NCBI RefSeq assembly: GCF_001457435.1
Contig: NZ_LN881717.1
Coordinates: 567,896-631,895 of the forward strand
DNA from: Actinobaculum massiliense
GTDB lineage: Bacteria > Actinomycetota > Actinomycetes > Actinomycetales > Actinomycetaceae
DNA length: 64,000 nucleotides
Reading direction: 5' to 3'
The position numbers were made by a program, and so were the translations under genes. Positions 1 through 64,000 of this stretch are shown piece by piece. Position 1 is the first letter of the stretch. Each line of letters starts with the position of its first letter. The notes under the pieces were generated by a model, which worked only from the letters and a program-made list of their open reading frames with translations, had not been told where the DNA came from and made no database searches.

Positions 1-1807
1 CCACGAAGGTATCGACGCCATCACCATTCCAGTCACCCACGAGCACCTCGTCACCCGGATCTCCGTAAGCAATGTCGTAGCTACTGGGAACCGAGCCATT
101 GGTGAGCTGATTGCGGATATAGAAAACATTGCCGCTACGTACCGCAACGCCATCCTTGCCATCGCCGTCAAAATCACCGGCGTAGGCATCCATTTGGCGG
201 GTTCCGTAGCCCATCTCAATTTGCCCGTGCGGGCCCCATCCATTATTGAAATAGAAGGTGGGGGAATTCTTGATCGCGGGTAGCACCGGGCCGTTATTCG
301 GGGCTGTCGGTTGCGGCACTACCGGTTGCGGCGCACTCTGGGTGGGCGTGGGGCTCACCTTTGGCGCGTTTTGCGAGAGTCGCTGATAGGTCTGCACAGC
401 CCGGTTAGTCACTTGGTCGAGCTTGTTGTAGATCAGTCCCGGGCACTGCGTTGTGGATACATCCCGATGCCCGATAATTCGCGGCATTTTATCGCCGGCG
501 CGATACTTGGTCGAGCTGTTCTTATCGGGGATCGTCATGTTCGTTACGCCGCGCGGATTGATGCCCGCGATTGCGAATCTCCACCCCGCGACGTCGCCTA
601 CCGCGTTGAGAATGGTCTGCGAAGGCGTGTGCGTTCCGGTGAAGGTGCCCAGCACCGAAACTCCCATGGTTCCGGTGTTTCGGGGGCGCGCGTGGCCGCC
701 AACCACCATCTTGTCGTCGTCGGAAGCGAGGGTGCCCGAACGGCCCTCCCACTTTCCACCGTATTTATCGACGACGACGTTGTACCCAATATCGCCCCAT
801 TCCCTGGTTTCGGCGTGATACCGGTAAATACCCTGGATAACGCGAGGAACTTCGGCCTGGGTGTAAGTATTCGGTCCGGCGGTGTGATGAACGATAACGC
901 CCTCAAACTTCGCGTACTCGCGCGGCCAGGCCATCTTCTTTTCATCAGCACCCCACGCGGAACGCGGCTGGATGCCGCCATTACCAATCGCACTTGCCCG
1001 GACTCGGGCCACCGGCAAAACTTGCCCCAGCCCGGCCTTGGCGATTTGGGGCTGGTTGCCCTGTGCCTTGTTGGCGGCCAACGGAGCGCTACCGGTCTGA
1101 ATGCTAGAAAGAGCGGAGGCTGGCGAGAAAACGGTCGCCTGCCCGCTCGGCTGCGCTGCCTCGGAAGGCTCGGGATTCACGCTTTCATCGGTTTCTGTTC
1201 CCGGCTCAGGTTCCACCTCGGGCACCGCATCCGGATCGGCCTCCACGGTTTTACCGTCCGGGTCGTAAGCAATTTCAACTCGCAGGCCCGCCGGGAGCGA
1301 ACCGTTGCCGCGGCTAATTCGCACCTGAATTGCGGTGGAGTTTCCCGAAACGTAGTACTCGGTACCCGGCCTCTCGGATTCAAACTGCGATTCGGCATCA
1401 ACCTCGTACCAGTCGGACCACTGATCGCCGTCGAGCGTGCGCATTTCCACCGCGGAGCCGTCCGGGAGGTCACCTCCCTGGTTCCAAGTAACGCCCGCTA
1501 CCGCAAATGGGTCTTTGAGAGCAATGGGATCGGTCAAAACCGCATAGGCGTCGTCTAACTCGAGGTGCTCGCCCTCGGTTCGAAGCAGATTGAGTTTGCG
1601 AACCATTGGCGCGGCGCTCGCGCTCGCTTTAGCCTGCGCCAGGCCAGAGCGCGCTACCTCAGTTTCATTTCCCCGCTGATCCGTCAGGGTTACCGTGACG
1701 CCGCCGGGAACATCATTTCCAGCCTGAGCCAGGCCAAATGAGGCCGGAATCGCCACCGCAATTGCCAGCGCGCCAACGGCCAGCGCTCTGCCCATTGTTT
1801 TCACCAT
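1..1807 (-). CDS. Secreted N-acetylmuramoyl-L-alanine amidase (PGRP type) with VCBS-like repeats, C-terminus cut by window edge
   Basis: The reading frame runs on the minus strand from ATG at 1807 off the left edge, about 602 residues visible. GGAGG lies five bases before the ATG. A signal peptide is clear (MVKTMGRALAVG then a hydrophobic run to about residue 25). A linker rich in Glu/Pro follows, then an amidase_2/PGRP domain from about residue 277 (IQPRSAWGADE). It contains VIVHHTAG near 304 and IGHRDVSTTQCPG near 455, which supply the zinc ligands (His, His, Cys). After a Pro/Thr linker come VCBS/FG-GAP-like repeats with calcium-binding DFDGDGKDG (about 543) and DWNGDGVD (about 590). The family cleaves the amide bond between MurNAc and L-Ala in peptidoglycan; the repeats probably anchor the enzyme at the surface. 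Family assignment is firm, the biological role (cell separation or turnover) is inferred. Confidence 0.9.
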   Translation of the reverse strand, partial: MVKTMGRALAVGALAIAVAIPASFGLAQAGNDVPGGVTVTLTDQRGNETEVARSGLAQAKASASAAPMVRKLNLLRTEGEHLELDDAYAVLTDPIALKDPFAVAGVTWNQGGDLPDGSAVEMRTLDGDQWSDWYEVDAESQFESERPGTEYYVSGNSTAIQVRISRGNGSLPAGLRVEIAYDPDGKTVEADPDAVPEVEPEPGTETDESVNPEPSEAAQPSGQATVFSPASALSSIQTGSAPLAANKAQGNQPQIAKAGLGQVLPVARVRASAIGNGGIQPRSAWGADEKKMAWPREYAKFEGVIVHHTAGPNTYTQAEVPRVIQGIYRYHAETREWGDIGYNVVVDKYGGKWEGRSGTLASDDDKMVVGGHARPRNTGTMGVSVLGTFTGTHTPSQTILNAVGDVAGWRFAIAGINPRGVTNMTIPDKNSSTKYRAGDKMPRIIGHRDVSTTQCPGLIYNKLDQVTNRAVQTYQRLSQNAPKVSPTPTQSAPQPVVPQPTAPNNGPVLPAIKNSPTFYFNNGWGPHGQIEMGYGTRQMDAYAGDFDGDGKDGVAVRSGNVFYIRNQLTNGSVPSSYDIAYGDPGDEVLVGDWNGDGVDTFV

Positions 1808-1847
1808 AGAAACCTCCAAAGTGAAACAGTACGTGAAAAACTCATTT

Positions 1848-1910
1848 ATCACATAGTCCTTATGCGTCACATAATTCTTATTTACCTCATACTTCACATT
1901 TGTCACAAAA
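1848..1910. promoter_or_regulatory. TCACA motifs at 9-nt multiples upstream of the amidase gene (MtrA-like box candidate)
   Basis: Read in 9-mers from 1848, the sequence gives ATCACATAG, TCCTTATGC, GTCACATAA, TTCTTATTT, ACCTCATAC, TTCACATTT, GTCACAAAA. TCACA occurs at 1849, 1867, 1894 and 1903, spaced by 18, 27 and 9 nt. MtrA, the conserved actinobacterial response regulator for wall hydrolase genes, binds direct GTCACA-type 9-mers. The site lies between the divergent amidase and ugd genes, 40-100 nt from the amidase start. Assignment to MtrA is inference from the motif and from the target gene class. Confidence 0.45.
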
Positions 1911-1963
1911 GTCCCAACCTTTTCCGGGACTCGCCGTTCCCGGATTTTGGCCGGTTTTGGCCG

Positions 1964-1969
1964 TAAACT
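1964..1969 (+). promoter_or_regulatory. Candidate -10 element of ugd
   Basis: TAAACT at 1964-1969 fits the -10 consensus and would start an mRNA near 1976, about 35 nt before the ugd ATG. No good -35 hexamer is visible at 17 nt. Confidence 0.35.
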
Positions 1970-2010
1970 TGGGGGAATACCACGGCCCGGAAGATTGAAG
2001 GGTAATTCTT

Positions 2011-3177
2011 ATGAAAATTGCAGTGATCGGACTTGGTTACGTCGGCCTCGCCAATGCGGTGCTTCTGGCGCAGAAGCATGAAGTGCGGGGCGCGGATCTC
2101 AACCAGTCGAAGGTTGACCTGATTAATCAGGGCGTCTCCCCCATTAAGGACGCGGAGATCGCGGATTTTCTTGCCAACCGGCAACTGCACCTTGAAGCCA
2201 CCACCGAGAACCCGCAGGCCATGGAAGGCGCGGAAACCATTGTTATTGCCACCCCCACCAACTATGACGAAATTGCGAACCAGTTCGACACTTCGTCGGT
2301 CGATGCCACCATCGCCCAGGCTCAGGAGATCAATCCCGAGGCGATTATCGTCATTAAATCCACGATTCCAATTGGGTACACGGCCGTCCAGCACCAGAAG
2401 TACCCGCAGGCAAAAATTGTTTTCAGCCCGGAGTTTCTGCGCGAAGGCAAGGCGCTTTACGATAACCTCCACCCCTCGCGTATTGTGGTTTCCGGGCACG
2501 AAGAGAGCGCACGGCTCTTTGGCAAGCTTCTCCAAGAGGGTGCCGAAGAGAAGGACGTTCCAGTGCTCTTCACCAATACGAACGAGGCGGAAGCCATCAA
2601 GCTTTTTTCCAATACCTATCTAGCTATGCGGGTGGCGTTTTTCAACGAACTCGATTCCTACGCGCTCTCCCACGGCTTCAATTCGCGTCAAATCATTGAC
2701 GGGGTGGGCCTAGACCCGCGCATTGGTGGCCACTACAACAACCCCAGCTTTGGCTACGGCGGCTACTGCCTCCCCAAGGACACTAAGGAGCTACGGGCCA
2801 ATTTCGAAGGCGTGCCACAAAACCTCATCTCCGCCATCGTCGATTCAAACGACACCCGCATCGCCTACCTTGCCGAACATGTGGCCCGGAAGGGCTACCG
2901 CGCGGTTGGTATCTACAAAATCGCCATGAAATCCGGCTCAGACAATCATCGCGCTTCCGCCACCCTCAAGCTGGCGCACAAAATTGCCGATCACGGCATT
3001 AACGTCATTATTTTTGACCCACACCTTAGCGGCGAGGAAATCGACGGCTTCCCCATTGCACAAAACTGGGAGAAGTTCACCTCGCGGGTGGAGGCAATCG
3101 TGACGAACCGACTCGATCCCGATATGCCGGCCACAACACAACCGGTTTTGACCCGAGACATCTTCAGCCGGGATTAG
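2011..3177 (+). CDS. ugd: UDP-glucose 6-dehydrogenase
   Basis: This 388-residue cytoplasmic enzyme oxidises UDP-glucose to UDP-glucuronate with two NAD+, supplying a precursor for acidic surface polysaccharide. The N-terminal Rossmann motif GLGYVGL is at residues 7-13. The catalytic cysteine is Cys253 in GYGGYCLPKDTKEL, and FSPEFLREG is the family signature in the middle domain. Its length matches the short HasB-like forms. The ATG is preceded by GAAGGG at a long but usable spacing. It ends three bases before the convergent glycosyltransferase gene. The neighbouring glycosyltransferase, LCP and GtrA genes support a role in wall glycopolymer synthesis. Confidence 0.93.
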   Translation: MKIAVIGLGYVGLANAVLLAQKHEVRGADLNQSKVDLINQGVSPIKDAEIADFLANRQLHLEATTENPQAMEGAETIVIATPTNYDEIANQFDTSSVDATIAQAQEINPEAIIVIKSTIPIGYTAVQHQKYPQAKIVFSPEFLREGKALYDNLHPSRIVVSGHEESARLFGKLLQEGAEEKDVPVLFTNTNEAEAIKLFSNTYLAMRVAFFNELDSYALSHGFNSRQIIDGVGLDPRIGGHYNNPSFGYGGYCLPKDTKELRANFEGVPQNLISAIVDSNDTRIAYLAEHVARKGYRAVGIYKIAMKSGSDNHRASATLKLAHKIADHGINVIIFDPHLSGEEIDGFPIAQNWEKFTSRVEAIVTNRLDPDMPATTQPVLTRDIFSRD

Positions 3178-3180
3178 AAC

Positions 3181-4014
3181 CTACTTGCCGCGGGTGAGGA
3201 AAGCGGCGCGCGCACGCAACCCGGCGCGGCAAGCCCAGCGAAGCGGCGCGAGGAGCGGCCCTGCATACACCCCATCCAGGTAGTGTGCCGCCGATTTGTG
3301 GTGGGCGCAGATCATTGCCTCGGGCCGCTCGCGCCAGGAAGCCCCCTGGTCATGGACTACCCGCGCCTGCGGCACAAAGACAGACTCCCATCCCGCGTGC
3401 GCCAGATCCTCCCCCAGCTCCACATCTTCAAAGAACATGAAATAGGACTCATCAAAGCCCTCAATTTGTTCGAAGGCTTCGCGGCGCAACATGAGGCAAG
3501 CACCGGAAAGCCAGTCCACGGTATGCGCTCGGGCGATGTCAGCATTGGCGCGGTAGGCGCGGGTCCAAGGATTTTCGGGCCAAATATCGGCAAAGAGCGC
3601 GTGCCCGACGCCGGAGGAGACGCGCGGGAAGCTACGCGCCGAAGGGTAAACCTCGCCCTCCGGGGTTTCAATTAGCGGCCCGAAGGCGCCACCTTTGGGC
3701 CAGCGAGAAGCTTCTTCTATGAGCGCATCGAGGCATCCGGGCCGTAGCTCCACATCAGGATTAATCACAAAAAGCCAGCGCCCCGAAAAACCCTCAGCAC
3801 CGAGGTTCGCAGCTCTTCCGTACCCGAGGTTCTCACCTGGGCAGAGATAGGTTGCGTCATATTTGGCCGCCACCTCATGCGCCAGCGCGTGCTCCTCCCC
3901 GTTATCAACAATGACGAACTCGTATTCGTCTCCGAGCGCATTGCGCAGGGATTGAGCGAACTTCTCCAACTCTGTGCCGGGGTTATAGGCCACCGTGATG
4001 ACGCGTATATTCAC
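3181..4014 (-). CDS. Family 2 glycosyltransferase (rhamnosyltransferase WbbL-like)
   Basis: A 277-residue GT-A fold enzyme. The N-terminal ITVAYNPG strand and VDNG at about 36-39 bind the nucleotide sugar. INPDVEL with Asp87 is the DXD-type metal site of this subgroup, and FFEDVELGEDL near 195 carries the catalytic acidic pair. Such enzymes add a deoxyhexose (often rhamnose) to a lipid-linked glycan on the inner membrane face; the sugar here is unknown. The start is GTG at 4014: a -10 hexamer TAGGCT ends exactly six bases upstream, so the transcript is probably leaderless. It is divergent from the first LCP gene. Confidence 0.85.
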   Translation of the reverse strand: MNIRVITVAYNPGTELEKFAQSLRNALGDEYEFVIVDNGEEHALAHEVAAKYDATYLCPGENLGYGRAANLGAEGFSGRWLFVINPDVELRPGCLDALIEEASRWPKGGAFGPLIETPEGEVYPSARSFPRVSSGVGHALFADIWPENPWTRAYRANADIARAHTVDWLSGACLMLRREAFEQIEGFDESYFMFFEDVELGEDLAHAGWESVFVPQARVVHDQGASWRERPEAMICAHHKSAAHYLDGVYAGPLLAPLRWACRAGLRARAAFLTRGK

Positions 4015-4020
4015 GCGCCA

Positions 4021-4026
4021 AGCCTA
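4021..4026 (-). promoter_or_regulatory. -10 element of a leaderless glycosyltransferase transcript
   Basis: Minus-strand TAGGCT, then six bases, then the GTG start at 4014. No Shine-Dalgarno sequence fits between them. Confidence 0.6.
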
Positions 4027-4146
4027 ACGCTCCGCGGCTCGCGGCACACTCTGCGCGCGCCCGTAACCCTCACCTCCGGGTATCTGCGCACCGTGGAATA
4101 AGACTCAAGATTGACACGCCCGCCGTAAACCCTCAGTCGCTAACCG

Positions 4147-4152
4147 TATGAT
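4147..4152 (+). promoter_or_regulatory. -10 element of a leaderless LCP transcript
   Basis: TATGAT, then six bases, then GTG at 4159. A TTGACA at 4111-4116 is 30 nt upstream, too far to act as its -35. Confidence 0.6.
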
Positions 4153-4158
4153 GTACGC

Positions 4159-5511
4159 GTGGTTATTTCGAACAGGGCTCCAGCTCACCTCCTAGGCAAG
4201 CGCCGGGGAGGTTTCGTAGTACGTTCCATCGGCCTCGTGCTACTCGCAGCCGTCCTCTGCCTCACCAGCGCATTTGGCTATGCCTGGGTCAGGTATCAAG
4301 GTAACCTCACCGCGGCCGATATTTCCGATCTCCTCGATCCGAATCCGCAGGATGATGAAGACTCCGGCCTGCGCGATATTAGTGCCGGCCAACCGCTCAC
4401 TTTCCTTGTTCTCGGCTCCGATGTGCGAGAGGGAGACTCGGATGTTGATGGGTCAGGCGCCAGCGGCGAAATCACCGGTATGCGCGCAGATACGACGATG
4501 ATCGTGCACATTTCCGCGGATCGCCAGCGTATTGACGTCGTCTCCATTCCCCGTGACACTCTGGTCGACATCCCCTCCTGTATTGTCCGCACCGCGGATA
4601 ATAAAACGACCACCACCAAGGAAAAGCCGAACGGAATGTTCAACTCGGCTTTTGCGATTGGCGGGCAAACCGGGGACGTCGGCTCGGCGGCCGCCTGCAC
4701 TATGCGCACTCTTCAGCAAGAGATGGGGCTGAACTTCAACGGCTATATCGTGGTCGATTTCGCCTCGTTCGTTAAGAGCGTGGACGCGATTGGCGGGGTA
4801 CCCATGTACTTTGAGGAATCGCTTCACGATAAGTACGCCGGCCTGAATATTGAAGCCGGATGCCGCCTGCTCGATGGCAAGCAGGCGCTCGCACTCGCCC
4901 GCGCCCGCAAACAGGTGGGCGACGGCTCGGATATTTCGCGTATCGGTCGCCAGCAGGAACTCGTTATGGCCGTGGCGCAAGAGGTGCTTTCTTCCAATCT
5001 CCTCACCGACGCACCGAGCCTTCTCAAAGTCGTCGACGCCGTCTCCCAGTCGGTGAATGTTTCCTCCAGCTTGGGGCAGTTGACCACCATCGCCGGGCTT
5101 GCCAATTCTCTGCGCGGCGTGAGCGCGCAAAACATTCACTTCGCCACCATGCCTTGGGATCCAGCCGGATCGCGCGTCACCGTTAATCCCACTGCCGACT
5201 ACATTTGGTGGGCTATCAATCATGACGTCCCCTTCGAGGTTTATGACGAGAACGGATTCCCGCGCGCGCGTAAGCCCGAGGGCTACACCTCCCCCGCGCA
5301 GGGCAACTCGCCCTCCGAAGCAAGCGCAACGCCGAGCGCGCCTGGCGGGTCGGCCACCGAACCGGCAGGCGAGCCAAATAACCACGAAACGGCCACCAAT
5401 ACCAGTTCTGAGGCGCCGGAGGTTTCCGGATCCGCCACCCCGGGGCAGCCCGCTTCGCCTTCGCCTTCCGTACCCGTTTGCACTCGCGGCAACGCGATTC
5501 CAGCTAGTTAG
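4159..5511 (+). CDS. LytR-CpsA-Psr (LCP) family wall glycopolymer ligase, copy 1
   Basis: A 450-residue protein with a short basic cytoplasmic N-terminus, one membrane segment (about 25-45) and an extracellular LCP domain from about residue 79. That domain shows LVLGSDVREGDSD, GMRADTTMI and SIPRDTLVDIP, the conserved Asp/Arg residues that hold the polyprenyl pyrophosphate. LCP enzymes move lipid-linked glycopolymers onto peptidoglycan or proteins. The last ~90 residues are a low-complexity Ser/Pro/Ala/Glu tail. The GTG start is set by a leaderless promoter; no alternative ATG is in frame nearby. A second LCP gene follows after nine bases, probably in one operon. Confidence 0.88.
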   Translation: MVISNRAPAHLLGKRRGGFVVRSIGLVLLAAVLCLTSAFGYAWVRYQGNLTAADISDLLDPNPQDDEDSGLRDISAGQPLTFLVLGSDVREGDSDVDGSGASGEITGMRADTTMIVHISADRQRIDVVSIPRDTLVDIPSCIVRTADNKTTTTKEKPNGMFNSAFAIGGQTGDVGSAAACTMRTLQQEMGLNFNGYIVVDFASFVKSVDAIGGVPMYFEESLHDKYAGLNIEAGCRLLDGKQALALARARKQVGDGSDISRIGRQQELVMAVAQEVLSSNLLTDAPSLLKVVDAVSQSVNVSSSLGQLTTIAGLANSLRGVSAQNIHFATMPWDPAGSRVTVNPTADYIWWAINHDVPFEVYDENGFPRARKPEGYTSPAQGNSPSEASATPSAPGGSATEPAGEPNNHETATNTSSEAPEVSGSATPGQPASPSPSVPVCTRGNAIPAS

Positions 5512-5520
5512 GGCTCTCGT

Positions 5521-6906
5521 ATGAGTAATCAACCCCCTTCGTTTGAACCGCGTAAGCGCCAGCCGCGCCCGAGCCAATCCCATGCCCGGAATGTCGGCGG
5601 CGAGTCCCAGCCGCGAGATTCGACGTCGCGCCCGCGATCGCGCCAATGGCGCGATGACGAGTCCCTCGAGAATGCGGGGAAACGTAGCGAGGCGCCGCGC
5701 CGCCCGCAGGTTCGCCGTCGTTCGATTATTGCCAACGAGGAGTCGCGTACCCCGCCGTCGTACTCTCCGCACGCCCGCCCGGCCGGCGCTAACGGCACCG
5801 AAAACGCCCCCGCCCGCAGTTTTAGCGAACCACGGCGCAACCGCGGCGAGCCCCCGCGCTATCCGGCCCGAGCCACAGCGCCGCGGGCGGATTACACTCC
5901 CCGCAAGCCGGTGCCTCCCGCACCCGCCGCTTCACCCGCGCCGCGCAAACGGCGCAAGAAGCGCCATTTTGTGCTGGGGATTTTCATTCTTTTCCTCGTC
6001 GCGTTGATTGCCTGGCCGGCATATCTGTATGCCTACGGCAGTGACAAAATGCGGCACGTGATCGCGCTTTCGGGCGCTGCAGACACTCCCGGCACGACCT
6101 ATCTGATCGTGGGATCGGATGCTCGCGAAGGCGATTCTGACGTGGACGGTGCGGGCGCGGCCGGTGCCGTTAGCGGCCACCGCGCGGACACCATCATGCT
6201 CCTGAACGTTCCGCCCGAGGGCACCACCTCGCTGATCTCACTTCCGCGTGACGCGTACGTGGAAATCCCCGGGCACGGGCAGGGCAAACTCAATTCAGCC
6301 TTCTCCCTGGGCGGTGAGGAACTGCTGGTGCAAACCGTCGAGCAGCTCTCCGGCTTGACTGTGGACCGCTACATTCAGGTTTCCATGGGTGGAGTGGCCA
6401 ACCTGGTCGACGCCGTGGGCGGCATTAACCTGTGCTACGACGCCGATGTTTCCGACGTCGACTCGGGCATGGAGTGGACCGCCGGATGCCATGACGTGAA
6501 CGGCCAGCAGGCGCTTGCTTTCTCGCGGATGCGCAAATCTGACCCGCTAGGCGATATTGGCCGCACCAACCGGCAGCGCCAAGTGGTCTCCCAACTTATC
6601 TCTAAGGCCGCCTCCCCGAGCACGCTGATTAACCCATCTCGCCAGCGCGAACTGGTTGGGGCCGCGGCTGACTCACTGACCACCGACTACGATACTTCCC
6701 TCCTTGACCTCGCCCGCGCCGGGCTCGCCCTGCGCGGCGTGCTCGGTGAAGGTGGAGTTGCCGGTGTGCCGCCGATTGCTGATATGAATTATCGGGCCAA
6801 GGGCCAGTCAAATGTTCTGCTGGATCCGGCGCGCACCCCCGACTTTTTCGCCAAGGTTCGCTCCGGCACGGTGACGCAGGCCGACGCCATCGGAATTAGC
6901 CGATAA
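5521..6906 (+). CDS. LytR-CpsA-Psr (LCP) family wall glycopolymer ligase, copy 2
   Basis: 461 residues. A long Arg/Pro-rich cytoplasmic region (about 1-145) precedes one membrane helix (about 152-172) and an LCP domain with IVGSDAREGDSDVDG, GHRADTIML and SLPRDAYVEIP. The core motifs match copy 1 almost word for word, so the two are tandem paralogues that differ mainly in their disordered ends (N-terminal here, C-terminal in copy 1). ATG at 5521 follows the copy 1 stop by nine bases, suggesting cotranscription. Its product may attach a different glycan or acceptor from copy 1; that is inference. Confidence 0.87.
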   Translation: MSNQPPSFEPRKRQPRPSQSHARNVGGESQPRDSTSRPRSRQWRDDESLENAGKRSEAPRRPQVRRRSIIANEESRTPPSYSPHARPAGANGTENAPARSFSEPRRNRGEPPRYPARATAPRADYTPRKPVPPAPAASPAPRKRRKKRHFVLGIFILFLVALIAWPAYLYAYGSDKMRHVIALSGAADTPGTTYLIVGSDAREGDSDVDGAGAAGAVSGHRADTIMLLNVPPEGTTSLISLPRDAYVEIPGHGQGKLNSAFSLGGEELLVQTVEQLSGLTVDRYIQVSMGGVANLVDAVGGINLCYDADVSDVDSGMEWTAGCHDVNGQQALAFSRMRKSDPLGDIGRTNRQRQVVSQLISKAASPSTLINPSRQRELVGAAADSLTTDYDTSLLDLARAGLALRGVLGEGGVAGVPPIADMNYRAKGQSNVLLDPARTPDFFAKVRSGTVTQADAIGISR

Positions 6907-6915
6907 GAATCTCCC

Positions 6916-6942
6916 ACCCGCCCTGGCACCGCCAGGGCGGGT
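6916..6942 (+). terminator. Hairpin after the LCP pair
   Basis: A perfect 12-bp stem (ACCCGCCCTGGC at 6916-6927, complement at 6931-6942) with a three-base loop, followed by CTCCCTT. The T-tract is poor, so termination strength is uncertain. Confidence 0.6.
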
Positions 6943-6948
6943 CTCCCT

Positions 6949-6954
6949 TAGACT
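6949..6954 (+). promoter_or_regulatory. -10 element of a leaderless GtrA transcript
   Basis: TAGACT, six bases, then GTG at 6961. It lies directly after the terminator hairpin at 6916-6942. Confidence 0.6.
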
Positions 6955-6960
6955 ATCCAG

Positions 6961-7458
6961 GTGGTTGATTACAAACGTGTGCTAGAAAAGCTCCTCAAGG
7001 GCCAATCCTTCCGGGAGTGGCTGGTGGAATTCTTGCAGTTCTGCACCGTTGGGCTGGGCGCTTATATTGTCGACGTCGGCCTGTTCAACCTCCTCGCCCA
7101 TACCGGCCTGGTCACTCTTCCCGGCGACCAATCCATGACGGCGAAAACCATTTCCGTCACCATTTCGGTGGTTTTCTCTTGGGTTGTCAACCGCCTCTGG
7201 ACCTTCCGTAGCGAGCGCACCGACAATAAGCTACGCGAATTCATCCAGTTCGCCCTCGTCAATATCGGTGGAATGCTTATCGCGCTGGCATGCCTGTGGG
7301 TTTCCCGGTACGGGCTCGGGTTGCGTAGCCAACTTGCGGATAATATCTCCGCCAATATCGTCGGGCTGGTTTTGGGCACCGCTTTCCGCTACGTCATGTA
7401 CCGCTACGTCGTCTTCGGCTCCAAGCGGCAACCCGCGGCCGAAGAACCCGCGCTTTAG
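6961..7458 (+). CDS. GtrA family membrane protein
   Basis: 165 residues with four predicted membrane helices (about 26-48, 61-80, 96-115, 125-145). The typical GtrA features are present: FCTVGLGAYIVDVGLFNLL in helix 1, VNRLWTFRS after helix 2 and RYVMYRYVVF at the end. GtrA proteins are thought to move polyprenyl-linked sugars across the membrane for surface glycan modification. Location next to LCP ligases, a GT2 enzyme and ugd fits that role. The GTG start is leaderless. The last codons are repeated 58 bases downstream (see repeat at 7433-7516). Confidence 0.82.
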   Translation: MVDYKRVLEKLLKGQSFREWLVEFLQFCTVGLGAYIVDVGLFNLLAHTGLVTLPGDQSMTAKTISVTISVVFSWVVNRLWTFRSERTDNKLREFIQFALVNIGGMLIALACLWVSRYGLGLRSQLADNISANIVGLVLGTAFRYVMYRYVVFGSKRQPAAEEPAL

Positions 7459-7516
7459 AAGTTTGCCCGCTAGCGAGAGCTGGGGCTAGTCCGCGGCCGA
7501 AGAACCCGCGCTTTGG
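7433..7516 (+). repeat. Direct repeat of the GtrA gene's 3' end
   Basis: The 26 bases 7433-7458 (last codons plus stop of the GtrA gene) recur at 7491-7516 with a single difference: TAG has become TGG. The copy lies in the gap between this gene and the convergent histidine kinase gene. The offset of 58 is not a multiple of three. Confidence 0.9.
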
Positions 7517-7517
7517 C

Positions 7518-8573
7518 CTAGTACTTGCGCCGCCGCGCACCCACCGATATCACTCCGCCGGCCGGAAGCACTCGGCGCGGATCGAGTTCCTCGGGTAGCG
7601 CGTTAAGGGTAACCGCAAAAACCGGCGGTTGGCGGCGCGAGAGTTCCACTCTTCCACCGAAGCTCTCGGCCATATCTCGCGCCAGCGGCAGGCCAATACC
7701 CGTCGAGCCGCCGGTGGAAAATCCTTTCGTGAAAACGGCGTCGGCCACTTCCGGGGCGACGCCGTCGCCCTCGTCCGCAACCTCAATCACCACGCCTTTG
7801 CCCACTTTCCGGCTGGAAACTTCGGTGGTTCCGGCACCGTATTTCAGCGAGTTTTCCACCAGGGTGGCAATAATTTGCGAAAGTGCGCCGGGATTGGCCA
7901 GCACCGGACCATGCTCGCCTTCTATAAAGGTGATATTTCGCCCAACGGCCCCAAAAGCCTGCTTCCACTCGGCTTCCTGCTGATCAAAGATCGGGCCTAC
8001 CGAGACGGCTTCGGACGCCGCGCGCTCGCGCCTGGAACGATCAAGCAAATCATGCACCACCTGGGTGAGGCGCTCAACCTGCTCCAAGCTTCGCGAGGCC
8101 TCTTCCCGAATTGCGGGATCATCGCTGAGGTATTCAATTTCCTCCAAACGCATGGAAAGGGAGGTCAACGGAGTGCGCAATTGATGGGAGGCATCGGCGG
8201 AGAATTGCCGCTCTGCGGAGAGGCGGCCCGCCATGCGATCAGCGGCGCGCTGGATCTCCTGATACACCAGGTCGATTTCCTCAATATTGGAGGGTTTCAT
8301 ACGCGGCCGGGTTTGCCCGGCCCCCAGCTGCTCGGCCGCCGCCGAGAGATAGATCAGATATGCGCTCACCTTGCGCGATTCGCGATTGGCGAGGATGATC
8401 GCCGTCGTCACCGCAACCACCGCACCAGCCACAAAAACCGCCAATGCGACCGCGGGGTGGAGGGTCCACTGGTTTGCAGCGACCATCAAATAAAGAACCA
8501 ACAACGGCAATGCCGCGCAGGCCAGGCCCGCTCCCGCCGCGGTCACGCAAATGCGAACCGCCCGCGAGCGCAT
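7518..8573 (-). CDS. Sensor histidine kinase
   Basis: 351 residues. Two membrane helices (about 10-32 and 43-62) enclose a very short external loop, so it may sense within the membrane or through a partner. A HAMP-like linker (about 63-115) leads to the HisKA box ADASHQLRTPLTSL with phospho-accepting His130, then the N box (VENSLKYG) and the G boxes DEGDGV and GIGLPLA of HATPase_c. The ATG overlaps the stop codon of the response regulator gene (TAATG), so the two are translationally coupled and form a two-component system. The signal is unknown. Confidence 0.9.
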   Translation of the reverse strand: MRSRAVRICVTAAGAGLACAALPLLVLYLMVAANQWTLHPAVALAVFVAGAVVAVTTAIILANRESRKVSAYLIYLSAAAEQLGAGQTRPRMKPSNIEEIDLVYQEIQRAADRMAGRLSAERQFSADASHQLRTPLTSLSMRLEEIEYLSDDPAIREEASRSLEQVERLTQVVHDLLDRSRRERAASEAVSVGPIFDQQEAEWKQAFGAVGRNITFIEGEHGPVLANPGALSQIIATLVENSLKYGAGTTEVSSRKVGKGVVIEVADEGDGVAPEVADAVFTKGFSTGGSTGIGLPLARDMAESFGGRVELSRRQPPVFAVTLNALPEELDPRRVLPAGGVISVGARRRKY

Positions 8574-9253
8574 TAGCGTTCCTCGAAACGGAAGCCCATT
8601 CCCCGCACGGTGGAGATGTAGCGCGGGTGGTCGACGTCGTCCCCGAGCTTGCGCCGAAGCCAGGAAATATGCATATCAAGTTTCTTGGTGGACTCGGCGT
8701 TATTGGGTCCCCACACCTCATCGAGAAGCTCTTCGCGCGAGACCACGGAGCCCGCCTCACGCACCAGAACGCGAAGCAACTCAAATTCTTTTCCGGTGAG
8801 CTGCAGTTCCTTGCCATCCTGAGTGACGCGGTGAGCGTTGACGTCGATCTCCAGGTCTTGCCCGCGAAGCATCGAACCGTTCTCCTCCACCGCCACCGAG
8901 CGGCGGAGAAGAGCGCGAACTCGCGCCAGCAATTCAGCCAGGCGGAAGGGCTTGGTGACGTAATCATCGGCGCCCGCATCGAGGCCCACCACCATATCCA
9001 CTTCTTCGCTCCGGGCGGTGAGGATAAGAATGGGGAAGACGTAGCCGTTTTGGCGCGCGAATCGCGCTACTTCCAGACCATCAACGTCGGGCAAGCCCAG
9101 GTCAAGTACCACCAGATCGGTGGAGCGGGCCATTTGGTCCATCGCCTCTTTGCCGGTACCAACCAGGTTGACGTTATAGCCCTCCCGGTTTAAGGCGCGG
9201 GTCAGAGGTTCAGAAATCGCGGAATCGTCTTCGACAAGCAGTAGGTTCGTCAC
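8573..9253 (-). CDS. OmpR/PhoB family response regulator
   Basis: 226 residues: a receiver domain (1-120) with acidic pocket Glu8/Asp9, phospho-accepting Asp51 in VVLDLGLP and the conserved Lys of YVTKPF, then a winged-helix DNA-binding domain (about 128-226, VSREELLDEVWG). The partner kinase gene overlaps its stop codon. The start is GTG at 9253, with TAGTAT ending six bases upstream, so the mRNA is likely leaderless. Targets cannot be told from this sequence. Confidence 0.92.
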   Translation of the reverse strand: MTNLLLVEDDSAISEPLTRALNREGYNVNLVGTGKEAMDQMARSTDLVVLDLGLPDVDGLEVARFARQNGYVFPILILTARSEEVDMVVGLDAGADDYVTKPFRLAELLARVRALLRRSVAVEENGSMLRGQDLEIDVNAHRVTQDGKELQLTGKEFELLRVLVREAGSVVSREELLDEVWGPNNAESTKKLDMHISWLRRKLGDDVDHPRYISTVRGMGFRFEER

Positions 9254-9259
9254 AAGTTA

Positions 9260-9265
9260 ATACTA
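9260..9265 (-). promoter_or_regulatory. -10 element of the leaderless two-component operon
   Basis: Minus-strand TAGTAT, six bases, then GTG at 9253. Confidence 0.6.
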
Positions 9266-9315
9266 GGTCAGATAAGTTGAGAAATAACAGCTGACGGGCG
9301 CGTGACGAGCGTGTC

Positions 9316-10848
9316 TTACCAGTCGTCGCGCCCATCATCACGATCATCATCGCGCAACAGCGGATCGGAGAGGGCGCGATTCATTCCCGTAGGCCGGGAG
9401 CGGCGAATCTCCACCACTTCCACCTCCCCCAGGCCCTGGAGTTGCGGTGAACCCACGTTAATCATCATGAATTGATCGCCGGCAACGAGGTCGAGGATTT
9501 TCGAGACCTGCTTGGAGGTGAGGATAGTGCCCGGGCTAGCTACATCTGCCAAGCGCGAAGCAAGGTTCACCGGCGCTCCAAACACGTCTCCGAACCGGGC
9601 CAAAATCGGACCCCAGGTTAGCGAGGACCTCACGGCCGGCATTTCGGGGATAGCGCCCAGAGCATCATTAATGTCGCACACCACATTTGCGCCGGTCACA
9701 ACGTCGTCGGCCACGAAAAGGAAAGCATCCCCCATGGTTTTCACAACGCGACCGCCGGCGGAGGAAATGACGTCGCGGCAGGTGTAATCGAAGACCTCGA
9801 TCAGCTCCATGAACTCGCCGGGAGCCAGGCGCTCAGTGCGGTTGGTGAAGGAAACCAGGTCGATAAAGCCAATCGCGCGATTGAGCTCCAAGGAATCGAC
9901 GTTTCGATGCTCCTCAAGCTGGGTTACCTCCACCTCGGTGTGGCGAATCAGGTTAGCCAGTTGGCGGCGCCAAGAGTAGATGAGCATATCTTGTAGCAGC
10001 CGCTCGTAATCCATGAAATGGTCGAGCACCCAAGCGCGCGCCTCGAGAGGACCCAGCCCCCGCTCCTTACCGGCTAGCTCCACCAATGTTTCTTGCTGCC
10101 AGAGCAGCAGGCGTTCGGCGGTATGCGAGCTGGCCCGTAACAGGGCGTTAATTGCCACTTCGTCCAGCGCGCCCTCGTCAACAACCTCTTCGAACTTAGC
10201 CAGCGTGACGATATCCAGATCGGTAAAAACCGGGTCTTCTTCGTTAACGATGGTGGGGCATCCGAGGGAGAGCCATACCCGGCGCACCGATTCGGGTGGC
10301 ATTCCCGTCATTTCAGCGGCTTCGGCAAGGTTGAAGCGCGGCTGACCGCCCTCCAAACTCCGCACGTGGCGCCGCACGCGCTCCGAGCGCGGCCCACCAT
10401 GTATTTCTTCAATAATGCCAAGGTTCGGCAGTTCGCGACTTCCACCCAGCACCTGCGTGCTCGCCGCGGAAACGCTCTCCCGGCCCCGCGGCGGTTTTGC
10501 ACCATCCGCTAGATTTGCGGGTTCGGTGCTGAGCTGGCCGGCGGGTTGGTTGGTCTGGTTGCTGAGCTGGCCGGCGGTTTCGCTGGCAAGGTTGCGGCCG
10601 GTTGACGGTTCCGCGGCGCCATTTTTAGCGTCGACGCCGCCCGTGCCTTCCGGCTGCCAGGGGGATGCCCCCATCACAGCCGCGATCATGCGCGGCGAGG
10701 CGACCTCGGAAAGCGTCTTCACGGCTTCGCTCTCGCTACCTGCTTCATTCGGCGTTGGAGGCGTGGTGAGGGCGGAAAGTTCCCTGGGAGTATCCGCGTT
10801 CGGAAAGGCGCCAGATTCTGCGTTTGGCGCTACCAACCGATCCGGCAC
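9316..10848 (-). CDS. Class III adenylate/guanylate cyclase with N-terminal regulatory region
   Basis: 510 residues. The first ~150 are low-complexity and probably disordered. Residues about 165-310 form a helical region resembling the autoinhibitory, pH-responsive domain of mycobacterial Rv1264-type cyclases (AEAAEMTGMPPESVRRVWLSLG). The C-terminal catalytic domain has the metal Asp in FIDLVSFT, KTMGDAFLF with the substrate-selecting Lys and second metal Asp, and GAPVNLASRL with the transition-state Asn and Arg. All key residues look intact, so it should make cAMP. The GTG start has GGGAG at normal spacing. It is a soluble protein with no membrane segment. Regulation by pH is inference from the family. 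Confidence 0.83.
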   Translation of the reverse strand: MPDRLVAPNAESGAFPNADTPRELSALTTPPTPNEAGSESEAVKTLSEVASPRMIAAVMGASPWQPEGTGGVDAKNGAAEPSTGRNLASETAGQLSNQTNQPAGQLSTEPANLADGAKPPRGRESVSAASTQVLGGSRELPNLGIIEEIHGGPRSERVRRHVRSLEGGQPRFNLAEAAEMTGMPPESVRRVWLSLGCPTIVNEEDPVFTDLDIVTLAKFEEVVDEGALDEVAINALLRASSHTAERLLLWQQETLVELAGKERGLGPLEARAWVLDHFMDYERLLQDMLIYSWRRQLANLIRHTEVEVTQLEEHRNVDSLELNRAIGFIDLVSFTNRTERLAPGEFMELIEVFDYTCRDVISSAGGRVVKTMGDAFLFVADDVVTGANVVCDINDALGAIPEMPAVRSSLTWGPILARFGDVFGAPVNLASRLADVASPGTILTSKQVSKILDLVAGDQFMMINVGSPQLQGLGEVEVVEIRRSRPTGMNRALSDPLLRDDDRDDGRDDW

Positions 10849-11118
10849 AGCGATCTCCCTTCCGAGTCTCGTTTTAGGCTAAATTTTCTTCAGGCAATCA
10901 ATTATTGTTTGTCGCGCTCGCGGTTCCCCCGGAACGCGGACCTTAAATTTTAGGAACAATGGCTCCAGAATCACACCGCAATACTTTACCACTTGGTGGC
11001 GTTAATCACATAACAACTCTAACTGTAACGGCTCAGGACGCAAGTCGCCCGGTTTTCGCCTCCAGCATTTACTGTCCTCAGCCGAGGTTTTCTCGGTGAC
11101 CGGCGCGGTCCCGCCCGC

Positions 11119-11124
11119 TACAGT
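11119..11124 (+). promoter_or_regulatory. -10 element of the leaderless DUF885 transcript
   Basis: TACAGT, six bases, then GTG at 11131. I see no other clear signal in the 10849-11130 divergent gap. Confidence 0.55.
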
Positions 11125-11130
11125 GGGAAT

Positions 11131-12876
11131 GTGCAAAGAGAACGCGAATACACCGCAATTGACCAGCTGGCCGATCGCTATTTCCAGCTGAAACTCGATT
11201 CGTCCCCGCAAACGGTCACCGCAACCGGCATCCCCGGCGCTCCCGAAACGCAGCTCGACGACGTTTCACCCGTTGGCATCGCCCAGCAGATTGATCTGGC
11301 CAAGGAAATTCTGCGCGAACTAGATGGCTTGGAAGAAGCCGACGCCACCGATCGGGTGACCACGAGCGGTCTGCGCGAGCGCCTCAACCTCGAAGTTGAA
11401 CTCTACGAAGCCGGCGAAACCGTTGGGATGCTCAACGTTATTGAGTCTCCTCTGCAGGGTATTAGCGAGGTCTTCGATCTGATGCCCCAGGAGAGCGAGA
11501 TCGAGTGGGAGACGATTTCCGAGCGTATGCGCGCCGTTCCGGGCGCACTGTCTGGATACCAGGAATCGCTCACCCAGCGCGCGCAAAATGGCCCAGACTT
11601 CCCGCGCCGCCAGGTGGAGCGCTGCATTGAGCAGGCCGAACAGCACGCGGGCAAGGACGGCTCTTTCGCCAAGCTCGCCGCGCAGGGAGCCGCTCAGCAC
11701 CCCGGGCTAGAGGCATCCCTCAGCGAAGGCGCCGCCCAGGCCCAGGCGGCATACGCACAGCTAGCACAGTTTTTGCGCACCGCCATTGCCCCGCGAGCGG
11801 TGGCAAGCGACGCCGTCGGGCGAGATCGCTACGCCCTTCACTCGCGCGAGTTCCTCGGCGCAACCGTCGATCTGGACGATGCTTACGAATGGGGAATTGA
11901 AGAACTACGCCGAATCGATAAGGCACAGCGGCGTATTGCCAAGGATCTGTACGGTGAGGGCGTTTCCGTGCGCGAAGCCATGGACCGCCTCAACCACGAA
12001 GAGCGCTACAAGCTACATTCCGTTGCCGAACTCCAAGAGTGGATGCAACGCACCGCCGATGCGGCCATGGAGGCAGCCCAGCACTACTTCGACATTCCGG
12101 AGCCTATGCAAACCATTGAGTGCATGATTGCACCTTCCGATTCCGGCGCGATCTACTACACCGCACCCTCCGATGATTTCTCGCGTCCCGGGCGCATGTG
12201 GTGGTCCGTTCCGGCGGGAGTCACCGAGTTTTCTACCTGGCAGGAGAAAACCACCGTCTTCCACGAGGGCGTGCCTGGCCATCATCTACAGCTTGGCCTC
12301 GCCGTTTACCTCAAGGACATGCTCAACACCTGGCGCCGCCAGGGCTACTGGGTTTCCGGGCACGGCGAGGGCTGGGCGCTGTACGCCGAGCAGCTCATGG
12401 CCGAGCTAGGTTTCCAGTCCGATCCGGGCGACCGCATGGGCGTACTCGATTCGGAGCGCTTGCGGGCCGCGCGCATCGTCGTCGACATGGGCGTTCACCT
12501 GGGTAAAGACAGCGGCGACTGGGCGAAGATCCTCGCCCCCTCCTCTCAGAACTCCGCCTCCGCGGGCGCGGGCGGCTCCTTCGTCTCCCCCTGCGGGGCG
12601 GCGGCGAGCGGCAAGCCCTGGGACCACGATTCGGCTTGGGAATTCCTGCGTGAAAACGTGGCCATGGAGCCGGCGTTCCTTTCCTACGAGCTCGACCGCT
12701 ACTTAGGGTGGCCCGGCCAAGCCTCCTCCTACAAGATCGGCCAGCATATCTGGAACGAACTGCGTGACCACGCCCGCCTCACGTGCGCGGGCGAATTTGA
12801 TCTGAAGGATTGGCATATGCGGGCGCTTTCGCTTGGCGGCGTAGGGCTCGATGTGCTACGGGAGGAGCTTTCCTAA
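11131..12876 (+). CDS. DUF885 family putative metallopeptidase
   Basis: 581 residues, mostly helical. The family signature EGVPGHHLQ within TTVFHEGVPGHHLQLGLA gives an HExxxGHH zinc site, and GHGEGWALYAEQL supplies a further Glu. No signal peptide, so it should act in the cytoplasm, probably on peptides. A Ser/Gly/Ala-rich insertion (around SSQNSASAGAGGS, about 471-490) interrupts the C-terminal part. Start is leaderless GTG. The stop overlaps the ATG of the Maf-Nudix gene, so both are likely cotranscribed. Confidence 0.85.
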   Translation: MQREREYTAIDQLADRYFQLKLDSSPQTVTATGIPGAPETQLDDVSPVGIAQQIDLAKEILRELDGLEEADATDRVTTSGLRERLNLEVELYEAGETVGMLNVIESPLQGISEVFDLMPQESEIEWETISERMRAVPGALSGYQESLTQRAQNGPDFPRRQVERCIEQAEQHAGKDGSFAKLAAQGAAQHPGLEASLSEGAAQAQAAYAQLAQFLRTAIAPRAVASDAVGRDRYALHSREFLGATVDLDDAYEWGIEELRRIDKAQRRIAKDLYGEGVSVREAMDRLNHEERYKLHSVAELQEWMQRTADAAMEAAQHYFDIPEPMQTIECMIAPSDSGAIYYTAPSDDFSRPGRMWWSVPAGVTEFSTWQEKTTVFHEGVPGHHLQLGLAVYLKDMLNTWRRQGYWVSGHGEGWALYAEQLMAELGFQSDPGDRMGVLDSERLRAARIVVDMGVHLGKDSGDWAKILAPSSQNSASAGAGGSFVSPCGAAASGKPWDHDSAWEFLRENVAMEPAFLSYELDRYLGWPGQASSYKIGQHIWNELRDHARLTCAGEFDLKDWHMRALSLGGVGLDVLREELS

Positions 12877-14132
12877 TGTCTTCGCTAAACGACGGCGCCT
12901 CTCCCGATCCGAATAAGGTCTTCCCGGGCCTGGGGCCCGCGGGAGCCGGCCCGGTGGATGCGCCGCCGCTCCCCCGCCTCCAGCTCACTCTGGCGAGCCA
13001 GTCTCCGGCTCGGCTCGCCACCCTGCGTGCGGCGGGAGTAAATCCGCGGGTACAAGTCTCCGGGGTGGATGAAGAAGATTTACTTTCGCGGCTGGAACGC
13101 TCCGGTGCCGCACCCGGCACTAAGGTGTTAGCCCTGGCTTCCGCCAAGGCGCGTACCGTGGCGGCCGACCTACACCAGGAGGCCGATTTCATCCTCGGTT
13201 GCGATTCCATGTTTGAATTCGAGGGTGAGATTCACGGCAAGCCGCATAGTGCCGACATTGCTCGCGAGCGCCTGCGGCGAATGCGCGGCCGATCCGGGGT
13301 TTTGCATACCGGGCACTGCCTGGTACACGCCGGGACGTTGCGTTCCTTAGGCGCGATTTCGCACGCTCGGGTGCACTTTGCCCAGCTGAGCGATGCCGAA
13401 ATAGAGGCGTATATCGAGACCGGAGAGCCGCTTGAAGTAGCCGGATCTTTCACCACCGATGGGCTCGGCGGGCCATTCATTGAACATATTGAAGGCGACT
13501 ATCACGGCGTGGTGGGAGTCTCCCTGCCGCTGGTGCGCCAACTGGCGGCCGAGTTCGGGGTGTCCTTCACCCAGTTCTGGGCCTCACCGCGCTGCCCGGC
13601 CAACGGCATCATGCCCGCTTGGACGGCCAACCTGCTCGCTTCCCGGCAGGAGGGAAGCTACCACCATGGTGCGGACGGTTTTATGCTGTGCGGTTGCGGA
13701 AAGCGCCACTGGGGCATGAACGGAGCAGCCGGCGTGGCGGCTTTCCGCCAGCACAACGGACGCCCGGAGCTCCTCATGCAACATCGATCCAAATGGTCTC
13801 ACGGAGGGGGAACGTGGGCGGTGGCCGGGGGTGCCATTGAGTGGGATGAAACCCCGCTGGCTGGGGCGCTACGTGAATTCGAAGAAGAGGCCGCAATTAG
13901 CCGTGATTTCCTAGACGTCCAGGCCCGCCACGAGAATAATCACGGCGATTGGGCCTATACGACCTTCCTCGCTAGCGTCCGCGACGGGATTCAGGCGCAC
14001 GCGGATCCGGAGTCCGTTGAACTGCGCTGGGTGGATGTGGATGCTGTGGAGGAGCTACCCCTCCTGCCTTCCTTTGCGCGCTCCTGGCCCGAGGTGCTCG
14101 ATCTCGCCCGCCAGGCGGGATTGCTGGGCTAG
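12876..14132 (+). CDS. Maf-like nucleotide pyrophosphatase fused to a Nudix hydrolase
   Basis: 418 residues. The N-terminal domain is Maf (LTLASQSPARLATLRAAGV near 28-46, later FILGCDSMFEFEG and the FTTDGLGGPFIE region), which hydrolyses non-canonical nucleoside triphosphates. From about 270 a Nudix domain follows with the box GAIEWDETPLAGALREFEEE (G-x5-E-x7-RE-x2-EE). Both domains would sanitise the nucleotide pool, so the fusion is functionally coherent. ATG at 12876 overlaps the upstream TAA and is preceded by GGAGGAG. The stop codon overlaps that of the convergent dapC by CTAG. Confidence 0.88.
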   Translation: MSSLNDGASPDPNKVFPGLGPAGAGPVDAPPLPRLQLTLASQSPARLATLRAAGVNPRVQVSGVDEEDLLSRLERSGAAPGTKVLALASAKARTVAADLHQEADFILGCDSMFEFEGEIHGKPHSADIARERLRRMRGRSGVLHTGHCLVHAGTLRSLGAISHARVHFAQLSDAEIEAYIETGEPLEVAGSFTTDGLGGPFIEHIEGDYHGVVGVSLPLVRQLAAEFGVSFTQFWASPRCPANGIMPAWTANLLASRQEGSYHHGADGFMLCGCGKRHWGMNGAAGVAAFRQHNGRPELLMQHRSKWSHGGGTWAVAGGAIEWDETPLAGALREFEEEAAISRDFLDVQARHENNHGDWAYTTFLASVRDGIQAHADPESVELRWVDVDAVEELPLLPSFARSWPEVLDLARQAGLLG

Positions 14133-15280
14133 AGCTTGGCTTCGCTCGCACCAGGCAATCGGAACTGCGCCAGGCGCTCGGCGGCCTGCGCGATATCCGA
14201 ATCCGGAGCGGTCAACGAGACCCGGATATATCCCGCCGAGACCTCCCCGTAGAAATCTCCCGGGGTAGCGATAATCCCGATATCAGCCAAAGCGCTGACG
14301 ATTTGCCGGCCGGTCAGCGAGCTACGCGGGGCGCTCAGCCACAGGTAGAGGCCGGCCACCGATTTGGGGTCATTGACCAGCCCGGTATGGATAAAACCTT
14401 CCAGCAGAGCCTCGCGCCGGCGCGCGTACCGGGCGCGCTGGCGCTCCACGTGGGCATCATCCGCCAAGGCCGCAACCATTGCCGCCTGGACCGGTCCGGG
14501 AACCATAAATCCCGCGTGCTTGCGGACCTCGGCCAGCGGGCCGATAAGGCTCGGATCGCCCGCCACGAAAGCGGCCCGGTAACCGGCAAGGTTGGACTGC
14601 TTGGAAAGCGAATAAACGCAAAGCAGGCCTCGCAAATCCCCTTCACACACCCCCGCATCGAGGATGGAGGGCGCCTGCGCCACATCCCACACCAGTTCGC
14701 CGTAGCATTCGTCGCTCGCGATAACGGTGCCGGTTCCCTTCGCCCACTGCCGAATGCGCCGCAATTGGTCCATATCGAGCACGTGGCCGTCTGGGTTGCC
14801 CGGAGAATTGAGCCAAAGGAGCGAGAGCTTGGGCCAGGTGTGCGGGTCGCTTTCAATATCGATGGGAACCGGCGTGGCTCCCGCCAGCCGCGCTCCGACG
14901 TCGTACGTGGGATAGGCGACCGCCGGATAACCCACCGTATCCGGAGCGCCCAAGCCCAGGAAAGCGGGTAGAAGGGCTATGAGTTCCTTCGAGCCAATCG
15001 TGGGAAGAACGCCCGGTTGCGGGCCGTTCGCGTCAAGGCCGCGGCGGCGAATGAGCCAGGAGACAATTTCCTCGCGCAAGCGCGCGGTGCCCACATTTCC
15101 CGGGTAGCCGTGCGCGTCGGCGGCCGTCGTAAACGCGCTTCGAATAACCTCTGGAACCGGGTCCGCTGGCGAACCAATGGTGAGGTCGACGGCGCCGGCG
15201 GGATAACTTGCCGCGCGCTGGCGCACCTCGGCCAGCGAATCCCACGGAAAATCAGGCAACGCTCCGCCGTATAGTCCCAT
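14129..15280 (-). CDS. dapC: Succinyldiaminopimelate aminotransferase (DapC-like)
   Basis: 383 residues, fold-type I PLP aminotransferase. LWLNSPGNPDG binds the cofactor phosphate region, ASDECYGELVWD holds the PLP Asp/Tyr, and SLSKQSNLAGYR contains the Schiff-base lysine. The pattern LPDFPWDSLAEVRQRA at the N-terminus is typical of actinobacterial DapC, which acts in lysine/diaminopimelate synthesis. I chose ATG at 15280 because GGGGGA lies five bases upstream; a TTG at 15292 is less likely. The ferredoxin gene lies just upstream on the same strand, an arrangement common in actinobacteria. Confidence 0.85.
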   Translation of the reverse strand: MGLYGGALPDFPWDSLAEVRQRAASYPAGAVDLTIGSPADPVPEVIRSAFTTAADAHGYPGNVGTARLREEIVSWLIRRRGLDANGPQPGVLPTIGSKELIALLPAFLGLGAPDTVGYPAVAYPTYDVGARLAGATPVPIDIESDPHTWPKLSLLWLNSPGNPDGHVLDMDQLRRIRQWAKGTGTVIASDECYGELVWDVAQAPSILDAGVCEGDLRGLLCVYSLSKQSNLAGYRAAFVAGDPSLIGPLAEVRKHAGFMVPGPVQAAMVAALADDAHVERQRARYARRREALLEGFIHTGLVNDPKSVAGLYLWLSAPRSSLTGRQIVSALADIGIIATPGDFYGEVSAGYIRVSLTAPDSDIAQAAERLAQFRLPGASEAKL

Positions 15281-15321
15281 GTGTTCCCCCAAAAATCGAA
15301 GTGTGTTCGATAGGGAGAAGT

Positions 15322-15678
15322 CTAGAGCTCCCCGGCGGCGTGCGCGCGGACCATCTCAGCGTTCGCGTCCGGCGGCAAATTCGTAATATAGGGCGGATCG
15401 AAATCTTGCGGGCCCAGCATTTGCGCTCCGCCCGGGCTACCGATTTCTTCGAAGAACTCCGCGTTCACCGCGGTGAAGACGCTCCACTCCTCGGGCACAT
15501 CGTCTTCGTAATAGATCGCTTCGGTGGGGCAAGCCGTTTCGCACGCTCCGCAGTCGACGCATTCCTCGGGGTTGATGTAGAGCATCCGCTCGCCCTCGTA
15601 AATGCAGTCGACGGGGCACTCATCCACGCACGCTCTGTCTTTGACATCAAGACAGGGCATTGCGATGACGTACGCCAC
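15322..15678 (-). CDS. fdxA: 7Fe ferredoxin (FdxA type)
   Basis: 118 residues. CVDECPVDCIY and CVDCGACETACPTEA provide the cysteines for one 3Fe-4S and one 4Fe-4S cluster, with the longer first spacing typical of FdxA. It is a small soluble electron carrier. The GTG start at 15678 has a strong GAGGAGG five bases upstream. Its redox partner is not evident here. The 15679-15831 gap upstream probably holds its promoter, but I see no convincing hexamers. Confidence 0.93.
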   Translation of the reverse strand: MAYVIAMPCLDVKDRACVDECPVDCIYEGERMLYINPEECVDCGACETACPTEAIYYEDDVPEEWSVFTAVNAEFFEEIGSPGGAQMLGPQDFDPPYITNLPPDANAEMVRAHAAGEL

Positions 15679-15831
15679 GGTTCCTCCTCACGATTTATTT
15701 GGCGCACCCTCGGGGCACCAGAACGATTGTTCTACTAAATACGGTAGCGCGTTGATCGCGCGCGAGCTCGAAAGTGTCAATTTCGAAACACGCGCGTTAC
15801 TTAACCGCGACTTTGCGCAATCGCCGGCGCT

Positions 15832-17607
15832 TTAGCTACAGGTGCGGCCGTTAACCGGCTGATACGTCCAGTTGTAGGAGGAATCTTCCACCACGGTCCC
15901 GCTCGGATCGGTGACGGTGCGTGTCACGGTCACGGTAAACCCGGGGCCTCCCCGACCCTGCGGTTTGCAATCCGCACCCGAATCTTCGACCATCGTCGGC
16001 TGGGTGTATCCCCGCGGCGCGGAAGTTGACGTCTCTACCGTGAAATGCTTCGTGGACCAAAGCTTGGTGACGACCTTGCCATTTTCGATATAGCTATCGA
16101 TCATGACTCCGTAGGGTGAGCGATTAGCCCACACCATATCCACGGAGCCTTCCCAAAGCGTCGCCTCGCGGCCCATTGGGTAACGCTCAAAGTACTTCGA
16201 ATGAGGCTTGTGCTCGATATCCTCCATACCGGCCAGGTAGCCGATATTAAAGGTGTTCGTGGAAAGTTGCGAGAGGCCGCCACCCATGGCGGTGTCGTTG
16301 AAGCCGTTAGCCACCACGCCCGAGGAAACAAAGCCGTTTTCAGCGGTGATGGGACCCAGGGTATCCAAAAGGGAGAAACGCTCCCCCGGCTTGATCAGGG
16401 TATTGGAAACTTTCCCGTTTCCGACCACCAGGTTCTTGGTGCGCACCGAATCATTGGTAAGCGGCGTGGAAATCTCTGATACCACTTCTTTGATACCCAT
16501 AGCCTGCGCATCGGCGGTGGTGAATTGCGCTGGCATGGGCGCCACCTTCGCCTCTACCTGGCGTTCCGAAGCAACCGTTTTCACGCCGGCTTGAGTAGCT
16601 TTTGCAGCCAAATCAGCATCGTCAATCCCCTGCCCATCCTCGGAGGGGATAATCGTGGGGGTGGTGTGATCGGTAATTTCAATCCGCGCATCAACACCGG
16701 GCTTAATGATCTCCGGGAGGCGTTCGCGCACCGCATCGCCCAGCACCTGCGGATCCATTTCCAGCTGGAGTGCCCCCTCGGCGGGGGTAAAGCGCGCGGC
16801 GCGCGCCAAAACCGCGGGAGGAAGGGAAGTCTCTGCCTCCCCTACCCGTACCCGTAGATCACCAGAGACGAGCGGGGTAGCCAGTTCGTCATTAGCGCGC
16901 TTGGCCGCGGCGTCGTTAATCGCCGGATCTTTTCGCTCGGCCACCAGTTCCGCGCGCTCCTCGCCGCGTAGCGGGGTGTTGATAAGCGCCTGGCGGGCCG
17001 CATCCGTGCTCACGGCCGATCCGGACTGCGCGGGTGAGAGTACCGGAGCGGAACCTTCAAAAGTAAGCCCAGCATTTACGGGCGCGGTTCCGGTTTCGGA
17101 AAGCAACTGCTCGGTGACTTCGGCCAGCTTCTGCTCGTTGAAGGTATAGCGCGGCTCCACCTTGGCCGAACCAAACAACCCCGCAAACATGGACTTGGGG
17201 TTGAGGGTGAATTTGGTGATTCCGTCAAGAGTGCCGTTCACGTCCACCCCGAGCTCGTAGGAGGAGGGATTGGCGGTAAAGGTATCGGAATCAACCACGT
17301 AATTTACATCGCGCGAAAGACGTTCATCGAACGCCGAAGTCAGGGTCTGATTCGCCTCTTCAGCGGTCATCCCTCCGATTTTCACGCCCTCCACGGTGGT
17401 GCCCTGCGCAATACGCCCGGACTGGTACCAGGCTAGGCCCACATAGATTCCAGCGAAGAGGGCAATTATGCCCAGTACAATCCAGGGCCAACGCATAGGT
17501 TTTTCGGCCGGAGAGCCTCCCGTCCGCGCGCGCTTTTCCGGCGCCGGGCGGTAATGGCTAGGGCCAGCAGTGCCGGTCAATTGTGATGACGATTCCATTC
17601 GTGCCAC
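15832..17607 (-). CDS. VanW family cell-wall protein with peptidoglycan-binding domains
   Basis: 591 residues. A basic cytoplasmic tail precedes one membrane helix (about 43-62, WIVLGIIALFAGIYVGLAW). Outside are two repeats of the type seen in YoaR-like proteins (PG_binding_4), starting about 75 and 235. A VanW domain follows (KPGERFSLLDTLGPITAENGF; GGGLSQLSTNTFN), then a C-terminal beta-rich domain. VanW proteins are wall-associated with no proven reaction. GTG at 17607 has GGATGGAAG upstream; ATG at 17598 is an alternative. Confidence 0.85.
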   Translation of the reverse strand: MARMESSSQLTGTAGPSHYRPAPEKRARTGGSPAEKPMRWPWIVLGIIALFAGIYVGLAWYQSGRIAQGTTVEGVKIGGMTAEEANQTLTSAFDERLSRDVNYVVDSDTFTANPSSYELGVDVNGTLDGITKFTLNPKSMFAGLFGSAKVEPRYTFNEQKLAEVTEQLLSETGTAPVNAGLTFEGSAPVLSPAQSGSAVSTDAARQALINTPLRGEERAELVAERKDPAINDAAAKRANDELATPLVSGDLRVRVGEAETSLPPAVLARAARFTPAEGALQLEMDPQVLGDAVRERLPEIIKPGVDARIEITDHTTPTIIPSEDGQGIDDADLAAKATQAGVKTVASERQVEAKVAPMPAQFTTADAQAMGIKEVVSEISTPLTNDSVRTKNLVVGNGKVSNTLIKPGERFSLLDTLGPITAENGFVSSGVVANGFNDTAMGGGLSQLSTNTFNIGYLAGMEDIEHKPHSKYFERYPMGREATLWEGSVDMVWANRSPYGVMIDSYIENGKVVTKLWSTKHFTVETSTSAPRGYTQPTMVEDSGADCKPQGRGGPGFTVTVTRTVTDPSGTVVEDSSYNWTYQPVNGRTCS

Positions 17608-17714
17608 GCTTCCATCCTCAGGGTCCGGAGCGATTCTACCGGCGCCACGCGCCCGCGCGCGGTGGCTCAGGACACCAATTACCGCGCCTCGTTCCGCGGA
17701 TTAACGCCGAACGT

Positions 17715-18161
17715 CTACTGGCTCCGAGCGGGGGATTTATCCTCGTCACGGCCCGATCGCAGCCGCAGGAAAAGCGGGATCAGGCAGGCAATCGGAGTCA
17801 GAATCAGCCACATATTCGCCAGGATGCTGCTGAGGATGAGCACATCATTGGCCGGCGGAGCCCACAGGAGGAAAAAGGTCACCAGGCAGGTGGCGAGGGT
17901 GAAGCCTCCCCACCCTGCGTGGCCGTTGGAGTCCAGTGCGTACCAGGCCCCCGTTCCGACGACGCCGAAGCCCACGATGAGGCCCACCCAGGAGACGTTC
18001 ATACTCGTTCCGGGGATACCCGCCATTCCGGCGTGGGTGATAACCCCGAGGGATCCGGCAAAAACGCCCAAGACCGCGCCAATAATGCCGCAGATCCACA
18101 CCGAGCGTTTCGATTCTTCCCGCTTACTGGGACCTTGCCCGTTCGTCCTGCCTTGTGTCAT
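17715..18161 (-). CDS. Small integral membrane protein, unknown function
   Basis: 148 residues with a charged N-terminus (about 1-20) and four membrane helices (about 22-44, 46-66, 72-92, 100-125), ending in a basic tail RSGRDEDKSPARSQ. I recognise no family motif. A GTG at 18203 would lengthen it, but TACACT ends exactly six bases before ATG 18161, which favours a leaderless start there. It lies between typA and the VanW gene on the same strand. Confidence 0.7.
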   Translation of the reverse strand: MTQGRTNGQGPSKREESKRSVWICGIIGAVLGVFAGSLGVITHAGMAGIPGTSMNVSWVGLIVGFGVVGTGAWYALDSNGHAGWGGFTLATCLVTFFLLWAPPANDVLILSSILANMWLILTPIACLIPLFLRLRSGRDEDKSPARSQ

Positions 18162-18167
18162 ACCCCG

Positions 18168-18173
18168 AGTGTA
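18168..18173 (-). promoter_or_regulatory. -10 element that fixes the start of the small membrane protein
   Basis: Minus-strand TACACT, six bases, then ATG at 18161. The upstream GTG at 18203 would lie before the transcription start. Confidence 0.55.
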
Positions 18174-18264
18174 CGTGCCCGGCCCGCGAGGATGCTCAGT
18201 CACTCGCGGAACGCAGGCGTACGCACAGGAACCGCCGAGGCGTATCTACCGCAAGCGAGTTATC

Positions 18265-20217
18265 CTACTTGCCGGCAGCACGCTTGCGACGGCCGGCGAT
18301 CTTGCCGCGCTCGACCGCTGAAAGCTCCACCTTGCGCACGCGAATAGCTTCGGGCGTTACCTCGATGCACTCGTCGTTGCCGGCGAACTCAATGGCCTCC
18401 TCCAGGGTCAGCTTGCGCGGAGCCTGCAACACCTCCATGACATCCGCGGTGGATGAACGCATATTAGTTTGTTCCTTAGCGCGCACCACATTGACGTCCA
18501 TATCCTCATCGCGCGGGTTTTCGCCCACAACTTCACCCTCGTAGACCTCGTCTCCGGGGCTGACGAAGAACGTTCCACGATCCTCCAGGCGAAGTAGCGC
18601 GTAGGAGGTAACTTGGCCCTGCCGATCGGCCACCAGCGAGCCGGTAGCGCGGGCGATGATTTCTCCCTGCCAGGGAGCGTAGCCCTCGGAGATGGAAGCC
18701 GCGATGCCGGTACCGCGCGTCTGGGTGAGGAACTGCGAGCGGAAGCCAATCATGCCGCGGGCAGGTACCACGAACTCCATCCGCACCCAGCCCGAGCCGT
18801 GGTTCGTCATGGTTTCCATCAGGCCCTTGCGAGAGGCCATTAGCTGGGTCACCGCGCCGAGGAACTCCTCGGGCACGTCAATGGTGGTGCGCTCCATCGG
18901 TTCGTGCACCTTACCGTCAATTTCGCGCGTAACCACCTGCGGCTTGCCCACGGTCAGCTCGAAGCCTTCGCGGCGCATCTGCTCCACCAGGATTGCCAGA
19001 GCCAGCTCGCCGCGGTCCTGTACCTCCCAGGCATCGGGGCGGTCAGTGGGAAGAACGCGAACGGAGACGTTACCCACCGTCTCTTGCTCGAGGCGCGCTT
19101 TAACCTGACCGGCGGTGAGCTTATGGCCCTTTCCGCCCTTACCTGCCAGCGGCGAGGTGTTAATGCCAATGGTCATGGAAATTGCCGGCGGATCCACGTG
19201 GATCGGAGGGAGCGGACGCGGGTTTTCGGGATCCACCAGAGAATCACCGATCGTAATATCTTCAATACCTGCCACGGCCACGATATCTCCGGCGTACGCG
19301 GACTCAGCCGGCTTGCGGGTGAGCCCCTCTGTCACCAGGAGCTCAGAAATACGCACTTGCTTCATTTCCGGCTCAGCTTCGCCGTCGGCCTCCTCGCCCG
19401 CGTGACGTACCCAACCCACGGTCGCGCCCTTATACAGGCGGCCCGAGTAAATACGCAACAGCGCTAGGCGCCCGAGAAAAGGCGAGGCGTCAAGGTTGGT
19501 CACCTGCGCGACCAGCGGTGCATCGTCGTCGTATTCCGGCGCCGGAATGTATTCCAAGATGGCGCGGAAGAGCGGCTCCAGATCCGGATTCGCGGGAACA
19601 TCGCCATTGGCCGGGCGCTCCAGAGAGGCGCGCCCCTGCTTGGCGGAAGCGTAAATTACCGGAACCTCGAAAAGCTTCTCAATTGCTTCCTCATCCGGAT
19701 CGTCCAAGTCAGAAGCGAGCTGTAGCAGGAGATCCTGCGCTTCACTTTCCACTTCTTCAATGCGAGCATCGGGACGGTCAACCTTATTGATGACGGTAAT
19801 AACCGGCAGGTTAGCCTCGAGTGCCTTACGGAGCACAAAGCGGGTTTGCGGCAGCGGGCCCTCGGAGGCATCCACTAGCAGAACGACGCCGTCGACCATG
19901 GAAAGGCCGCGCTCCACCTCGCCGGAGAAGTCCGCGTGCCCGGGCGTATCGACCACATTAATGGTGACGCCGTCGGGCGCGCCAAATTCCGCCGCGGACG
20001 GGCCGTGGTAGCGAATCGCGGTGTTCTTCGCCAAGATGGTGATGCCCTTTTCGCGCTCGAGCTCACCGGAGTCCATAACGCGCTCGCCGGTTTTTTCGGG
20101 GTTGGCACGCTCGCCGAGGGCTCCTCCCTGCCAGAGCATGCCATCGACTAGCGTCGTTTTGCCGTGGTCCACGTGTGCCACGATCGCAACGTTACGGAGA
20201 TCTTTACGAGTGCTCAA
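18265..20217 (-). CDS. typA: Ribosome-associated GTPase TypA/BipA
   Basis: 650 residues, a translational GTPase. G1 is [10 protein letters not shown]3 is DTPGHADF and G4 is [11 protein letters not shown]-like beta and alpha/beta domains and the BipA-specific C-terminal domain follow ([17 protein letters not shown]). It binds 70S ribosomes and aids assembly and stress adaptation. The frame stays open to an ATG at 20337, but homology begins at [21 protein letters not shown] and a GGAAAGG lies seven bases before TTG at 20217, so I take the TTG. The C-terminus is basic ([14 protein letters not shown]). Confidence 0.93.
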
Positions 20218-20423
20218 AAGCGTGCCTTTCCTGCTTCCGGTATATTTTGCGCCGATCGCTTTCGGAAGCGCCGGGCCCATGTTACGCGCGTTTAGGAAAC
20301 TCTTGCCCTCGTTTGTTACGCATACGACCCTCGCCATGGGCTAAATTACCCTGGCACCTGGGTGAAAATCCGGGGCGTTGATGGTTCATCGCCACACGCG
20401 CCTAACGCAATCATTTTGACGGG

Positions 20424-21023
20424 CTAGATTCCGCCGTACATCGACGTCGTCCACCAAATACCCAGCAGGGAAATCCCAATTCCGCCCAGGATCCCTAGGA
20501 CCCGGTCCCAGGCGATATACCGGCTCACCCGCTGGCCTGCAGAGTTGCGCGAAAGCTGGGGGAAAGCATCAATCAAGTCATTGAGCAGGTTGGTGGCAGG
20601 GCGGGTCGCGGTGGTGAGGTCAAAATCTCCCTGACCGCTCACCGGCAAATCTTCGCCCGTGGCCTTCAAACGAGCCGCCAGGCCCGCCGCTCCGAAGGAA
20701 CGCGCGTGATAGTTGCGTCCGCGCTGATCGGTAACCGCCATTCCGTAACGCGACTCGATCACCGCAACTTGGGAGAAGGGGATGCGCACGGTGTGGAAGC
20801 TGTTGAGGAAGGAAATCGCTTCCCGGTCCACTTTCACGCTCGGTAGCCAGAACCCGGCCCAGCCGATAACGCCCATCCCGAGGGCGAAGACGATGGTGGG
20901 AGGCAGGTATTTCCAGCCGCTCCCGGCAAACATTTGGGCGACGACGGCCAAGATGCCGATAATGCCAAAGGCAATGGCAGCTGCCTTTTGACTTCCTGAG
21001 CGGAGGCGATATGTAGATGTCAT
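20424..21023 (-). CDS. PH-like domain membrane protein
   Basis: 199 residues. Two hydrophobic segments near the N-terminus (about 17-34 and 38-60) precede a small bacterial PH-like domain (VKVDREAISFLNSFHTVRIPFSQVAVIESRYG). One more helix lies near the C-terminus (VLGILGGIGISLLGIWWT). Proteins of this kind are common and uncharacterised in actinobacteria. I prefer ATG at 21023: GAGAAT lies seven bases upstream and could be a leaderless -10. An in-frame GTG at 21038 is the alternative. Confidence 0.7.
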   Translation of the reverse strand: MTSTYRLRSGSQKAAAIAFGIIGILAVVAQMFAGSGWKYLPPTIVFALGMGVIGWAGFWLPSVKVDREAISFLNSFHTVRIPFSQVAVIESRYGMAVTDQRGRNYHARSFGAAGLAARLKATGEDLPVSGQGDFDLTTATRPATNLLNDLIDAFPQLSRNSAGQRVSRYIAWDRVLGILGGIGISLLGIWWTTSMYGGI

Positions 21024-21108
21024 AGGCGTTATTCTCACACAGGGCCAGCACCCTGACAGCCAGACCGTTCACATCTCGAGTCAACTCTGTAATAATTCCA
21101 ATACAAAA

Positions 21109-21138
21109 GGAGTGGCCCGGATACATCCGGGCCACTCC
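21109..21138 (-). terminator. Intrinsic terminator of the oppA gene
   Basis: A perfect 12-bp stem (GGAGTGGCCCGG and its complement) with a six-base loop. On the minus strand it is followed by TTTTGTATT. It sits about 50 bases after the oppA stop codon. Confidence 0.85.
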
Positions 21139-21190
21139 CCCTGCGTTTTACCTACCAACCGAGTAACGCGAGGTTACTGCGGTGAGAGGG

Positions 21191-22945
21191 TTACTTGTTC
21201 TCCAGCGCGTTGAAGTGCGGACCATTCTCGACGTAACCAATGTTCTCAACGAGGTTGGTGCGGAACGAGCCCTCAGAGTAGTTAGCGAGGTTCTGATCCA
21301 TAGCGGCCTGCGCCGGACCATTGAACATCGGCATAATGCCGTAGAAATCGAACGCTTCCTTCTCGAGTTCGTTAGCGCGCTTGATCTGCTCCTGCGGATC
21401 AGCGATCTTCGTCATTTCGGTGATCTTCGCGTCGAACTCATCCGAACCGGTGCCGGACTTGTTCAGGCCCGAGTACTCGTCGTGGTTAGGCGAGTAGTAG
21501 ACCTGACCGAAGTAGGCAACGCCGAACGGATCGGACGAAGCGAAACCGGAGAGGAGCATATCGAAGTCCTTCTCAGACATAACCTTGGAGAACTCGGCGG
21601 ACGGACGCGAATCAATCTGCATATCCACACCGAGTGCGCGGAGCTGAGCCTGGATCACCTGAGCGATCGACTGGTTGAGAGCCGAATCACCGAAGAGGAC
21701 GTAACGGGCGGTAAGAGCCTTGCCGTCCTTCTCGAAGATGCCGTTGGCGTTCTTGGTGTATCCAGCGCCCTCGAGGAGAGCCTTGGCGCCTTCCGGATCG
21801 TAGGAGACTTCAGAGCCGAAGTTATCCTCGTAGCCTTCCTGCGAACCGAAGAGAACGAAGGAGCCCGGCAGCGCCTCGGTGTAACCCGTGCCCTGGAAGC
21901 GGACTTCCGCCACCGACTTACGATCGATGGACTTCATAACAGCCTCACGCACGATCGGATCGCTGAAGGCATCCGCGTCCGAGTTGAGGGTCATAAGGTA
22001 GTTTGCCGGCTTCATCGAGGTGTAGATGTTGATTCCGCTCATACCCTGAACAGCGGCAATGTTTTCCTGCGTGGAAACTCCGGTGTAATCGGTCTCGCGG
22101 TTCGTGAAGGCGTTGATAGTAGCCTGCGACTCCATCTGACGGAAGATCACGCGATCGAGCTTCGCGGGCTTGCCCCACCACTTCTCGTTCGGAACGAAAG
22201 TGAACTGGCCACCCGAGATATCGAAGTTCTCAACCTTGTACGGGCCAATGCCCCACTCCGGGTGAACCTGGTTCACATAAGCCTCATTGAAGAGCTCCGG
22301 AGTGTTCACCGCGGGGTGCAGAACCGTGCTGAACAGACCCTGCCACCATGCGTAGGGGCCATCGAAGGTAACAACGACCTGCTTATCGCTGGTGCCGGGC
22401 TCAACGGACGTAATCTTCACGTAGCCGTCGGTCGAGTTAACCAGGTAAGCGTCATTGGAGCCGTTGTTGGCTTCCCACGTGGTCTTGAAAGCCTTGTAGT
22501 CGAGCGGAGTGCCATCGTTGAAGGTGGCGTCCGGGTTAATGTCGTAGGTAACAACGGTCTTACCGTCGACCTCTTCAGCCTTCGCGCTGGTGAGGTAATT
22601 CGGGTTCACCGAGAAGTTGCCCGCACCATCGAAGCTGACCATCTGGGCATTGTAGAAATCCCAGACCAAACGGGTGTCGTTGGTCATTTCCTGGTGGAAA
22701 TTGTTCTGCTGCTGCGTGATCTCGCCGATCGGGAAGGTAAGTTCGCCGCCCTGCTTGAGATCATCGTAGTCCGCGTGGAGGTACTGAACTCCACCTTCGT
22801 CAACGATCTTGACGCTCGAATCTTCCGAACCCTTCGACTCGCTACCGCCGTTAGCGGTGCCGCCATTGCCGTTTCCGCCGCCGGAGCAAGCGGAGAGGAC
22901 CAGCGACAGCGCGGCGAGTGCGCCGATCAATCCTGTCTTCTTCAT
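21191..22945 (-). CDS. oppA: Peptide/oligopeptide ABC transporter substrate-binding lipoprotein
   Basis: 584 residues. The lipobox LVLSACSGG places a lipidated Cys near residue 20, followed by a Gly/Asn/Ser linker. The rest is an SBP family 5 protein (DFYNAQMVSFDGAG, GTPLDYKAFKTTWEANNG, FTFVPNEKWWGKPAKLDRVIF), the OppA/DppA class. It captures peptides outside the cell for the OppB-OppC-OppDF complex encoded just upstream. ATG at 22945 has GAAGGGA upstream. A hairpin (23377-23413) and its own promoter region separate it from oppDF, so it can be expressed at a higher level than the rest. Substrate specificity is not visible. Confidence 0.9.
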   Translation of the reverse strand: MKKTGLIGALAALSLVLSACSGGGNGNGGTANGGSESKGSEDSSVKIVDEGGVQYLHADYDDLKQGGELTFPIGEITQQQNNFHQEMTNDTRLVWDFYNAQMVSFDGAGNFSVNPNYLTSAKAEEVDGKTVVTYDINPDATFNDGTPLDYKAFKTTWEANNGSNDAYLVNSTDGYVKITSVEPGTSDKQVVVTFDGPYAWWQGLFSTVLHPAVNTPELFNEAYVNQVHPEWGIGPYKVENFDISGGQFTFVPNEKWWGKPAKLDRVIFRQMESQATINAFTNRETDYTGVSTQENIAAVQGMSGINIYTSMKPANYLMTLNSDADAFSDPIVREAVMKSIDRKSVAEVRFQGTGYTEALPGSFVLFGSQEGYEDNFGSEVSYDPEGAKALLEGAGYTKNANGIFEKDGKALTARYVLFGDSALNQSIAQVIQAQLRALGVDMQIDSRPSAEFSKVMSEKDFDMLLSGFASSDPFGVAYFGQVYYSPNHDEYSGLNKSGTGSDEFDAKITEMTKIADPQEQIKRANELEKEAFDFYGIMPMFNGPAQAAMDQNLANYSEGSFRTNLVENIGYVENGPHFNALENK

Positions 22946-23039
22946 TCAGAATCCCTTCGTGAATTGTGTGGGTTTCGCCGTGGTTTTCGCTTCACAAAAC
23001 CCTCAACCTCTGTCCGTTGCAATAGAGCCGCGTCCAGAA

Positions 23040-23073
23040 TGTTCTAAATTATAGGCTACGTAATGCTAGAACA
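23040..23073 (-). promoter_or_regulatory. oppA promoter -10 (TATAAT) inside an inverted-repeat operator
   Basis: TGTTCTA (23040-23046) and TAGAACA (23067-23073) form a perfect 7-bp inverted repeat with a 20-base spacer. Between the arms, on the minus strand, lies consensus TATAAT (23048-23053). A third GTTCTA is at 23128-23133. No -35 match is seen at 17 nt, which suggests an activator or a repressor acts here. The predicted leader to oppA is about 95 nt. Confidence 0.5.
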
Positions 23074-23111
23074 CCCGTTACATTACTCAACCTTTACCAT
23101 TTTTCCGAAAG

Positions 23112-23126
23112 TGTCCATATTTTGGA
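23112..23126. promoter_or_regulatory. Palindrome GTCCA-N5-TGGAC upstream of the oppA promoter
   Basis: A 5-bp inverted repeat with an AT-rich centre, just beyond the -35 region of oppA. GTCCA occurs again at about 23032. It could be a regulator site; no family is assignable. Confidence 0.3.
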
Positions 23127-23323
23127 CGTTCTAATCCCGGGGTTTGTAATGGACGAAGTCCCCCGAACGGCGCGAAAAAGTCCGATTTTCAACCAGGGTT
23201 TCCAATGTCGTTCCTATGGCCTTCCACGTGCTAAAAGTCACGTCGCCCCGCGGGCACGCCAAACCTCATATTCCAGGCGCGCCGGGCCTCATGCTGTAGG
23301 CACATCCCGCCCCACCCTCACCA

Positions 23324-23356
23324 AGCGCGCCAATACAAACCAGCGCGCCAATACAA
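23324..23356 (+). repeat. Two-copy tandem repeat, 18-nt period
   Basis: AGCGCGCCAATACAA occurs at 23324-23338 and again at 23342-23356 in the oppDF-oppA gap. Confidence 0.8.
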
Positions 23357-23376
23357 CCAAGCACCTCAGCACGGCC

Positions 23377-23413
23377 AAGCGGGCCTCCCCTATCGATCAG
23401 GGGAGGCCCGCTT
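23377..23413 (-). terminator. Strong hairpin after oppDF
   Basis: A perfect 15-bp stem (AAGCGGGCCTCCCCT at 23377-23391 and its complement at 23399-23413) with a seven-base loop. It lies about 90 bases after the oppDF stop. No long T-tract follows on the minus strand, so it may attenuate or protect mRNA rather than fully terminate. Confidence 0.65.
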
Positions 23414-23499
23414 AGTGCAATATGTATTTATTTTCTCGGCAGCCAGCAAGGCTCTCCGGCCCGAGTTACACCCGAGCGAATCGGCACCGAGGTTTTTCA

Positions 23500-25374
23500 C
23501 TATTTCGCGGCCGGCGCCTTTGCGTCGTCGTACACCACGTTCGTATCGTCGGAATCGAAGTGGATACGCTTGCGATTCTTTTCGATCTTCGGATCGGGAA
23601 TCGGCACCGCGGAAAGCAAGGACTGCGTGTAGGGGTGCTGCGGATTAGCGAACACCTCTTCCGTCGGCCCGGTTTCCACGAATCTGCCGAGGTACATCAC
23701 CGCAACCTTATCGGCAATGTGGTTGACAACCGCGAGGTCGTGCGAAACGAAAACGTAGGAAACGCCAAGCTTTTCCTTCAATCGCTCGAGCAGGTTGAGC
23801 ACGCCGGCCTGAATCGTCACGTCGAGCGCGGAAACCGGCTCGTCAAGAACAAGGATATCCGGCTCGGTCGCGAGAGCCCGCGCAATCGCAATTCGCTGGC
23901 GCTGGCCACCGGAGAACGCGCCCGGGAAGCGGTCAATCATTTCCGGCTTGAGCTCAACGAGGTGCATAAGATCAGAAACGCGCTGATCAATATCACCCTC
24001 CCAGCCCAGGGAGTGAAGCGGCTCGGCGATAATCTCCTTCACCGTCAGACGCGGATCCAGCGCACCCATCGGATCCTGGAACACCATCTGGATTTTGCTA
24101 CGCAATGTGCGCCGCTCGCGCTTGGAAAGCTTCACCACGTCCTTGCCGTCCACGATGATCTCTCCGTGCAGATCCTTGCCCGCACCCATATCCATGATTT
24201 CTAGGAGGGTGGTGGACTTACCGGATCCCGATTCACCCACAATGGCGATAGTTTCGCCGCGATGCAGGTTGAAGGAGACGTCTTCGACGGCGCGGACCCA
24301 GCCCACGCGACGCTTCAAGAACGCACCCTTGAGAACGGGGAAACGCTTGGTGAGGTGATTGACCTCAAGCACCACCGGCTCATTGGAGAAGTCCTTCGGA
24401 CCCACTCCCTCGTCATCGATCTCCCCGGCTTCCAACTTGCGTCGGTACTCGAGGGCCTCCTCTTCCGAGGTCACCAGCGGCTGATGGGATTTCTTGTCAA
24501 TACGCGGAACCGCAGAAAGCAACTTGATCGTGTAGGGGTTGCGCGGCTCGTAGAAGATTTCCTCAACCGTGCCGCGCTCCACCGGATCGCCGTTCTTCAT
24601 CACGATAACGTCGTCGGCAACGCCGGCAACCACCCCCATATCGTGGGTAATCATAATGAGGGCAGAACCCGTCTCTTCCTGCGCCTTGGCAATAATCTCC
24701 AGGATCTGGGCCTGGATGGTCACGTCAAGCGCCGTGGTGGGTTCATCGGCAATGATTACCTTCGGATTGTTGGCAATCGCGATGGCGATAACCACACGCT
24801 GCCGCATCCCGCCAGAGAACTCGTGCGGGTACGACTTCAAACCACGCTCGGGGTTAGGAATACCCACCAGCTTCAGAAGCTCCAGCGCACGCGCGTTCGC
24901 CGCCTTATCGGAAAGCTTGCGATCGTGGGCCTGCAGAGCCTCGCGCAGTTGGTAACCAATGGTGAAAACCGGGGTCAGCGCGGAAAGCGGATCCTGGAAA
25001 ATCATTCCGATATCGGCGCCGCGGTGCTTGGACATCTGACGATCGGTCAAGCCAATCAGCTCCGTATCGCCCAAGCGCGCGGAGCCCTCAATGGAGGCGT
25101 ACTCGGGAAGCAATCCCATAATCGCCAGCGAGGTGACCGACTTACCGGAGCCGGACTCTCCCACGATTCCCAGCGAACGACCCGGATAAAGGTCGAAGTC
25201 AATGCCATTGACGGCGTTGACGATTCCCGCTTCGGAGGGGAAACGCACCTTGAGGTTACGAACCGAAAGTACGGGGCTACCGAACTTTTCGAAGCGGCCC
25301 TGATCGAGCGGCTTATGCGGCTCCGCCTTACCCGGCCAGTTCGTTACTTTTTTAACGTTTGAATCGGTACTCAC
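23500..25374 (-). CDS. Fused OppD-OppF peptide ABC transporter ATPase
   Basis: 624 residues with two complete ABC modules. Module 1 (about 33-290): Walker A GESGSGKSV, signature FSGGMRQRV, Walker B VIIADEPT. Module 2 (about 335-610): Walker A GESGSGKST, signature FSGGQRQRI, Walker B ILVLDEPVSALD. Each is followed by the oligopeptide-specific C-terminal part (RNPYTIKLLSAVP, QHPYTQSLLSAVP). The fusion replaces the separate OppD and OppF subunits and energises peptide import. The GTG start overlaps the oppC stop by four bases and has GGAGG upstream. Confidence 0.94.
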   Translation of the reverse strand: MSTDSNVKKVTNWPGKAEPHKPLDQGRFEKFGSPVLSVRNLKVRFPSEAGIVNAVNGIDFDLYPGRSLGIVGESGSGKSVTSLAIMGLLPEYASIEGSARLGDTELIGLTDRQMSKHRGADIGMIFQDPLSALTPVFTIGYQLREALQAHDRKLSDKAANARALELLKLVGIPNPERGLKSYPHEFSGGMRQRVVIAIAIANNPKVIIADEPTTALDVTIQAQILEIIAKAQEETGSALIMITHDMGVVAGVADDVIVMKNGDPVERGTVEEIFYEPRNPYTIKLLSAVPRIDKKSHQPLVTSEEEALEYRRKLEAGEIDDEGVGPKDFSNEPVVLEVNHLTKRFPVLKGAFLKRRVGWVRAVEDVSFNLHRGETIAIVGESGSGKSTTLLEIMDMGAGKDLHGEIIVDGKDVVKLSKRERRTLRSKIQMVFQDPMGALDPRLTVKEIIAEPLHSLGWEGDIDQRVSDLMHLVELKPEMIDRFPGAFSGGQRQRIAIARALATEPDILVLDEPVSALDVTIQAGVLNLLERLKEKLGVSYVFVSHDLAVVNHIADKVAVMYLGRFVETGPTEEVFANPQHPYTQSLLSAVPIPDPKIEKNRKRIHFDSDDTNVVYDDAKAPAAK

Positions 25375-26381
25375 AGGCGACCTCCAGCCGACGAGTTCGG
25401 GTCGAGAGCATCTCGCAGTCCGTCGGCGATGAGCTGGATCGACACGGTAAGAAGAACAAGCGTAATCGACGGGAACCAGAACACCCAGCTGGCGGTACGA
25501 ACCGAGGCGGCGCCGGCCGAGAGCAGGTTACCGAGGGATACGTCCGGAATTTTCACGCCCAGTCCGAGGAAGGACAGCGACGTTTCGGACATAACCGCGG
25601 AAATAACGCCGAGCACCGCGTACACCAAAAGGAGCGAGCCAATGTTCGGAATCATGTGGCGGGTAACAACCTTGAATCCGGGCACACCCATAAAGCGGGC
25701 GGCGCGAATGTAATCGCGTTCGCGCACTGATAGCGCCAGGGACCAAATAACTCGGGCGTTATACATCCATCCGAAGAGGATCAACACGATCGTTAGGGCG
25801 ATCCACGTTCCCTTGTAGTTGCCCACAATCAACGCGATGAGGAGGAAGGACGGCACCACGAGGAGGAAGTGGAGCACGGTCAAAATTGCCGACTCCCAGA
25901 ACCCGCCCAGATACGCGGCGGTAGTACCCACCAGGGCCGCGATAATCGTGGTGAAGATTGCAACTGACAAGCCGATCGTCATCGAGCGGCCGAGGCCGTG
26001 AATGAGCTGTGCGTACAGGTCATTACCGGCCATGGTGGTGCCCAGCCAGTGCTCCGAGCTCGGCGGCTTGGTGAACGCAGTCGGGTCGACGTCATAGTAG
26101 CTCCACTTGGTGGTAAAGCGCCCAAACATTGCGAACAGCGCCAGCACGGTGAAAATGAACAGGCCGAAGATAGCGGGCTTGTTACGCATGAAGCGACGCC
26201 GATAGAGGGTGGTCTTCTTCATGGACTTGATCTGCGCTACATCGTTATCCAGATATTCGGATGCGTCGACGGGCTCTGCGGCCAGCACCTGATCAATCGG
26301 AAGAGGCCCACCTACTGCCGCGGGCTGCCCGGGCAGATCTTGGGGATCGTTACCGCTGTTGTGCGGATAGTTAGTTGTCAC
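25371..26381 (-). CDS. oppC: Peptide ABC transporter permease, OppC type
   Basis: 336 residues. A cytoplasmic N-terminus (about 1-65) leads to the OppC-type first helix (RRRFMRNKPAIFGLFIFTVLA), then five more helices in a BPD_transp_1 domain. The EAA loop that docks to the ATPase is near YIRAARFMGVPGFKVVTRHMI... in the cytoplasmic turn. The GTG start immediately follows the oppB stop codon (TAAGTG), so translation is coupled. Confidence 0.93.
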   Translation of the reverse strand: MTTNYPHNSGNDPQDLPGQPAAVGGPLPIDQVLAAEPVDASEYLDNDVAQIKSMKKTTLYRRRFMRNKPAIFGLFIFTVLALFAMFGRFTTKWSYYDVDPTAFTKPPSSEHWLGTTMAGNDLYAQLIHGLGRSMTIGLSVAIFTTIIAALVGTTAAYLGGFWESAILTVLHFLLVVPSFLLIALIVGNYKGTWIALTIVLILFGWMYNARVIWSLALSVRERDYIRAARFMGVPGFKVVTRHMIPNIGSLLLVYAVLGVISAVMSETSLSFLGLGVKIPDVSLGNLLSAGAASVRTASWVFWFPSITLVLLTVSIQLIADGLRDALDPNSSAGGRL

Positions 26382-27353
26382 TTAGTTCACCCTCACTCGC
26401 GGATCGGCCAAGACGATAAAGATGTCGGAGAGTACAGCGCCCACCGCGGTCAGCACCGCGGAGAAGGCCGCCGTCGCCACGGCTCCGTGAATATCGTTCT
26501 TGGTGATGGTCTGCACCAGGTAATCACCCATACCGCGCCAGGCATAAATCTGCTCGGTAACGACTGCCCCGGTGAACACCGTGGGGATGGCGAAAGCAAC
26601 GGAGGTTGCGATCGGGATGATCGAGGTGCGGAAGGCGTGCTTACGAATGGCCTGGTTACGGGTCAAGCCCTTGGCCCTAGCGGTTCGCACGTAATCCTGC
26701 TCAATATTGTCCAAAAGCAGGGACCGCTGCGTGATGTGATACGAGGCGTAGTTAATAATCACCAGCGAAATCGAAGGAAGTGCCACGCGCTGCAAGAACT
26801 CCAAGAAGCTGGCGTGGCCGCCGGAGGCGCCCGTCACGTAGAAAATCGTGGTGCCCGCCTTCTGGTTAATTTGCACGCCGATAATCACGAGGATGACCGA
26901 CACAACGGCGGTGTGGAGGTTCATGCATACAACGGAGAAGCTCATGATCACGCGGTCGGCCACCTTGTACTGACGCGCGGCGGTGTAAACGCCCAGGGCA
27001 ACGCCCAAAATAACCGAAATAACGGTCGCCATAACAAGTAGCTCCGCGGAAACAAGCGCGCGGTTCGCGATTTCGGTGTTTACCTCTCCCGTGCCCACGA
27101 ATCCAAGTCCCCAGTTCCACTGGGTGAGGATTTGGGTAAGCCAATGCCACCAGCGCGTCAGCAACGGCTGGGTATCGGCCAGATACATAGGCTCCAAGAA
27201 GCGCTGAATCTGTTCGTATGGAATTGGTGGGCGGCGCTCAGCGTAGTTTGACGCTGGGTCTAGGAAGGTCGAGGCGAGGAAGTACGTCATGTTCACTGCA
27301 AGGAACACAAGCACAAGCCACGAGCCGATCTTCCGTACGATATATCTGATCAC
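26382..27353 (-). CDS. oppB: Peptide ABC transporter permease, OppB type
   Basis: 323 residues, six membrane helices: an N-terminal one (WLVLVFLAVNMTYFLAS) then five in the transport domain, with the EAA loop around YVRTARAKGLTRNQAIRKHA. It is the first gene of the oppB-oppC-oppDF operon. GTG at 27353 is preceded by AGGGGGA at good spacing. It pairs with OppC to form the peptide channel. Confidence 0.93.
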   Translation of the reverse strand: MIRYIVRKIGSWLVLVFLAVNMTYFLASTFLDPASNYAERRPPIPYEQIQRFLEPMYLADTQPLLTRWWHWLTQILTQWNWGLGFVGTGEVNTEIANRALVSAELLVMATVISVILGVALGVYTAARQYKVADRVIMSFSVVCMNLHTAVVSVILVIIGVQINQKAGTTIFYVTGASGGHASFLEFLQRVALPSISLVIINYASYHITQRSLLLDNIEQDYVRTARAKGLTRNQAIRKHAFRTSIIPIATSVAFAIPTVFTGAVVTEQIYAWRGMGDYLVQTITKNDIHGAVATAAFSAVLTAVGAVLSDIFIVLADPRVRVN

Positions 27354-27390
27354 TCGGTTTCCCCCTGTACTGCGGGTCTACGCACTTTGC

Positions 27391-27412
27391 GCGGGCACGT
27401 TTCTGTGCCCGC
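27391..27412 (-). other. Hairpin in the oppB leader
   Basis: An 8-bp perfect stem (GCGGGCAC/GTGCCCGC) with a six-base loop, about 40 bases before the oppB start. No T-tract follows, so it is probably an mRNA structure. Elsewhere in the 27354-27600 gap I see only a weak 6-bp hairpin at 27515-27533 after the AMP-binding gene. Confidence 0.5.
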
Positions 27413-27600
27413 GAAAATGCCATGCTAGGTAGGCTACACCCAGGCCACGAGTTCTTAAAACTTGCGTGGTGAAGTGCATTCAAACTACCTAACCTTCGTA
27501 AAGATTACCTATAGATCCGGTCTCTTTCCGGATTCCGAAGGTTTCGGTCACATTAATCACGTTTAGGGGCGCGCAAGCCTGCCGCCCGCAAGCGCTTCAG

Positions 27601-29292
27601 CTATTCGGAGCTCACCCCCGTACGCATTCGCAAAATCGCCTCGCGCGTGGCTTCCCGCGATTTCTCTCCCGCCTCGTTAGTGGGGATTTTTTCGACGACG
27701 ACGAGGATCCGCGGCAACTTATATCGGCTGAGAGTTTGCCCGGCAAAGGCCTGAATCTCTTCCAAGGTCGGGACCGGTAGATTGGGTTGCGGAGTAACAG
27801 ACATCACACCATCACTATGTCGAGCCTGCGGCGGCGGGGTCACAAACTCGGGCGGCATGCCCAGTCCCGTTTCCATCACAATCGCCGCGGCCACACGCTG
27901 CCCCCAGAGCGGATCAGGAATCCCGCACACGATGACATCCGCCACGCCCGGATACTTTCGAATAACGTCTTCTACCTCGCGCGGATAGATTGTTTCCCCA
28001 CCCGAGCTAATGGATGAGGAAGTCACGCCGCGCATGGAGATAAAGCCGTCATCGTCGATAACCGCCAGGTCCCCGGAACGGAACCAACCATTATGGAAGG
28101 CGCCGCGCGTGTACTCATCGCCGTGCCAGTACCCATCAGACATCGCCGGGCCGCGGAACTCGAGGTTTCCGGTGTTTCCGGAAGGCAACTCATTGCCCTC
28201 CGCATCCACAATGCGAGCCTCGAAATACGGCACCGCGCGCCCAATTGAGCCGGGCTTCTCCGCCGAGTACCGCGCCGGAAGATAGGCGCCGGGCCCCGCC
28301 GTTTCCGCGCTCCCCCACGTATTAATGGCGTGGATACCGGCCGCATCGAGGCGGCCCAGTAGCGCCGGCGGCACCACGGTACCGCCAATAAGCGGCGCGG
28401 TGAGCGAGGAAAGATTACGGAGCATGAAGGACTCATCCTCCAGCATAAGCGCGTAGAGAGTGGGAACGGAGAACATGGTGTTCACGCGGTGGCGCTCAAT
28501 CAGCTCCAGCAGTTCCGCCGGGATAAGCCGGCGTGAAATCACCGTGTGGCCCCCGCGCGCGAAGTGGAAGAGTGAACCGCCATTCAGCCCTCCAATTGAG
28601 GAAAGCGTTGTGGCTACCAGCGCGATAGTGCTAACTCCGAACCCGAAGGCTTCTTGCGTATTGCGATCTGCCCACCACAGGTTTTCAAATGTCAGCTCCA
28701 TAGCCCGCGGCTGATTGGGCATTGCCGGGCGGAACATCATCATCGCCACGCCCTCCGGATAGCCGGAGGTGTTCATTGCCGCGCTACCCTCGGTCCCGTC
28801 AGAAACGAACTCGGATGAGAATCGCGCCAGCGGAGCGGTGAAGGCAATGTAGCCGTTGGCTAGGGCCGGCGTGAAAGGCGGGGCCTGAACGTCGTCGTCG
28901 ATCACGAAGTGAATCAGGGTGCCGGTGGCGGCGAAAACGCCGCGGTTAGCTACCTCGGGTTCGGCCACGATCACCCGCGGTGCGCAGAAGTCGACGATGC
29001 GCTGTAGTTCCACCTGGGTGAAGCGGAAGGAAACCGGCACGAAAATTGCGCCAATGCGGGCGCAGGCTGCGGCCAAAAAGAAATGGTGAGGTGAGTTGTG
29101 GGAAACCAGCATCACTCGATCCCCGCGCGAAACTCCGGCTTGCACCAAGAGCTGCGCGAGGCGGCGAGAGATAATGGCGGATTCGCTGACCGTCCAGCGC
29201 TGGTCACCGTAACTAATGGATGGCGCATCGGGGCGGGCAAAGGCCGCTCGATCCAGCGAATGCGCATAGTTATAAATCGGAGCGCGGAACAT
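27601..29292 (-). CDS. AMP-binding (acyl-CoA synthetase-like) protein with altered core motifs
   Basis: 563 residues with the ANL fold: N-terminal RAPIYNYAHSLDRAA, the A5-like NTWGSAETAG, RSGDLAVIDDDGF (A7) and a C-terminal subdomain with YPREVEDVIRKYPGVADVIVCG. It should activate an organic acid with ATP, but key motifs differ. The phosphate-binding loop, normally TSG(T/S)TGxPKG, is NTSGYPEGVAMM (about 174-185), short and lacking Lys. The hinge after A7 reads RGVTSSS rather than GRxKD. The A10 region has TNEAGEKSRE. ATG at 29292 overlaps the upstream stop (TAATG) and has GGAGAG before it. It may be a diverged enzyme or an inactive homologue. Confidence 0.8.
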   Translation of the reverse strand: MFRAPIYNYAHSLDRAAFARPDAPSISYGDQRWTVSESAIISRRLAQLLVQAGVSRGDRVMLVSHNSPHHFFLAAACARIGAIFVPVSFRFTQVELQRIVDFCAPRVIVAEPEVANRGVFAATGTLIHFVIDDDVQAPPFTPALANGYIAFTAPLARFSSEFVSDGTEGSAAMNTSGYPEGVAMMMFRPAMPNQPRAMELTFENLWWADRNTQEAFGFGVSTIALVATTLSSIGGLNGGSLFHFARGGHTVISRRLIPAELLELIERHRVNTMFSVPTLYALMLEDESFMLRNLSSLTAPLIGGTVVPPALLGRLDAAGIHAINTWGSAETAGPGAYLPARYSAEKPGSIGRAVPYFEARIVDAEGNELPSGNTGNLEFRGPAMSDGYWHGDEYTRGAFHNGWFRSGDLAVIDDDGFISMRGVTSSSISSGGETIYPREVEDVIRKYPGVADVIVCGIPDPLWGQRVAAAIVMETGLGMPPEFVTPPPQARHSDGVMSVTPQPNLPVPTLEEIQAFAGQTLSRYKLPRILVVVEKIPTNEAGEKSREATREAILRMRTGVSSE

Positions 29293-30806
29293 TAGTGGCT
29301 CTCCGCTTCTGCGTCCGCGAACTGGCCGAGCCACACGCCCTCCAGCAGGCGCTCGAGCAGGTAATTGTCCCGCACGTGCGACAGCTCGCGGGCCGAGTGC
29401 ATGGAGAGCAAGGGGATGCCGATATCTACCGTGGAAATTCCCAGCCGTGTGGCGGTGATCGGCCCAATCGTGGTGCCGCAGGGAACCGAGTTATTAGAGA
29501 CGAAGTTTTGGTAAGGCACACCCGCGTCCATCGCGGCCCGGATTACCTCGGTAACCGAGCGCGCGTCCGAGGCGTAGCGCTGCTGGGAGTTGAACTTGAT
29601 GATCGGCCCACCCCCGGCTACCGGGAAATCGTCCGGATCGTACTTTTCCGCGTAATTGGGGTTAATCGAGTGCCCGGTATCCGAAGAAACACAGACTGAG
29701 GCGGCGAGCATGCGCTCGTATTCATCCGCGTCTTTCCCGGCCGCCCCGGCGATTCGGCGCAACGTCGTCTCCAAAATTGGGCCCGCGGCCCCGGAAGTAG
29801 TTTCCGAGCCAACTTCCTCGTGGTCAAAGGCGGCCATAACCGGCGCGTAGTCGATACTCGCTTCCAGCTCGGCGTCCGCGTTCACCGCTTCGGCGAAAGC
29901 GAGCAGCGCCAGCAGGCTGGCATGAACCGAAACGAGATTATCTTGCCGACCCGCGGCCAGGAAGCAACCGTTGACTGACGGCTTTTCGGTGCAGTAGGCG
30001 TAAACGTCGTGCCAACCAATTTCACTTGCCTGCACCGCGCCGTCCGAACCGGCGGCAAGGGTTTCAAAAAGATCAAAATCTGCGTCGAGGTTAGCCTGCC
30101 CGCTAGTACAGCCGCATTCGCCACATGAGCATTCGTCGCCGCTCGCCGGGCCAGCCTGGAACCCGCCGGCCGCCCCGGCCTCGGACCCGCCGGCGTCGCC
30201 GTCACTACCGGTCTCCAAGCCGCTGCCTACCGCGCCGGCCTCCAGCACGTCCGCGCTTGCCCGCGGGCGGGTGAAAATAGGGTGGAGGTGGCGCTGGGGA
30301 TCGAGCGAAAGCTCCTTGCTACGATCCAGATGCGGAGCCAACTGGGGAATGACCATGCAGGGGCCGGTTTGCACCAGATGCTCCCCGCCGTCCATATCGG
30401 TCACCCGCCCGGCCAGGCCCAAATCGCGATTGAGCCATGAATTGAGAAGTGGGCCGCCGTAAATCTCAACGTCCACCTGTTCGAAACCGTGATGCGCGGA
30501 CTTGCCGGCAGGCTTGAGTTTGAAGCTGGGCGAATCGGTGTGTGACCCCACGATCTTGAACCCGGCCACCGGGCCGGAAGGAATCCACCACGCCATCACG
30601 GCGCCGCCGCGCACCAGGAAATGCCCTCCGGGCTCCCCAGACCACGGCGCGGTCTCCTCTTGGCAGGAAAACCCGGCTTCACTGAGCTGGCGGGCAACCT
30701 CGGCCGCAGCGTGGTACGAAGTGGGTGAGGCCGCAATAAAATTGGCCAAACTTTCGGTGTGTGAGCGAACCGCCGCTCGGAACGATTCGGTAGTAGCTCT
30801 CTCCAT
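29292..30806 (-). CDS. M18 family aminopeptidase with a Cys-rich insertion
   Basis: 504 residues, a zinc aminopeptidase of the PepC/DAP-2 family that trims N-terminal acidic or neutral residues in the cytoplasm. Zinc and catalytic residues: GSHTDSPS (His89, Asp91), FDHEEVGS (Glu pair), SSDTGHSINP and the final LSMHSARE His. An insertion of about 45 residues (about 188-236) is rich in Gly/Ala/Ser and ends with DECSCGECGC, six residues of which could bind metal. ATG 30806 is preceded eight bases away by TACACT, so the mRNA is likely leaderless. It is probably cotranscribed with the AMP-binding gene and works downstream of the peptide importer. Confidence 0.9.
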   Translation of the reverse strand: MERATTESFRAAVRSHTESLANFIAASPTSYHAAAEVARQLSEAGFSCQEETAPWSGEPGGHFLVRGGAVMAWWIPSGPVAGFKIVGSHTDSPSFKLKPAGKSAHHGFEQVDVEIYGGPLLNSWLNRDLGLAGRVTDMDGGEHLVQTGPCMVIPQLAPHLDRSKELSLDPQRHLHPIFTRPRASADVLEAGAVGSGLETGSDGDAGGSEAGAAGGFQAGPASGDECSCGECGCTSGQANLDADFDLFETLAAGSDGAVQASEIGWHDVYAYCTEKPSVNGCFLAAGRQDNLVSVHASLLALLAFAEAVNADAELEASIDYAPVMAAFDHEEVGSETTSGAAGPILETTLRRIAGAAGKDADEYERMLAASVCVSSDTGHSINPNYAEKYDPDDFPVAGGGPIIKFNSQQRYASDARSVTEVIRAAMDAGVPYQNFVSNNSVPCGTTIGPITATRLGISTVDIGIPLLSMHSARELSHVRDNYLLERLLEGVWLGQFADAEAESH

Positions 30807-30814
30807 AGCACCAC

Positions 30815-30820
30815 AGTGTA
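30815..30820 (-). promoter_or_regulatory. -10 element of the M18 aminopeptidase gene
   Basis: Minus-strand TACACT, eight bases, then ATG at 30806. Confidence 0.5.
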
Positions 30821-30951
30821 ACGCCATGACCTTGCGGAACCCCTACCCCGCCCGCTCTAGGAACCCGCATGGTGAGGTTTGCCGCAAGAAGACGAGCCGC
30901 AAAAGTGCGCGAGGTCATAAATTTCCCGTAGCGCCGTGCCTCCCCCGAGCG

Positions 30952-30957
30952 TACGCT
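30952..30957 (+). promoter_or_regulatory. -10 element of kup
   Basis: TACGCT, eight bases, then GTG at 30966. It supports this GTG over an ATG at 30936 that is in frame but upstream of the promoter. Confidence 0.45.
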
Positions 30958-30965
30958 CATGCTCC

Positions 30966-32972
30966 GTGACTAAACGCAAAGGTCTCGCGGGCCTCTCGCT
31001 CGCGGCGCTTGGGGTTGCTTTCGGAGATATCGGAACTTCCCCGCTGTATGTGATTCGCGCGGTTCTAGGCGTCCACTCCGGCGCCGTAGATCCCACTCCG
31101 GCCAATATCTACGGAATTATCTCCGCGCTCATTTGGATTTTGTTCGTCGTCGTCACCTTTAAATACGTGACGCTGGTACTGCGCGCCGACAACGACGGCG
31201 AAGGCGGCATCATCGCCCTGGCCACCCTGGTGCGAGAGCGGGTGACCGGGCGGCGAAAACTCACCAGCGCCCTCATTTTTGGCGGAATGTTCGGAGCGGC
31301 GTTGTTCTTTGGCGACGCCGTTATCACTCCCGCCATCTCAGTGCTCTCCGCCATAGAGGGCCTGCGGGTCCCCTTCCCCGAGATCCCCAGCGCGGTCATT
31401 GTGCCCGCGGCGCTGACCATCCTCACCCTGCTTTTCGTCACCCAACGCTTCGGTACCGCAAAAGTGGGGCGGGTTTTCGGCCCGGCGATGCTCATCTGGT
31501 TCACCACCCTCGCGGTGATTGCCTTGCCCCACGTGGCGAGTAATCCGCGCATTCTCCTCGCGCTCTCGCCTCACTACGCCGTGCTTTTCGCGATCCACCA
31601 GCCCTTTATTGCCTTTTTGGCGCTGGGCGCGGTGGTCCTCGCGGTCACGGGAGCCGAAGCCCTTTACGCAGACATCGCGCATTTCGGCCGCCGCCCCATT
31701 CAGTTGGTGTGGTTCACGGTGGCTCTGCCGGCTTTGGTCCTCAACTATCTGGGGCAAGGAGCAAACCTGCTGTCCCATCCGCAAGCCGCGCGCGACCCGT
31801 TCTTCACCCTTGTTCCCGAGCGCTTCGCTCCGCTGTTGGTGGTGCTGGCCACCGTGGCCACCGTGGTCGCCTCCGAGGCGGTGATTTCGGGGGCGTATTC
31901 AATTGCGCGCCAGGCCTCTCGCCTCGGCTACCTGCCGCATTTGCGGGTGCGCCACACCTCCGCCACCGCGGCGGGGCAAATCTATCTTCCGGGCGTGAAC
32001 ACCATGCTTTTTTGCGTGGTTGCGGTAGTGGTTTTTGTGTTTGGTGATTCCGAGCGCCTCTCCGCCGCCTACGGGTTGGCAGTCACCACTGATTTTTTGT
32101 TGACGACGGCGATGCTCCTCGCCCTCACTCGCTACGGCTGGAAATGGCGCGCCGGCGCCACGATTGGTCTGGGCGCCATCTTGGGAGCAATTGAGCTTCC
32201 CCTTTTTGCCGCAAATATTGCCAAGATCCCCACCGGCGGTTGGCTTCCCCTCTTTATTGCGGGGGCGCTGATGTTAGTGATGACCACCTGGAGGCGCGGA
32301 GAATTCCACATCAAACTCATTCGCGCCCAGCGCGAGGAAACACTCGCCGATTTTCTGGGCCGCTACGAGGCTCGCCCGCCTCGGCGGGTTCCGGGAACCA
32401 TCATCTATCCGCATTCCTTCCAGCAAAGCGTTCCCTTTGCGCTGCGCGCGCAGACGCAACTGAGCGCTTCCCTGCCCGACCACGTCATGCTTTTGGCCAT
32501 TAAAACTGCCCCGACGCCGCACGTCGATCCGGCCGAGCGGGCCACTTTACGCCGCATCACCTCGGACCTTCCCGGAATTATCCACCTCACGCTTACCTAC
32601 GGCTTCATCGACAATCGCGATATCCCCGCTGACGTTTCCGCCGCGGCCGCAAAATTCGGCCTGGCGAGCTGGAAACTGGCGGAGGCAACCTGGGTGTTGT
32701 CGCATATTGACGTACGGCGAGCGCGCGGAACAAGGCGATGCCCGCGCCAAAGCGAATACACCGCTACCCAGGAACGCCCAGCAACGCAGAAATACTCTGC
32801 TACGCGAGAATGCTCGGGCACGCGGGAGAATGCACCCACTCCCATAGCTCCTATGGCGGCTTGGAGGCGCAAGCTCTTTGCCGAAACGGCGCGTCACTCG
32901 GCCTCTCCCGCCTGGCGCGAATCACTTCCCGCCGAGCGCACCCTGGAAATATCGCATACCGTGGCCATTTAG
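30966..32972 (+). CDS. kup: Kup/HAK/KT family potassium uptake protein
   Basis: 668 residues with about 12 membrane helices to residue 440. The family motif GDIGTSPLYV follows the first helix, and DNDGEGGIIALATLV and GAEALYADIAHFG are present. It is a K+/H+ symporter of the cytoplasmic membrane. The soluble C-terminal domain ends in an unusual stretch (about 592-625) of short Ala-Thr-rich repeats such as YTATQ, RPATQ, YSATR. I start at GTG 30966 because homology begins at KGLAGLSLAALGVAFGDIG and a -10 lies just before it. Divergent from the M18 gene. Confidence 0.92.
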   Translation: MTKRKGLAGLSLAALGVAFGDIGTSPLYVIRAVLGVHSGAVDPTPANIYGIISALIWILFVVVTFKYVTLVLRADNDGEGGIIALATLVRERVTGRRKLTSALIFGGMFGAALFFGDAVITPAISVLSAIEGLRVPFPEIPSAVIVPAALTILTLLFVTQRFGTAKVGRVFGPAMLIWFTTLAVIALPHVASNPRILLALSPHYAVLFAIHQPFIAFLALGAVVLAVTGAEALYADIAHFGRRPIQLVWFTVALPALVLNYLGQGANLLSHPQAARDPFFTLVPERFAPLLVVLATVATVVASEAVISGAYSIARQASRLGYLPHLRVRHTSATAAGQIYLPGVNTMLFCVVAVVVFVFGDSERLSAAYGLAVTTDFLLTTAMLLALTRYGWKWRAGATIGLGAILGAIELPLFAANIAKIPTGGWLPLFIAGALMLVMTTWRRGEFHIKLIRAQREETLADFLGRYEARPPRRVPGTIIYPHSFQQSVPFALRAQTQLSASLPDHVMLLAIKTAPTPHVDPAERATLRRITSDLPGIIHLTLTYGFIDNRDIPADVSAAAAKFGLASWKLAEATWVLSHIDVRRARGTRRCPRQSEYTATQERPATQKYSATRECSGTRENAPTPIAPMAAWRRKLFAETARHSASPAWRESLPAERTLEISHTVAI

Positions 32973-33031
32973 CGGCGGCCTGCCGGAAGCCACCGAACAG
33001 CGACCCGCGGAGATCACCTAGCGGGGCGATG

Positions 33032-33057
33032 GTAGCGCTCCGGCGCAGGCACGCTAC
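33032..33057 (-). terminator. Possible terminator hairpin between kup and the small membrane protein
   Basis: GTAGCG (33032-33037) and CGCTAC (33052-33057) are inverted, and the minus-strand TAG stop of the small gene lies in the stem. The stem is short and the T-tract is absent. Confidence 0.35.
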
Positions 33058-33236
33058 TGCTCGTCGAACGGAAGCGTTCCCTCGCCGGTAGCATTGCCCT
33101 GCTCGTCGAGAACGACGTCGTCGTCGGACTTTTGGCGGCGCCGCGCCAAGAAGATCAGCCCGCCACCGAAAGCCAACACGAGTATTGCCACAATGATCCA
33201 CGCGAGCACCTGCGCGCCCGTTGCTACCAGAGCCAT
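33054..33236 (-). CDS. Small single-pass membrane protein (60 aa)
   Basis: 60 residues: one strong membrane helix (about 8-31, VLAWIIVAILVLAFGGGLIFLA), a basic RRRQK stop-transfer and an acidic tail ending LPFDEQ. GGGAGG lies six bases before the ATG, so it is a real gene despite its size. I know no function for it. Confidence 0.75.
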   Translation of the reverse strand: MALVATGAQVLAWIIVAILVLAFGGGLIFLARRRQKSDDDVVLDEQGNATGEGTLPFDEQ

Positions 33237-33302
33237 AAGAACCTCCCAGAGTTGTACTCACCCAAGGTTACTCTCCGTCTGCCCCCTACCAGGCTCCACC
33301 CC

Positions 33303-33308
33303 TAAGAT
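33303..33308 (+). promoter_or_regulatory. -10 element of a leaderless dehydrogenase transcript
   Basis: TAAGAT, six bases, then ATG at 33315. Confidence 0.6.
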
Positions 33309-33314
33309 GAAGAC

Positions 33315-34169
33315 ATGAAGATTCTCTTTCTTGGAACCGGGCGCATGGGAACCGAACTCGTCAAGCGCCTTCTCGGGGCTGGTCACGAGGTGGCGGTGTG
33401 GAACCGCACACTGGAGAAAACCGCGCAGGCCCAGGAGGCTGGCGCCAACGTCACCGAGCATCCCGGCTCTCTTGCCGACGCCGCAGATCTGGTTATGACC
33501 TGCCTGTTTGGCCCCGCCGCTATTCAGGAGACGGTGCTGGATGGGGAGATTCTTCCCGCCGGGGCGATTTGGGTCAATATCACCACCGAGTCCCCCGCCC
33601 AGGTGACGGCGGAGGCGGAATGGGCCGAAGAACGCGAAATCCGCTATGTACACTCGCCGGTGGTGGGAACGCTCGCCCCGGCTCGCAAGGGCACCCTCGG
33701 CGTCTATGTGGGCGGGGCTGATCCCCAAGCCCGGGAGCTCGCCGCGCAGGCGGTGAGCTCCTACGCCGATCCGGATCGCCTGCAACTGGTAGAAACCGCG
33801 GCGGAAGCCGCCACCGCGAAGCTCATCGCCAACCTTGCTCTGATAATAACCGCCCAGGGTGTGGCCGAGGCCTTGCGCCTGGGGCTGAGCAATGGCATTA
33901 GCGCCGAGCAGGCCCTGGGATTTTTAGCCAATACGTCCCTGGACTGGATGGTGAATTTCAAGCGTGACTTTATTTTGGGCCGCGATACCGAAGATGCTCA
34001 GTTCACCACCGATGCCATTGCTAAAGACGCGCGCCTGATGATCAACTCATCAGATCTTCCGCTTCCCGCCGTCACCGCGGGGCTGGAGGCGCTTTCTCGA
34101 GCGCAGCAGGCCGGCTACGGGGAGCATGATTTCTCAGTTATTATGCGGCGCGAGGCCAGAGAAAACTGA
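33315..34169 (+). CDS. NAD(P)-dependent beta-hydroxyacid dehydrogenase family protein
   Basis: 284 residues. The N-terminal Rossmann fold begins LFLGTGRMGTELVKRLLGAG, and the helical C-terminal domain has the catalytic Lys in TAKLIANLALI. The motif VHSPVVGTLAPARKGTLGVYVGG corresponds to the substrate loop of 3-hydroxyisobutyrate/6-phosphogluconate dehydrogenase relatives; the substrate is unknown (imine reductase relatives share this fold). The last 36 bases overlap the convergent uracil-DNA glycosylase gene. Confidence 0.82.
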   Translation: MKILFLGTGRMGTELVKRLLGAGHEVAVWNRTLEKTAQAQEAGANVTEHPGSLADAADLVMTCLFGPAAIQETVLDGEILPAGAIWVNITTESPAQVTAEAEWAEEREIRYVHSPVVGTLAPARKGTLGVYVGGADPQARELAAQAVSSYADPDRLQLVETAAEAATAKLIANLALIITAQGVAEALRLGLSNGISAEQALGFLANTSLDWMVNFKRDFILGRDTEDAQFTTDAIAKDARLMINSSDLPLPAVTAGLEALSRAQQAGYGEHDFSVIMRREAREN

Positions 34170-35027
34170 GTCGATCATTGGCTCGGTGAGGCGGCCGGTG
34201 AAGGTGTTTTGTTGCGAAGGGTGATAGCACCCGACGAGGCGCAAGGGGGCCGCGCCCTCCCCGCGCAGAATATCGACTTTCGCCTCGTGCGCGAACTTTA
34301 CTTTGGGCGCGGGTAAGCCCCAACCGAAGCTCCGAAAGATTCGCCAGAGCGCGTTCCATGCCAGGCCGCCGAGCGCCACCACGCTCTCTAACTGTGACAT
34401 AAGCTCAATCTCGCGGCGTAGCCACGGCGCATCGGTGGCAAACTCCTGCGCGGTTGGCTTATTGGCGGGTGGGGCTTGGCGGACGGCAGCCGCCATTCGT
34501 AAGCCGGTATAGGCCAGCCCGTCGCCCGCGCAACGCGAGGAAGGCTGATTGGCGAATCCGGCCCGGTACAGCGCAGCGACCAAAAAGTCAGCGGCGCGAT
34601 CCCCGGTGAAGTTGCGCCCGGTACGGTTTCCACCGTGTGCGGCGGGTGCGAGCCCCACCACTAAAACTTTCGCTTGGGGATCACCGAATGAGGGCACCGG
34701 GCGCCCCCAGTAGGGCTCATTGGCAAAGGAGGCGCGCCGCATGGAGGCCACCTCGCGGCGGGCGATGCGTTCGCACCATTCGGTTAGGCGCGGGTTTGCC
34801 CGGGAAACAGAAACTAGCGCATCGAGTTCTGCCAGGCTTTCCGCCGCCGCGGCCAGCCGTTCCACATCGCTTGCCGTGCGCGCCACCGGAGTTTGCGTAC
34901 CCGCCGGATCTCCTGGCCATCCCGTGCCCGGCACCACCGGGGAGGGGAAAAACTGGCCGGTCAGCGGATGCGGTTTCAAGCCGGGCGCCTCAGCCCGGCC
35001 GTCTCGATTGTTTTCCTCTGCGTCCAT
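34134..35027 (-). CDS. Type 5 uracil-DNA glycosylase (UdgB-like)
   Basis: 297 residues. The signature GLAPAAHGGNRTGRNFTGD (about 123-141) and YHPSQQNTFTGRLT near the C-terminus are the motifs of family 5 (UdgB) glycosylases. These remove uracil and hypoxanthine from DNA and usually carry a 4Fe-4S cluster; candidate Cys residues are in TEWCERIARR, SRCAGDG and VGCYHP. The start ATG comes five bases after the stop of the BCCT gene upstream; the ribosome binding site is weak, so it may depend on coupling. Confidence 0.88.
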   Translation of the reverse strand: MDAEENNRDGRAEAPGLKPHPLTGQFFPSPVVPGTGWPGDPAGTQTPVARTASDVERLAAAAESLAELDALVSVSRANPRLTEWCERIARREVASMRRASFANEPYWGRPVPSFGDPQAKVLVVGLAPAAHGGNRTGRNFTGDRAADFLVAALYRAGFANQPSSRCAGDGLAYTGLRMAAAVRQAPPANKPTAQEFATDAPWLRREIELMSQLESVVALGGLAWNALWRIFRSFGWGLPAPKVKFAHEAKVDILRGEGAAPLRLVGCYHPSQQNTFTGRLTEPMIDSVFSGLAPHNN

Positions 35028-35032
35028 CGCTA

Positions 35033-36994
35033 CTACTTTTCTGACTCGGGCGCGCTTCCGGAATCATCCGCGGTTTGCGTATCGCCTTCCCCGCTTTGGT
35101 AATCGTAGGGAATGGGATTGCCGTCCTCGTCGGTGCGCTGGTACCACTCGGTAAGCGCCTCCGCGGTGGAATCGAAATCGGCTCCCGCGGCGAATTCTGC
35201 GGTTTCCTGGGTGGTTGGCTCAATCGCCAGGGCGAAATCATCTCCGTACTCTGCCACGCCCTGCACCACCGCATTCTTCACCGCGGCCTCTTGGTAGGTG
35301 TGGCGAATAATTAACGGATCGGTGGAGAGTTCTTTCCAAATTGCCACGCACATGAGGAACATAATGATGGCGAATGGAACGGCGGTAATGGTCACCAGGT
35401 TTTGTAGGCCCTGCAAGCCGTCCTTGCCGCCGGCAAGCAACATGACGACGGCGAGGCCGGCCATGCACAGGGCCCAGAAAGCGGTGACGGGACGGCGCGG
35501 GTTTGGGTTCCCGCGCTGGGAGAGCTGGGAATTTACCAGCGAAGCCGAATCGGCCGAGGTAATAAAGAAAATCCCCAGGATCACGATGACCAGCGGTGCC
35601 ACCACGCCGGCACCGGGCAGATGCTCGAGGACCACGAAGAAGACCTGCTCGGGTGCGGGCAGCGAAGCCGCGGTGCCGTCCGGAGCAATTCCACCGCCGT
35701 GGATTTGCATATAAATCGCGGTGCCACCGAGCAGGGTGAAGGCAACAATAATAATTGTGGCGGGAATGAAGAGTACCCCTATCACGAACTGGCGAATGGT
35801 ACGGCCGCGGGAAATCTTTGCCACGAAGGTTCCGACAAAGGGAGACCACGATACCCACCAGGCCCAGTAGAAAATGGTCCAACTCTTCAGGTAGGCCTCC
35901 ATTTCCGGGCCCTGGGCCATATTCGCGGACATCGCTCCGGCAAATTGGTTGAGGTACTCCACGAAGGTGCTGGGCAGGGCGTTCATGAGGAAGGCGGTGG
36001 GGCCAACCACAAAGAAGAAGAATGCCAGGCCAATTGCCAGCCACATATTAATATTCGACAGCCAGCGGATTCCCTTGGAAACACCAGAAACCGCTGAGGC
36101 CATGGCGGCGATGGTCAAAATGCAGATGATGGAGATAACCAGCGCGTTGCCCGGAGCATCTAATCCCGCCACCAGTTCGGTTCCGGCCGCGATCTGCATG
36201 GCGCCGATGCCGAGGGAGGCGGCGGTACCGAAAAGGGTGGCAATAATGGCCATGCCATCGATAATGCGCGAGCCGGGAGAAGCCGGGCTGTTGCCGAAGA
36301 GCGGGCGCAGAATTGAGCTCATCAGCGGAACTCGCCCGCGGCGATAGGAGCAGTAGGCGATCCCGAGACCCACGGTGCCATAGAAGGCCCAGCCCGTAAT
36401 CCCCCAGTGAATTGCGGATTGGGCGAGCGCCGGCATAATCGCGGCGGCCGTTCCGCCCTCCGCCATCCCCGGACGCGGCGAGAGGAAATTAGCGAGCGGC
36501 TCGTAGGGGCCAAAGAAAATAATCCCAATACCGATTCCCGCGGCGAAGAGCATTGCCGCCCAGCTAAGGTTGGAATACTCCGGCTTTTCATCATCCAGGC
36601 CGAGCGGAATGCGGCCAAAGCGCGAAAATGCGATGACCAGGAGGAAAACGATCACCACAACGGCGAGGAGAGTAAAGAGCCAGCCGAGGTTTTCCATCAC
36701 CCAGTCCAGCACATTGGAGGAGTATTCGAGCACGCTTGCCGGCTGGGCGATGCCCCAGGCACAAAAAATCGCTACCGCCACGCCGACGATAGCGACCAAG
36801 GGGCGATCTACCCCGTAGCGCACTTTCTGATCGTCAATTGAGACGCCGGGAACGAGTGCGGGATGGATATTGTGCGGGTATTTGTTCATGGACCCGAAGA
36901 AGCGCTTCGATGCGTGCATTCCGCGAGAGAGTGGCGATCGCTTGGGTGGTTTATCCGCGGTGGTTGCTTCGTTTTTGGAGCCGTTTTTCGCCAT
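35033..36994 (-). CDS. BCCT family betaine/carnitine/choline transporter
   Basis: 653 residues, 12 membrane helices between about 60 and 540. The BCCT signature is present: WTIFYWAWWVSWSPFVGTFVA with its Trp-rich aromatic box, and GIGIIFFGPYEPLANF in an early helix. It imports compatible solutes such as glycine betaine with Na+ or H+. The N-terminus is basic and the long acidic C-terminus (about 545-653) may sense osmotic stress, as in BetP. I take ATG 36994 (AGAGA upstream); in-frame ATGs at 37009 and 37018 are alternatives. Confidence 0.9.
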   Translation of the reverse strand: MAKNGSKNEATTADKPPKRSPLSRGMHASKRFFGSMNKYPHNIHPALVPGVSIDDQKVRYGVDRPLVAIVGVAVAIFCAWGIAQPASVLEYSSNVLDWVMENLGWLFTLLAVVVIVFLLVIAFSRFGRIPLGLDDEKPEYSNLSWAAMLFAAGIGIGIIFFGPYEPLANFLSPRPGMAEGGTAAAIMPALAQSAIHWGITGWAFYGTVGLGIAYCSYRRGRVPLMSSILRPLFGNSPASPGSRIIDGMAIIATLFGTAASLGIGAMQIAAGTELVAGLDAPGNALVISIICILTIAAMASAVSGVSKGIRWLSNINMWLAIGLAFFFFVVGPTAFLMNALPSTFVEYLNQFAGAMSANMAQGPEMEAYLKSWTIFYWAWWVSWSPFVGTFVAKISRGRTIRQFVIGVLFIPATIIIVAFTLLGGTAIYMQIHGGGIAPDGTAASLPAPEQVFFVVLEHLPGAGVVAPLVIVILGIFFITSADSASLVNSQLSQRGNPNPRRPVTAFWALCMAGLAVVMLLAGGKDGLQGLQNLVTITAVPFAIIMFLMCVAIWKELSTDPLIIRHTYQEAAVKNAVVQGVAEYGDDFALAIEPTTQETAEFAAGADFDSTAEALTEWYQRTDEDGNPIPYDYQSGEGDTQTADDSGSAPESEK

Positions 36995-37120
36995 TTCATC
37001 TCTCTTCATCGTCTGCATTCGTAGCTTGCTTGCGGTTTTGCAGTCTAGCGCGTGCGCGTCTACGGCGCGGGGAAACGGGGTGGGAGTTGCGATGTCGAGA
37101 AAAAATCTCCCCCACGCTAC

Positions 37121-37126
37121 TAAGCT
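37121..37126 (+). promoter_or_regulatory. -10 element of a leaderless S33 peptidase transcript
   Basis: TAAGCT, six bases, then ATG at 37133. Confidence 0.6.
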
Positions 37127-37132
37127 GGGGCC

Positions 37133-38386
37133 ATGACGACGACGACCACGCGGCTGGGCGAACTCCGGCTCGATAATGTACGGCTTACGGTTCCATTAAC
37201 GACGGATGCGCAAGATAAGCGCGAGATCGAGATTTTCGCGCGGATTGTGACCCGCCCGGGCGGAGAGGATCTACCCTATCTCTTCTTCCTGCAGGGCGGC
37301 CCGGGAAATGAGGCGCCGCGCCCGTGCGCGAATCCGGCGAGCCCCTCGTGGCTCAGCACCGCGCTGGAGCGCTACCGGGTGGTAATGGTCGACCAGCGCG
37401 GCACCGGGCTTTCCACCCCAGTCAACGATTCCCTGCTCGAAACCGGGAGCGCCCACGAGGTTGCCGAATACATGAGCCACCTGCGCGCGGACGGGATTGT
37501 GCGCGACTGCGAGGCGTTGCGCGAAGAGCTCGGGGTGCAGAAGATTTCTCTGCTCGGCCAGTCTTTCGGCGGATTTACCACCCTCCACTATGTGACGGCT
37601 CACTCTGATTCCCTCGACCGCGTGTTCCTAACCGGCGGCCTTTCCGCGGTCGGCCGTAGCGCCGACGACGTCTACTCCTTGACCTACGAGAAAATGGCGT
37701 GGGTATCCGAGCAGTTCTACCGGCGCTTCCCCGCTCACCGCGAGCGCGTGCGCGAGCTGGTAGCGATGGCCGGGCGCGGGGAAATTGTGCTTCCCGACGG
37801 CGAAGTGGTGTCCGAAAGCCGCATGCGTTCGGTGGGGCACATGCTGGGGATGAATGATGGCTGGCTCTCGTTGCACTACTTGCTGGAGCTTGATCCGCAA
37901 TCCAATGCGTTCCGTTATGATCTGGCGAAGTATTTGCCCTACGACGGACGCAACCCAATTTACTACGTGATGCACGAATCCTCGTACGCGGATGGAGTGG
38001 TCACGAACTGGAGCGCTGAGCGGTGCTTGCCGCAGCAGTTCGTTGATGACACCTCACTGTTCTTTGGCGAGCACGTGTTTTCCGACTGGTCGCGCACGGT
38101 GCCGGCGTTCCAGCCCTGGAGCGAAGTGACCGAGGAACTCGCGCAGTGGCAGTGGCCCAAACTCTACGATGCGAAGGCTCTGCGCGAATCGGGGGCCCGC
38201 GGGGCGGCCGCCGTCTACGTGCACGATGCCTATGTTCCCCTCGAGTTCTCAATGGAGACCGGGGCCTTGCTTCCCGAGGTGGAGCTTTACATTAGCTCGG
38301 TCAATGAGCATAACGGTCTTCGCACCGGCCAGGGCGAAGTCTTGCGCCATCTCTTCGAACTCGCTGACGGCTCGCGCGTGCGTTAG
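37133..38386 (+). CDS. Alpha/beta hydrolase, proline iminopeptidase-like (S33)
   Basis: 417 residues. FLQGGPGNEAP forms the oxyanion region, VDQRGTGLST follows, and GQSFGGF is the nucleophile elbow. The acid/His part is near SVNEHNGLRTG at the C-terminus. S33 enzymes of this length release N-terminal Pro or other residues from peptides. No signal peptide, so cytoplasmic. Leaderless ATG start. It fits a peptide-using lifestyle together with the Opp importer and M18 enzyme. Confidence 0.87.
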   Translation: MTTTTTRLGELRLDNVRLTVPLTTDAQDKREIEIFARIVTRPGGEDLPYLFFLQGGPGNEAPRPCANPASPSWLSTALERYRVVMVDQRGTGLSTPVNDSLLETGSAHEVAEYMSHLRADGIVRDCEALREELGVQKISLLGQSFGGFTTLHYVTAHSDSLDRVFLTGGLSAVGRSADDVYSLTYEKMAWVSEQFYRRFPAHRERVRELVAMAGRGEIVLPDGEVVSESRMRSVGHMLGMNDGWLSLHYLLELDPQSNAFRYDLAKYLPYDGRNPIYYVMHESSYADGVVTNWSAERCLPQQFVDDTSLFFGEHVFSDWSRTVPAFQPWSEVTEELAQWQWPKLYDAKALRESGARGAAAVYVHDAYVPLEFSMETGALLPEVELYISSVNEHNGLRTGQGEVLRHLFELADGSRVR

Positions 38387-38400
38387 CGCGGGGGCGCCGC

Positions 38401-38406
38401 TAAGGT
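38401..38406 (+). promoter_or_regulatory. -10 element of a leaderless methyltransferase transcript
   Basis: TAAGGT, six bases, then GTG at 38413. Confidence 0.6.
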
Positions 38407-38412
38407 AACTGC

Positions 38413-39291
38413 GTGACTCATAGCCCTCTAACCCTCGACGAGAATCTGGTGATCTCCGGAGACAATCTGGAAGTCACCGGGTGTTTGCCCGACGATTTTT
38501 TCCAGCTCATTTATATTGATCCGCCGTTTAATACCGGGCGCAAGCAGCAGCGTCAGAACCTGCGCACCCACCAAGTGCGGGGCGGAACGCGAGTGGGATT
38601 CGGGGGTAAAACGTACGAGACCGTGCGCGGCAAAGTGCTCGGCTATGACGATCAGTTCGAGGATTACTGGGAGTTTCTAGAGCCGCGCTTGCGCGAGGCC
38701 TGGCGCTTGCTCGCTCCCACCGGGACGCTCTATTTGCACCTCGACTACCGCGAGGTGCATTACGCGAAAGTATTGCTCGATGCCCTCTTCGGGCGCGAAT
38801 GCTTCCTCAACGAAATTATCTGGGCCTACGATTTCGGTGCCCGCACCAAGCGGCGCTGGCCCGCTAAACACGACAATATCTTGGTCTACGTCAAAGACCC
38901 CGCGCACTACTACTTCAATTCCGAAGAGGTAGACCGCGAGCCATATATGGCTCCCGGCCTGGTCACAGCGGAAAAGGCCGAGCGAGGCAAACTCCCCACC
39001 GACGTGTGGTGGCATACCATCGTCTCTCCTACCGGCAAGGAGAAAACAGGATACGCCACCCAAAAGCCGCTGGGGATTTTGCGGCGGATCGTTACCGCCT
39101 CATCGGCGCCCGGGGATTGGGTGCTCGATTTCTTCGGCGGCTCGGGAACCACCGGAGCCGCGGCAACCGAACTTGGCCGCAAATTCGTGCTCGTCGATTC
39201 CAACCCGCAGGCCCTGGAGGTTATGGAAAAACGCCTCGCCGGTAAGGCCCGGTTCCTGGTGCCCGGTACGGAGGGATATCCGCTCGACTAA
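38413..39291 (+). CDS. Orphan DNA methyltransferase, beta class (N6-adenine or N4-cytosine)
   Basis: 292 residues. Motif IV is IYIDPPFNTG (Asp36-Pro-Pro-Phe39) and the SAM-binding motif I, DFFGGSGTTG, lies near residue 239. The IV-before-I order defines the beta class; DPPF suggests adenine N6 methylation. A conserved GYATQKPLGILRRIV precedes motif I. No restriction enzyme, specificity subunit or Res gene is nearby, so it looks solitary. Leaderless GTG start. The target sequence cannot be deduced. Confidence 0.88.
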   Translation: MTHSPLTLDENLVISGDNLEVTGCLPDDFFQLIYIDPPFNTGRKQQRQNLRTHQVRGGTRVGFGGKTYETVRGKVLGYDDQFEDYWEFLEPRLREAWRLLAPTGTLYLHLDYREVHYAKVLLDALFGRECFLNEIIWAYDFGARTKRRWPAKHDNILVYVKDPAHYYFNSEEVDREPYMAPGLVTAEKAERGKLPTDVWWHTIVSPTGKEKTGYATQKPLGILRRIVTASSAPGDWVLDFFGGSGTTGAAATELGRKFVLVDSNPQALEVMEKRLAGKARFLVPGTEGYPLD

Positions 39292-39297
39292 GTGCCC

Positions 39298-39400
39298 CTA
39301 GGCCTTCCCCACGCGGGAGAGGACGGGGCCTCCTTGGCTTGACGTACCTCCTTGGGTTACTGGCGTGGTTTACCCTAAGCCTTCCCCACGCGGGAGAGGA
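39298..39400 (-). repeat. Direct repeat of the M20 gene's 3' end
   Basis: The 26 bases 39375-39400 (last seven codons and stop of the minus-strand M20 gene) recur at 39298-39323 with one mismatch. Both copies would read LSRVGKA then TAG on the minus strand. The offset is 77 bases. The second copy lies in the gap before the convergent methyltransferase gene. Confidence 0.9.
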
Positions 39401-40619
39401 TCGCCGCCAACGCGGCGTGCACCGCCGGTTCGAGGGAGAGCTCCGGATCGGCGTAGAAGTAGGGCGAATGGTTGGTCACCGGCCCGCCCTCGCGATTCAT
39501 TTGCGCCTCGGAGAACCCGCCGTAAAGCCAGAACACGTACGGAATATCCAGCTCGCGAGCAAATTCGGAGACGTCTTCGGAGAAGGTGAAGGGCTCGGGC
39601 ACCATGTGATCAGCGCCGAACACCTCGGTGAAAATCTCCGTAATGCGCGAGGTTTCTGCGGGGTCGTTTTCGGTGGCGGGAACCGAAACGATCTGCTCAA
39701 TAATTGGTTCGGGAGCACCCGCGGCCGCCGCTTCAGCATTGACGATTCTCACCAGCGCGTTCCTAATGACGCCGCGCGTGTGCTCGTCGCGCGAGCGGGT
39801 GGTCAGCAACAGCTCGGCCGTCTCCGGGATAATGTTCCAACGGCTTCCGGAACGGAAGGATCCCACCGTGACCACCGCGGTTTTATCCGGATCGGTTTCG
39901 CGCGCCGCAATGGTCTGCAGGCGCATAACAATTGCCGCGCCAATAACAATGGGGTCAATGGCAGTTTGCGGTGCCGAGCCGTGGCCGGAAACACCCCGAA
40001 TGGTGATCTTGAAGCCGTCAGTTGCCGTCGTCACCCCACCCGGGTAAACATCCATTTGGCCGGCGGGTCGGCCCACCACATGAGCCCCGTACAGCACCTC
40101 CGGACGCGGCAGATCGTTCCAGAAACCGTCGCGTAGCATGGTTTCCGCGCCCTTACCGATTTCCTCTGCCTCCTGGAAAATAAAGACGACCGTGCCGGCC
40201 CACTGCTCGGGGTTTGCCAAAAGCTTGCGCGCCGCTCCCAGGGCCGCGGCCATATGCGAATCGTGGCCGCAGGCGTGCATCACCGGAACCACGTCCCCGG
40301 TCTCGCTGGCCTGGGTGGCGGTAGAAGCAAACTCAAGGCCGGTGAGTTCCTTGACGGGAAGCCCGTCCATATCGGCGCGGTAGGCCACCACGGGCCCCTC
40401 GCCATTGCGGAAAGCAACCCCAAAGCCGGTGCGCCCCGCGCGGGAGACCTGGCGAGTTACCCCGGCCGGCAACTCAATCGCCTCGAGGTGGCCCAGGAGG
40501 TAGGCGCTCGTCTTCTGCTCCTGGGTGGAGAGCTCGGGATGAGCGTGCAGGTACTTTTGCACCTCGATCGCCTCCGCCCGTTCGCGTGGGGTAAGTTTCA
40601 TCGTCTCGGGCAAGCCCAT
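39375..40619 (-). CDS. M20 family amidohydrolase (peptidase/deacylase)
   Basis: 414 residues. MHACGHDSHMAAALG gives the metal His/Asp pair, FQEAEEIGKGAE the catalytic and metal Glu pair, and GRPAG with SGHGSAPQ the later metal and dimerisation region. Related enzymes cleave N-acyl amino acids (hippurate, N-acetyl-diaminopimelate); the substrate is uncertain. ATG at 40619 has GGAGGA at ideal spacing, better than an upstream ATG at 40637. Confidence 0.88.
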   Translation of the reverse strand: MGLPETMKLTPRERAEAIEVQKYLHAHPELSTQEQKTSAYLLGHLEAIELPAGVTRQVSRAGRTGFGVAFRNGEGPVVAYRADMDGLPVKELTGLEFASTATQASETGDVVPVMHACGHDSHMAAALGAARKLLANPEQWAGTVVFIFQEAEEIGKGAETMLRDGFWNDLPRPEVLYGAHVVGRPAGQMDVYPGGVTTATDGFKITIRGVSGHGSAPQTAIDPIVIGAAIVMRLQTIAARETDPDKTAVVTVGSFRSGSRWNIIPETAELLLTTRSRDEHTRGVIRNALVRIVNAEAAAAGAPEPIIEQIVSVPATENDPAETSRITEIFTEVFGADHMVPEPFTFSEDVSEFARELDIPYVFWLYGGFSEAQMNREGGPVTNHSPYFYADPELSLEPAVHAALAAILSRVGKA

Positions 40620-40781
40620 GGGTGTTCCTCCAGTCATGATGCGCTTGATGTGCCTGACGCACCTATTTTCTCCCTCAAAAGCCTATACTCTGGTCGCTCT
40701 CTACGCTCCACCGTTAAGATAGAAAATAGTTATCGCGAAGCTACCTCGCGATGAGCTTGCGACCACGCGAGGGAGGGATGC

Positions 40782-41435
40782 ATGCCAGAGAAACTTTACC
40801 GCCATATCTTCTGGGATATGGGTGGCACCATGGTCAACACCTACCCCGAGGTGGACTCGGCGCTAGCCCAAGCCGTTCGCGCCGCGGGCCATCCGATCGA
40901 GATTATGGAGGTTGCGCCGCTCACCCGCCGCTCCATTCGATTCGCTATCACCACTCTTGCACAGCGCTACGACCTCTCCCCCGACTATTTGCGTAGCGCC
41001 GAGCAGGCCGTCAAGACCCGCTGGGAGAAATTCCCCGCCCCCGCCATGCCGGGAGTGCACGCGCTGGCGGCGAGCGTTGCGGGGAAGAACCTCGTGGTCA
41101 CCCATCGCGACCGGCGCTCAGCATGCGCGCTACTGGAGGGCCTCCGAATCTCCGTTGACGCCATGGTCTGCGCGCCCGACGGATACGCGCGCAAGCCCGA
41201 TCCGCAAATGTTTGCGGTGCTCCTGGAGCAAACCGGCGCGGATCCGGCTACCTGCCTGGCTATAGGCGATCGCCCGATAGACGCCGTCGCCGCTCACGCG
41301 GCCGGAATTGATGCAGCAATGATTTTCACCCCCGGTGTGCCCCTCGAATCGGAGGCGGACTACACCGTCGATACGCTCACCGAGCTTCTCCCGCTTATTG
41401 CGGCGCCAGAAAGTGGCGCCGGCGCGCGAGAATAG
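40782..41435 (+). CDS. HAD family hydrolase (phosphoglycolate phosphatase-like)
   Basis: 217 residues. Motif I is FWDMGGTMV, with Asp nucleophile and the usual second acidic position replaced by Gly in DMGGT. Motif II is VTHRDR, the Lys is in RKPDPQMF and motif IV is AIGDRPIDAVAA. A helical cap fills about residues 20-80. It dephosphorylates a small metabolite; the loss of the second Asp of motif I is seen in some HAD subfamilies. GGGAGGG lies just before the ATG. Confidence 0.83.
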   Translation: MPEKLYRHIFWDMGGTMVNTYPEVDSALAQAVRAAGHPIEIMEVAPLTRRSIRFAITTLAQRYDLSPDYLRSAEQAVKTRWEKFPAPAMPGVHALAASVAGKNLVVTHRDRRSACALLEGLRISVDAMVCAPDGYARKPDPQMFAVLLEQTGADPATCLAIGDRPIDAVAAHAAGIDAAMIFTPGVPLESEADYTVDTLTELLPLIAAPESGAGARE

Positions 41436-41451
41436 CCGCCCCGAACGAAAG

Positions 41452-42825
41452 GTGCGAACCATTTTCAAGGCAATTAAGACCACGATCTCTAATCGGCTCT
41501 GGGTCCCGCCCCTTATCACCGGAATCATTGGCGCGGTAGCCGCCTGGTTCCTCGCCGGAATCACCCTCGACCCCACCTCCGCCTTCTCTAATTTCTTGTG
41601 GCCGGGCGATACCTCCGCCGCCGCTTCCATGCTCGGCTTTGTCGCCTCCTCCATGCTTACCGTTTTGACCACCACGGTCTCCATGACGCTCATTGTTTTG
41701 CAGGTGGCGTCGGGGTCATTCTCTCACCAACTACTGCGTGACTACATTCAGTCGCGCGCTATCAAGGGAATCTTCGCCGTGTTCATTGGCGTGTTCGTTT
41801 ACGCGCTCGTCCTGCAACGCTCGGTCTCCGCCGAAGCGCGCGAAACGGCGCCGCAGCTGGGAATGACGGTAGCGCTGCTACTGGTGTTTAGCGCCATCGG
41901 CACCTTCGTGTGGTACATCAGCGCGGTGGTACGCATGGTGCGTGTGGACGCAATTATTGAGCGGGTGGCCGAGCGCGCCACCAAGCTTATGCGCGCCCAT
42001 CGCGAGGAGTGGCCGGAGGCGAACGAGGTCCCGGAGATCCCCAACCACGCGGTTGACGTGCGCGGCCACACCTCCGGTTACGTCCGCTCGGTTGCCACTC
42101 GCGAGGCCGCGCTGTGGGCTCAGGAGCACGAGGTCACGGTGGTGTTCACGGTGGCTCCCGGAGATACCGTTTCCGCCGGCCAGACTCTCGCCTGGCTGTG
42201 GAATCCCGACGCCGGAGAAGCCCGTCCGGAGCTGAGGGAGGAAGACCTCGACGAGTTCATCTCCACCTATATCCAAATCGAGGCCGAGCGCGTTTCCGAT
42301 CAGGATATTCGCCTCTCCCTCCACCAGTTGGCGGATATTGGCGTGCGCTCACTTTCGCCCGGGTCGAACGATCCGACCACCGGGGTCCACGTGATTGCGC
42401 AGGCCACCCCGGTTTTGCGCCGCCTCGTCTCCGATCCTCTGCAGAATGAGGTGGTTTTTGATGATGCGGGGACGGCGCGCGCCGTCGTCGCCACACCTAC
42501 CGTGCGCGATTTCTTGGTCGATTTCGTGGTGCCTTTACGGCGCTATTGCTCGACGGCGCCGGAAGTAACCATTGAGCTCCTGCGCCTCCTGGTGGTTATT
42601 GAAGAGGGTATTGATGACAGCCCGGGCGTGAAGGTCGATGATCTGGCCGGCTTTGTAGACAGCGAACGCCAACAGATCCTCGAGGGCGCCAAGCAGGGCT
42701 TTGTTCATCAGGCTGACCTGGAACTTCTCAAGCCACTGCTCTCCGTGGAGGGCCTGCGCTCGACCCAGCGCGTGAAGGGCCCGGCCGGTGACGTGATTGA
42801 GGAATCCCCGGAAGATGATGCCTAG
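41452..42825 (+). CDS. DUF2254 family membrane protein
   Basis: 457 residues. Four membrane helices are at about 15-35, 57-80, 100-120 and 135-157 (the stretch MLTVLTTTVSMTLIVLQVAS is typical of DUF2254), then a large cytoplasmic domain. The function is unknown. GTG at 41452, 16 bases after the HAD stop, is where homology begins (VRTIFKAIKTTISNRLW). The gene's end forms an inverted repeat with the end of lutC. Confidence 0.85.
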   Translation: MRTIFKAIKTTISNRLWVPPLITGIIGAVAAWFLAGITLDPTSAFSNFLWPGDTSAAASMLGFVASSMLTVLTTTVSMTLIVLQVASGSFSHQLLRDYIQSRAIKGIFAVFIGVFVYALVLQRSVSAEARETAPQLGMTVALLLVFSAIGTFVWYISAVVRMVRVDAIIERVAERATKLMRAHREEWPEANEVPEIPNHAVDVRGHTSGYVRSVATREAALWAQEHEVTVVFTVAPGDTVSAGQTLAWLWNPDAGEARPELREEDLDEFISTYIQIEAERVSDQDIRLSLHQLADIGVRSLSPGSNDPTTGVHVIAQATPVLRRLVSDPLQNEVVFDDAGTARAVVATPTVRDFLVDFVVPLRRYCSTAPEVTIELLRLLVVIEEGIDDSPGVKVDDLAGFVDSERQQILEGAKQGFVHQADLELLKPLLSVEGLRSTQRVKGPAGDVIEESPEDDA

Positions 42826-42855
42826 CGGGCAAGTATTCCTGGACCGCTAGGCATC
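42817..42855. terminator. Bidirectional hairpin shared by the ends of DUF2254 and lutC genes
   Basis: GATGCCTAGCGG (42817-42828) and its exact reverse complement (42844-42855) flank a 15-base loop. Each arm encodes Asp-Ala-stop of one of the two convergent genes. The 12-bp stem could terminate both transcripts, though there is no T-tract. Confidence 0.65.
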
Positions 42856-43515
42856 CTCAACGATAATTACGCGCAAATTACGCGGGCCGTGCACACCGTC
42901 CACGCGAACCAGCTCAATATCCGAGGTGGCCGAGGGGCCGGCAATCCAGGTGGTGGGGCGCTCAGGATGCGAGCCGAGCAGACGCACCGCCTCGGGCACG
43001 GTGGCAAAAATTGCCGATGCGAAGAGCACGCATACGTGTGTGTCCGGGACCAGAGTGATGGCGCGCCGGCCCTGGTCTGGTTCGCCGTCGAGCATAATGG
43101 TGCCCGAAAGCGAAACCCCGCACCGCGCGCCGGTAACGACGGCGGTGATGGAATCAAGTTCGTCATTGCTCAGCTGGGCGCCCGGCTTATCCACGCGTAC
43201 CTCTCGCCCTTCACGCCCGGCGGCTTCGGCCCAGGAATCGTCCAAACCCTCGGGGATGACCACGCTGCGCGCATCCGCCAAGAAATCGGCAATAGCGTCC
43301 GGAACGTCGGCGCTCTGCACGCGCTTGACCTGCGCGGTGTAATCAATGAGCGCCTCTTCCATCTCCGCAATAACGTCGGTTTCACCGTCGCCACTCATGC
43401 GGTAATCGCGTGGAATTTCCGGAGCCTGAATCGGACCCACCGCGCGGATACGGCGGAAAATCTCCGCTTTGGCCGCATCGCTTTCTCGCTGGTGTTCTTC
43501 CGTATATGACGCCAT
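42847..43515 (-). CDS. lutC: Lactate utilisation protein C (LUD domain)
   Basis: 222 residues with an LUD domain (DDSWAEAAGREGREV; GVSLSGTIMLDGEPDQGRRAITLVPDTHV...; SATSDIELVRVDGVHGP). LutC is the third part of the LutABC complex that oxidises L-lactate to pyruvate. ATG overlaps the lutB stop (TAATG) and has GGAGG upstream, so it is translated from the lutABC mRNA. The gene ends in the hairpin shared with the DUF2254 gene. Confidence 0.9.
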   Translation of the reverse strand: MASYTEEHQRESDAAKAEIFRRIRAVGPIQAPEIPRDYRMSGDGETDVIAEMEEALIDYTAQVKRVQSADVPDAIADFLADARSVVIPEGLDDSWAEAAGREGREVRVDKPGAQLSNDELDSITAVVTGARCGVSLSGTIMLDGEPDQGRRAITLVPDTHVCVLFASAIFATVPEAVRLLGSHPERPTTWIAGPSATSDIELVRVDGVHGPRNLRVIIVEDA

Positions 43516-45323
43516 TACTCTGCCTCCGCCGTCTTTTCTTCGCGCCCGCTTGCCGCTGCCGCTCTGGCGGGCGCAACCGCCTGGCGCCGCACCTTAGCCC
43601 GCCGCGCTTCGTCAGGTAGGGCTTCGTCTTGTTGAGCACCGGCCGCCCCGGCGCGTTTGCCGCAGTGGCACTGATGCGTCACCTGCGCGGCCGCTTCACC
43701 TTCGGCGTCGTGCAAGGATTCGTGTTCCTTCCACCACTCGCGGAAGGACTGGGCCGGCGCGGCCGGAACGTTACGCACAAAAGTCCAGTTCTTTACAATC
43801 GGCGCCGGGATATGGCCAATATAGCGCTTGGGGCCGGCCAGGAAACGTAGCGGCTTCACGGCTTTTCCGGCCAGGGCCATTCCCTTGCCCGAGCCCATGA
43901 GCTTATTGGCTGCCTTCATTCCTACTTCCCACACGTCCGGGATTCCGCCGCGATTCGCCTCATAGTACTTGTGGCGTAGATGCACCAGAATCGAGGGAAT
44001 ATCGATAGCGGCCGGGCAGGCATCGAAGCAAGCCCCGCACAGTGAGGAAGCGAAGGGCAGGGTGGCCGCCGGATCGTTATGGTCCGTGGCACCCAGCAAC
44101 TGCGGGGTGAGGATCGCGCCAATCGGGCCCGGGTACACCGAGTTGTAGGCGTGGCCCGAAGCGTGCTGGTAGACCGGGCAGATATTCATGCAGGCCCCGC
44201 AGCGAATGCACTTGAGGGCCTCCCGACCCACCGGATCTTCCAGCACCCGGGTGCGGCCATTATCCATAAGAATGATATGGAACTCCTGTGGGCCGTCGTT
44301 TTCGGTGACGCCCGTCCAGAACGAGGTGTACGGGTTCATGCGCTCGCCGGTGGCTGAACGCGGCAGGAGCTGGGAAAGCACCTCCAAATCCTCGTACTTG
44401 GGTACCAGCTTTTCGATACCCATCAGGGTGATGAGGGTATTGGGCAAGGTCAGGCACATGCGGCCATTACCTTCGGATTCGTAAATTCCCACCGTGCCGG
44501 TTTCCGCCACGCCCACATTCGCGCCGGACACCGCGATCTTCGCGGAAAGGAAGCGCTTGCGTAGCTCGGCTCGCGCCGCCATGGCAAGCACCCTCGGTTC
44601 GTCGGTCAGCTTGCCCGGATCTTCCATCCGCTTCTCGAAAATTTCTTTCACTTCCGAGCGGTTGCGGTGAATTGCGGGAACGACGACGTGCGAGGGCATA
44701 TCTTTCGACAACTGCACAATCATTTCCGCCAAGTCGGTTTCGCGGATATCGATTCCATGCTCGTGCATGAACTCGTTGAGGTTCGTCTCCTGGGTAGCCA
44801 TCGACTTGACCTTGACCACCTGCTTGGCTTCCTTTTCGCGCAGCAAGCCGAGAATGATCGTATTAGCTTCCTTGGCATCGCGCGCCCAGTGCACCATGCC
44901 GCCGCGGGCGGTTACATTCCGCTCGAATTCTTCGAGCAGATCCGTCCAGTTGGCCAGCACATTGCGCTTGATATTGGAAAGCGACTGGCGCAGGCCCTCC
45001 CAATCGGGCATTTCCTCCACGCGGGTTCCACGCTTGGAACGAATCTTGGTGGTGGCGTAGCCGAGGTTGCGCCGCATTTGCGTATTGGCAAGGGTCGTTT
45101 TTGCCGCTTGCGGGAAGGATTCGCCCCAGCGGAGCGGATCTTCGGGGATCTCGTGGCCGGGATACCAGCCCAGTTCGGCCTGCCTGCGATCGGCCTCCTC
45201 CCACTTCTTGGGGCTGAGGCGATAAGCCACCTTCTTCGCCTTGCGCACCACCGATGAGGTTCCCTTGACGGGTTCGTTGGTGGTCGAGTTTGTGTAACCG
45301 TGTTTTGGCGTCCAGGTTTTCAT
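43515..45323 (-). CDS. lutB: Lactate utilisation iron-sulfur protein B
   Basis: 602 residues, longer than the usual ~475 because of an extended C-terminus. An LUD-like region (about 60-310; VAETGTVGIYESEGNGR) precedes two 4Fe-4S sites, CIRCGACMNICPVY and CGACFDACPAAIDIP (about 372-440). The C-terminal ~90 residues are Ala/Arg-rich with a CHCGK motif and seem specific to this lineage. LutB passes electrons from lactate oxidation. ATG at 45323 overlaps the lutA stop; AAGGTGG lies upstream. Confidence 0.92.
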   Translation of the reverse strand: MKTWTPKHGYTNSTTNEPVKGTSSVVRKAKKVAYRLSPKKWEEADRRQAELGWYPGHEIPEDPLRWGESFPQAAKTTLANTQMRRNLGYATTKIRSKRGTRVEEMPDWEGLRQSLSNIKRNVLANWTDLLEEFERNVTARGGMVHWARDAKEANTIILGLLREKEAKQVVKVKSMATQETNLNEFMHEHGIDIRETDLAEMIVQLSKDMPSHVVVPAIHRNRSEVKEIFEKRMEDPGKLTDEPRVLAMAARAELRKRFLSAKIAVSGANVGVAETGTVGIYESEGNGRMCLTLPNTLITLMGIEKLVPKYEDLEVLSQLLPRSATGERMNPYTSFWTGVTENDGPQEFHIILMDNGRTRVLEDPVGREALKCIRCGACMNICPVYQHASGHAYNSVYPGPIGAILTPQLLGATDHNDPAATLPFASSLCGACFDACPAAIDIPSILVHLRHKYYEANRGGIPDVWEVGMKAANKLMGSGKGMALAGKAVKPLRFLAGPKRYIGHIPAPIVKNWTFVRNVPAAPAQSFREWWKEHESLHDAEGEAAAQVTHQCHCGKRAGAAGAQQDEALPDEARRAKVRRQAVAPARAAAASGREEKTAEAE

Positions 45324-46111
45324 TAGATTCCCACCTTCGTTGTGGTAGCGGGCGCAACCCACGGCTCATCTTCCGTGGGTGCCAAGATCTCAGCCAAATG
45401 CAGGGCGCGCACGCCCGAGCGCAGGCGGGACAGGCCGCCCACAATCGACATCAAGCACGAGTAATCACCGGCGGCCACGATTTCCGCGCCGGTGGAAAGG
45501 ATCGCCGCCATTTTGTCCGCCAGCATGGAGGCCGACGTTTCGGGCTGCTTCACCGAGAAAGTTCCGCCAAATCCGCAGCACACATTCGCATTGGGGAGCG
45601 GCACGTAGTCAATGCCGTGCACGGCTTTGAGCAGGCGCAGCGGCTTATCGCCCTCGCGCTCAATGCGCAGCGAATGGCAGGTGGTGTGGTAGGTGACGCG
45701 ATGCGGGAAGTACGCTCCCACATCTTCCAGGCCCATCACGTCTACGAGGAGCTCGGGAAGATCGTAGGTTTTCGCATCAATAAGCTCGATATCGCGCGCC
45801 AGGCGCGCTTCTTCCTGATCGCGAGCCACCATCGGAGCCTGATGCTTAAGCGAACCAACGCACGAGGCGCTGGGAGCCACAATGGCGTCCCATTCGCCGT
45901 CGAGCACCGGAGCAAAAGCTTCCCGGTGATTGCGAATCATGGGCATAGCTTCGGGGTAGAAGCCGGTGTTGATATGCATCTGCCCGCAGCAGCCCTGCTT
46001 TTCCGGGAAATACACCTCGTGGCCGAGGCGCTCCAGGAGATGCACGGTTGCCTGCGCGGCTTGCGGAAACATGGCGTCCACAATGCAGGTCGAAAAGAGC
46101 GCGATCTTCAT
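45323..46111 (-). CDS. lutA: Lactate utilisation protein A (CCG-domain oxidoreductase)
   Basis: 262 residues with two CCG domains: QGCCGQMHINTGFYP (about 45-60) and NVCCGFGGTFSVKQPE (about 180-197). These bind Fe-S clusters as in heterodisulfide reductase subunit B. It is first in lutA-lutB-lutC. The start is ATG 46111, which has GGAGGAAG directly before it; the frame is open to 46198 but no signal lies there. It is divergent from the methionine leader ORF. Confidence 0.92.
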   Translation of the reverse strand: MKIALFSTCIVDAMFPQAAQATVHLLERLGHEVYFPEKQGCCGQMHINTGFYPEAMPMIRNHREAFAPVLDGEWDAIVAPSASCVGSLKHQAPMVARDQEEARLARDIELIDAKTYDLPELLVDVMGLEDVGAYFPHRVTYHTTCHSLRIEREGDKPLRLLKAVHGIDYVPLPNANVCCGFGGTFSVKQPETSASMLADKMAAILSTGAEIVAAGDYSCLMSIVGGLSRLRSGVRALHLAEILAPTEDEPWVAPATTTKVGI

Positions 46112-46280
46112 ACTTCCTCCGTCGCTTACCGCAATCGATGGTATGGGCACACCGCCCAGCGGTAGCTTCGCTTTGGACACTACGCGCTGCTCCATCAACC
46201 TTCGCCCGGATCAGATTTCTACAATGCGAATTTTTCGTAATAAAACGATTTTCGGTTCGCCCGCCCCTCGCGCGTTCCTT

Positions 46281-46343
46281 CCGACACCGCTCCCCTCTTC
46301 CCACTGCCGTCCTTTTCTTTCCGACGCCGCTCCCCTTCTTTCC
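46281..46343. repeat. Imperfect 40-bp tandem repeat, pyrimidine-rich
   Basis: CGAC(A/G)CCGCTCCCCT followed by C/T tracts begins at 46281 and again at 46321. In lutA mRNA the strand would be purine-rich (GGGAAAG-type). Confidence 0.65.
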
Positions 46344-46453
46344 CGCGTCGTCTCCCGGGCCGCGAGCACCCCGCAAAAGTGCGATCTAGCTGGGAAAAGT
46401 CCGCGAACGTGAGCCATCAAACACCCAAATTTTGGAAATTTCCCCTCGACAAC

Positions 46454-46483
46454 TTGCGTTTTGCGCGATCCATGCTCCAAGAT
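46454..46483 (+). promoter_or_regulatory. Candidate promoter of the met operon
   Basis: TTGCGT (46454-46459) and CAAGAT (46478-46483) are 18 bases apart. Transcription would begin near 46490, about 27 nt before the leader ORF. Both hexamers are imperfect. Confidence 0.4.
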
Positions 46484-46516
46484 AGAGGCAGTTATTCATC
46501 GTTCGAAAGGAATCGG

Positions 46517-46606
46517 ATGGCTCGCGCTCTTGCCATGATGACCGCCATGTCCATGTACATGGCGAACATGCGCATGCGCTCCGAGCTTGCTCCCGAAGAC
46601 CTTTAG
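46517..46606 (+). CDS. Met-rich leader peptide of the methionine importer operon (29 aa)
   Basis: A 29-codon ORF with eight Met codons (positions 1, 7, 8, 11, 13, 15, 18, 20), beginning MARALAMMTAMSMYMANMRM. GAAAGGA lies six bases before the ATG. Its TAG is 20 bases before an intrinsic terminator, beyond which lies metN. Bases 46585-46588 (GCTT) and 46592-46595 (CCCG) in its last third can pair with the terminator's 5' arm at 46627-46634. A ribosome stalled at Met codons would leave these free and prevent termination; one reaching the stop would cover them. I infer a methionine-sensing attenuation leader. The peptide itself probably has no other role. Confidence 0.75.
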   Translation: MARALAMMTAMSMYMANMRMRSELAPEDL

Positions 46607-46626
46607 AGAACTAACCAACGTAGAGG

Positions 46627-46653
46627 CGGGAAGCGAGCGGCTTCCCGTTTTTT
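46627..46653 (+). terminator. Intrinsic terminator (attenuator) before metN
   Basis: CGGGAAGC (46627-46634), loop GAGCG, GCTTCCCG (46640-46647), then six T. A textbook Rho-independent terminator, placed between the Met-rich ORF and metN. Confidence 0.9.
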
Positions 46654-46700
46654 ATTGGGTTGCCGGCCGTCTGTTTTCACCGAGAACGCGGCACTTGCTT

Positions 46701-46734
46701 CCAGCTCCTGCGCAAAGATCAAAGAAAGAGCTGG
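46701..46734 (+). promoter_or_regulatory. Hairpin over the metN ribosome binding site
   Basis: CCAGCTC (46701-46707) pairs perfectly with GAGCTGG (46728-46734), ending one base before the ATG at 46736. The purine-rich AAAGAAAGAG that must serve as ribosome binding site lies in the loop and 3' arm, so the fold could lower metN translation. Confidence 0.5.
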
Positions 46735-46735
46735 A

Positions 46736-47875
46736 ATGTCATCCACATCTTCACTCGAGAATCCGGAGGGTTCGCTCAGCGAACTAACCCCCGGCCTCTC
46801 CCCCGAAGAGGACCCGAACTTCCCGATTATTAAGCTAGAGAACATCACGAAGATCTTTAGCGCCGGGAAAACAAGTAGCGTCCTCGCCGTCAAAGACGTC
46901 AGCCTCGATATTTATCGCGGCGATATCTTCGGAATTATCGGATTCTCCGGAGCCGGAAAATCCACCCTCGTACGTTGCATCAACCTGCTGGAACGCCCCA
47001 CAAAGGGAACCGTGACGGTGCGCGGAAAAGACCTCACGCGCCTACCGGCCTCCAAGCTACGCGCCGAGCGCACGAAGATCGGCATGATTTTCCAGCACTT
47101 CAATCTTCTCCCCTCACGCACGATCGCGGAGAATGTGGCCTACCCGCTTGCCGGCTCGGGCCTTTCTAAGAAGAAGATCAAGGCAAAGGTTGCCCGCCTC
47201 CTCGATTTGGTAGGAATTGCGGATAAAGCTGACGCTCACCCGGGTGAGCTCTCCGGCGGCCAAAAGCAGCGCGTCGCTATTGCCCGCGCTCTGGCCAATG
47301 ATCCGGAGATCCTGCTCTGCGACGAGGCCACCTCCGCCCTCGATCCGCAAACAACCCAATCAATTCTTGATCTTCTGCGCGATTTGCAAAAGCGCCTCGA
47401 CCTCACCGTCGTCGTCATTACCCATGAGATGGCGGTAGTCAAGGAAATCTGCAACCGCATCGCGGTGATGGAGAACGGCGAAGTGGTGGAAGAGGGCGAT
47501 ATCCTCAGCGTCTTCACCAATCCGCAACAGGAAGTCACGCAAAACTTCATTCGCTCTACCTCCCCACTCACCAAGGCCAATCGGCTGATTGAGGAAGGCT
47601 CCCCGGTGGTGGACCTCGAGCCGGGCGAACTCATTGTGCGCCTCAGCTACCGCGAGCAACGCGTTTCCGAGCCGCTGATTTCGGGAATTTCTCGCCGCTT
47701 TGGCGTCAATCTCAACATTATTTCTGCCGATGTACAGATCGTGAATGGTTCGCCGGTGGGCGGCATTGTGGCGATCGTTTCCGGCCCCGAACGCGATGTT
47801 GCCAACGCGCTCGGTTACTTCAAGGACAACAACGTCGGAACGGAGGTGCTCAAAGATGCACGACTTCCTCGTTAG
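46736..47875 (+). CDS. metN: Methionine ABC transporter ATPase
   Basis: 379 residues. An N-terminal extension of about 25 residues precedes the ABC domain: Walker A GFSGAGKST (about 69), Q-loop FQHFNLLPSRT, signature LSGGQKQRVAIARAL, Walker B ILLCDEATSALD. A C-terminal NIL domain (about 298-375, FGVNLNIISADVQIVNGSPV) is the methionine-binding domain that gives trans-inhibition in MetN. It drives import of L- or D-methionine with MetI and MetQ. The gene follows a Met-rich leader and terminator; its ATG has only a weak purine tract upstream, inside a hairpin. metI overlaps its 3' end by 20 bases. Confidence 0.93.
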   Translation: MSSTSSLENPEGSLSELTPGLSPEEDPNFPIIKLENITKIFSAGKTSSVLAVKDVSLDIYRGDIFGIIGFSGAGKSTLVRCINLLERPTKGTVTVRGKDLTRLPASKLRAERTKIGMIFQHFNLLPSRTIAENVAYPLAGSGLSKKKIKAKVARLLDLVGIADKADAHPGELSGGQKQRVAIARALANDPEILLCDEATSALDPQTTQSILDLLRDLQKRLDLTVVVITHEMAVVKEICNRIAVMENGEVVEEGDILSVFTNPQQEVTQNFIRSTSPLTKANRLIEEGSPVVDLEPGELIVRLSYREQRVSEPLISGISRRFGVNLNIISADVQIVNGSPVGGIVAIVSGPERDVANALGYFKDNNVGTEVLKDARLPR

Positions 47876-48539
47876 CTTCATCCCCAACGTGATGGATCGG
47901 CTCCCCGAGTTCTACCAGTCGATTATTGACACCATCGTTATGACGGTGTGGTCCGGGGCGGTTTCGTTTATTTTGGGTCTGATCTTCGGAATTCTTCTGG
48001 TGGTCACCAAGCCGGGCGGCATTTTGCAAAACGGCCCGGTCTTCCAGACGGTTGACAAGGTGACGAACATTTTCCGTTCCATCCCCTTTATCGTTTTGCT
48101 CACCGCCGTGATGCCTCTGTCTCGCCTCATTATGGACACCGGCATCGGGGTGAAAGGCGCGATCGTTCCGCTCGTTTTCGGATGCACGCCGTTCTTCACG
48201 CGCCAGGTGGAAAGCGCGCTCTCGCAGGTTGATTCCGGCCTAGTCGAAGCCGCCCAGGCAATGGGCAAAAGCTCGCCGGACATTATCTGGAACGTCTACC
48301 TCAAGGAATCAATTGCTCCGCTAGCTCGGGCAACCACCATCACCACAATTTCACTCATTGGCCTCACGGCCATGGCCGGCGCGGTCGGCGCGGGCGGTCT
48401 GGGTAACTTCGCTATCCAGTACGGCCACGACCGCAACATGCTCGACGTCACCTGGGTCACCGTTTTGGTGCTCATCATTATGGTCTCGTTCGTGCAGATC
48501 CTGGGTAATCACATTGCCCGCAAGAACACTTGGAAATAA
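47856..48539 (+). CDS. metI: Methionine ABC transporter permease
   Basis: 227 residues with five membrane helices (about 22-45, 62-85, 90-112, 150-172, 193-215). The ATPase-docking loop is around GLVEAAQAMGKSSPDIIWNVYL. The pattern SFILGLIFGILLVVTKPGGI is typical of MetI. ATG 47856 lies inside the end of metN with GGAGGTG seven bases upstream, so translation is coupled. It forms the membrane channel as a dimer. Confidence 0.93.
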   Translation: MHDFLVSFIPNVMDRLPEFYQSIIDTIVMTVWSGAVSFILGLIFGILLVVTKPGGILQNGPVFQTVDKVTNIFRSIPFIVLLTAVMPLSRLIMDTGIGVKGAIVPLVFGCTPFFTRQVESALSQVDSGLVEAAQAMGKSSPDIIWNVYLKESIAPLARATTITTISLIGLTAMAGAVGAGGLGNFAIQYGHDRNMLDVTWVTVLVLIIMVSFVQILGNHIARKNTWK

Positions 48540-48603
48540 GAACACCGGGAAGTAAATCTCCGCGCACGGTTAGCCGCCCCGGATGTGAAGAAAGGAAACA
48601 CTC

Positions 48604-49569
48604 ATGAGCACTTCTATAAAGGCTCGCAAAGTTGCCATTATTGGCGCTGGGCACGTTGGCTCGCACGTTGGCTATGCGCTGGGAACCCAGGGCTTGGCCT
48701 CCGAGGTTATTTACATCGACCCACCCGCTCCCGAAAAGGCCAGTGCGCAGGCGCTTGATTTGCAGGATGCCGTTTCCTACCTACCCGCTCACACCGTTTT
48801 CCGCGCCGGCACCTACGCCGATATTTCCGATGCGGCCATCGTGGTGATCGCCGCCGGCCCGTTGCCCGATTATGAGAAGGGCGAGCGTGACCGGTTGGAT
48901 ACCTTGCCCGCCACTGTCGCGGTGGTGGACGACGTTGTTGCCGGGCTGGCCGAATCGGGCTTCTCGGGGATTATCGTGACGATCTCCAACCCCGCGGATG
49001 TCATTGCTAACTACATTGCCGAAAAGTTGGACTGGCCGCGGCGGCGAATTCTTTCCACCGGCACCGGCTTGGATTCGGCGCGGTTGCGCCGCGCCATTGG
49101 CGTGGCGCTGGGCGTCGAACAGAAATCAGTGAACGCTTACATGCTCGGTGAGCACGGGGAAAACCAGTTCGCCGGGTGGTCGCGGGTTACGGTTGGCGGC
49201 ATTCCGCTGACAACCTACCTGGGCGATGATAGCGATTTCGACTACGCGGGTATTGAGGACGCGGCGCGCTCAGCGGGATGGACGATTCTTTGCGGCAAGG
49301 GCTCCACGGAGTTTGGCATCGCCACCACCACCGCGCAGATTGTGCGGGCGATTCTCGACGACGAACGCGCGCTACTTCCGGTTTCTGCCTACCTGGACGG
49401 CGAATACGGGGAAAGCGGAATTTACGCTTCGGTCCCCGCACAACTCGGAGCTGAGGGGGTGATTGCCGTTCCCGAACTGCCGCTTTCCGACGATGAGCAG
49501 AAGCTCTTTGCGGATTGCGCCAGCCAACTCCACGCGAATTTCGAGAAGGCTCTAGAGCTCGGCCGCTAG
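48604..49569 (+). CDS. L-lactate/L-2-hydroxyacid dehydrogenase family (2-hydroxyisocaproate dehydrogenase-like)
   Basis: 321 residues. NAD-binding IIGAGHVGSHVGYAL (about 12-26), ISNPADV, GTGLDSARLRRAIG (Asp157, Arg160) and the proton-relay His184 in GEHGENQFAGWS mark the LDH family. The substrate loop AGPLPDYEKGERDRLD differs from the compact AGxxQKPGExRL of true lactate dehydrogenases, suggesting a bulkier 2-oxo acid. It lies between metI and metQ with its own AAAGGA. I infer that it may reduce 4-methylthio-2-oxobutyrate, the methionine keto acid; ordinary lactate activity cannot be excluded. Confidence 0.82.
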   Translation: MSTSIKARKVAIIGAGHVGSHVGYALGTQGLASEVIYIDPPAPEKASAQALDLQDAVSYLPAHTVFRAGTYADISDAAIVVIAAGPLPDYEKGERDRLDTLPATVAVVDDVVAGLAESGFSGIIVTISNPADVIANYIAEKLDWPRRRILSTGTGLDSARLRRAIGVALGVEQKSVNAYMLGEHGENQFAGWSRVTVGGIPLTTYLGDDSDFDYAGIEDAARSAGWTILCGKGSTEFGIATTTAQIVRAILDDERALLPVSAYLDGEYGESGIYASVPAQLGAEGVIAVPELPLSDDEQKLFADCASQLHANFEKALELGR

Positions 49570-49630
49570 TCCGGGCGAAAAACTTACCGCGGCGCCCGGT
49601 GCGCGGCGAACACAAAAGCAAAAATAAAGC

Positions 49631-49673
49631 ATTGCCTTCGGCAATAAAGACATCACCCGCTGATGCGGGATGC
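49631..49673 (+). other. Two small hairpins before metQ
   Basis: ATTGCC-TTC-GGCAAT (49631-49645) and CCCGC-TGAT-GCGGG with outer CAT/ATG pairing (49651-49672). No T-tract follows. They may mark processing or stabilise a separate, more abundant metQ mRNA. Confidence 0.45.
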
Positions 49674-49685
49674 GAAAGGAAAGAC

Positions 49686-50555
49686 ATGAAACTCCGCAAG
49701 ACTCTTACCGCCACTTTGGCGGCACTCGCCCTGGCTCTCACCGCCTGCGGCGGCTCCGGCTCCACCGCCGGCTCGAATGGCGCCGAGGGCGGGAAGACCA
49801 CCGTCAAACTCGGCGTTGTGGGAGCGCTCTACGAAGACCTGTGGGAGCCCGCTAAGGAGAAGCTCGCCGGCGAAGGAATTGAGCTGAAGTTCCAGCAGTT
49901 CGCTGATTACGTCACTCCGAACAACGCACTCAATAATGGCGAGATTGACCTCAATGCTTTCCAACACGAGATCTTCCTCAACACCGACGTCGAACACAAT
50001 GGCTACAAGATTGAGACCGTCGGCTACACCTTCATCCTGCCGCTGAACCTTTACTCGCAGAAGATCAAGTCAGTTGACGAGATCAAGGACGGCGACAAGA
50101 TCGGCATTCCCGATGATCCGACCAATGGCGGACGCGCGCTGAAGGTGCTTGAGGCTGCCGGGCTCATCAAGCTGAAGTCCGATGCCGGATTCTCCCCCAC
50201 CGTGGCTGATATCGAGTCTTACAAGGTAAACATCAAGATCGAGGAACTGAAGGCGAACATTATTGCCTCCTCGCTGCCGGATCTGACCGCCGGCATCGTC
50301 AACGGTAACTACGCGCTGGACTTCAACCTCGATCCGCAGACCGCAATCTTCCAGGACTCCACCCTCAAGGATCGCGAGTACTGGAACATCGTGGCCGCCC
50401 GCACCGAAGATCTTTCGGATCCGGCCAAGAAGGAAACCTTCCAGAAGGTGGTTGAGGCCTTCCAAACCGATGAGACCTCGAACGTCCTGAAGGACAAGTA
50501 CCACTCCTACTTCATCCCGGTCGGCTGGGACGAAGATCCGCTCGCTGCCAAGTAA
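49686..50555 (+). CDS. metQ: Methionine-binding lipoprotein
   Basis: 289 residues. The signal peptide ends with lipobox ALTACGG (Cys about 22). The NlpA/MetQ fold follows: VKLGVVGALYEDLWEPAKEKL, the ligand-loop FQHEIFLNTD, IGIPDDPTNGGRALKVLEAAGLI, and PVGWDEDPLAAK near the end. It captures methionine for MetNI. ATG 49686 has GAAAGGA upstream. It is the last import gene of the cluster and is followed by a long hairpin. Confidence 0.93.
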   Translation: MKLRKTLTATLAALALALTACGGSGSTAGSNGAEGGKTTVKLGVVGALYEDLWEPAKEKLAGEGIELKFQQFADYVTPNNALNNGEIDLNAFQHEIFLNTDVEHNGYKIETVGYTFILPLNLYSQKIKSVDEIKDGDKIGIPDDPTNGGRALKVLEAAGLIKLKSDAGFSPTVADIESYKVNIKIEELKANIIASSLPDLTAGIVNGNYALDFNLDPQTAIFQDSTLKDREYWNIVAARTEDLSDPAKKETFQKVVEAFQTDETSNVLKDKYHSYFIPVGWDEDPLAAK

Positions 50556-50594
50556 AGCGGCGGCCGAGTAGGTCGCAGGCACTGCCGGTAACGA

Positions 50595-50618
50595 CCACGG
50601 CCACGGCCACGGCCACGG
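50595..50618 (+). repeat. Hexanucleotide repeat (CCACGG) x 4
   Basis: Four perfect head-to-tail CCACGG copies in the metQ-aminotransferase gap. Copy number may vary by slippage. Confidence 0.9.
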
Positions 50619-50663
50619 AAGCACGCGACCACCACCGCATAGCCACCTACGGCTTTCCACGCA

Positions 50664-50725
50664 ATCGCGCGGGCATAGACCTCCGCCCTCCACGCGGCTC
50701 GGGTGTATGCCCGCGCGATCTCCTT
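50664..50725 (+). terminator. Long-stem hairpin after metQ
   Basis: ATCGCGCGGGCATA (50664-50677) and its exact complement (50706-50719) enclose a 28-base loop; CTCCTTTT follows. It probably ends the met importer transcript. Confidence 0.7.
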
Positions 50726-50747
50726 TTGGGCACAGCGGGCCCAGCAG

Positions 50748-50753
50748 TAAAAT
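50748..50753 (+). promoter_or_regulatory. -10 element of the aminotransferase gene
   Basis: TAAAAT lies about 35 bases before the ATG, after the metQ terminator, so the aminotransferase-FAD oxidase pair may be a separate unit. No clear -35. Confidence 0.45.
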
Positions 50754-50786
50754 CACTACTCGAAGCCTCGATTCAAAGGAAGCAAA

Positions 50787-51953
50787 ATGCCAGAGCTTTC
50801 CGCCAGAACAGCAACATTCACCGATTCCGTTATCCGCCGGATGACCCGCGTTTCCAGTAAGTACGGCGCGGTGAACCTATCGCAGGGATTCCCCGATTTC
50901 GATCCACCCGCGGCCATCACCAACCGCCTAGCCGAAGTTGCGCACGAGGACTTCCACCAGTACTCCACCACCTGGGGCGCACAGAATTTCCGCGAGGCGC
51001 TCGCCGCTAAACAGAGGCATTTCATGGGTATCGATGTGGATCCCGATACCGAAATCGTCACCACCTGCGGTTCCACCGAGGCAATGATGGCGGCGATGCT
51101 CACCGTCACCAACCCGGCCGATAAGGTGATCGTCTTTTCCCCGTTCTACGAAAACTACGGCGCGGACGCGATTCTCTCCGCCGCCGAACCAATTTATGTG
51201 CCGCTTCGCCCACCCGCTTTCAACTTTGACGAGCAGGAATTGGAGGCCGCCTTTGCCTCCGGAGCCCGGGCGCTTATTCTCTGCAATCCCTCCAACCCCA
51301 CCGGCAAGGTTTTTACCCGGGCCGAATTGGAGATTATCGCCAAGCTGGCCGAGCGCTACGACGCCTGGGTAATTACCGACGAAGTGTACGAGCATATTGT
51401 TTATGACGGACGCGAGCACATTTACTTCGCTACCCTGCCCGGCATGCGCCAGCGGACGATCTCCTGCTCCTCCCTTTCGAAGACCTATTCGATTACCGGG
51501 TGGCGCCTGGGATACACGATCGCGCCGCCACAGGTGACCGAGCGGATCAAAAAAGTGCACGATTTTTTGACCGTGGGAGCCGCCGCCCCCTTGCAGGAAG
51601 CGGTGATCCCGAGTTTGAAGTTCGACGACGCCTACTATCGCGAACTTCTGGCAACCTATTCGGCAAAGCGCGAGCTGTTCCTCGCGGGCCTGGATCGTGC
51701 TGGACTCACCTATGTTCGCCCCGAGGGCGCCTACTACGTTCTGGTCGATATTTCCGAGTGGGGATTCGCCTCCGACCTGGAGTTCTGTGAAGTTCTTGCG
51801 CGCGACGGCGGAGTTGGGGCCGTGCCTGGCTCCACCTTCTTCCGCGAACCCGTCAATCATTTGATTCGCTTCCACTTCGCGAAGAAGGATTCCACCCTTG
51901 AAGCGGCTCTGGATCGCCTAGCCCTTATCCGCGACAAAATTCCGACCCGCTAA
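50787..51953 (+). CDS. Class I PLP aminotransferase (methionine/kynurenine aminotransferase-like)
   Basis: 388 residues. NLSQGFPDFDPP at the N-terminus, LCNPSNPTGKVF, TDEVYEHIVYDG and SSLSKTYSITGWRLGY with Schiff-base Lys232 place it with the YbdL/kynurenine aminotransferase group, which accepts methionine and aromatic amino acids. It would convert methionine to 4-methylthio-2-oxobutyrate. AAGGAAG precedes the ATG. Location after metNIQ supports a methionine substrate, but that is inference. The FAD oxidase gene follows after 17 bases. Confidence 0.85.
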   Translation: MPELSARTATFTDSVIRRMTRVSSKYGAVNLSQGFPDFDPPAAITNRLAEVAHEDFHQYSTTWGAQNFREALAAKQRHFMGIDVDPDTEIVTTCGSTEAMMAAMLTVTNPADKVIVFSPFYENYGADAILSAAEPIYVPLRPPAFNFDEQELEAAFASGARALILCNPSNPTGKVFTRAELEIIAKLAERYDAWVITDEVYEHIVYDGREHIYFATLPGMRQRTISCSSLSKTYSITGWRLGYTIAPPQVTERIKKVHDFLTVGAAAPLQEAVIPSLKFDDAYYRELLATYSAKRELFLAGLDRAGLTYVRPEGAYYVLVDISEWGFASDLEFCEVLARDGGVGAVPGSTFFREPVNHLIRFHFAKKDSTLEAALDRLALIRDKIPTR

Positions 51954-51970
51954 CAAGGAGTGTTTCAACC

Positions 51971-53356
51971 ATGGCAACGCTTTCGTCCGCTGAGATCGCG
52001 GAAGCTCTCACGCAGTTCTTGCCCGCCAAGCAGGTGGTGACAGAATCCATTCGGAAGGAGTACCTCTCTGACTCCTTCGTGCATACGGTAGGTGAGGCGC
52101 AGGCGCTCGTCTTTGCGCAGTCCACCGAGGAAGTCTCCCGGGTCCTGGCGTGGGCGAACGAGAACCAGGTAGCGGTCACCCCGCGCGGAGCGGGAACGAA
52201 TCTGGTGGGGTCGACCATCCCTCACGGCGGCATTGTGCTTGACGTATCGCGGATCAATTACATTGATGTCCCGGACTTGGAGAATTTCACGATTACCGTG
52301 GGTCCGGGGGCAAAGCTCGCCGATGTGCAGGAATACGTGGCGCAGTTCGGGATGCTTTATGCCCCGGATCCGGGCGAGAAGACGGCGTCAATTGGCGGCA
52401 CGATTGCTACTAATGCGGGCGGAATGCGAGCCGTGAAATACGGGGTGACGCGCGATTCGGTGCGCGCGCTGGAAGTGGTGCTGGCCGACGGCCAGGTGCT
52501 CCAGCTCGGAGGGAAAACCGCCAAGGATGCCTCTGGACTGGCGCTCAAGCATCTCTTTATTGGCTCGGAGGGCACCCTCGGCATCGTCACCCGGGCGGTT
52601 TTGCGATTGGTCCCCGCCCCCGCGGCAGAGACCTCGGTACTCCTCGGGTTCCCGGATCTTGACGAAGGCATTGGCGCGGTACTCGCAATTCTTGCCTCCG
52701 GCCTCGAACCGGCGGCGGTTGAGTTCATGGACCGCAAGTCAATCGCCCTAGGCGAGGACTTCAAGGGCTTCAAATACCCGTTCCCCGAGGCGGGATCCTA
52801 TATTCTCATTAGCCTCGACGGATCGCAGCAGGCGGTGAGCTACGGCGTCGAACAACTACGCCAGGACGCCGAAAGCCTCGGGGCGCTGGGGGTTGAGGTC
52901 CTCAGCAACCCGGCCGACCGCGCGCGGGTGTGGGAGCTGCGCGGCGATCTGGTCAAAGCCGTGGAGGCGATCTCCGAACAAGAACCCATCGATATTGTGG
53001 TACCGCTCGGGGCACTGGCCGAATACGTCAGCTCAATTGGTGAGCTGTCAGAACGCACCGGCATGCGCATGGTCGCTTTCGGCCACGCCGGAGACGGCAA
53101 TGTGCATCTGTGCGTACTGCGCGACGGGCGTAGCGACGAAGCGTGGGCAACCGAATTGCAAGCCACCCTCGATCAGCTTTATGCCAGCGCGCATGAGTTT
53201 GGCGGCCTCACCAGCGGCGAGCACGGTATTGGCCTGGCCAAGCGGCGCTTCTTCCTGGCCTCCACTCCCCCAGAAAACCTCGCGGCAATGCGGGCAATCA
53301 AGGGTGCCCTCGACCCGCGCGGCATCCTCAACCCGGGAAAGTCGTACCAGGCCTAG
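51971..53356 (+). CDS. FAD-linked 2-hydroxyacid oxidase/dehydrogenase (GlcD type)
   Basis: 461 residues. An FAD_binding_4 (PCMH) domain (about 40-215; VTPRGAGTNLVGSTIPHGG, PDPGEKTASIGGTIATNAGG) and an FAD-oxidase C-terminal domain with FGHAGDGNVHL and SGEHGIGLAKRRF define the glycolate/D-lactate dehydrogenase family. It oxidises 2-hydroxy acids to 2-oxo acids. The gene is close behind the aminotransferase with AAGGAG before the ATG. In this setting it might oxidise the D-hydroxy analogue of methionine, or simply D-lactate. Confidence 0.87.
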   Translation: MATLSSAEIAEALTQFLPAKQVVTESIRKEYLSDSFVHTVGEAQALVFAQSTEEVSRVLAWANENQVAVTPRGAGTNLVGSTIPHGGIVLDVSRINYIDVPDLENFTITVGPGAKLADVQEYVAQFGMLYAPDPGEKTASIGGTIATNAGGMRAVKYGVTRDSVRALEVVLADGQVLQLGGKTAKDASGLALKHLFIGSEGTLGIVTRAVLRLVPAPAAETSVLLGFPDLDEGIGAVLAILASGLEPAAVEFMDRKSIALGEDFKGFKYPFPEAGSYILISLDGSQQAVSYGVEQLRQDAESLGALGVEVLSNPADRARVWELRGDLVKAVEAISEQEPIDIVVPLGALAEYVSSIGELSERTGMRMVAFGHAGDGNVHLCVLRDGRSDEAWATELQATLDQLYASAHEFGGLTSGEHGIGLAKRRFFLASTPPENLAAMRAIKGALDPRGILNPGKSYQA

Positions 53357-53373
53357 CTACTCGCTGCCGCGGT

Positions 53374-53706
53374 TTACTGATCGTTGATCTGCAGTTCGTT
53401 CCCGTCGGGGTCGACCACCCGCAGGGAAGGGCCGAAGTTCTCTTCACAGATCCTGCCTCCATCGAAGCCCGCAGCTACGAGTCGCTCCCGGACCTCTTCC
53501 AACGGGGATTCAGCCACCATGATCACCACAAATCCGTCCTTGGGGGATTGTGCAGTATCCCTGGCATGGATGGCCATCACGCCACCCGAAGCTTTTCCCT
53601 CCGTACAAGTCAGGTCCACTTCCTGATCGAACTCAATGCCTAAAGCGCGGTAAAAGCGAACGTTGGCCTCAACATTTCCAGCGTAATTGGCTACCAGTAG
53701 TTTCAT
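53374..53706 (-). CDS. VOC (glyoxalase/bleomycin resistance) family protein
   Basis: 110 residues, a single VOC unit: VEANVRFYRALGIEFDQEVD, then the C-terminal strand LRVVDPDGNELQI with the typical metal-position Glu. Likely a dimeric metal enzyme or binding protein of unknown substrate. GGAGGA lies directly before ATG 53706. It ends 17 bases from the convergent FAD oxidase gene. Confidence 0.83.
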   Translation of the reverse strand: MKLLVANYAGNVEANVRFYRALGIEFDQEVDLTCTEGKASGGVMAIHARDTAQSPKDGFVVIMVAESPLEEVRERLVAAGFDGGRICEENFGPSLRVVDPDGNELQINDQ

Positions 53707-53820
53707 TTTTCCTCCGACAAGGCATAAAGGACTATCCGCTTCGACGAATGAAGTGTGCGAATGTTCAACTATTTTAGTGGCTTCTATAACCTTGACCTAG
53801 GGGTTTGCGTCGCCTGCCGC

Positions 53821-56643
53821 CTAGCGCCGTGCGAGCTTCGCCCGGCGCGCGAGCTTAATGATCTCCTCCACCAGGAGCACCACCACGCCCGCGCCTATCG
53901 CCAGGACCCAGTGGGCCGCATCCAGGCTGGCGGTGCCAAAGGCGGCCTGCAACGGCGCCCACTCCACCACCGCCACCTGGAGAATCGCCGCGAGCACAAT
54001 TGATCCCCAAAGCCATTTATTGGCAAACATGGAGACAAAGGCGCTTTCGGTATCCGAGCGCGAATTGAGCGCGTTGAACAGCTGCATCATCACCAGCGCG
54101 GTGAAAACGGTGGTGCGGGCGACGTCGAGCTGGGAAGCCGCACCGGCGCCCAGGTGCTCAAATCCCCCAATCAGGCCGCCGGGCAGGCACAGGTCGTAAA
54201 TTACTAGCGAAACCATGCCCATCACCGCGCCAATACCAATAATGCGTGTCCACATCTGGCGGTCGATCACCGAATCATTGATGTTTCTGGGGCGCCGGCG
54301 CATCACGTCACCCACCTCGGGATCCACTCCCATCGCTAGCGCCGGCCCGGAATCGGTGACCAGATTGATCCACAAAATCTGGGTGGCGAGCAACGGCACG
54401 ACGGTTGCGGCCGGGTCCGCCGGGTCAGCCAGACCGATAATTCCGCCGCACACCACACCCAAAAATACGGTGAAAACCTCGCCCATATTCGAGCTGAGGA
54501 GATAGCGCATGAACTTCTTAATATTGTCGAAGATATTGCGCCCTTGCCGCACCGCCGCAACGATTGTCGCGTAGTTATCGTCCGCGAGCACCATCTTGCC
54601 GGCTTCCTTCGTCACCTCGGTGCCGGTGATCCCCATGGCGATCCCGATGTCGGCGCTCTTCAGCGCCGGCGCATCGTTCACGCCGTCGCCCGTCATCGCC
54701 ACGATCTTTCCGCTGTTTTGCAGGGCGTCCACGATCTGCAGTTTGTGCTCAGGCGCAACGCGGGCGTAAACCTCGGTTTCCTGCACCGTTCGGGCGAGCT
54801 GCGCGCCGTCCATCGCCGAGATGTCCTGCCCGGTGACCACGGTGGTCTCTGCGTCGTCGCTCATCCCCAGATCGTCCGCGATGGCCTTGGCCGTAATCGG
54901 GTGGTCGCCGGTAATCATGACAGTGCGAATTCCCGCGCGGTGGGCGAGCTCAATTGCCTCGCGCGCCTCGGGGCGCGGCGGGTCAATAATCGCTACGGTT
55001 CCGGTGTAAACCAGATCCCGTTCGGACGTTTCACCGAATTCTTTTTCGACGACGCCGCCGCTCCCTCCCGCGTTTTCCGCGGCTTCGCGCCAGGCCACGC
55101 CCAGGGTCCGGTATCCCTGCGCGGAGAGCTCTGCTACCTCGAAGCGGATGTCCTCGCGCCGATTTTCGGTCAGCGGGCGCGTCTGGGCTCCCACCTGCTC
55201 TGCTTCGCAATGCTGAAGCAATACGTCCGGCGCGCCCTTGGTGTAGATGCGCACGCTCTGCGACTGCGGGTCCTCCACCAGAACCGACATCATTTTCCGT
55301 TCGGAATTGAAGGGAACTTCGCCCAGTCGGCGCGGTTCGGGCTGGCTAGCGGAGTTGGCCAGGATCTTCGGCTCAGCCACGAGGAAAGCGGCTTCCGTCG
55401 GGTCGCCCACGATTTCCCACGTGCCCTCGCTGTTTTGCGCCAGCTGCGCGTTGTTCGCCAGCGCTCCGCCGCGGATTGTTAGTCTCGCCTCCGCTTGGGC
55501 ATCATCTTTACCGCGAACGAGCTTTGCCTGGCCCACCGGCTCATATCCGGTTCCGCTTAGCTCCACGTATCCCGATGCGGTGCGGATTGCGCGAATCGTC
55601 ATTTCGTTCTTGGTGAGAGTGCCGGTTTTATCGGAGCAAATCACCGAGGTGGATCCGAGAGTTTCAACGGAATGCAACTCCTTCATAATGGCGTTGCGGC
55701 GTGCCAGCGCCTGCACACCAATTGCCAAAACTAGCGAAAGAATGGCCGGCAACCCCTCGGGAACCGCCGCCACCGCGAGCGAAACTCCGAGGAGCAAGAT
55801 CTCCACCGCGTCATGCAGGCTCGAGACCCCATTAATCACCCAGAGCGCCACCATCACGATCACGGCGATGGCGATCACCAAGATTCCGAGTGTTTTCGAA
55901 ATCTTATTGATCTCCACCTGGAGGGGCGACGGCGCCGCCTCAGTTTCATCAAGGAGGGTGGCAATCTTGCCCATCTCGGTGGACATCCCGGTGTCTGTAA
56001 CTACCGCCAGGCCTACTCCGCTGGTCACCGCGGTCCCGCGGAAGACCATATTGGCACGGTCGCCGATTCCCACTTCCTCCGTAATGGTCGCAACGTCTTT
56101 TTCCGCCGATTCGGACTCTCCGGTAAGGGAAGCTTCTTGGATGCGCAGGGCGGTGGCTGAGATGAGCCGGGCATCGGCCCCCACCGCATCGCCCTCTGCA
56201 AGTGAGAGAATATCGCCGGGCACGATCTCATCGGAGGGAACCTCTACTTTTTTACCCTCGCGAATCACGGTGGAGTGAGCGGCCGTCATGGTGGCAAGCG
56301 CCCCCACCGCGTTTTCGGCTTTGTTTTCTTCCACTAACCCAATCACCGCGTTCGCAACAACGATCACGGCAATAACCAGCGCATCAATGGGAAAACCGTG
56401 CGCCCCTTCAATGGACCATGCCACGAGGGAAATAACAATGGCACCCAGCAGAAGGTAGATCAGCGGATCGTTGAACTGCTTGAGGACTTTCTTCCACAGT
56501 GGCTCGGGTGGCTTGCCGACCAGCTCGTTGGCACCAAAGCGTTGTCGGCGGCGTTCCACCTCTCCGCTGTCTAAACCGCGCTCGGGTGAAACCCCGAGTT
56601 CGCGCGTCACCTGGTCGGCATCTATTCTGAAGGCGTTATTCAT
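53821..56643 (-). CDS. P-type cation-transporting ATPase (Ca2+-ATPase-like, P2)
   Basis: 940 residues. N-terminal cation ATPase domain, actuator motif LTGESE, phosphorylation site CSDKTGTLT (Asp about 337), nucleotide domain KGAPD, hinge TGDGVNDAPALK and ten membrane helices in the P2 pattern. The ion site in helix 4 reads AAVPEGLPAI, as in Ca2+/Mn2+ or Na+/H+-type pumps; PEGLP favours calcium. ATG 56643 is 14 bases after the PepSY gene stop; GATAGT ends six bases upstream and could give a leaderless mRNA. Confidence 0.9.
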   Translation of the reverse strand: MNNAFRIDADQVTRELGVSPERGLDSGEVERRRQRFGANELVGKPPEPLWKKVLKQFNDPLIYLLLGAIVISLVAWSIEGAHGFPIDALVIAVIVVANAVIGLVEENKAENAVGALATMTAAHSTVIREGKKVEVPSDEIVPGDILSLAEGDAVGADARLISATALRIQEASLTGESESAEKDVATITEEVGIGDRANMVFRGTAVTSGVGLAVVTDTGMSTEMGKIATLLDETEAAPSPLQVEINKISKTLGILVIAIAVIVMVALWVINGVSSLHDAVEILLLGVSLAVAAVPEGLPAILSLVLAIGVQALARRNAIMKELHSVETLGSTSVICSDKTGTLTKNEMTIRAIRTASGYVELSGTGYEPVGQAKLVRGKDDAQAEARLTIRGGALANNAQLAQNSEGTWEIVGDPTEAAFLVAEPKILANSASQPEPRRLGEVPFNSERKMMSVLVEDPQSQSVRIYTKGAPDVLLQHCEAEQVGAQTRPLTENRREDIRFEVAELSAQGYRTLGVAWREAAENAGGSGGVVEKEFGETSERDLVYTGTVAIIDPPRPEAREAIELAHRAGIRTVMITGDHPITAKAIADDLGMSDDAETTVVTGQDISAMDGAQLARTVQETEVYARVAPEHKLQIVDALQNSGKIVAMTGDGVNDAPALKSADIGIAMGITGTEVTKEAGKMVLADDNYATIVAAVRQGRNIFDNIKKFMRYLLSSNMGEVFTVFLGVVCGGIIGLADPADPAATVVPLLATQILWINLVTDSGPALAMGVDPEVGDVMRRRPRNINDSVIDRQMWTRIIGIGAVMGMVSLVIYDLCLPGGLIGGFEHLGAGAASQLDVARTTVFTALVMMQLFNALNSRSDTESAFVSMFANKWLWGSIVLAAILQVAVVEWAPLQAAFGTASLDAAHWVLAIGAGVVVLLVEEIIKLARRAKLARR

Positions 56644-56649
56644 AGGGTT

Positions 56650-56655
56650 ACTATC
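56650..56655 (-). promoter_or_regulatory. Weak candidate -10 of the P-type ATPase gene
   Basis: Minus-strand GATAGT, six bases, then ATG 56643. The first base departs from TANNNT. Confidence 0.3.
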
Positions 56656-56657
56656 GC

Positions 56658-57308
56658 TTAGTCGCGGGTCACCTCTCCGGTTTGCGCATCCACGGTCACT
56701 TCGTCGTCATTATCGACACGGAAATCGAAGGTCCATTCCAGGCGGTCATCGTCCCAGTCCAAGCTCCAGCCTTCCAGCGAAGCATCGACCAGCGCGGCGG
56801 CCTTTTCGAGCGCTTCCACATAACTAATGAACTCGACCTGATCAATGCCCTTCTCGGCATCAGATTCCGCGTCCTTCTCGACGTCGGTAACCTCGCCGGT
56901 TGTGGCATCAATGGAAATCTCGTGGTCGGTCTTGCTCGAGGGGGTGTACACATCGATCGTGTACTCCCACCTATTCGAATCCCAGGCCAGCTCGACCCCG
57001 TGCACGACGCCATCCTGGCCGGCGGTTTCCATGGCCTTTCCAATGGCGTCTACGGTGGAAACCGGGAACTCGGTGGTTCGCAGATCAGCATCCTCGTCTT
57101 GGCCAGCTGATTGATTCGCGTCCGTCGTTGCGGCGGGCGTCTCCGGTTCCGCGGGAGCCGAAGTGGCGGGTGCGGTTGTTGCGGGTGCCTGGGACGCGGC
57201 GGCCGACGTCGAAGCGCCTGATCCGGAATCGTCGGACGAGCACGCTCCCAAAACCCCCGCCGAGAGAAGGACGGTGAGGGCAAAAGCCACGCTACGTGCG
57301 GTTTTCAT
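56658..57308 (-). CDS. PepSY-domain lipoprotein
   Basis: 216 residues. The lipobox VLGACSSD (Cys about 23) precedes a Ser/Ala/Thr/Pro linker, then two PepSY-like units. The first ends DHEISIDATTGEVTDVE and the second DDEVTVDAQTGEVTRD. Such domains bind or inhibit peptidases at the cell surface. ATG 57308 has GGGAGA upstream, better than the in-frame ATG at 57335. It is followed closely by the P-type ATPase gene. Confidence 0.86.
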   Translation of the reverse strand: MKTARSVAFALTVLLSAGVLGACSSDDSGSGASTSAAASQAPATTAPATSAPAEPETPAATTDANQSAGQDEDADLRTTEFPVSTVDAIGKAMETAGQDGVVHGVELAWDSNRWEYTIDVYTPSSKTDHEISIDATTGEVTDVEKDAESDAEKGIDQVEFISYVEALEKAAALVDASLEGWSLDWDDDRLEWTFDFRVDNDDEVTVDAQTGEVTRD

Positions 57309-57488
57309 GAGTTTCTCCCATCGTTTTTCTCGCATGCATTAATTCTGAGTCTAACTAAGCATTTTCTCTCCTGCCGATCTCCCGCTACTGGCGGAAACCT
57401 TGACCTTTCAGCTCTAGTATGCGGTCGTTTCTTCCTTGCCCACGCTCCGCTTAAAGCCACTATCCGCCGCAGCGCGAGAAAACCCCCG

Positions 57489-57494
57489 TAAGAT
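57489..57494 (+). promoter_or_regulatory. -10 element of the 567-aa lipoprotein gene
   Basis: TAAGAT at 57489-57494. The mRNA would begin near 57501 and carry GAGGAG eight bases before ATG 57525. Confidence 0.5.
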
Positions 57495-57524
57495 GGTCTC
57501 TACGCGATTTTGAGGAGATTTTCC

Positions 57525-59228
57525 ATGCGACGAGTCCGCTCCCGGATTTCGAATCCAGCATCCATCACGCCGCCGCCCGCAGCGCGAGCCTTCCGTATTA
57601 TTACGGCCGCGCTGGTTGCCACCCTCGCTCTAGCGGGTTGCGGAGCGGGCAGCTCTGAAGAAGAAGCCGCCACCACCGAGGTTGCCGGGCCCGCTCACCC
57701 GGTGACGCTTATTGCCGGGGAGCGGGCGGAGGAACTCGCGGCCGGGGCCGCGAAACTGTTCTTTGCACAGTCGTCGCTGGTAGTTCTTGCCGCACCGGGG
57801 CTCGAACTGCAGGGCGCATCCGCCGCCGCCGCGCTGGGTGTACCCGTCCTGATTGACGGCCCGAACGTTGCCGAGACGATTGCGGCCCTGGGCGCCGAGG
57901 TTGTGCTCGCCGTCGGAGATGTTTCCGATCCGGGAGTCGACGTCGTCGTCGCACAAAACGACGAACATTTAGCGCGGCTCGTGGGCGCGCAGACGCCACA
58001 AGGGGTCGACGGTGCCCACGCGAGCGCGGAGCTGGCGGCGCTTGCGCCGGGTGCGGGGCGGCTCCTCGTACCCGCGGATGGGCAAAGGAGCGAGGGAGAA
58101 TCGGCGACCGCGAACGCGTCTACCTCCTCCGAAGGCGGGGCGGCTCCAACCTTTGCGTCTGAGCGCGAGGAATTGCCGAAGTTGCATAGCGGCCAGCCGC
58201 TGGAAAATGTAATTGTTTTGAGCGCGCCAGATCGCGCGCAACTGGCGGCGATGGGTACCGCACGGGCCGCGGGCGCGCGAATCCTCGAAGTTCCGGGGGC
58301 CGATCCCGGGACGCAAAGCAAGGTTATTCAGGCGCTGAGCGAGGCACCCGACGCCGCGGTGGTCGGGCTTGGCAACGGCTTCGGCACACCCGAAGTTCTG
58401 CAGTGGCGCGTTTCTTCGGCGCAAACTGGGGTGGAGCTACCCGGCGGCGGACAACGCATTTTCCCTGGGAAAACCTATGTGGCCCTCTACGGAAACCCGG
58501 TCACGGACGCCCTCGGGGTGCTGGGCGAGCAGGGGCCCGAGGAAACGATTGAGCGGGCGCGTTCCCATGCCGAAGAATTGGCGCCGCTGACGGATAACAC
58601 TGTGGTTCCGGCCCTCGAAATTATTGCGACGGTAGCCTCTGGATCGCCCGGTGATGACGAAAGCTATTCAACCAAGTGGTCGGTAGAATCGCTGCGCCCG
58701 CTGGTGGATCTGGCGAAAGCAAATGGGCAGTACGTGGTTTTGGATCTGCAACCGGGACGCCAAGATTTCCTCACCCAGGCAAAAATGTATGAGGAGCTTT
58801 TACGAGAGCCTCACGTAGGCTTGGCGCTCGACCCGGAGTGGCGACTGAAGCCCGACCAGGTGCATTTGCGGCAAATCGGATCCGTGGATATTGACGAGGT
58901 CAACCAAGTGGTGACGTGGCTTGCGGACTTCACCCGCGAGAATAATTTGCCGCAAAAGCTCCTCGTGCTTCACCAGTTCCAGACGCGGATGATTCCCGGA
59001 GTGAATTCGGTTGATCAATCCCGCGCCGAGCTCGCAATTTTGGTGCATGTGGATGGGCAGGGCAGCCAACCTGCCAAGCAGGGCACCTGGCGAGCGTTGC
59101 ATGATTACGCACCCGCAATTGAGCATTGGGGATGGAAGAACTTCTATGACGAAGACTCCCCCATGCTCAATGCCGAGCAGACAATGGCACAAGTCGCGCC
59201 GACGCCCGACCTCATCACCTATCAGTAG
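57525..59228 (+). CDS. Lipoprotein of unknown function (567 aa)
   Basis: A long signal peptide ends with lipobox LALAGCGAG (Cys about 41). The next ~290 residues resemble alternating alpha/beta units of the cell-wall-binding repeat type (VLAAPGLELQGASAAAALGVPVLIDG, VVLAVGDVS). The C-terminal ~200 residues (IIATVASGSPGDDE, VVLDLQPGRQDFL, VGLALDPEWRL, LLVLHQFQTRMIP) look like a TIM-barrel, glycosidase-like fold with acidic strand ends. I recognise the type from actinobacterial genomes but not a function. GAGGAG precedes the ATG. Confidence 0.75.
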   Translation: MRRVRSRISNPASITPPPAARAFRIITAALVATLALAGCGAGSSEEEAATTEVAGPAHPVTLIAGERAEELAAGAAKLFFAQSSLVVLAAPGLELQGASAAAALGVPVLIDGPNVAETIAALGAEVVLAVGDVSDPGVDVVVAQNDEHLARLVGAQTPQGVDGAHASAELAALAPGAGRLLVPADGQRSEGESATANASTSSEGGAAPTFASEREELPKLHSGQPLENVIVLSAPDRAQLAAMGTARAAGARILEVPGADPGTQSKVIQALSEAPDAAVVGLGNGFGTPEVLQWRVSSAQTGVELPGGGQRIFPGKTYVALYGNPVTDALGVLGEQGPEETIERARSHAEELAPLTDNTVVPALEIIATVASGSPGDDESYSTKWSVESLRPLVDLAKANGQYVVLDLQPGRQDFLTQAKMYEELLREPHVGLALDPEWRLKPDQVHLRQIGSVDIDEVNQVVTWLADFTRENNLPQKLLVLHQFQTRMIPGVNSVDQSRAELAILVHVDGQGSQPAKQGTWRALHDYAPAIEHWGWKNFYDEDSPMLNAEQTMAQVAPTPDLITYQ

Positions 59229-59368
59229 GCCACCGGGCATCTAGCCCAGTTAGCCACCTCCCTTCGCCAGCGCCGACAACTAAAATCTTCTCGAGGCTGG
59301 CCGCGCGCTTCCCCACGCAACGCGCTGGCCAGGCATAACTCCATTAACCACCACGAGAAGGAGACGGA

Positions 59369-60250
59369 ATGGCGCTCCAGAACACCAGGCGCAGGAAGAA
59401 CCAAGGATGGGTCCCCAACTACCACGGGGCCTGGGCAATGATTTTGGTTCCCCCGCTTCTGGGATTGGTGATCGGCGGAGCCTCCTGGCGCCACCTGCCC
59501 CTCTTGGCGCTGTGGTGGACGGGGTATTTCTTCTTTTTTGCCGCCAGCCTCTGGCTTCGCTCGCGCCGCAAGCCGCGCTACCTGAAAGCCACCCTGACAT
59601 ACGGTGCCATTACCGCAGTTTTCGGAATACTCACCCTCATTGTGGCGCCGTACCTGTTGCGCTGGCTTCCGGCTTTCCTCCCCCTCGTACTTATCGCGGC
59701 CTGGGCCGCAGATCACCGCAAGGAACGCGAGATGGCGAGCAATATCTCCACCATCGCGGCCGCGGGTCTAATGTTGCCCGTGGTCTACCACGTCTCCGCC
59801 GCAAACTATGCAGGCCAGGCAGAAAAATTCCGGTGCGCGGTTGGGGCGGAGGGCTCCGGCGCCGATTCGCTTCTCCTCTGGCAGGGTTACGCGCGGGGGT
59901 GGGTGTGCGCACACGGATTTTCCACTTGGGTGTGGGTGTGGATTGCGGCCGCGCTGGTCACCGCATACTTCATCGGCACCGCGCTCTACGTAAAAACCAA
60001 TATTCGTAAACGCGGTAAGCCAGCCTGGGAGTGGGCGTCGCGGATTTACCACGCGCTGTGCCTGGTGGCCGTGTGCATCCTCGCCGGGCTGGGCGCCGTG
60101 CGCGTTCTGCACGCGCTCGTGTGGGTGATGATCGTCGGGCGCGCCATCGCGGTTCCGCGCCTGCGCGCCCACGGTAAGAAAATTACTATCCGAATGATCG
60201 GCCTAGGCGAACTGGCACTCTCCCTGCTCATTGCCTTCACCTTGCTGTAG
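59369..60250 (+). CDS. YwiC-like family membrane protein
   Basis: 293 residues with about eight membrane helices. The N-terminal WVPNYHGAWAMILVPPLLG is the YwiC-like signature, and the RAIAVPRLRAHGKKIT segment near the C-terminus fits. An extracytoplasmic insertion (about 145-175) interrupts the usual pattern. Function unknown; YwiC lies near nitrate respiration genes in Bacillus, but nothing like that is here. AGAAGGAGA precedes the ATG. Confidence 0.8.
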   Translation: MALQNTRRRKNQGWVPNYHGAWAMILVPPLLGLVIGGASWRHLPLLALWWTGYFFFFAASLWLRSRRKPRYLKATLTYGAITAVFGILTLIVAPYLLRWLPAFLPLVLIAAWAADHRKEREMASNISTIAAAGLMLPVVYHVSAANYAGQAEKFRCAVGAEGSGADSLLLWQGYARGWVCAHGFSTWVWVWIAAALVTAYFIGTALYVKTNIRKRGKPAWEWASRIYHALCLVAVCILAGLGAVRVLHALVWVMIVGRAIAVPRLRAHGKKITIRMIGLGELALSLLIAFTLL

Positions 60251-60276
60251 AGGGACAACGCCGTCGGCTGTCCAAC

Positions 60277-60282
60277 TAGGAT
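60277..60282 (+). promoter_or_regulatory. -10 element of a leaderless DUF2207 transcript
   Basis: TAGGAT, six bases, then ATG at 60289. Confidence 0.6.
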
Positions 60283-60288
60283 TAGGGT

Positions 60289-62070
60289 ATGACACCGATC
60301 ACATGTATCTCTGCCCCCTCCCGGCTCGCTTTTCGACGGGCAATAGCGGGCCTTTTCGCGGCGCTTCTCCTCGCCGCCTTCGTCGCTCCGACGGCTGCGA
60401 ACGCGCAACCCTTGCCGGCAGCTGAGAACAAGATTTCCAAGGTAGAGATCGAGGTCCAGCTCTTGGCTGATGGCTCGGCCCTCGTTACCGATCGGCGAGA
60501 ATTCATCGCCGAGGAAGGAACCGAGCATTACCTTCCCCTCGGGAATCTTGGGGAAACGGAGGTGCAAGACTTCCGGGTGATGCTCGACGGGCAAATGCTC
60601 ACCGATATTGGCGAGTGGAATCCTGAGGCAAGCTTGGAAGAGAAAACTGGCAAGTCGGGAATTAGAGCGGTATCTGACGGCGTCGAACTGTGCTTCGGGA
60701 TCGGCTCGCTTGGCGAGCACTTCGCGGGAATTAGCTATCGCCTCACCAACTTTGTGCGCAATCTGGAGGGCGGGGAGCAGGCCGTCTACTGGCAATTCGT
60801 GAACCCCGGATCCAATCCGATTGATGCCGCGTCCGTGACCATCTACCCGCGCCCGGAGGCGAGCTTTCCGGCCGATAGCGTTCACCTAGCCGCATACGGC
60901 TTCGAGGGGAACACGTCCGTGGAGGCTGAACAACTTTCCGTCACCGCGAACGGGATCTCAAAAGATCAGTATCTTGTAGTTCTGGCGATTTTCCCCGCGG
61001 GCACCGTAAATACCGACGCTCAGTGGAATATGACGTCTACGCAATTGCAGGAAAAAGCCGACGCCGGAGCCGACGGCGAATCGAGAACGATCCTCGGCCT
61101 GGATGAAAACGTATTCGTGGGCGGGATTTTTGGGGTCTCCGCGGCGATTATCGGCGGGGTCGGTACGGTGCTTTGGCGTAAGAACGCGCAAAAGCGAGCC
61201 GGCACCACGGTTTCCGCCAGCGGCTTCGATGCCAGCTCCTCCCATGTCCAGTCCTACCGCGGAATTCCCTTCGAAGGCGATCCGCTCGCCATCGCCGGTC
61301 TCATGACGGAAGCCGTTCCCCGCACCAAACTCAACTTCATTGTGTTCGAGTGGTTGCGCGACGGCCTGCTGGTACCCGTCGGCGAACCACCGAAGGGGCT
61401 CGACGCCGCCCAGCGTAGCTGGGATACCACCGTGCTCGAGCAGGCGAAAGAAGCGGGAGCCTTGCAGCTCCGGCCCGAAAACCTGACGCCTATGGATCCG
61501 GTGCGCGCGGAGCTCTGGCAGTTCCTGGAAGACGCCGCTGACGAGAATAACTTGCTGACCGCCAAGGGTCTGAAGAAGTTCGCCTCCGAGAATTCCGATC
61601 GCCTGACCACCTGGGGTGAGAACGCAGCCAAGTATTCCGACGAACAACTTTTGCGCCTCCAGCTGGTGCGCCGGGAAGAAACTGGACCCAAGAAGTACCG
61701 CTATTTCAAGCTGGTTCCTACCCCCGCCGGCCAGCGCGTGGTGGACCGCATTATTGGTTTTACTAAGTATTTGGAAGACCTCTCGCAGGAAGACTTTGAG
61801 GCCCTCCACCGCCAGCCGTGGAACAAGGTGATTCCCTGGGCAATTCTGCTCAACTACGACGCGATTCTCGCCGAGCAAATCAGCGAACTCGACCCACAAC
61901 GGCGCTCGGCTGTCTCAGGCGATTACTACCCGGTTTTGTTCTACTCAACCGCCTACAGCAACTCGGCTGGAAACGCGAGCGGACTGCAGGGAGGGTCTTC
62001 TGGCGGCTCGGTCAGCTTTAGCGGCGGCGCGGGCGCGGCCGGCGCCAGCTTTGGCGGCGGCACCCGGTAG
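60289..62070 (+). CDS. DUF2207 family membrane protein
   Basis: 593 residues. A signal peptide (to about 42, APTAANAQ) leads to an extracellular beta-rich DUF2207 domain (about 45-260), then a membrane helix (about 276-297), a cytoplasmic part with winged-helix-like segments (about 330-560) and a Gly/Ser-rich tail (GGSSGGSVSFSGGAGAAGAS). The function of the family is unknown. Only one C-terminal hydrophobic stretch is weak, so the topology is unlike the commonest form with two more helices. Leaderless ATG. Confidence 0.8.
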   Translation: MTPITCISAPSRLAFRRAIAGLFAALLLAAFVAPTAANAQPLPAAENKISKVEIEVQLLADGSALVTDRREFIAEEGTEHYLPLGNLGETEVQDFRVMLDGQMLTDIGEWNPEASLEEKTGKSGIRAVSDGVELCFGIGSLGEHFAGISYRLTNFVRNLEGGEQAVYWQFVNPGSNPIDAASVTIYPRPEASFPADSVHLAAYGFEGNTSVEAEQLSVTANGISKDQYLVVLAIFPAGTVNTDAQWNMTSTQLQEKADAGADGESRTILGLDENVFVGGIFGVSAAIIGGVGTVLWRKNAQKRAGTTVSASGFDASSSHVQSYRGIPFEGDPLAIAGLMTEAVPRTKLNFIVFEWLRDGLLVPVGEPPKGLDAAQRSWDTTVLEQAKEAGALQLRPENLTPMDPVRAELWQFLEDAADENNLLTAKGLKKFASENSDRLTTWGENAAKYSDEQLLRLQLVRREETGPKKYRYFKLVPTPAGQRVVDRIIGFTKYLEDLSQEDFEALHRQPWNKVIPWAILLNYDAILAEQISELDPQRRSAVSGDYYPVLFYSTAYSNSAGNASGLQGGSSGGSVSFSGGAGAAGASFGGGTR

Positions 62071-62115
62071 CGAATTTCTGCCAGCAGATTACTGCTAGCG
62101 CATTCTTCTAACGCA

Positions 62116-62152
62116 AATGAAACGGCCGAGCGCATTGCTCGGCCGTTTCATT
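62116..62152. terminator. Bidirectional terminator between DUF2207 and ychF genes
   Basis: A perfect 16-bp stem (AATGAAACGGCCGAGC and complement) with a five-base loop GCATT. The A- and T-rich ends give short T-tracts in both directions. Confidence 0.9.
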
Positions 62153-62159
62153 AAATATC

Positions 62160-62197
62160 TAGACGTTGAATTTGAAGCGTTAGACGTTGAACTTGAA
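62160..62197 (-). repeat. In-frame direct repeat of the ychF 3' end
   Basis: Minus strand: the last five codons and stop of ychF (FKFNV, TAA) are repeated 21 bases downstream as TTC AAA TTC AAC GTC TAG. The offset is seven codons, so read-through of the TAA would add six residues (RFKFNV) before the TAG. Confidence 0.85.
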
Positions 62198-63259
62198 TTC
62201 GACCACGTCCCCGTCTTGCATCACGTAATCTTTGCCTTCTTGGCGAAGCTTGCCGTGTTCGCGGGCGTGCACAACCGAGCCCTCGGCTACCAGATCGTCA
62301 TAGGAAATAACGTCCGCCTTAATGAAGCCGCGCTCGAAATCCGTGTGAATCACGCCGGCGGCCTGCGGGGCGGTATCGCCCTGGTGAATCGTCCAGGCGC
62401 GAGTTTCCTTCTCCCCCGCGGTGAGGAACGTCTGCAAGCCGAGCGTGTCAAAGCCGACCCGCGCGAGCTGATCGAGGCCCGATTCTTCCTGACCGGTTGC
62501 CTCCAACATTTCCCGAGCTTCGTCGTCGTCGAGCTCAATCAAATCCGACTCGAAAGCGGCGTCGAGGAAGATCGCCTGCGCGGGAGCCACGAACTCCTCC
62601 AATTCGGTACGAAGCTCCTCGTTCGCGAGCGCGGCGTCGTCGGAGTTGAACACGTAAATGAACTCCTTCGAGGTCATGAGCTGGAAACTCTTGAGCACAT
62701 CCGGGTCAAAATCCGCGGCGTGATTGGAAAGGAGCTCACCTTGCTGTAGTAGCTCCTCGGCGTGCTCGGCCGCGGTGAGGGTTTCCTTCGGCGTCTTCTT
62801 GCCGCTCACCTCTTTGCGCAGCCGCGGAATTGTTTTTTCTAGCGTCTGCAAATCTGCCAAAATGAGCTCGGTGGTAATGATCTCGATATCGTCCTTGGGG
62901 TCGATTCGCCCCTCCACATGGGTGACGTCCGGATCATGGAAAACGCGGGTGACCAGGCAAATCGCATCCGCCTCGCGGATATTGGCGAGGAACTGATTTC
63001 CCAGGCCCTCCCCCTCGGAGGCGCCGCGCACGATCCCGGCGATGTCCACAAACGAAACCGTGGCCGGGACGATCTTGCGCGATTCGAACATATCCGCCAG
63101 CACCTGCAGACGCTTGTCCGGAAGCGGCACCACCCCCACGTTCGGCTCGATGGTAGCGAACGGATAGTTCGCCGCCAGCACACCCGCGCGGGTCAGTGCA
63201 TTGAACAGTGTCGATTTACCAACGTTGGGAAGCCCAGCGATACCAATAGTCAAAGCCAC
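62180..63259 (-). CDS. ychF: Redox-regulated ribosome-binding ATPase YchF
   Basis: 359 residues. Walker A GLPNVGKST (9-17), DIAGIVRGASEGEGLGNQFL (switch region), the adenine-selecting NSDDA (N-x-x-E in place of NKxD) and a C-terminal TGS domain (AWTIHQGDTAPQAAGVIH). It is an Obg-family protein that prefers ATP and binds ribosomes. The GTG start is six bases after TAAGAT, so the mRNA is leaderless. Its end is duplicated downstream. Confidence 0.95.
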   Translation of the reverse strand: MALTIGIAGLPNVGKSTLFNALTRAGVLAANYPFATIEPNVGVVPLPDKRLQVLADMFESRKIVPATVSFVDIAGIVRGASEGEGLGNQFLANIREADAICLVTRVFHDPDVTHVEGRIDPKDDIEIITTELILADLQTLEKTIPRLRKEVSGKKTPKETLTAAEHAEELLQQGELLSNHAADFDPDVLKSFQLMTSKEFIYVFNSDDAALANEELRTELEEFVAPAQAIFLDAAFESDLIELDDDEAREMLEATGQEESGLDQLARVGFDTLGLQTFLTAGEKETRAWTIHQGDTAPQAAGVIHTDFERGFIKADVISYDDLVAEGSVVHAREHGKLRQEGKDYVMQDGDVVEFKFNV

Positions 63260-63265
63260 GCGCCC

Positions 63266-63271
63266 ATCTTA
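63266..63271 (-). promoter_or_regulatory. -10 element of the leaderless ychF transcript
   Basis: Minus-strand TAAGAT, six bases, then GTG at 63259. Confidence 0.6.
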
Positions 63272-63388
63272 GCCGTTCGGGCCCGTGGTTTTGCTCAATG
63301 GTAGGAACGCCACCGCGTATGATGTGCTTCGCGGCGCCTGTTGAGTTTTTCTTCCCGACGCCGTAGCTGGGCTTTTGTGGAGGTGGGT

Positions 63389-64000
63389 ATGAAAATCGCA
63401 CTCGTCCTCGGTTCGGGCGGCGCTCGCGGCTGGGCACATATCGGCGTGATTCAGGAGCTCGAGGCGCGCGGCCACACGGTGGTAGCGGTGGCCGGAACAT
63501 CAATTGGCGCGGTGGTCGGCGGAGCCTACGCCGCCGGAAAATTTGCGGACCTCACAGACTGGATCGTCTCACTCACCAAGCATGATGTGCGCAAAATGTA
63601 CGACTGGTCGCTCGGCGGGCCCGGCCTGCTCAAAGGCGAAAAAATAACCAAAGCGGTAGAAGAGGTAATCGGTAATCCACGCATTGAGAATCTGCGTTTC
63701 CCCTTCACCGCGGTGGCGACCGATATTATCGCCGGACGCGAGGTGTGGTTCCAGCGCGGGCCGCTGATGACGGCAATCCGCGCCTCTTTCTCCATTCCTA
63801 CGTTTTTCTGGCCGGTTCGGGTGGGTGACCGTATCCTTGCCGACGGCGGAATCCTCAACCCGCTCCCGGTCGAGCCCCTGCTTGCCACCGATTTCGACGC
63901 CGTGGTGGCAGTGGATTTGCGCGGGCCGGCGCTACGTGATCCGCGGGAGATCTTGCGGGCCGCCGATGCGGCAGAAAAACGCGAAGCGGAGAACTCGCTT
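63389..64000 (+). CDS. Patatin-like phospholipase/esterase (RssA type), C-terminus beyond window
   Basis: 204 residues visible, running off the right edge. The oxyanion loop GSGGARGWAHIG (8-19), nucleophile Ser38 in GTSIGA and the catalytic Asp in LADGGILNPLP form the patatin Ser-Asp dyad. The short, soluble architecture without a signal peptide matches bacterial RssA/YchK proteins. GGAGG lies seven bases before ATG 63389. Confidence 0.9.
   Translation, partial: MKIALVLGSGGARGWAHIGVIQELEARGHTVVAVAGTSIGAVVGGAYAAGKFADLTDWIVSLTKHDVRKMYDWSLGGPGLLKGEKITKAVEEVIGNPRIENLRFPFTAVATDIIAGREVWFQRGPLMTAIRASFSIPTFFWPVRVGDRILADGGILNPLPVEPLLATDFDAVVAVDLRGPALRDPREILRAADAAEKREAENSL

Follow-up and report, generated by a model that had tools for sequence, protein, structure and literature searches.

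We identified a candidate methionine-sensing RNA switch upstream of metNIQ in the window, i.e., the whole 64-kb stretch of DNA that was analysed. With high confidence, we read it as a classical ribosome-mediated transcription attenuator that would sense charged elongator Met-tRNA and thereby control metNIQ, a reading based on sequence and RNA folding. Here, a predicted leader, i.e., a short ORF rich in Met codons and equipped with a ribosome binding site (RBS), lies directly 5' of the metN operon, and an intrinsic terminator is predicted between leader ORF and metN. The individual features are as follows.

46506-46511, + strand: leader RBS (AAAGGA), 5 nt 5' of the ATG, from the sequence
46513-46524, + strand: putative protector segment in the ORF start region, from the minimum-energy fold
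46517-46606, + strand: leader ORF MARALAMMTAMSMYMANMRMRSELAPEDL, 29 codons, stop codon TAG at 46604-46606, from the sequence
46535-46576, + strand: seven internal Met codons within 14 codons (codon count), the proposed stall sites
46585-46595, + strand: putative antiterminator strand GCUUGCUCCCG, within the ORF and 3' of the last Met codon, 11-bp pairing with 46627-46638
46627-46653, + strand: intrinsic terminator, perfect 8-bp stem, loop GAGCG and six T, from the sequence; -20.0 kcal/mol
46736-47875, + strand: metN, methionine ABC transporter ATPase; best NCBIfam match TIGR02314, 400.5 bits, below the curated cut-off of 499.7
47856-48539, + strand: metI, permease; NF008049, 191.8 bits, below the cut-off of 212
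48604-49569, + strand: L-lactate/2-hydroxyacid dehydrogenase-like gene between metI and metQ; TIGR01771, 290.8 bits, below the cut-off of 303.55
49686-50555, + strand: metQ, substrate-binding lipoprotein; NF008285, 192.3 bits, below the cut-off of 374

The positions that the initial annotation had given for the RBS, the 29-codon ORF, its eight Met codons, the terminator and the start of metN are exact to the base. The Met codons start at 46517, 46535, 46538, 46547, 46553, 46559, 46568 and 46574. Met (8/29) and Ala (6/29) are the commonest residues of the leader peptide, which has no Cys. The terminator stem (46627-46647) reads CGGGAAGC-GAGCG-GCTTCCCG and is followed by TTTTTT up to 46653; its 5' arm and loop also form the second strand of the antiterminator. 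An automatic terminator search had picked a longer hairpin for the window, which is wrong, and the 46627-46647 stem was used instead in all pairing tests. When the final 60 codons of every frame, up to its stop, were screened for at least five internal ATG within 14 codons, the only hits in the 64 kb were the leader and the antisense of the same CATG-rich stretch. That antisense frame (46492-46575, - strand) is likewise Met-rich because CATG is palindromic; it has no terminator.

The two stems are mutually exclusive. GCUUGCUCCCG (46585-46595) pairs with CGGG(A)AGCGAGC (46627-46638) over 11 bp with a one-base bulge, at -18.6 kcal/mol as a duplex. Including inner pairs, folding yields -22.2 kcal/mol for the antiterminator vs. 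-20.0 kcal/mol for the terminator. None of 500 shuffled versions of this segment pairs as strongly (z = -3.9, p = 0.002), and for the RNA 46500-46655 as a whole the fold has z = -4.33, with 0/200 shuffles equally good. The initial annotation had proposed a bulged pairing of GCTT and CCCG with CGGGAAGC. The positions are right and such pairing is possible, but it is the weaker form, and we rejected it as the main antiterminator because the 11-bp form with its one-base bulge is stronger.

We also folded the RNA left free downstream of a ribosome. If the free RNA includes 46585 onward, the antiterminator pairing is predicted; if it starts at 46594 or later, the antiterminator is predicted to be lost while the terminator remains. 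That is, the predicted antiterminator excludes the terminator, and its 5' strand lies just past the control codons, where a ribosome at the stop codon could reach it. Without a ribosome, the predicted fold pairs 46513-46516 with 46593-46596 and 46519-46524 with 46582-46587, which permits terminator formation; in this fold, 46600-46604 is paired with the RBS (46506-46510).

The following course of events is consistent with these folds. RNA polymerase would start 5' of the leader ORF. If charged Met-tRNA is plentiful, the ribosome would pass the Met cluster, reach the stop codon and mask 46585-46595, such that the terminator at 46627-46653 forms. If it is scarce, the ribosome would stall at a Met codon of the cluster and leave 46585-46595 free to pair with the 5' arm and loop of the terminator, and transcription would continue into metN. 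If no ribosome is present, the ORF start would pair with 46582-46596, with termination as the default. Stalling at Met codons, antiterminator formation and read-through into metN had been suggested by the initial annotation, and this appears to be the best-supported reading.

We surveyed the 800 nt 5' of metN at 145 loci, i.e., 80 general loci (the best listed), 30 loci of the window's family and 35 loci from two Clostridia sets, which comprise the metN nearest to the query (duplicates L081, L112-L117 and L132 omitted). A locus was scored if it had at least four internal ATG within 14 codons and an intrinsic terminator within 200 nt. Both were found at 26/145 loci, the window included, and the ORF alone at 29/145; one of these 29, L031, seems to be the tail of a preceding gene. 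The 26 loci are distributed as follows: 11/14 in the set from the order of Agathobaculum, 7/21 in the Lachnospiraceae set (the family of Lachnoclostridium phytofermentans), 3/30 in the window's family and 5/80 in the general set. The latter include the betaproteobacterium Parasutterella secunda (L018), which fits more poorly. Outside these 26, further leaders were recognised by eye at L084, L086 (three internal Met), L125, L140, L099 and L104. Among the matches listed, the closest metN outside the family is that of Agathobaculum (64%), followed mostly by Clostridia, with Treponema third. Close metN (E <= 1e-95) are rare in the Clostridia searched (14/345 and 22/348 genomes).

Dinucleotide shuffling (20 rounds) gave the ORF at 1.25 loci on average (maximum 4) and ORF plus terminator at 0.25 (maximum 2). 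The reverse-strand control yielded five loci (L044, L052, L057, L123, L130), with the hits at L123 and L130 antisense to leaders. When at least five Met and a terminator within 150 nt were demanded, 21 of the 145 regions 5' of metN scored (115 kb in all, read on one strand). Elsewhere in these loci (1.109 Mb, counting both strands) there is a single match, the leader of G079, which stands at the head of another metN operon.

Next to the presence of both parts, we evaluated their pairing. At every locus, we paired the segment 3' of the last Met codon with the 5' arm and loop of that locus' terminator and set the result against 500 shuffles of the segment; L085, where the terminator arm overlaps the ORF end, was excluded. 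The own arm is paired at p<0.05 in 11/25 testable loci (mean z -1.8). The combined Fisher p of 2e-12 treats related loci as independent and is too small because the loci are related. In a cross-locus control, the own segment beats all 24 others in 10/25 loci, where one is expected. Pairing is not individually significant in 14/25 loci and no better than in shuffles for L001, L004, L040, L121, L122 and L138; the strand complementary to the arm is located 3' of the leader stop in L118 and L018. L086, added later to this test, has p = 0.014.

Leaders of different loci do not align, and the ORF strand changes together with both terminator arms from locus to locus. The ORF strand of L126 is identical to the 3' arm of that locus' terminator (AAGGAUGACC); at L123 and L124 the two agree except for a wobble difference. 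In partition-function folding, the average sequestration of the 5' arm is 0.73 with the ribosome on the Met codons vs. 0.26 with the ribosome on the stop codon, and it is higher in the stalled state in 23/25 loci, a contrast that is trivial in part, given the smaller amount of free RNA. When the post-Met segment is shuffled, sequestration in the stalled state averages 0.59 (0.64 in the highest of 20 rounds).

Within the family we searched 213 genomes from 36 genera, with one further genome (G001) from the window's genus. The four metN closest to that of the window (G001, G073, G072 and G069; 55-73% identity) each have, 5' of the gene, a small ORF that is equipped with an RBS and in which Met codons are clustered. 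G001, whose metN is 73% identical, encodes the leader MQHTLPLAMPLALASAMMMPGMLMCAHPASVKHSRM with six Met in 16 codons; leader and terminator are unlike those of the window. Its ORF contains a stretch of nine bases, CATCCCGCT, that is perfectly complementary to the terminator arm AGCGGGATG (p = 0.020). In G069 (leader MISKHLLSMMRRMFSSRTVSIRRSSGFVLASYRARF), CUCCCGGACCG can pair with CGGUUCGGGAG (p = 0.014). The leaders of G073 (MACWFAARACGSATPSMMRMHMMCMLMRVR) and G072 (MACWFAANARGSLMPPMMSMCMMMLMR) are similar to each other; the remaining ones differ throughout. In G072, the end of the leader (last codons and stop) and the terminator 5' arm overlap; a ribosome held up at the last Met codons would therefore mask the arm directly. 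G073 has the same hairpin without the T tract.

In another genus, G078 and G079 have a leader of the form MTPM(H/Y)MSMCMCCRR... with a terminator; that of G079 precedes an M20-type amidohydrolase-like gene (read by eye) that reaches up to metN. Of the 30 family loci, five have a Met-rich leader directly 5' of metN, three of them scored automatically, and two have one at the head of the operon. In 20 further family places we looked for a leader with at least four Met at the operon head; 18 have none, and only G078 and G079 have one; a three-Met frame with a hairpin in G140 was taken as chance. Across the phylum (396 genomes), one metN besides that of the window reaches E <= 1e-88 (G983, 48% identity), and no such leader is present within its 1.5-kb flank. 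The initial annotation had staked its proposal on Met codons and alternative pairing being conserved in relatives. Both recur there without sequence conservation, and the proposal holds in this respect. We further observed Met/Cys leaders with a terminator farther 5' of metN at L099/L154 (G079), L104/L155 (G078) and L131 (second copy of G213); at L131, by eye, an amidohydrolase gene again stands between leader and metN.

With regard to the sensed amino acid, 44/180 residues other than Met within the Met clusters are Cys, and 20/26 leaders have at least one there (e.g., L124, L126, L133 and L149); sensing of both sulfur amino acids may therefore be common among the relatives. It is thus possible, if doubtful, that the leader class as a whole responds to a general shortage of Met and Cys rather than to Met alone, with only Met kept in the window. 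The leader of L149 (Lachnospiraceae set), where Cys outnumbers Met (8 vs. 6), is in line with this, while the window's leader, dominated by Met and Ala and devoid of Cys, argues for methionine alone.

Next, we consider known RNA elements. In the window, no Rfam covariance model of a SAM riboswitch or T-box matches, and both were rejected as the window's element for this reason; the only match is sroE (E 0.18, 17.6 bits vs. a gathering score of 51). In a sample of 70 of the 145 loci that we selected (mostly Firmicutes), SAM riboswitches or T-boxes are found at 0/28 loci with a Met-rich ORF vs. 16/42 others (Fisher p = 8e-5). Within the 35 loci of the Clostridia sets this contrast is uninformative (0/19 vs. 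1/16). Among 19 further family loci, 17 of them leaderless, there is one SAM riboswitch (L105). A match to RAGATH-18 RNA was seen just 5' of metN at L144 (2575-2636, - strand), a genome of the Lachnospiraceae set.

The missing Rfam family in the window bears on ribosome-independent or translation-level control, in which a protein, a small RNA or Rho would act via the hairpins and the Met codons would be incidental. Such control would fit the loci without T tract (L084, L140) and the weak terminator of L018. We nevertheless regard it as quite unlikely, given that a Met cluster followed by a terminator occurs at 26 loci vs. 0.25 in shuffles.

At 17/26 loci, promoter-like sites (at least 10/12 matches) are present no more than 150 nt 5' of the Met cluster. 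Between terminator and metN, where the stretches are mostly shorter and those longer than 30 nt were scanned, the best promoter match is 8/12. At 13/26 loci, metN starts less than 60 nt behind the T tract, which leaves scarcely any space for a separate metN promoter. In the window, a consensus scan found no sigma-70 promoter (best 6/12). Met/Cys-rich peptides are similar to copper(I) ligands, and the ORF could thus encode a functional peptide of, e.g., copper(I)-binding type, with the terminator ending a small mRNA and metN using its own promoter. We consider this very unlikely: besides the short gaps and poor promoter matches, the peptides of distant loci have little in common beyond Met and Cys, and the alternative stems would be purposeless. 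Pure chance, i.e., a Met-rich frame arising from CATG palindromes beside an ordinary terminator, would explain why the antisense strand (46492-46575) reads equally Met-rich, but it is contradicted by the shuffle, other-DNA and cross-locus controls as well as the recurrence in relatives and has a negligible probability.

Transcription attenuation at Met codons thus remains our preferred reading, and it is not without precedent. The initial annotation knew of no described methionine example; this has to be corrected, since Met leaders were already proposed in Campylobacter (PMC3847290, PMC11955535) and Streptomyces (PMC8079986). Attenuation is proposed for Campylobacter jejuni MetL, which precedes metBA and whose short RNA terminates just past the stop codon (PMC3847290), and Ribo-seq gives a translation start signal for metL (PMC11955535). 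A further Met-rich ORF, CJsORF19, stands before Cj0772c, a D-methionine transport binding-protein gene (PMC11955535). The window's leader resembles both in being a short ORF with Met codons 5' of methionine genes (PMC3847290, PMC11955535). In contrast, MetL comprises 20 aa with three Met codons, precedes biosynthesis genes and was found by its authors in C. jejuni, C. coli and C. doylei only (PMC3847290), and the accessible text notes no antiterminator for the C. jejuni leaders (PMC3847290, PMC11955535).

Closer in position is metL of Streptomyces lividans, a predicted leader before metNIQ of an actinomycete (PMC8079986). Its printed peptide MSTTSDRTPATEATTTPGARCMCRRMCAF has three Met including the start; metL is leaderless and has no typical Rho-independent terminator, with termination called 'unclear' (PMC8079986). 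The actinobacterial trp, leu, ilv and cys leaders likewise encode peptides rich in the regulated amino acid, though for other amino acids, and classical attenuators were predicted for trp, trpS and leuS (PMC1262725). The same 2005 survey of Actinobacteria reports no conserved RNA structure 5' of methionine operons (PMC1262725); a 2010 survey of premature terminators mentions a T-box before a methionine transporter (PMC2965389). SAM-I riboswitch (RF00162) and T-box (RF00230) share with the window the site 5' of metN and the regulation of the same gene by a 5' leader RNA; they differ by having no Met-rich ORF and are absent from the 28 leader loci and the window.

A search by title and abstract, with subscription papers mostly outside its reach, found neither a Met leader in Clostridia nor a complete Met attenuator. 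As far as this search reached, the complete mechanism, the Clostridia family and the frequent Cys codons are new, and the window's attenuator looks like a member of an apparently new, wide leader family.

With regard to origin, we computed a tree of 97 metN proteins by a quick method. Window and G001 fall into a set of 16 rows (SH-aLRT 95) that contains mainly Clostridia together with G069, G072 and G073; the remaining family loci of the tree (L087-L111) are placed elsewhere. Transfer of the metN operon from Clostridia, probably along with its attenuator control, would be the simplest reading of this tree. At least 14 changes of leader state are required on the tree, with labels that include six by-eye loci (L084, L086, L125 and L140 as well as the operon-head leaders L099 and L104).

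The recipient genus is likely auxotrophic for methionine, judged from gene content. Among 11 genomes searched, full-length MetE is present in 7/7 other family members (E <= 2.1e-137) and absent in the window's genome (G000) and G001, which have only a distant Meth_synt_2 match that passes the Pfam cut-off (E 2.9e-14 and 5.2e-11). The Met_synt_B12 domain of MetH is found in 0/9 genomes (G000, G001 and the seven other family members). The two genomes of the genus are 98.28% (G000) and 95% (G001) complete, and auxotrophy is therefore likely.

On balance, we favour the view of a large family of leader attenuators for sulfur amino acids (Met, mostly with Cys) over metNIQ-type operons in many Clostridia, which would replace the SAM riboswitch or T-box used elsewhere. 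It would have moved with its operon into the actinobacterial family, to a genus seemingly unable to make methionine, and would have been missed because neither peptide nor RNA sequence is kept. This points to a third RNA solution for metN beside SAM riboswitch and T-box, invisible to covariance-model libraries, and suggests that such switches move across phyla with their operons. Since the Met codon also starts nearly every protein, a stall sensor must separate elongation shortage from initiation failure, a question that becomes testable with a compact, complete attenuator for methionine found in nature.

Finally, a methionine-aminotransferase-like gene is located 3' of metQ (50787-51953; NF006569, 345 bits, cut-off 420). 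Given this gene and the dehydrogenase-like gene between metI and metQ, the operon may additionally use a hydroxy or oxo analogue of methionine.
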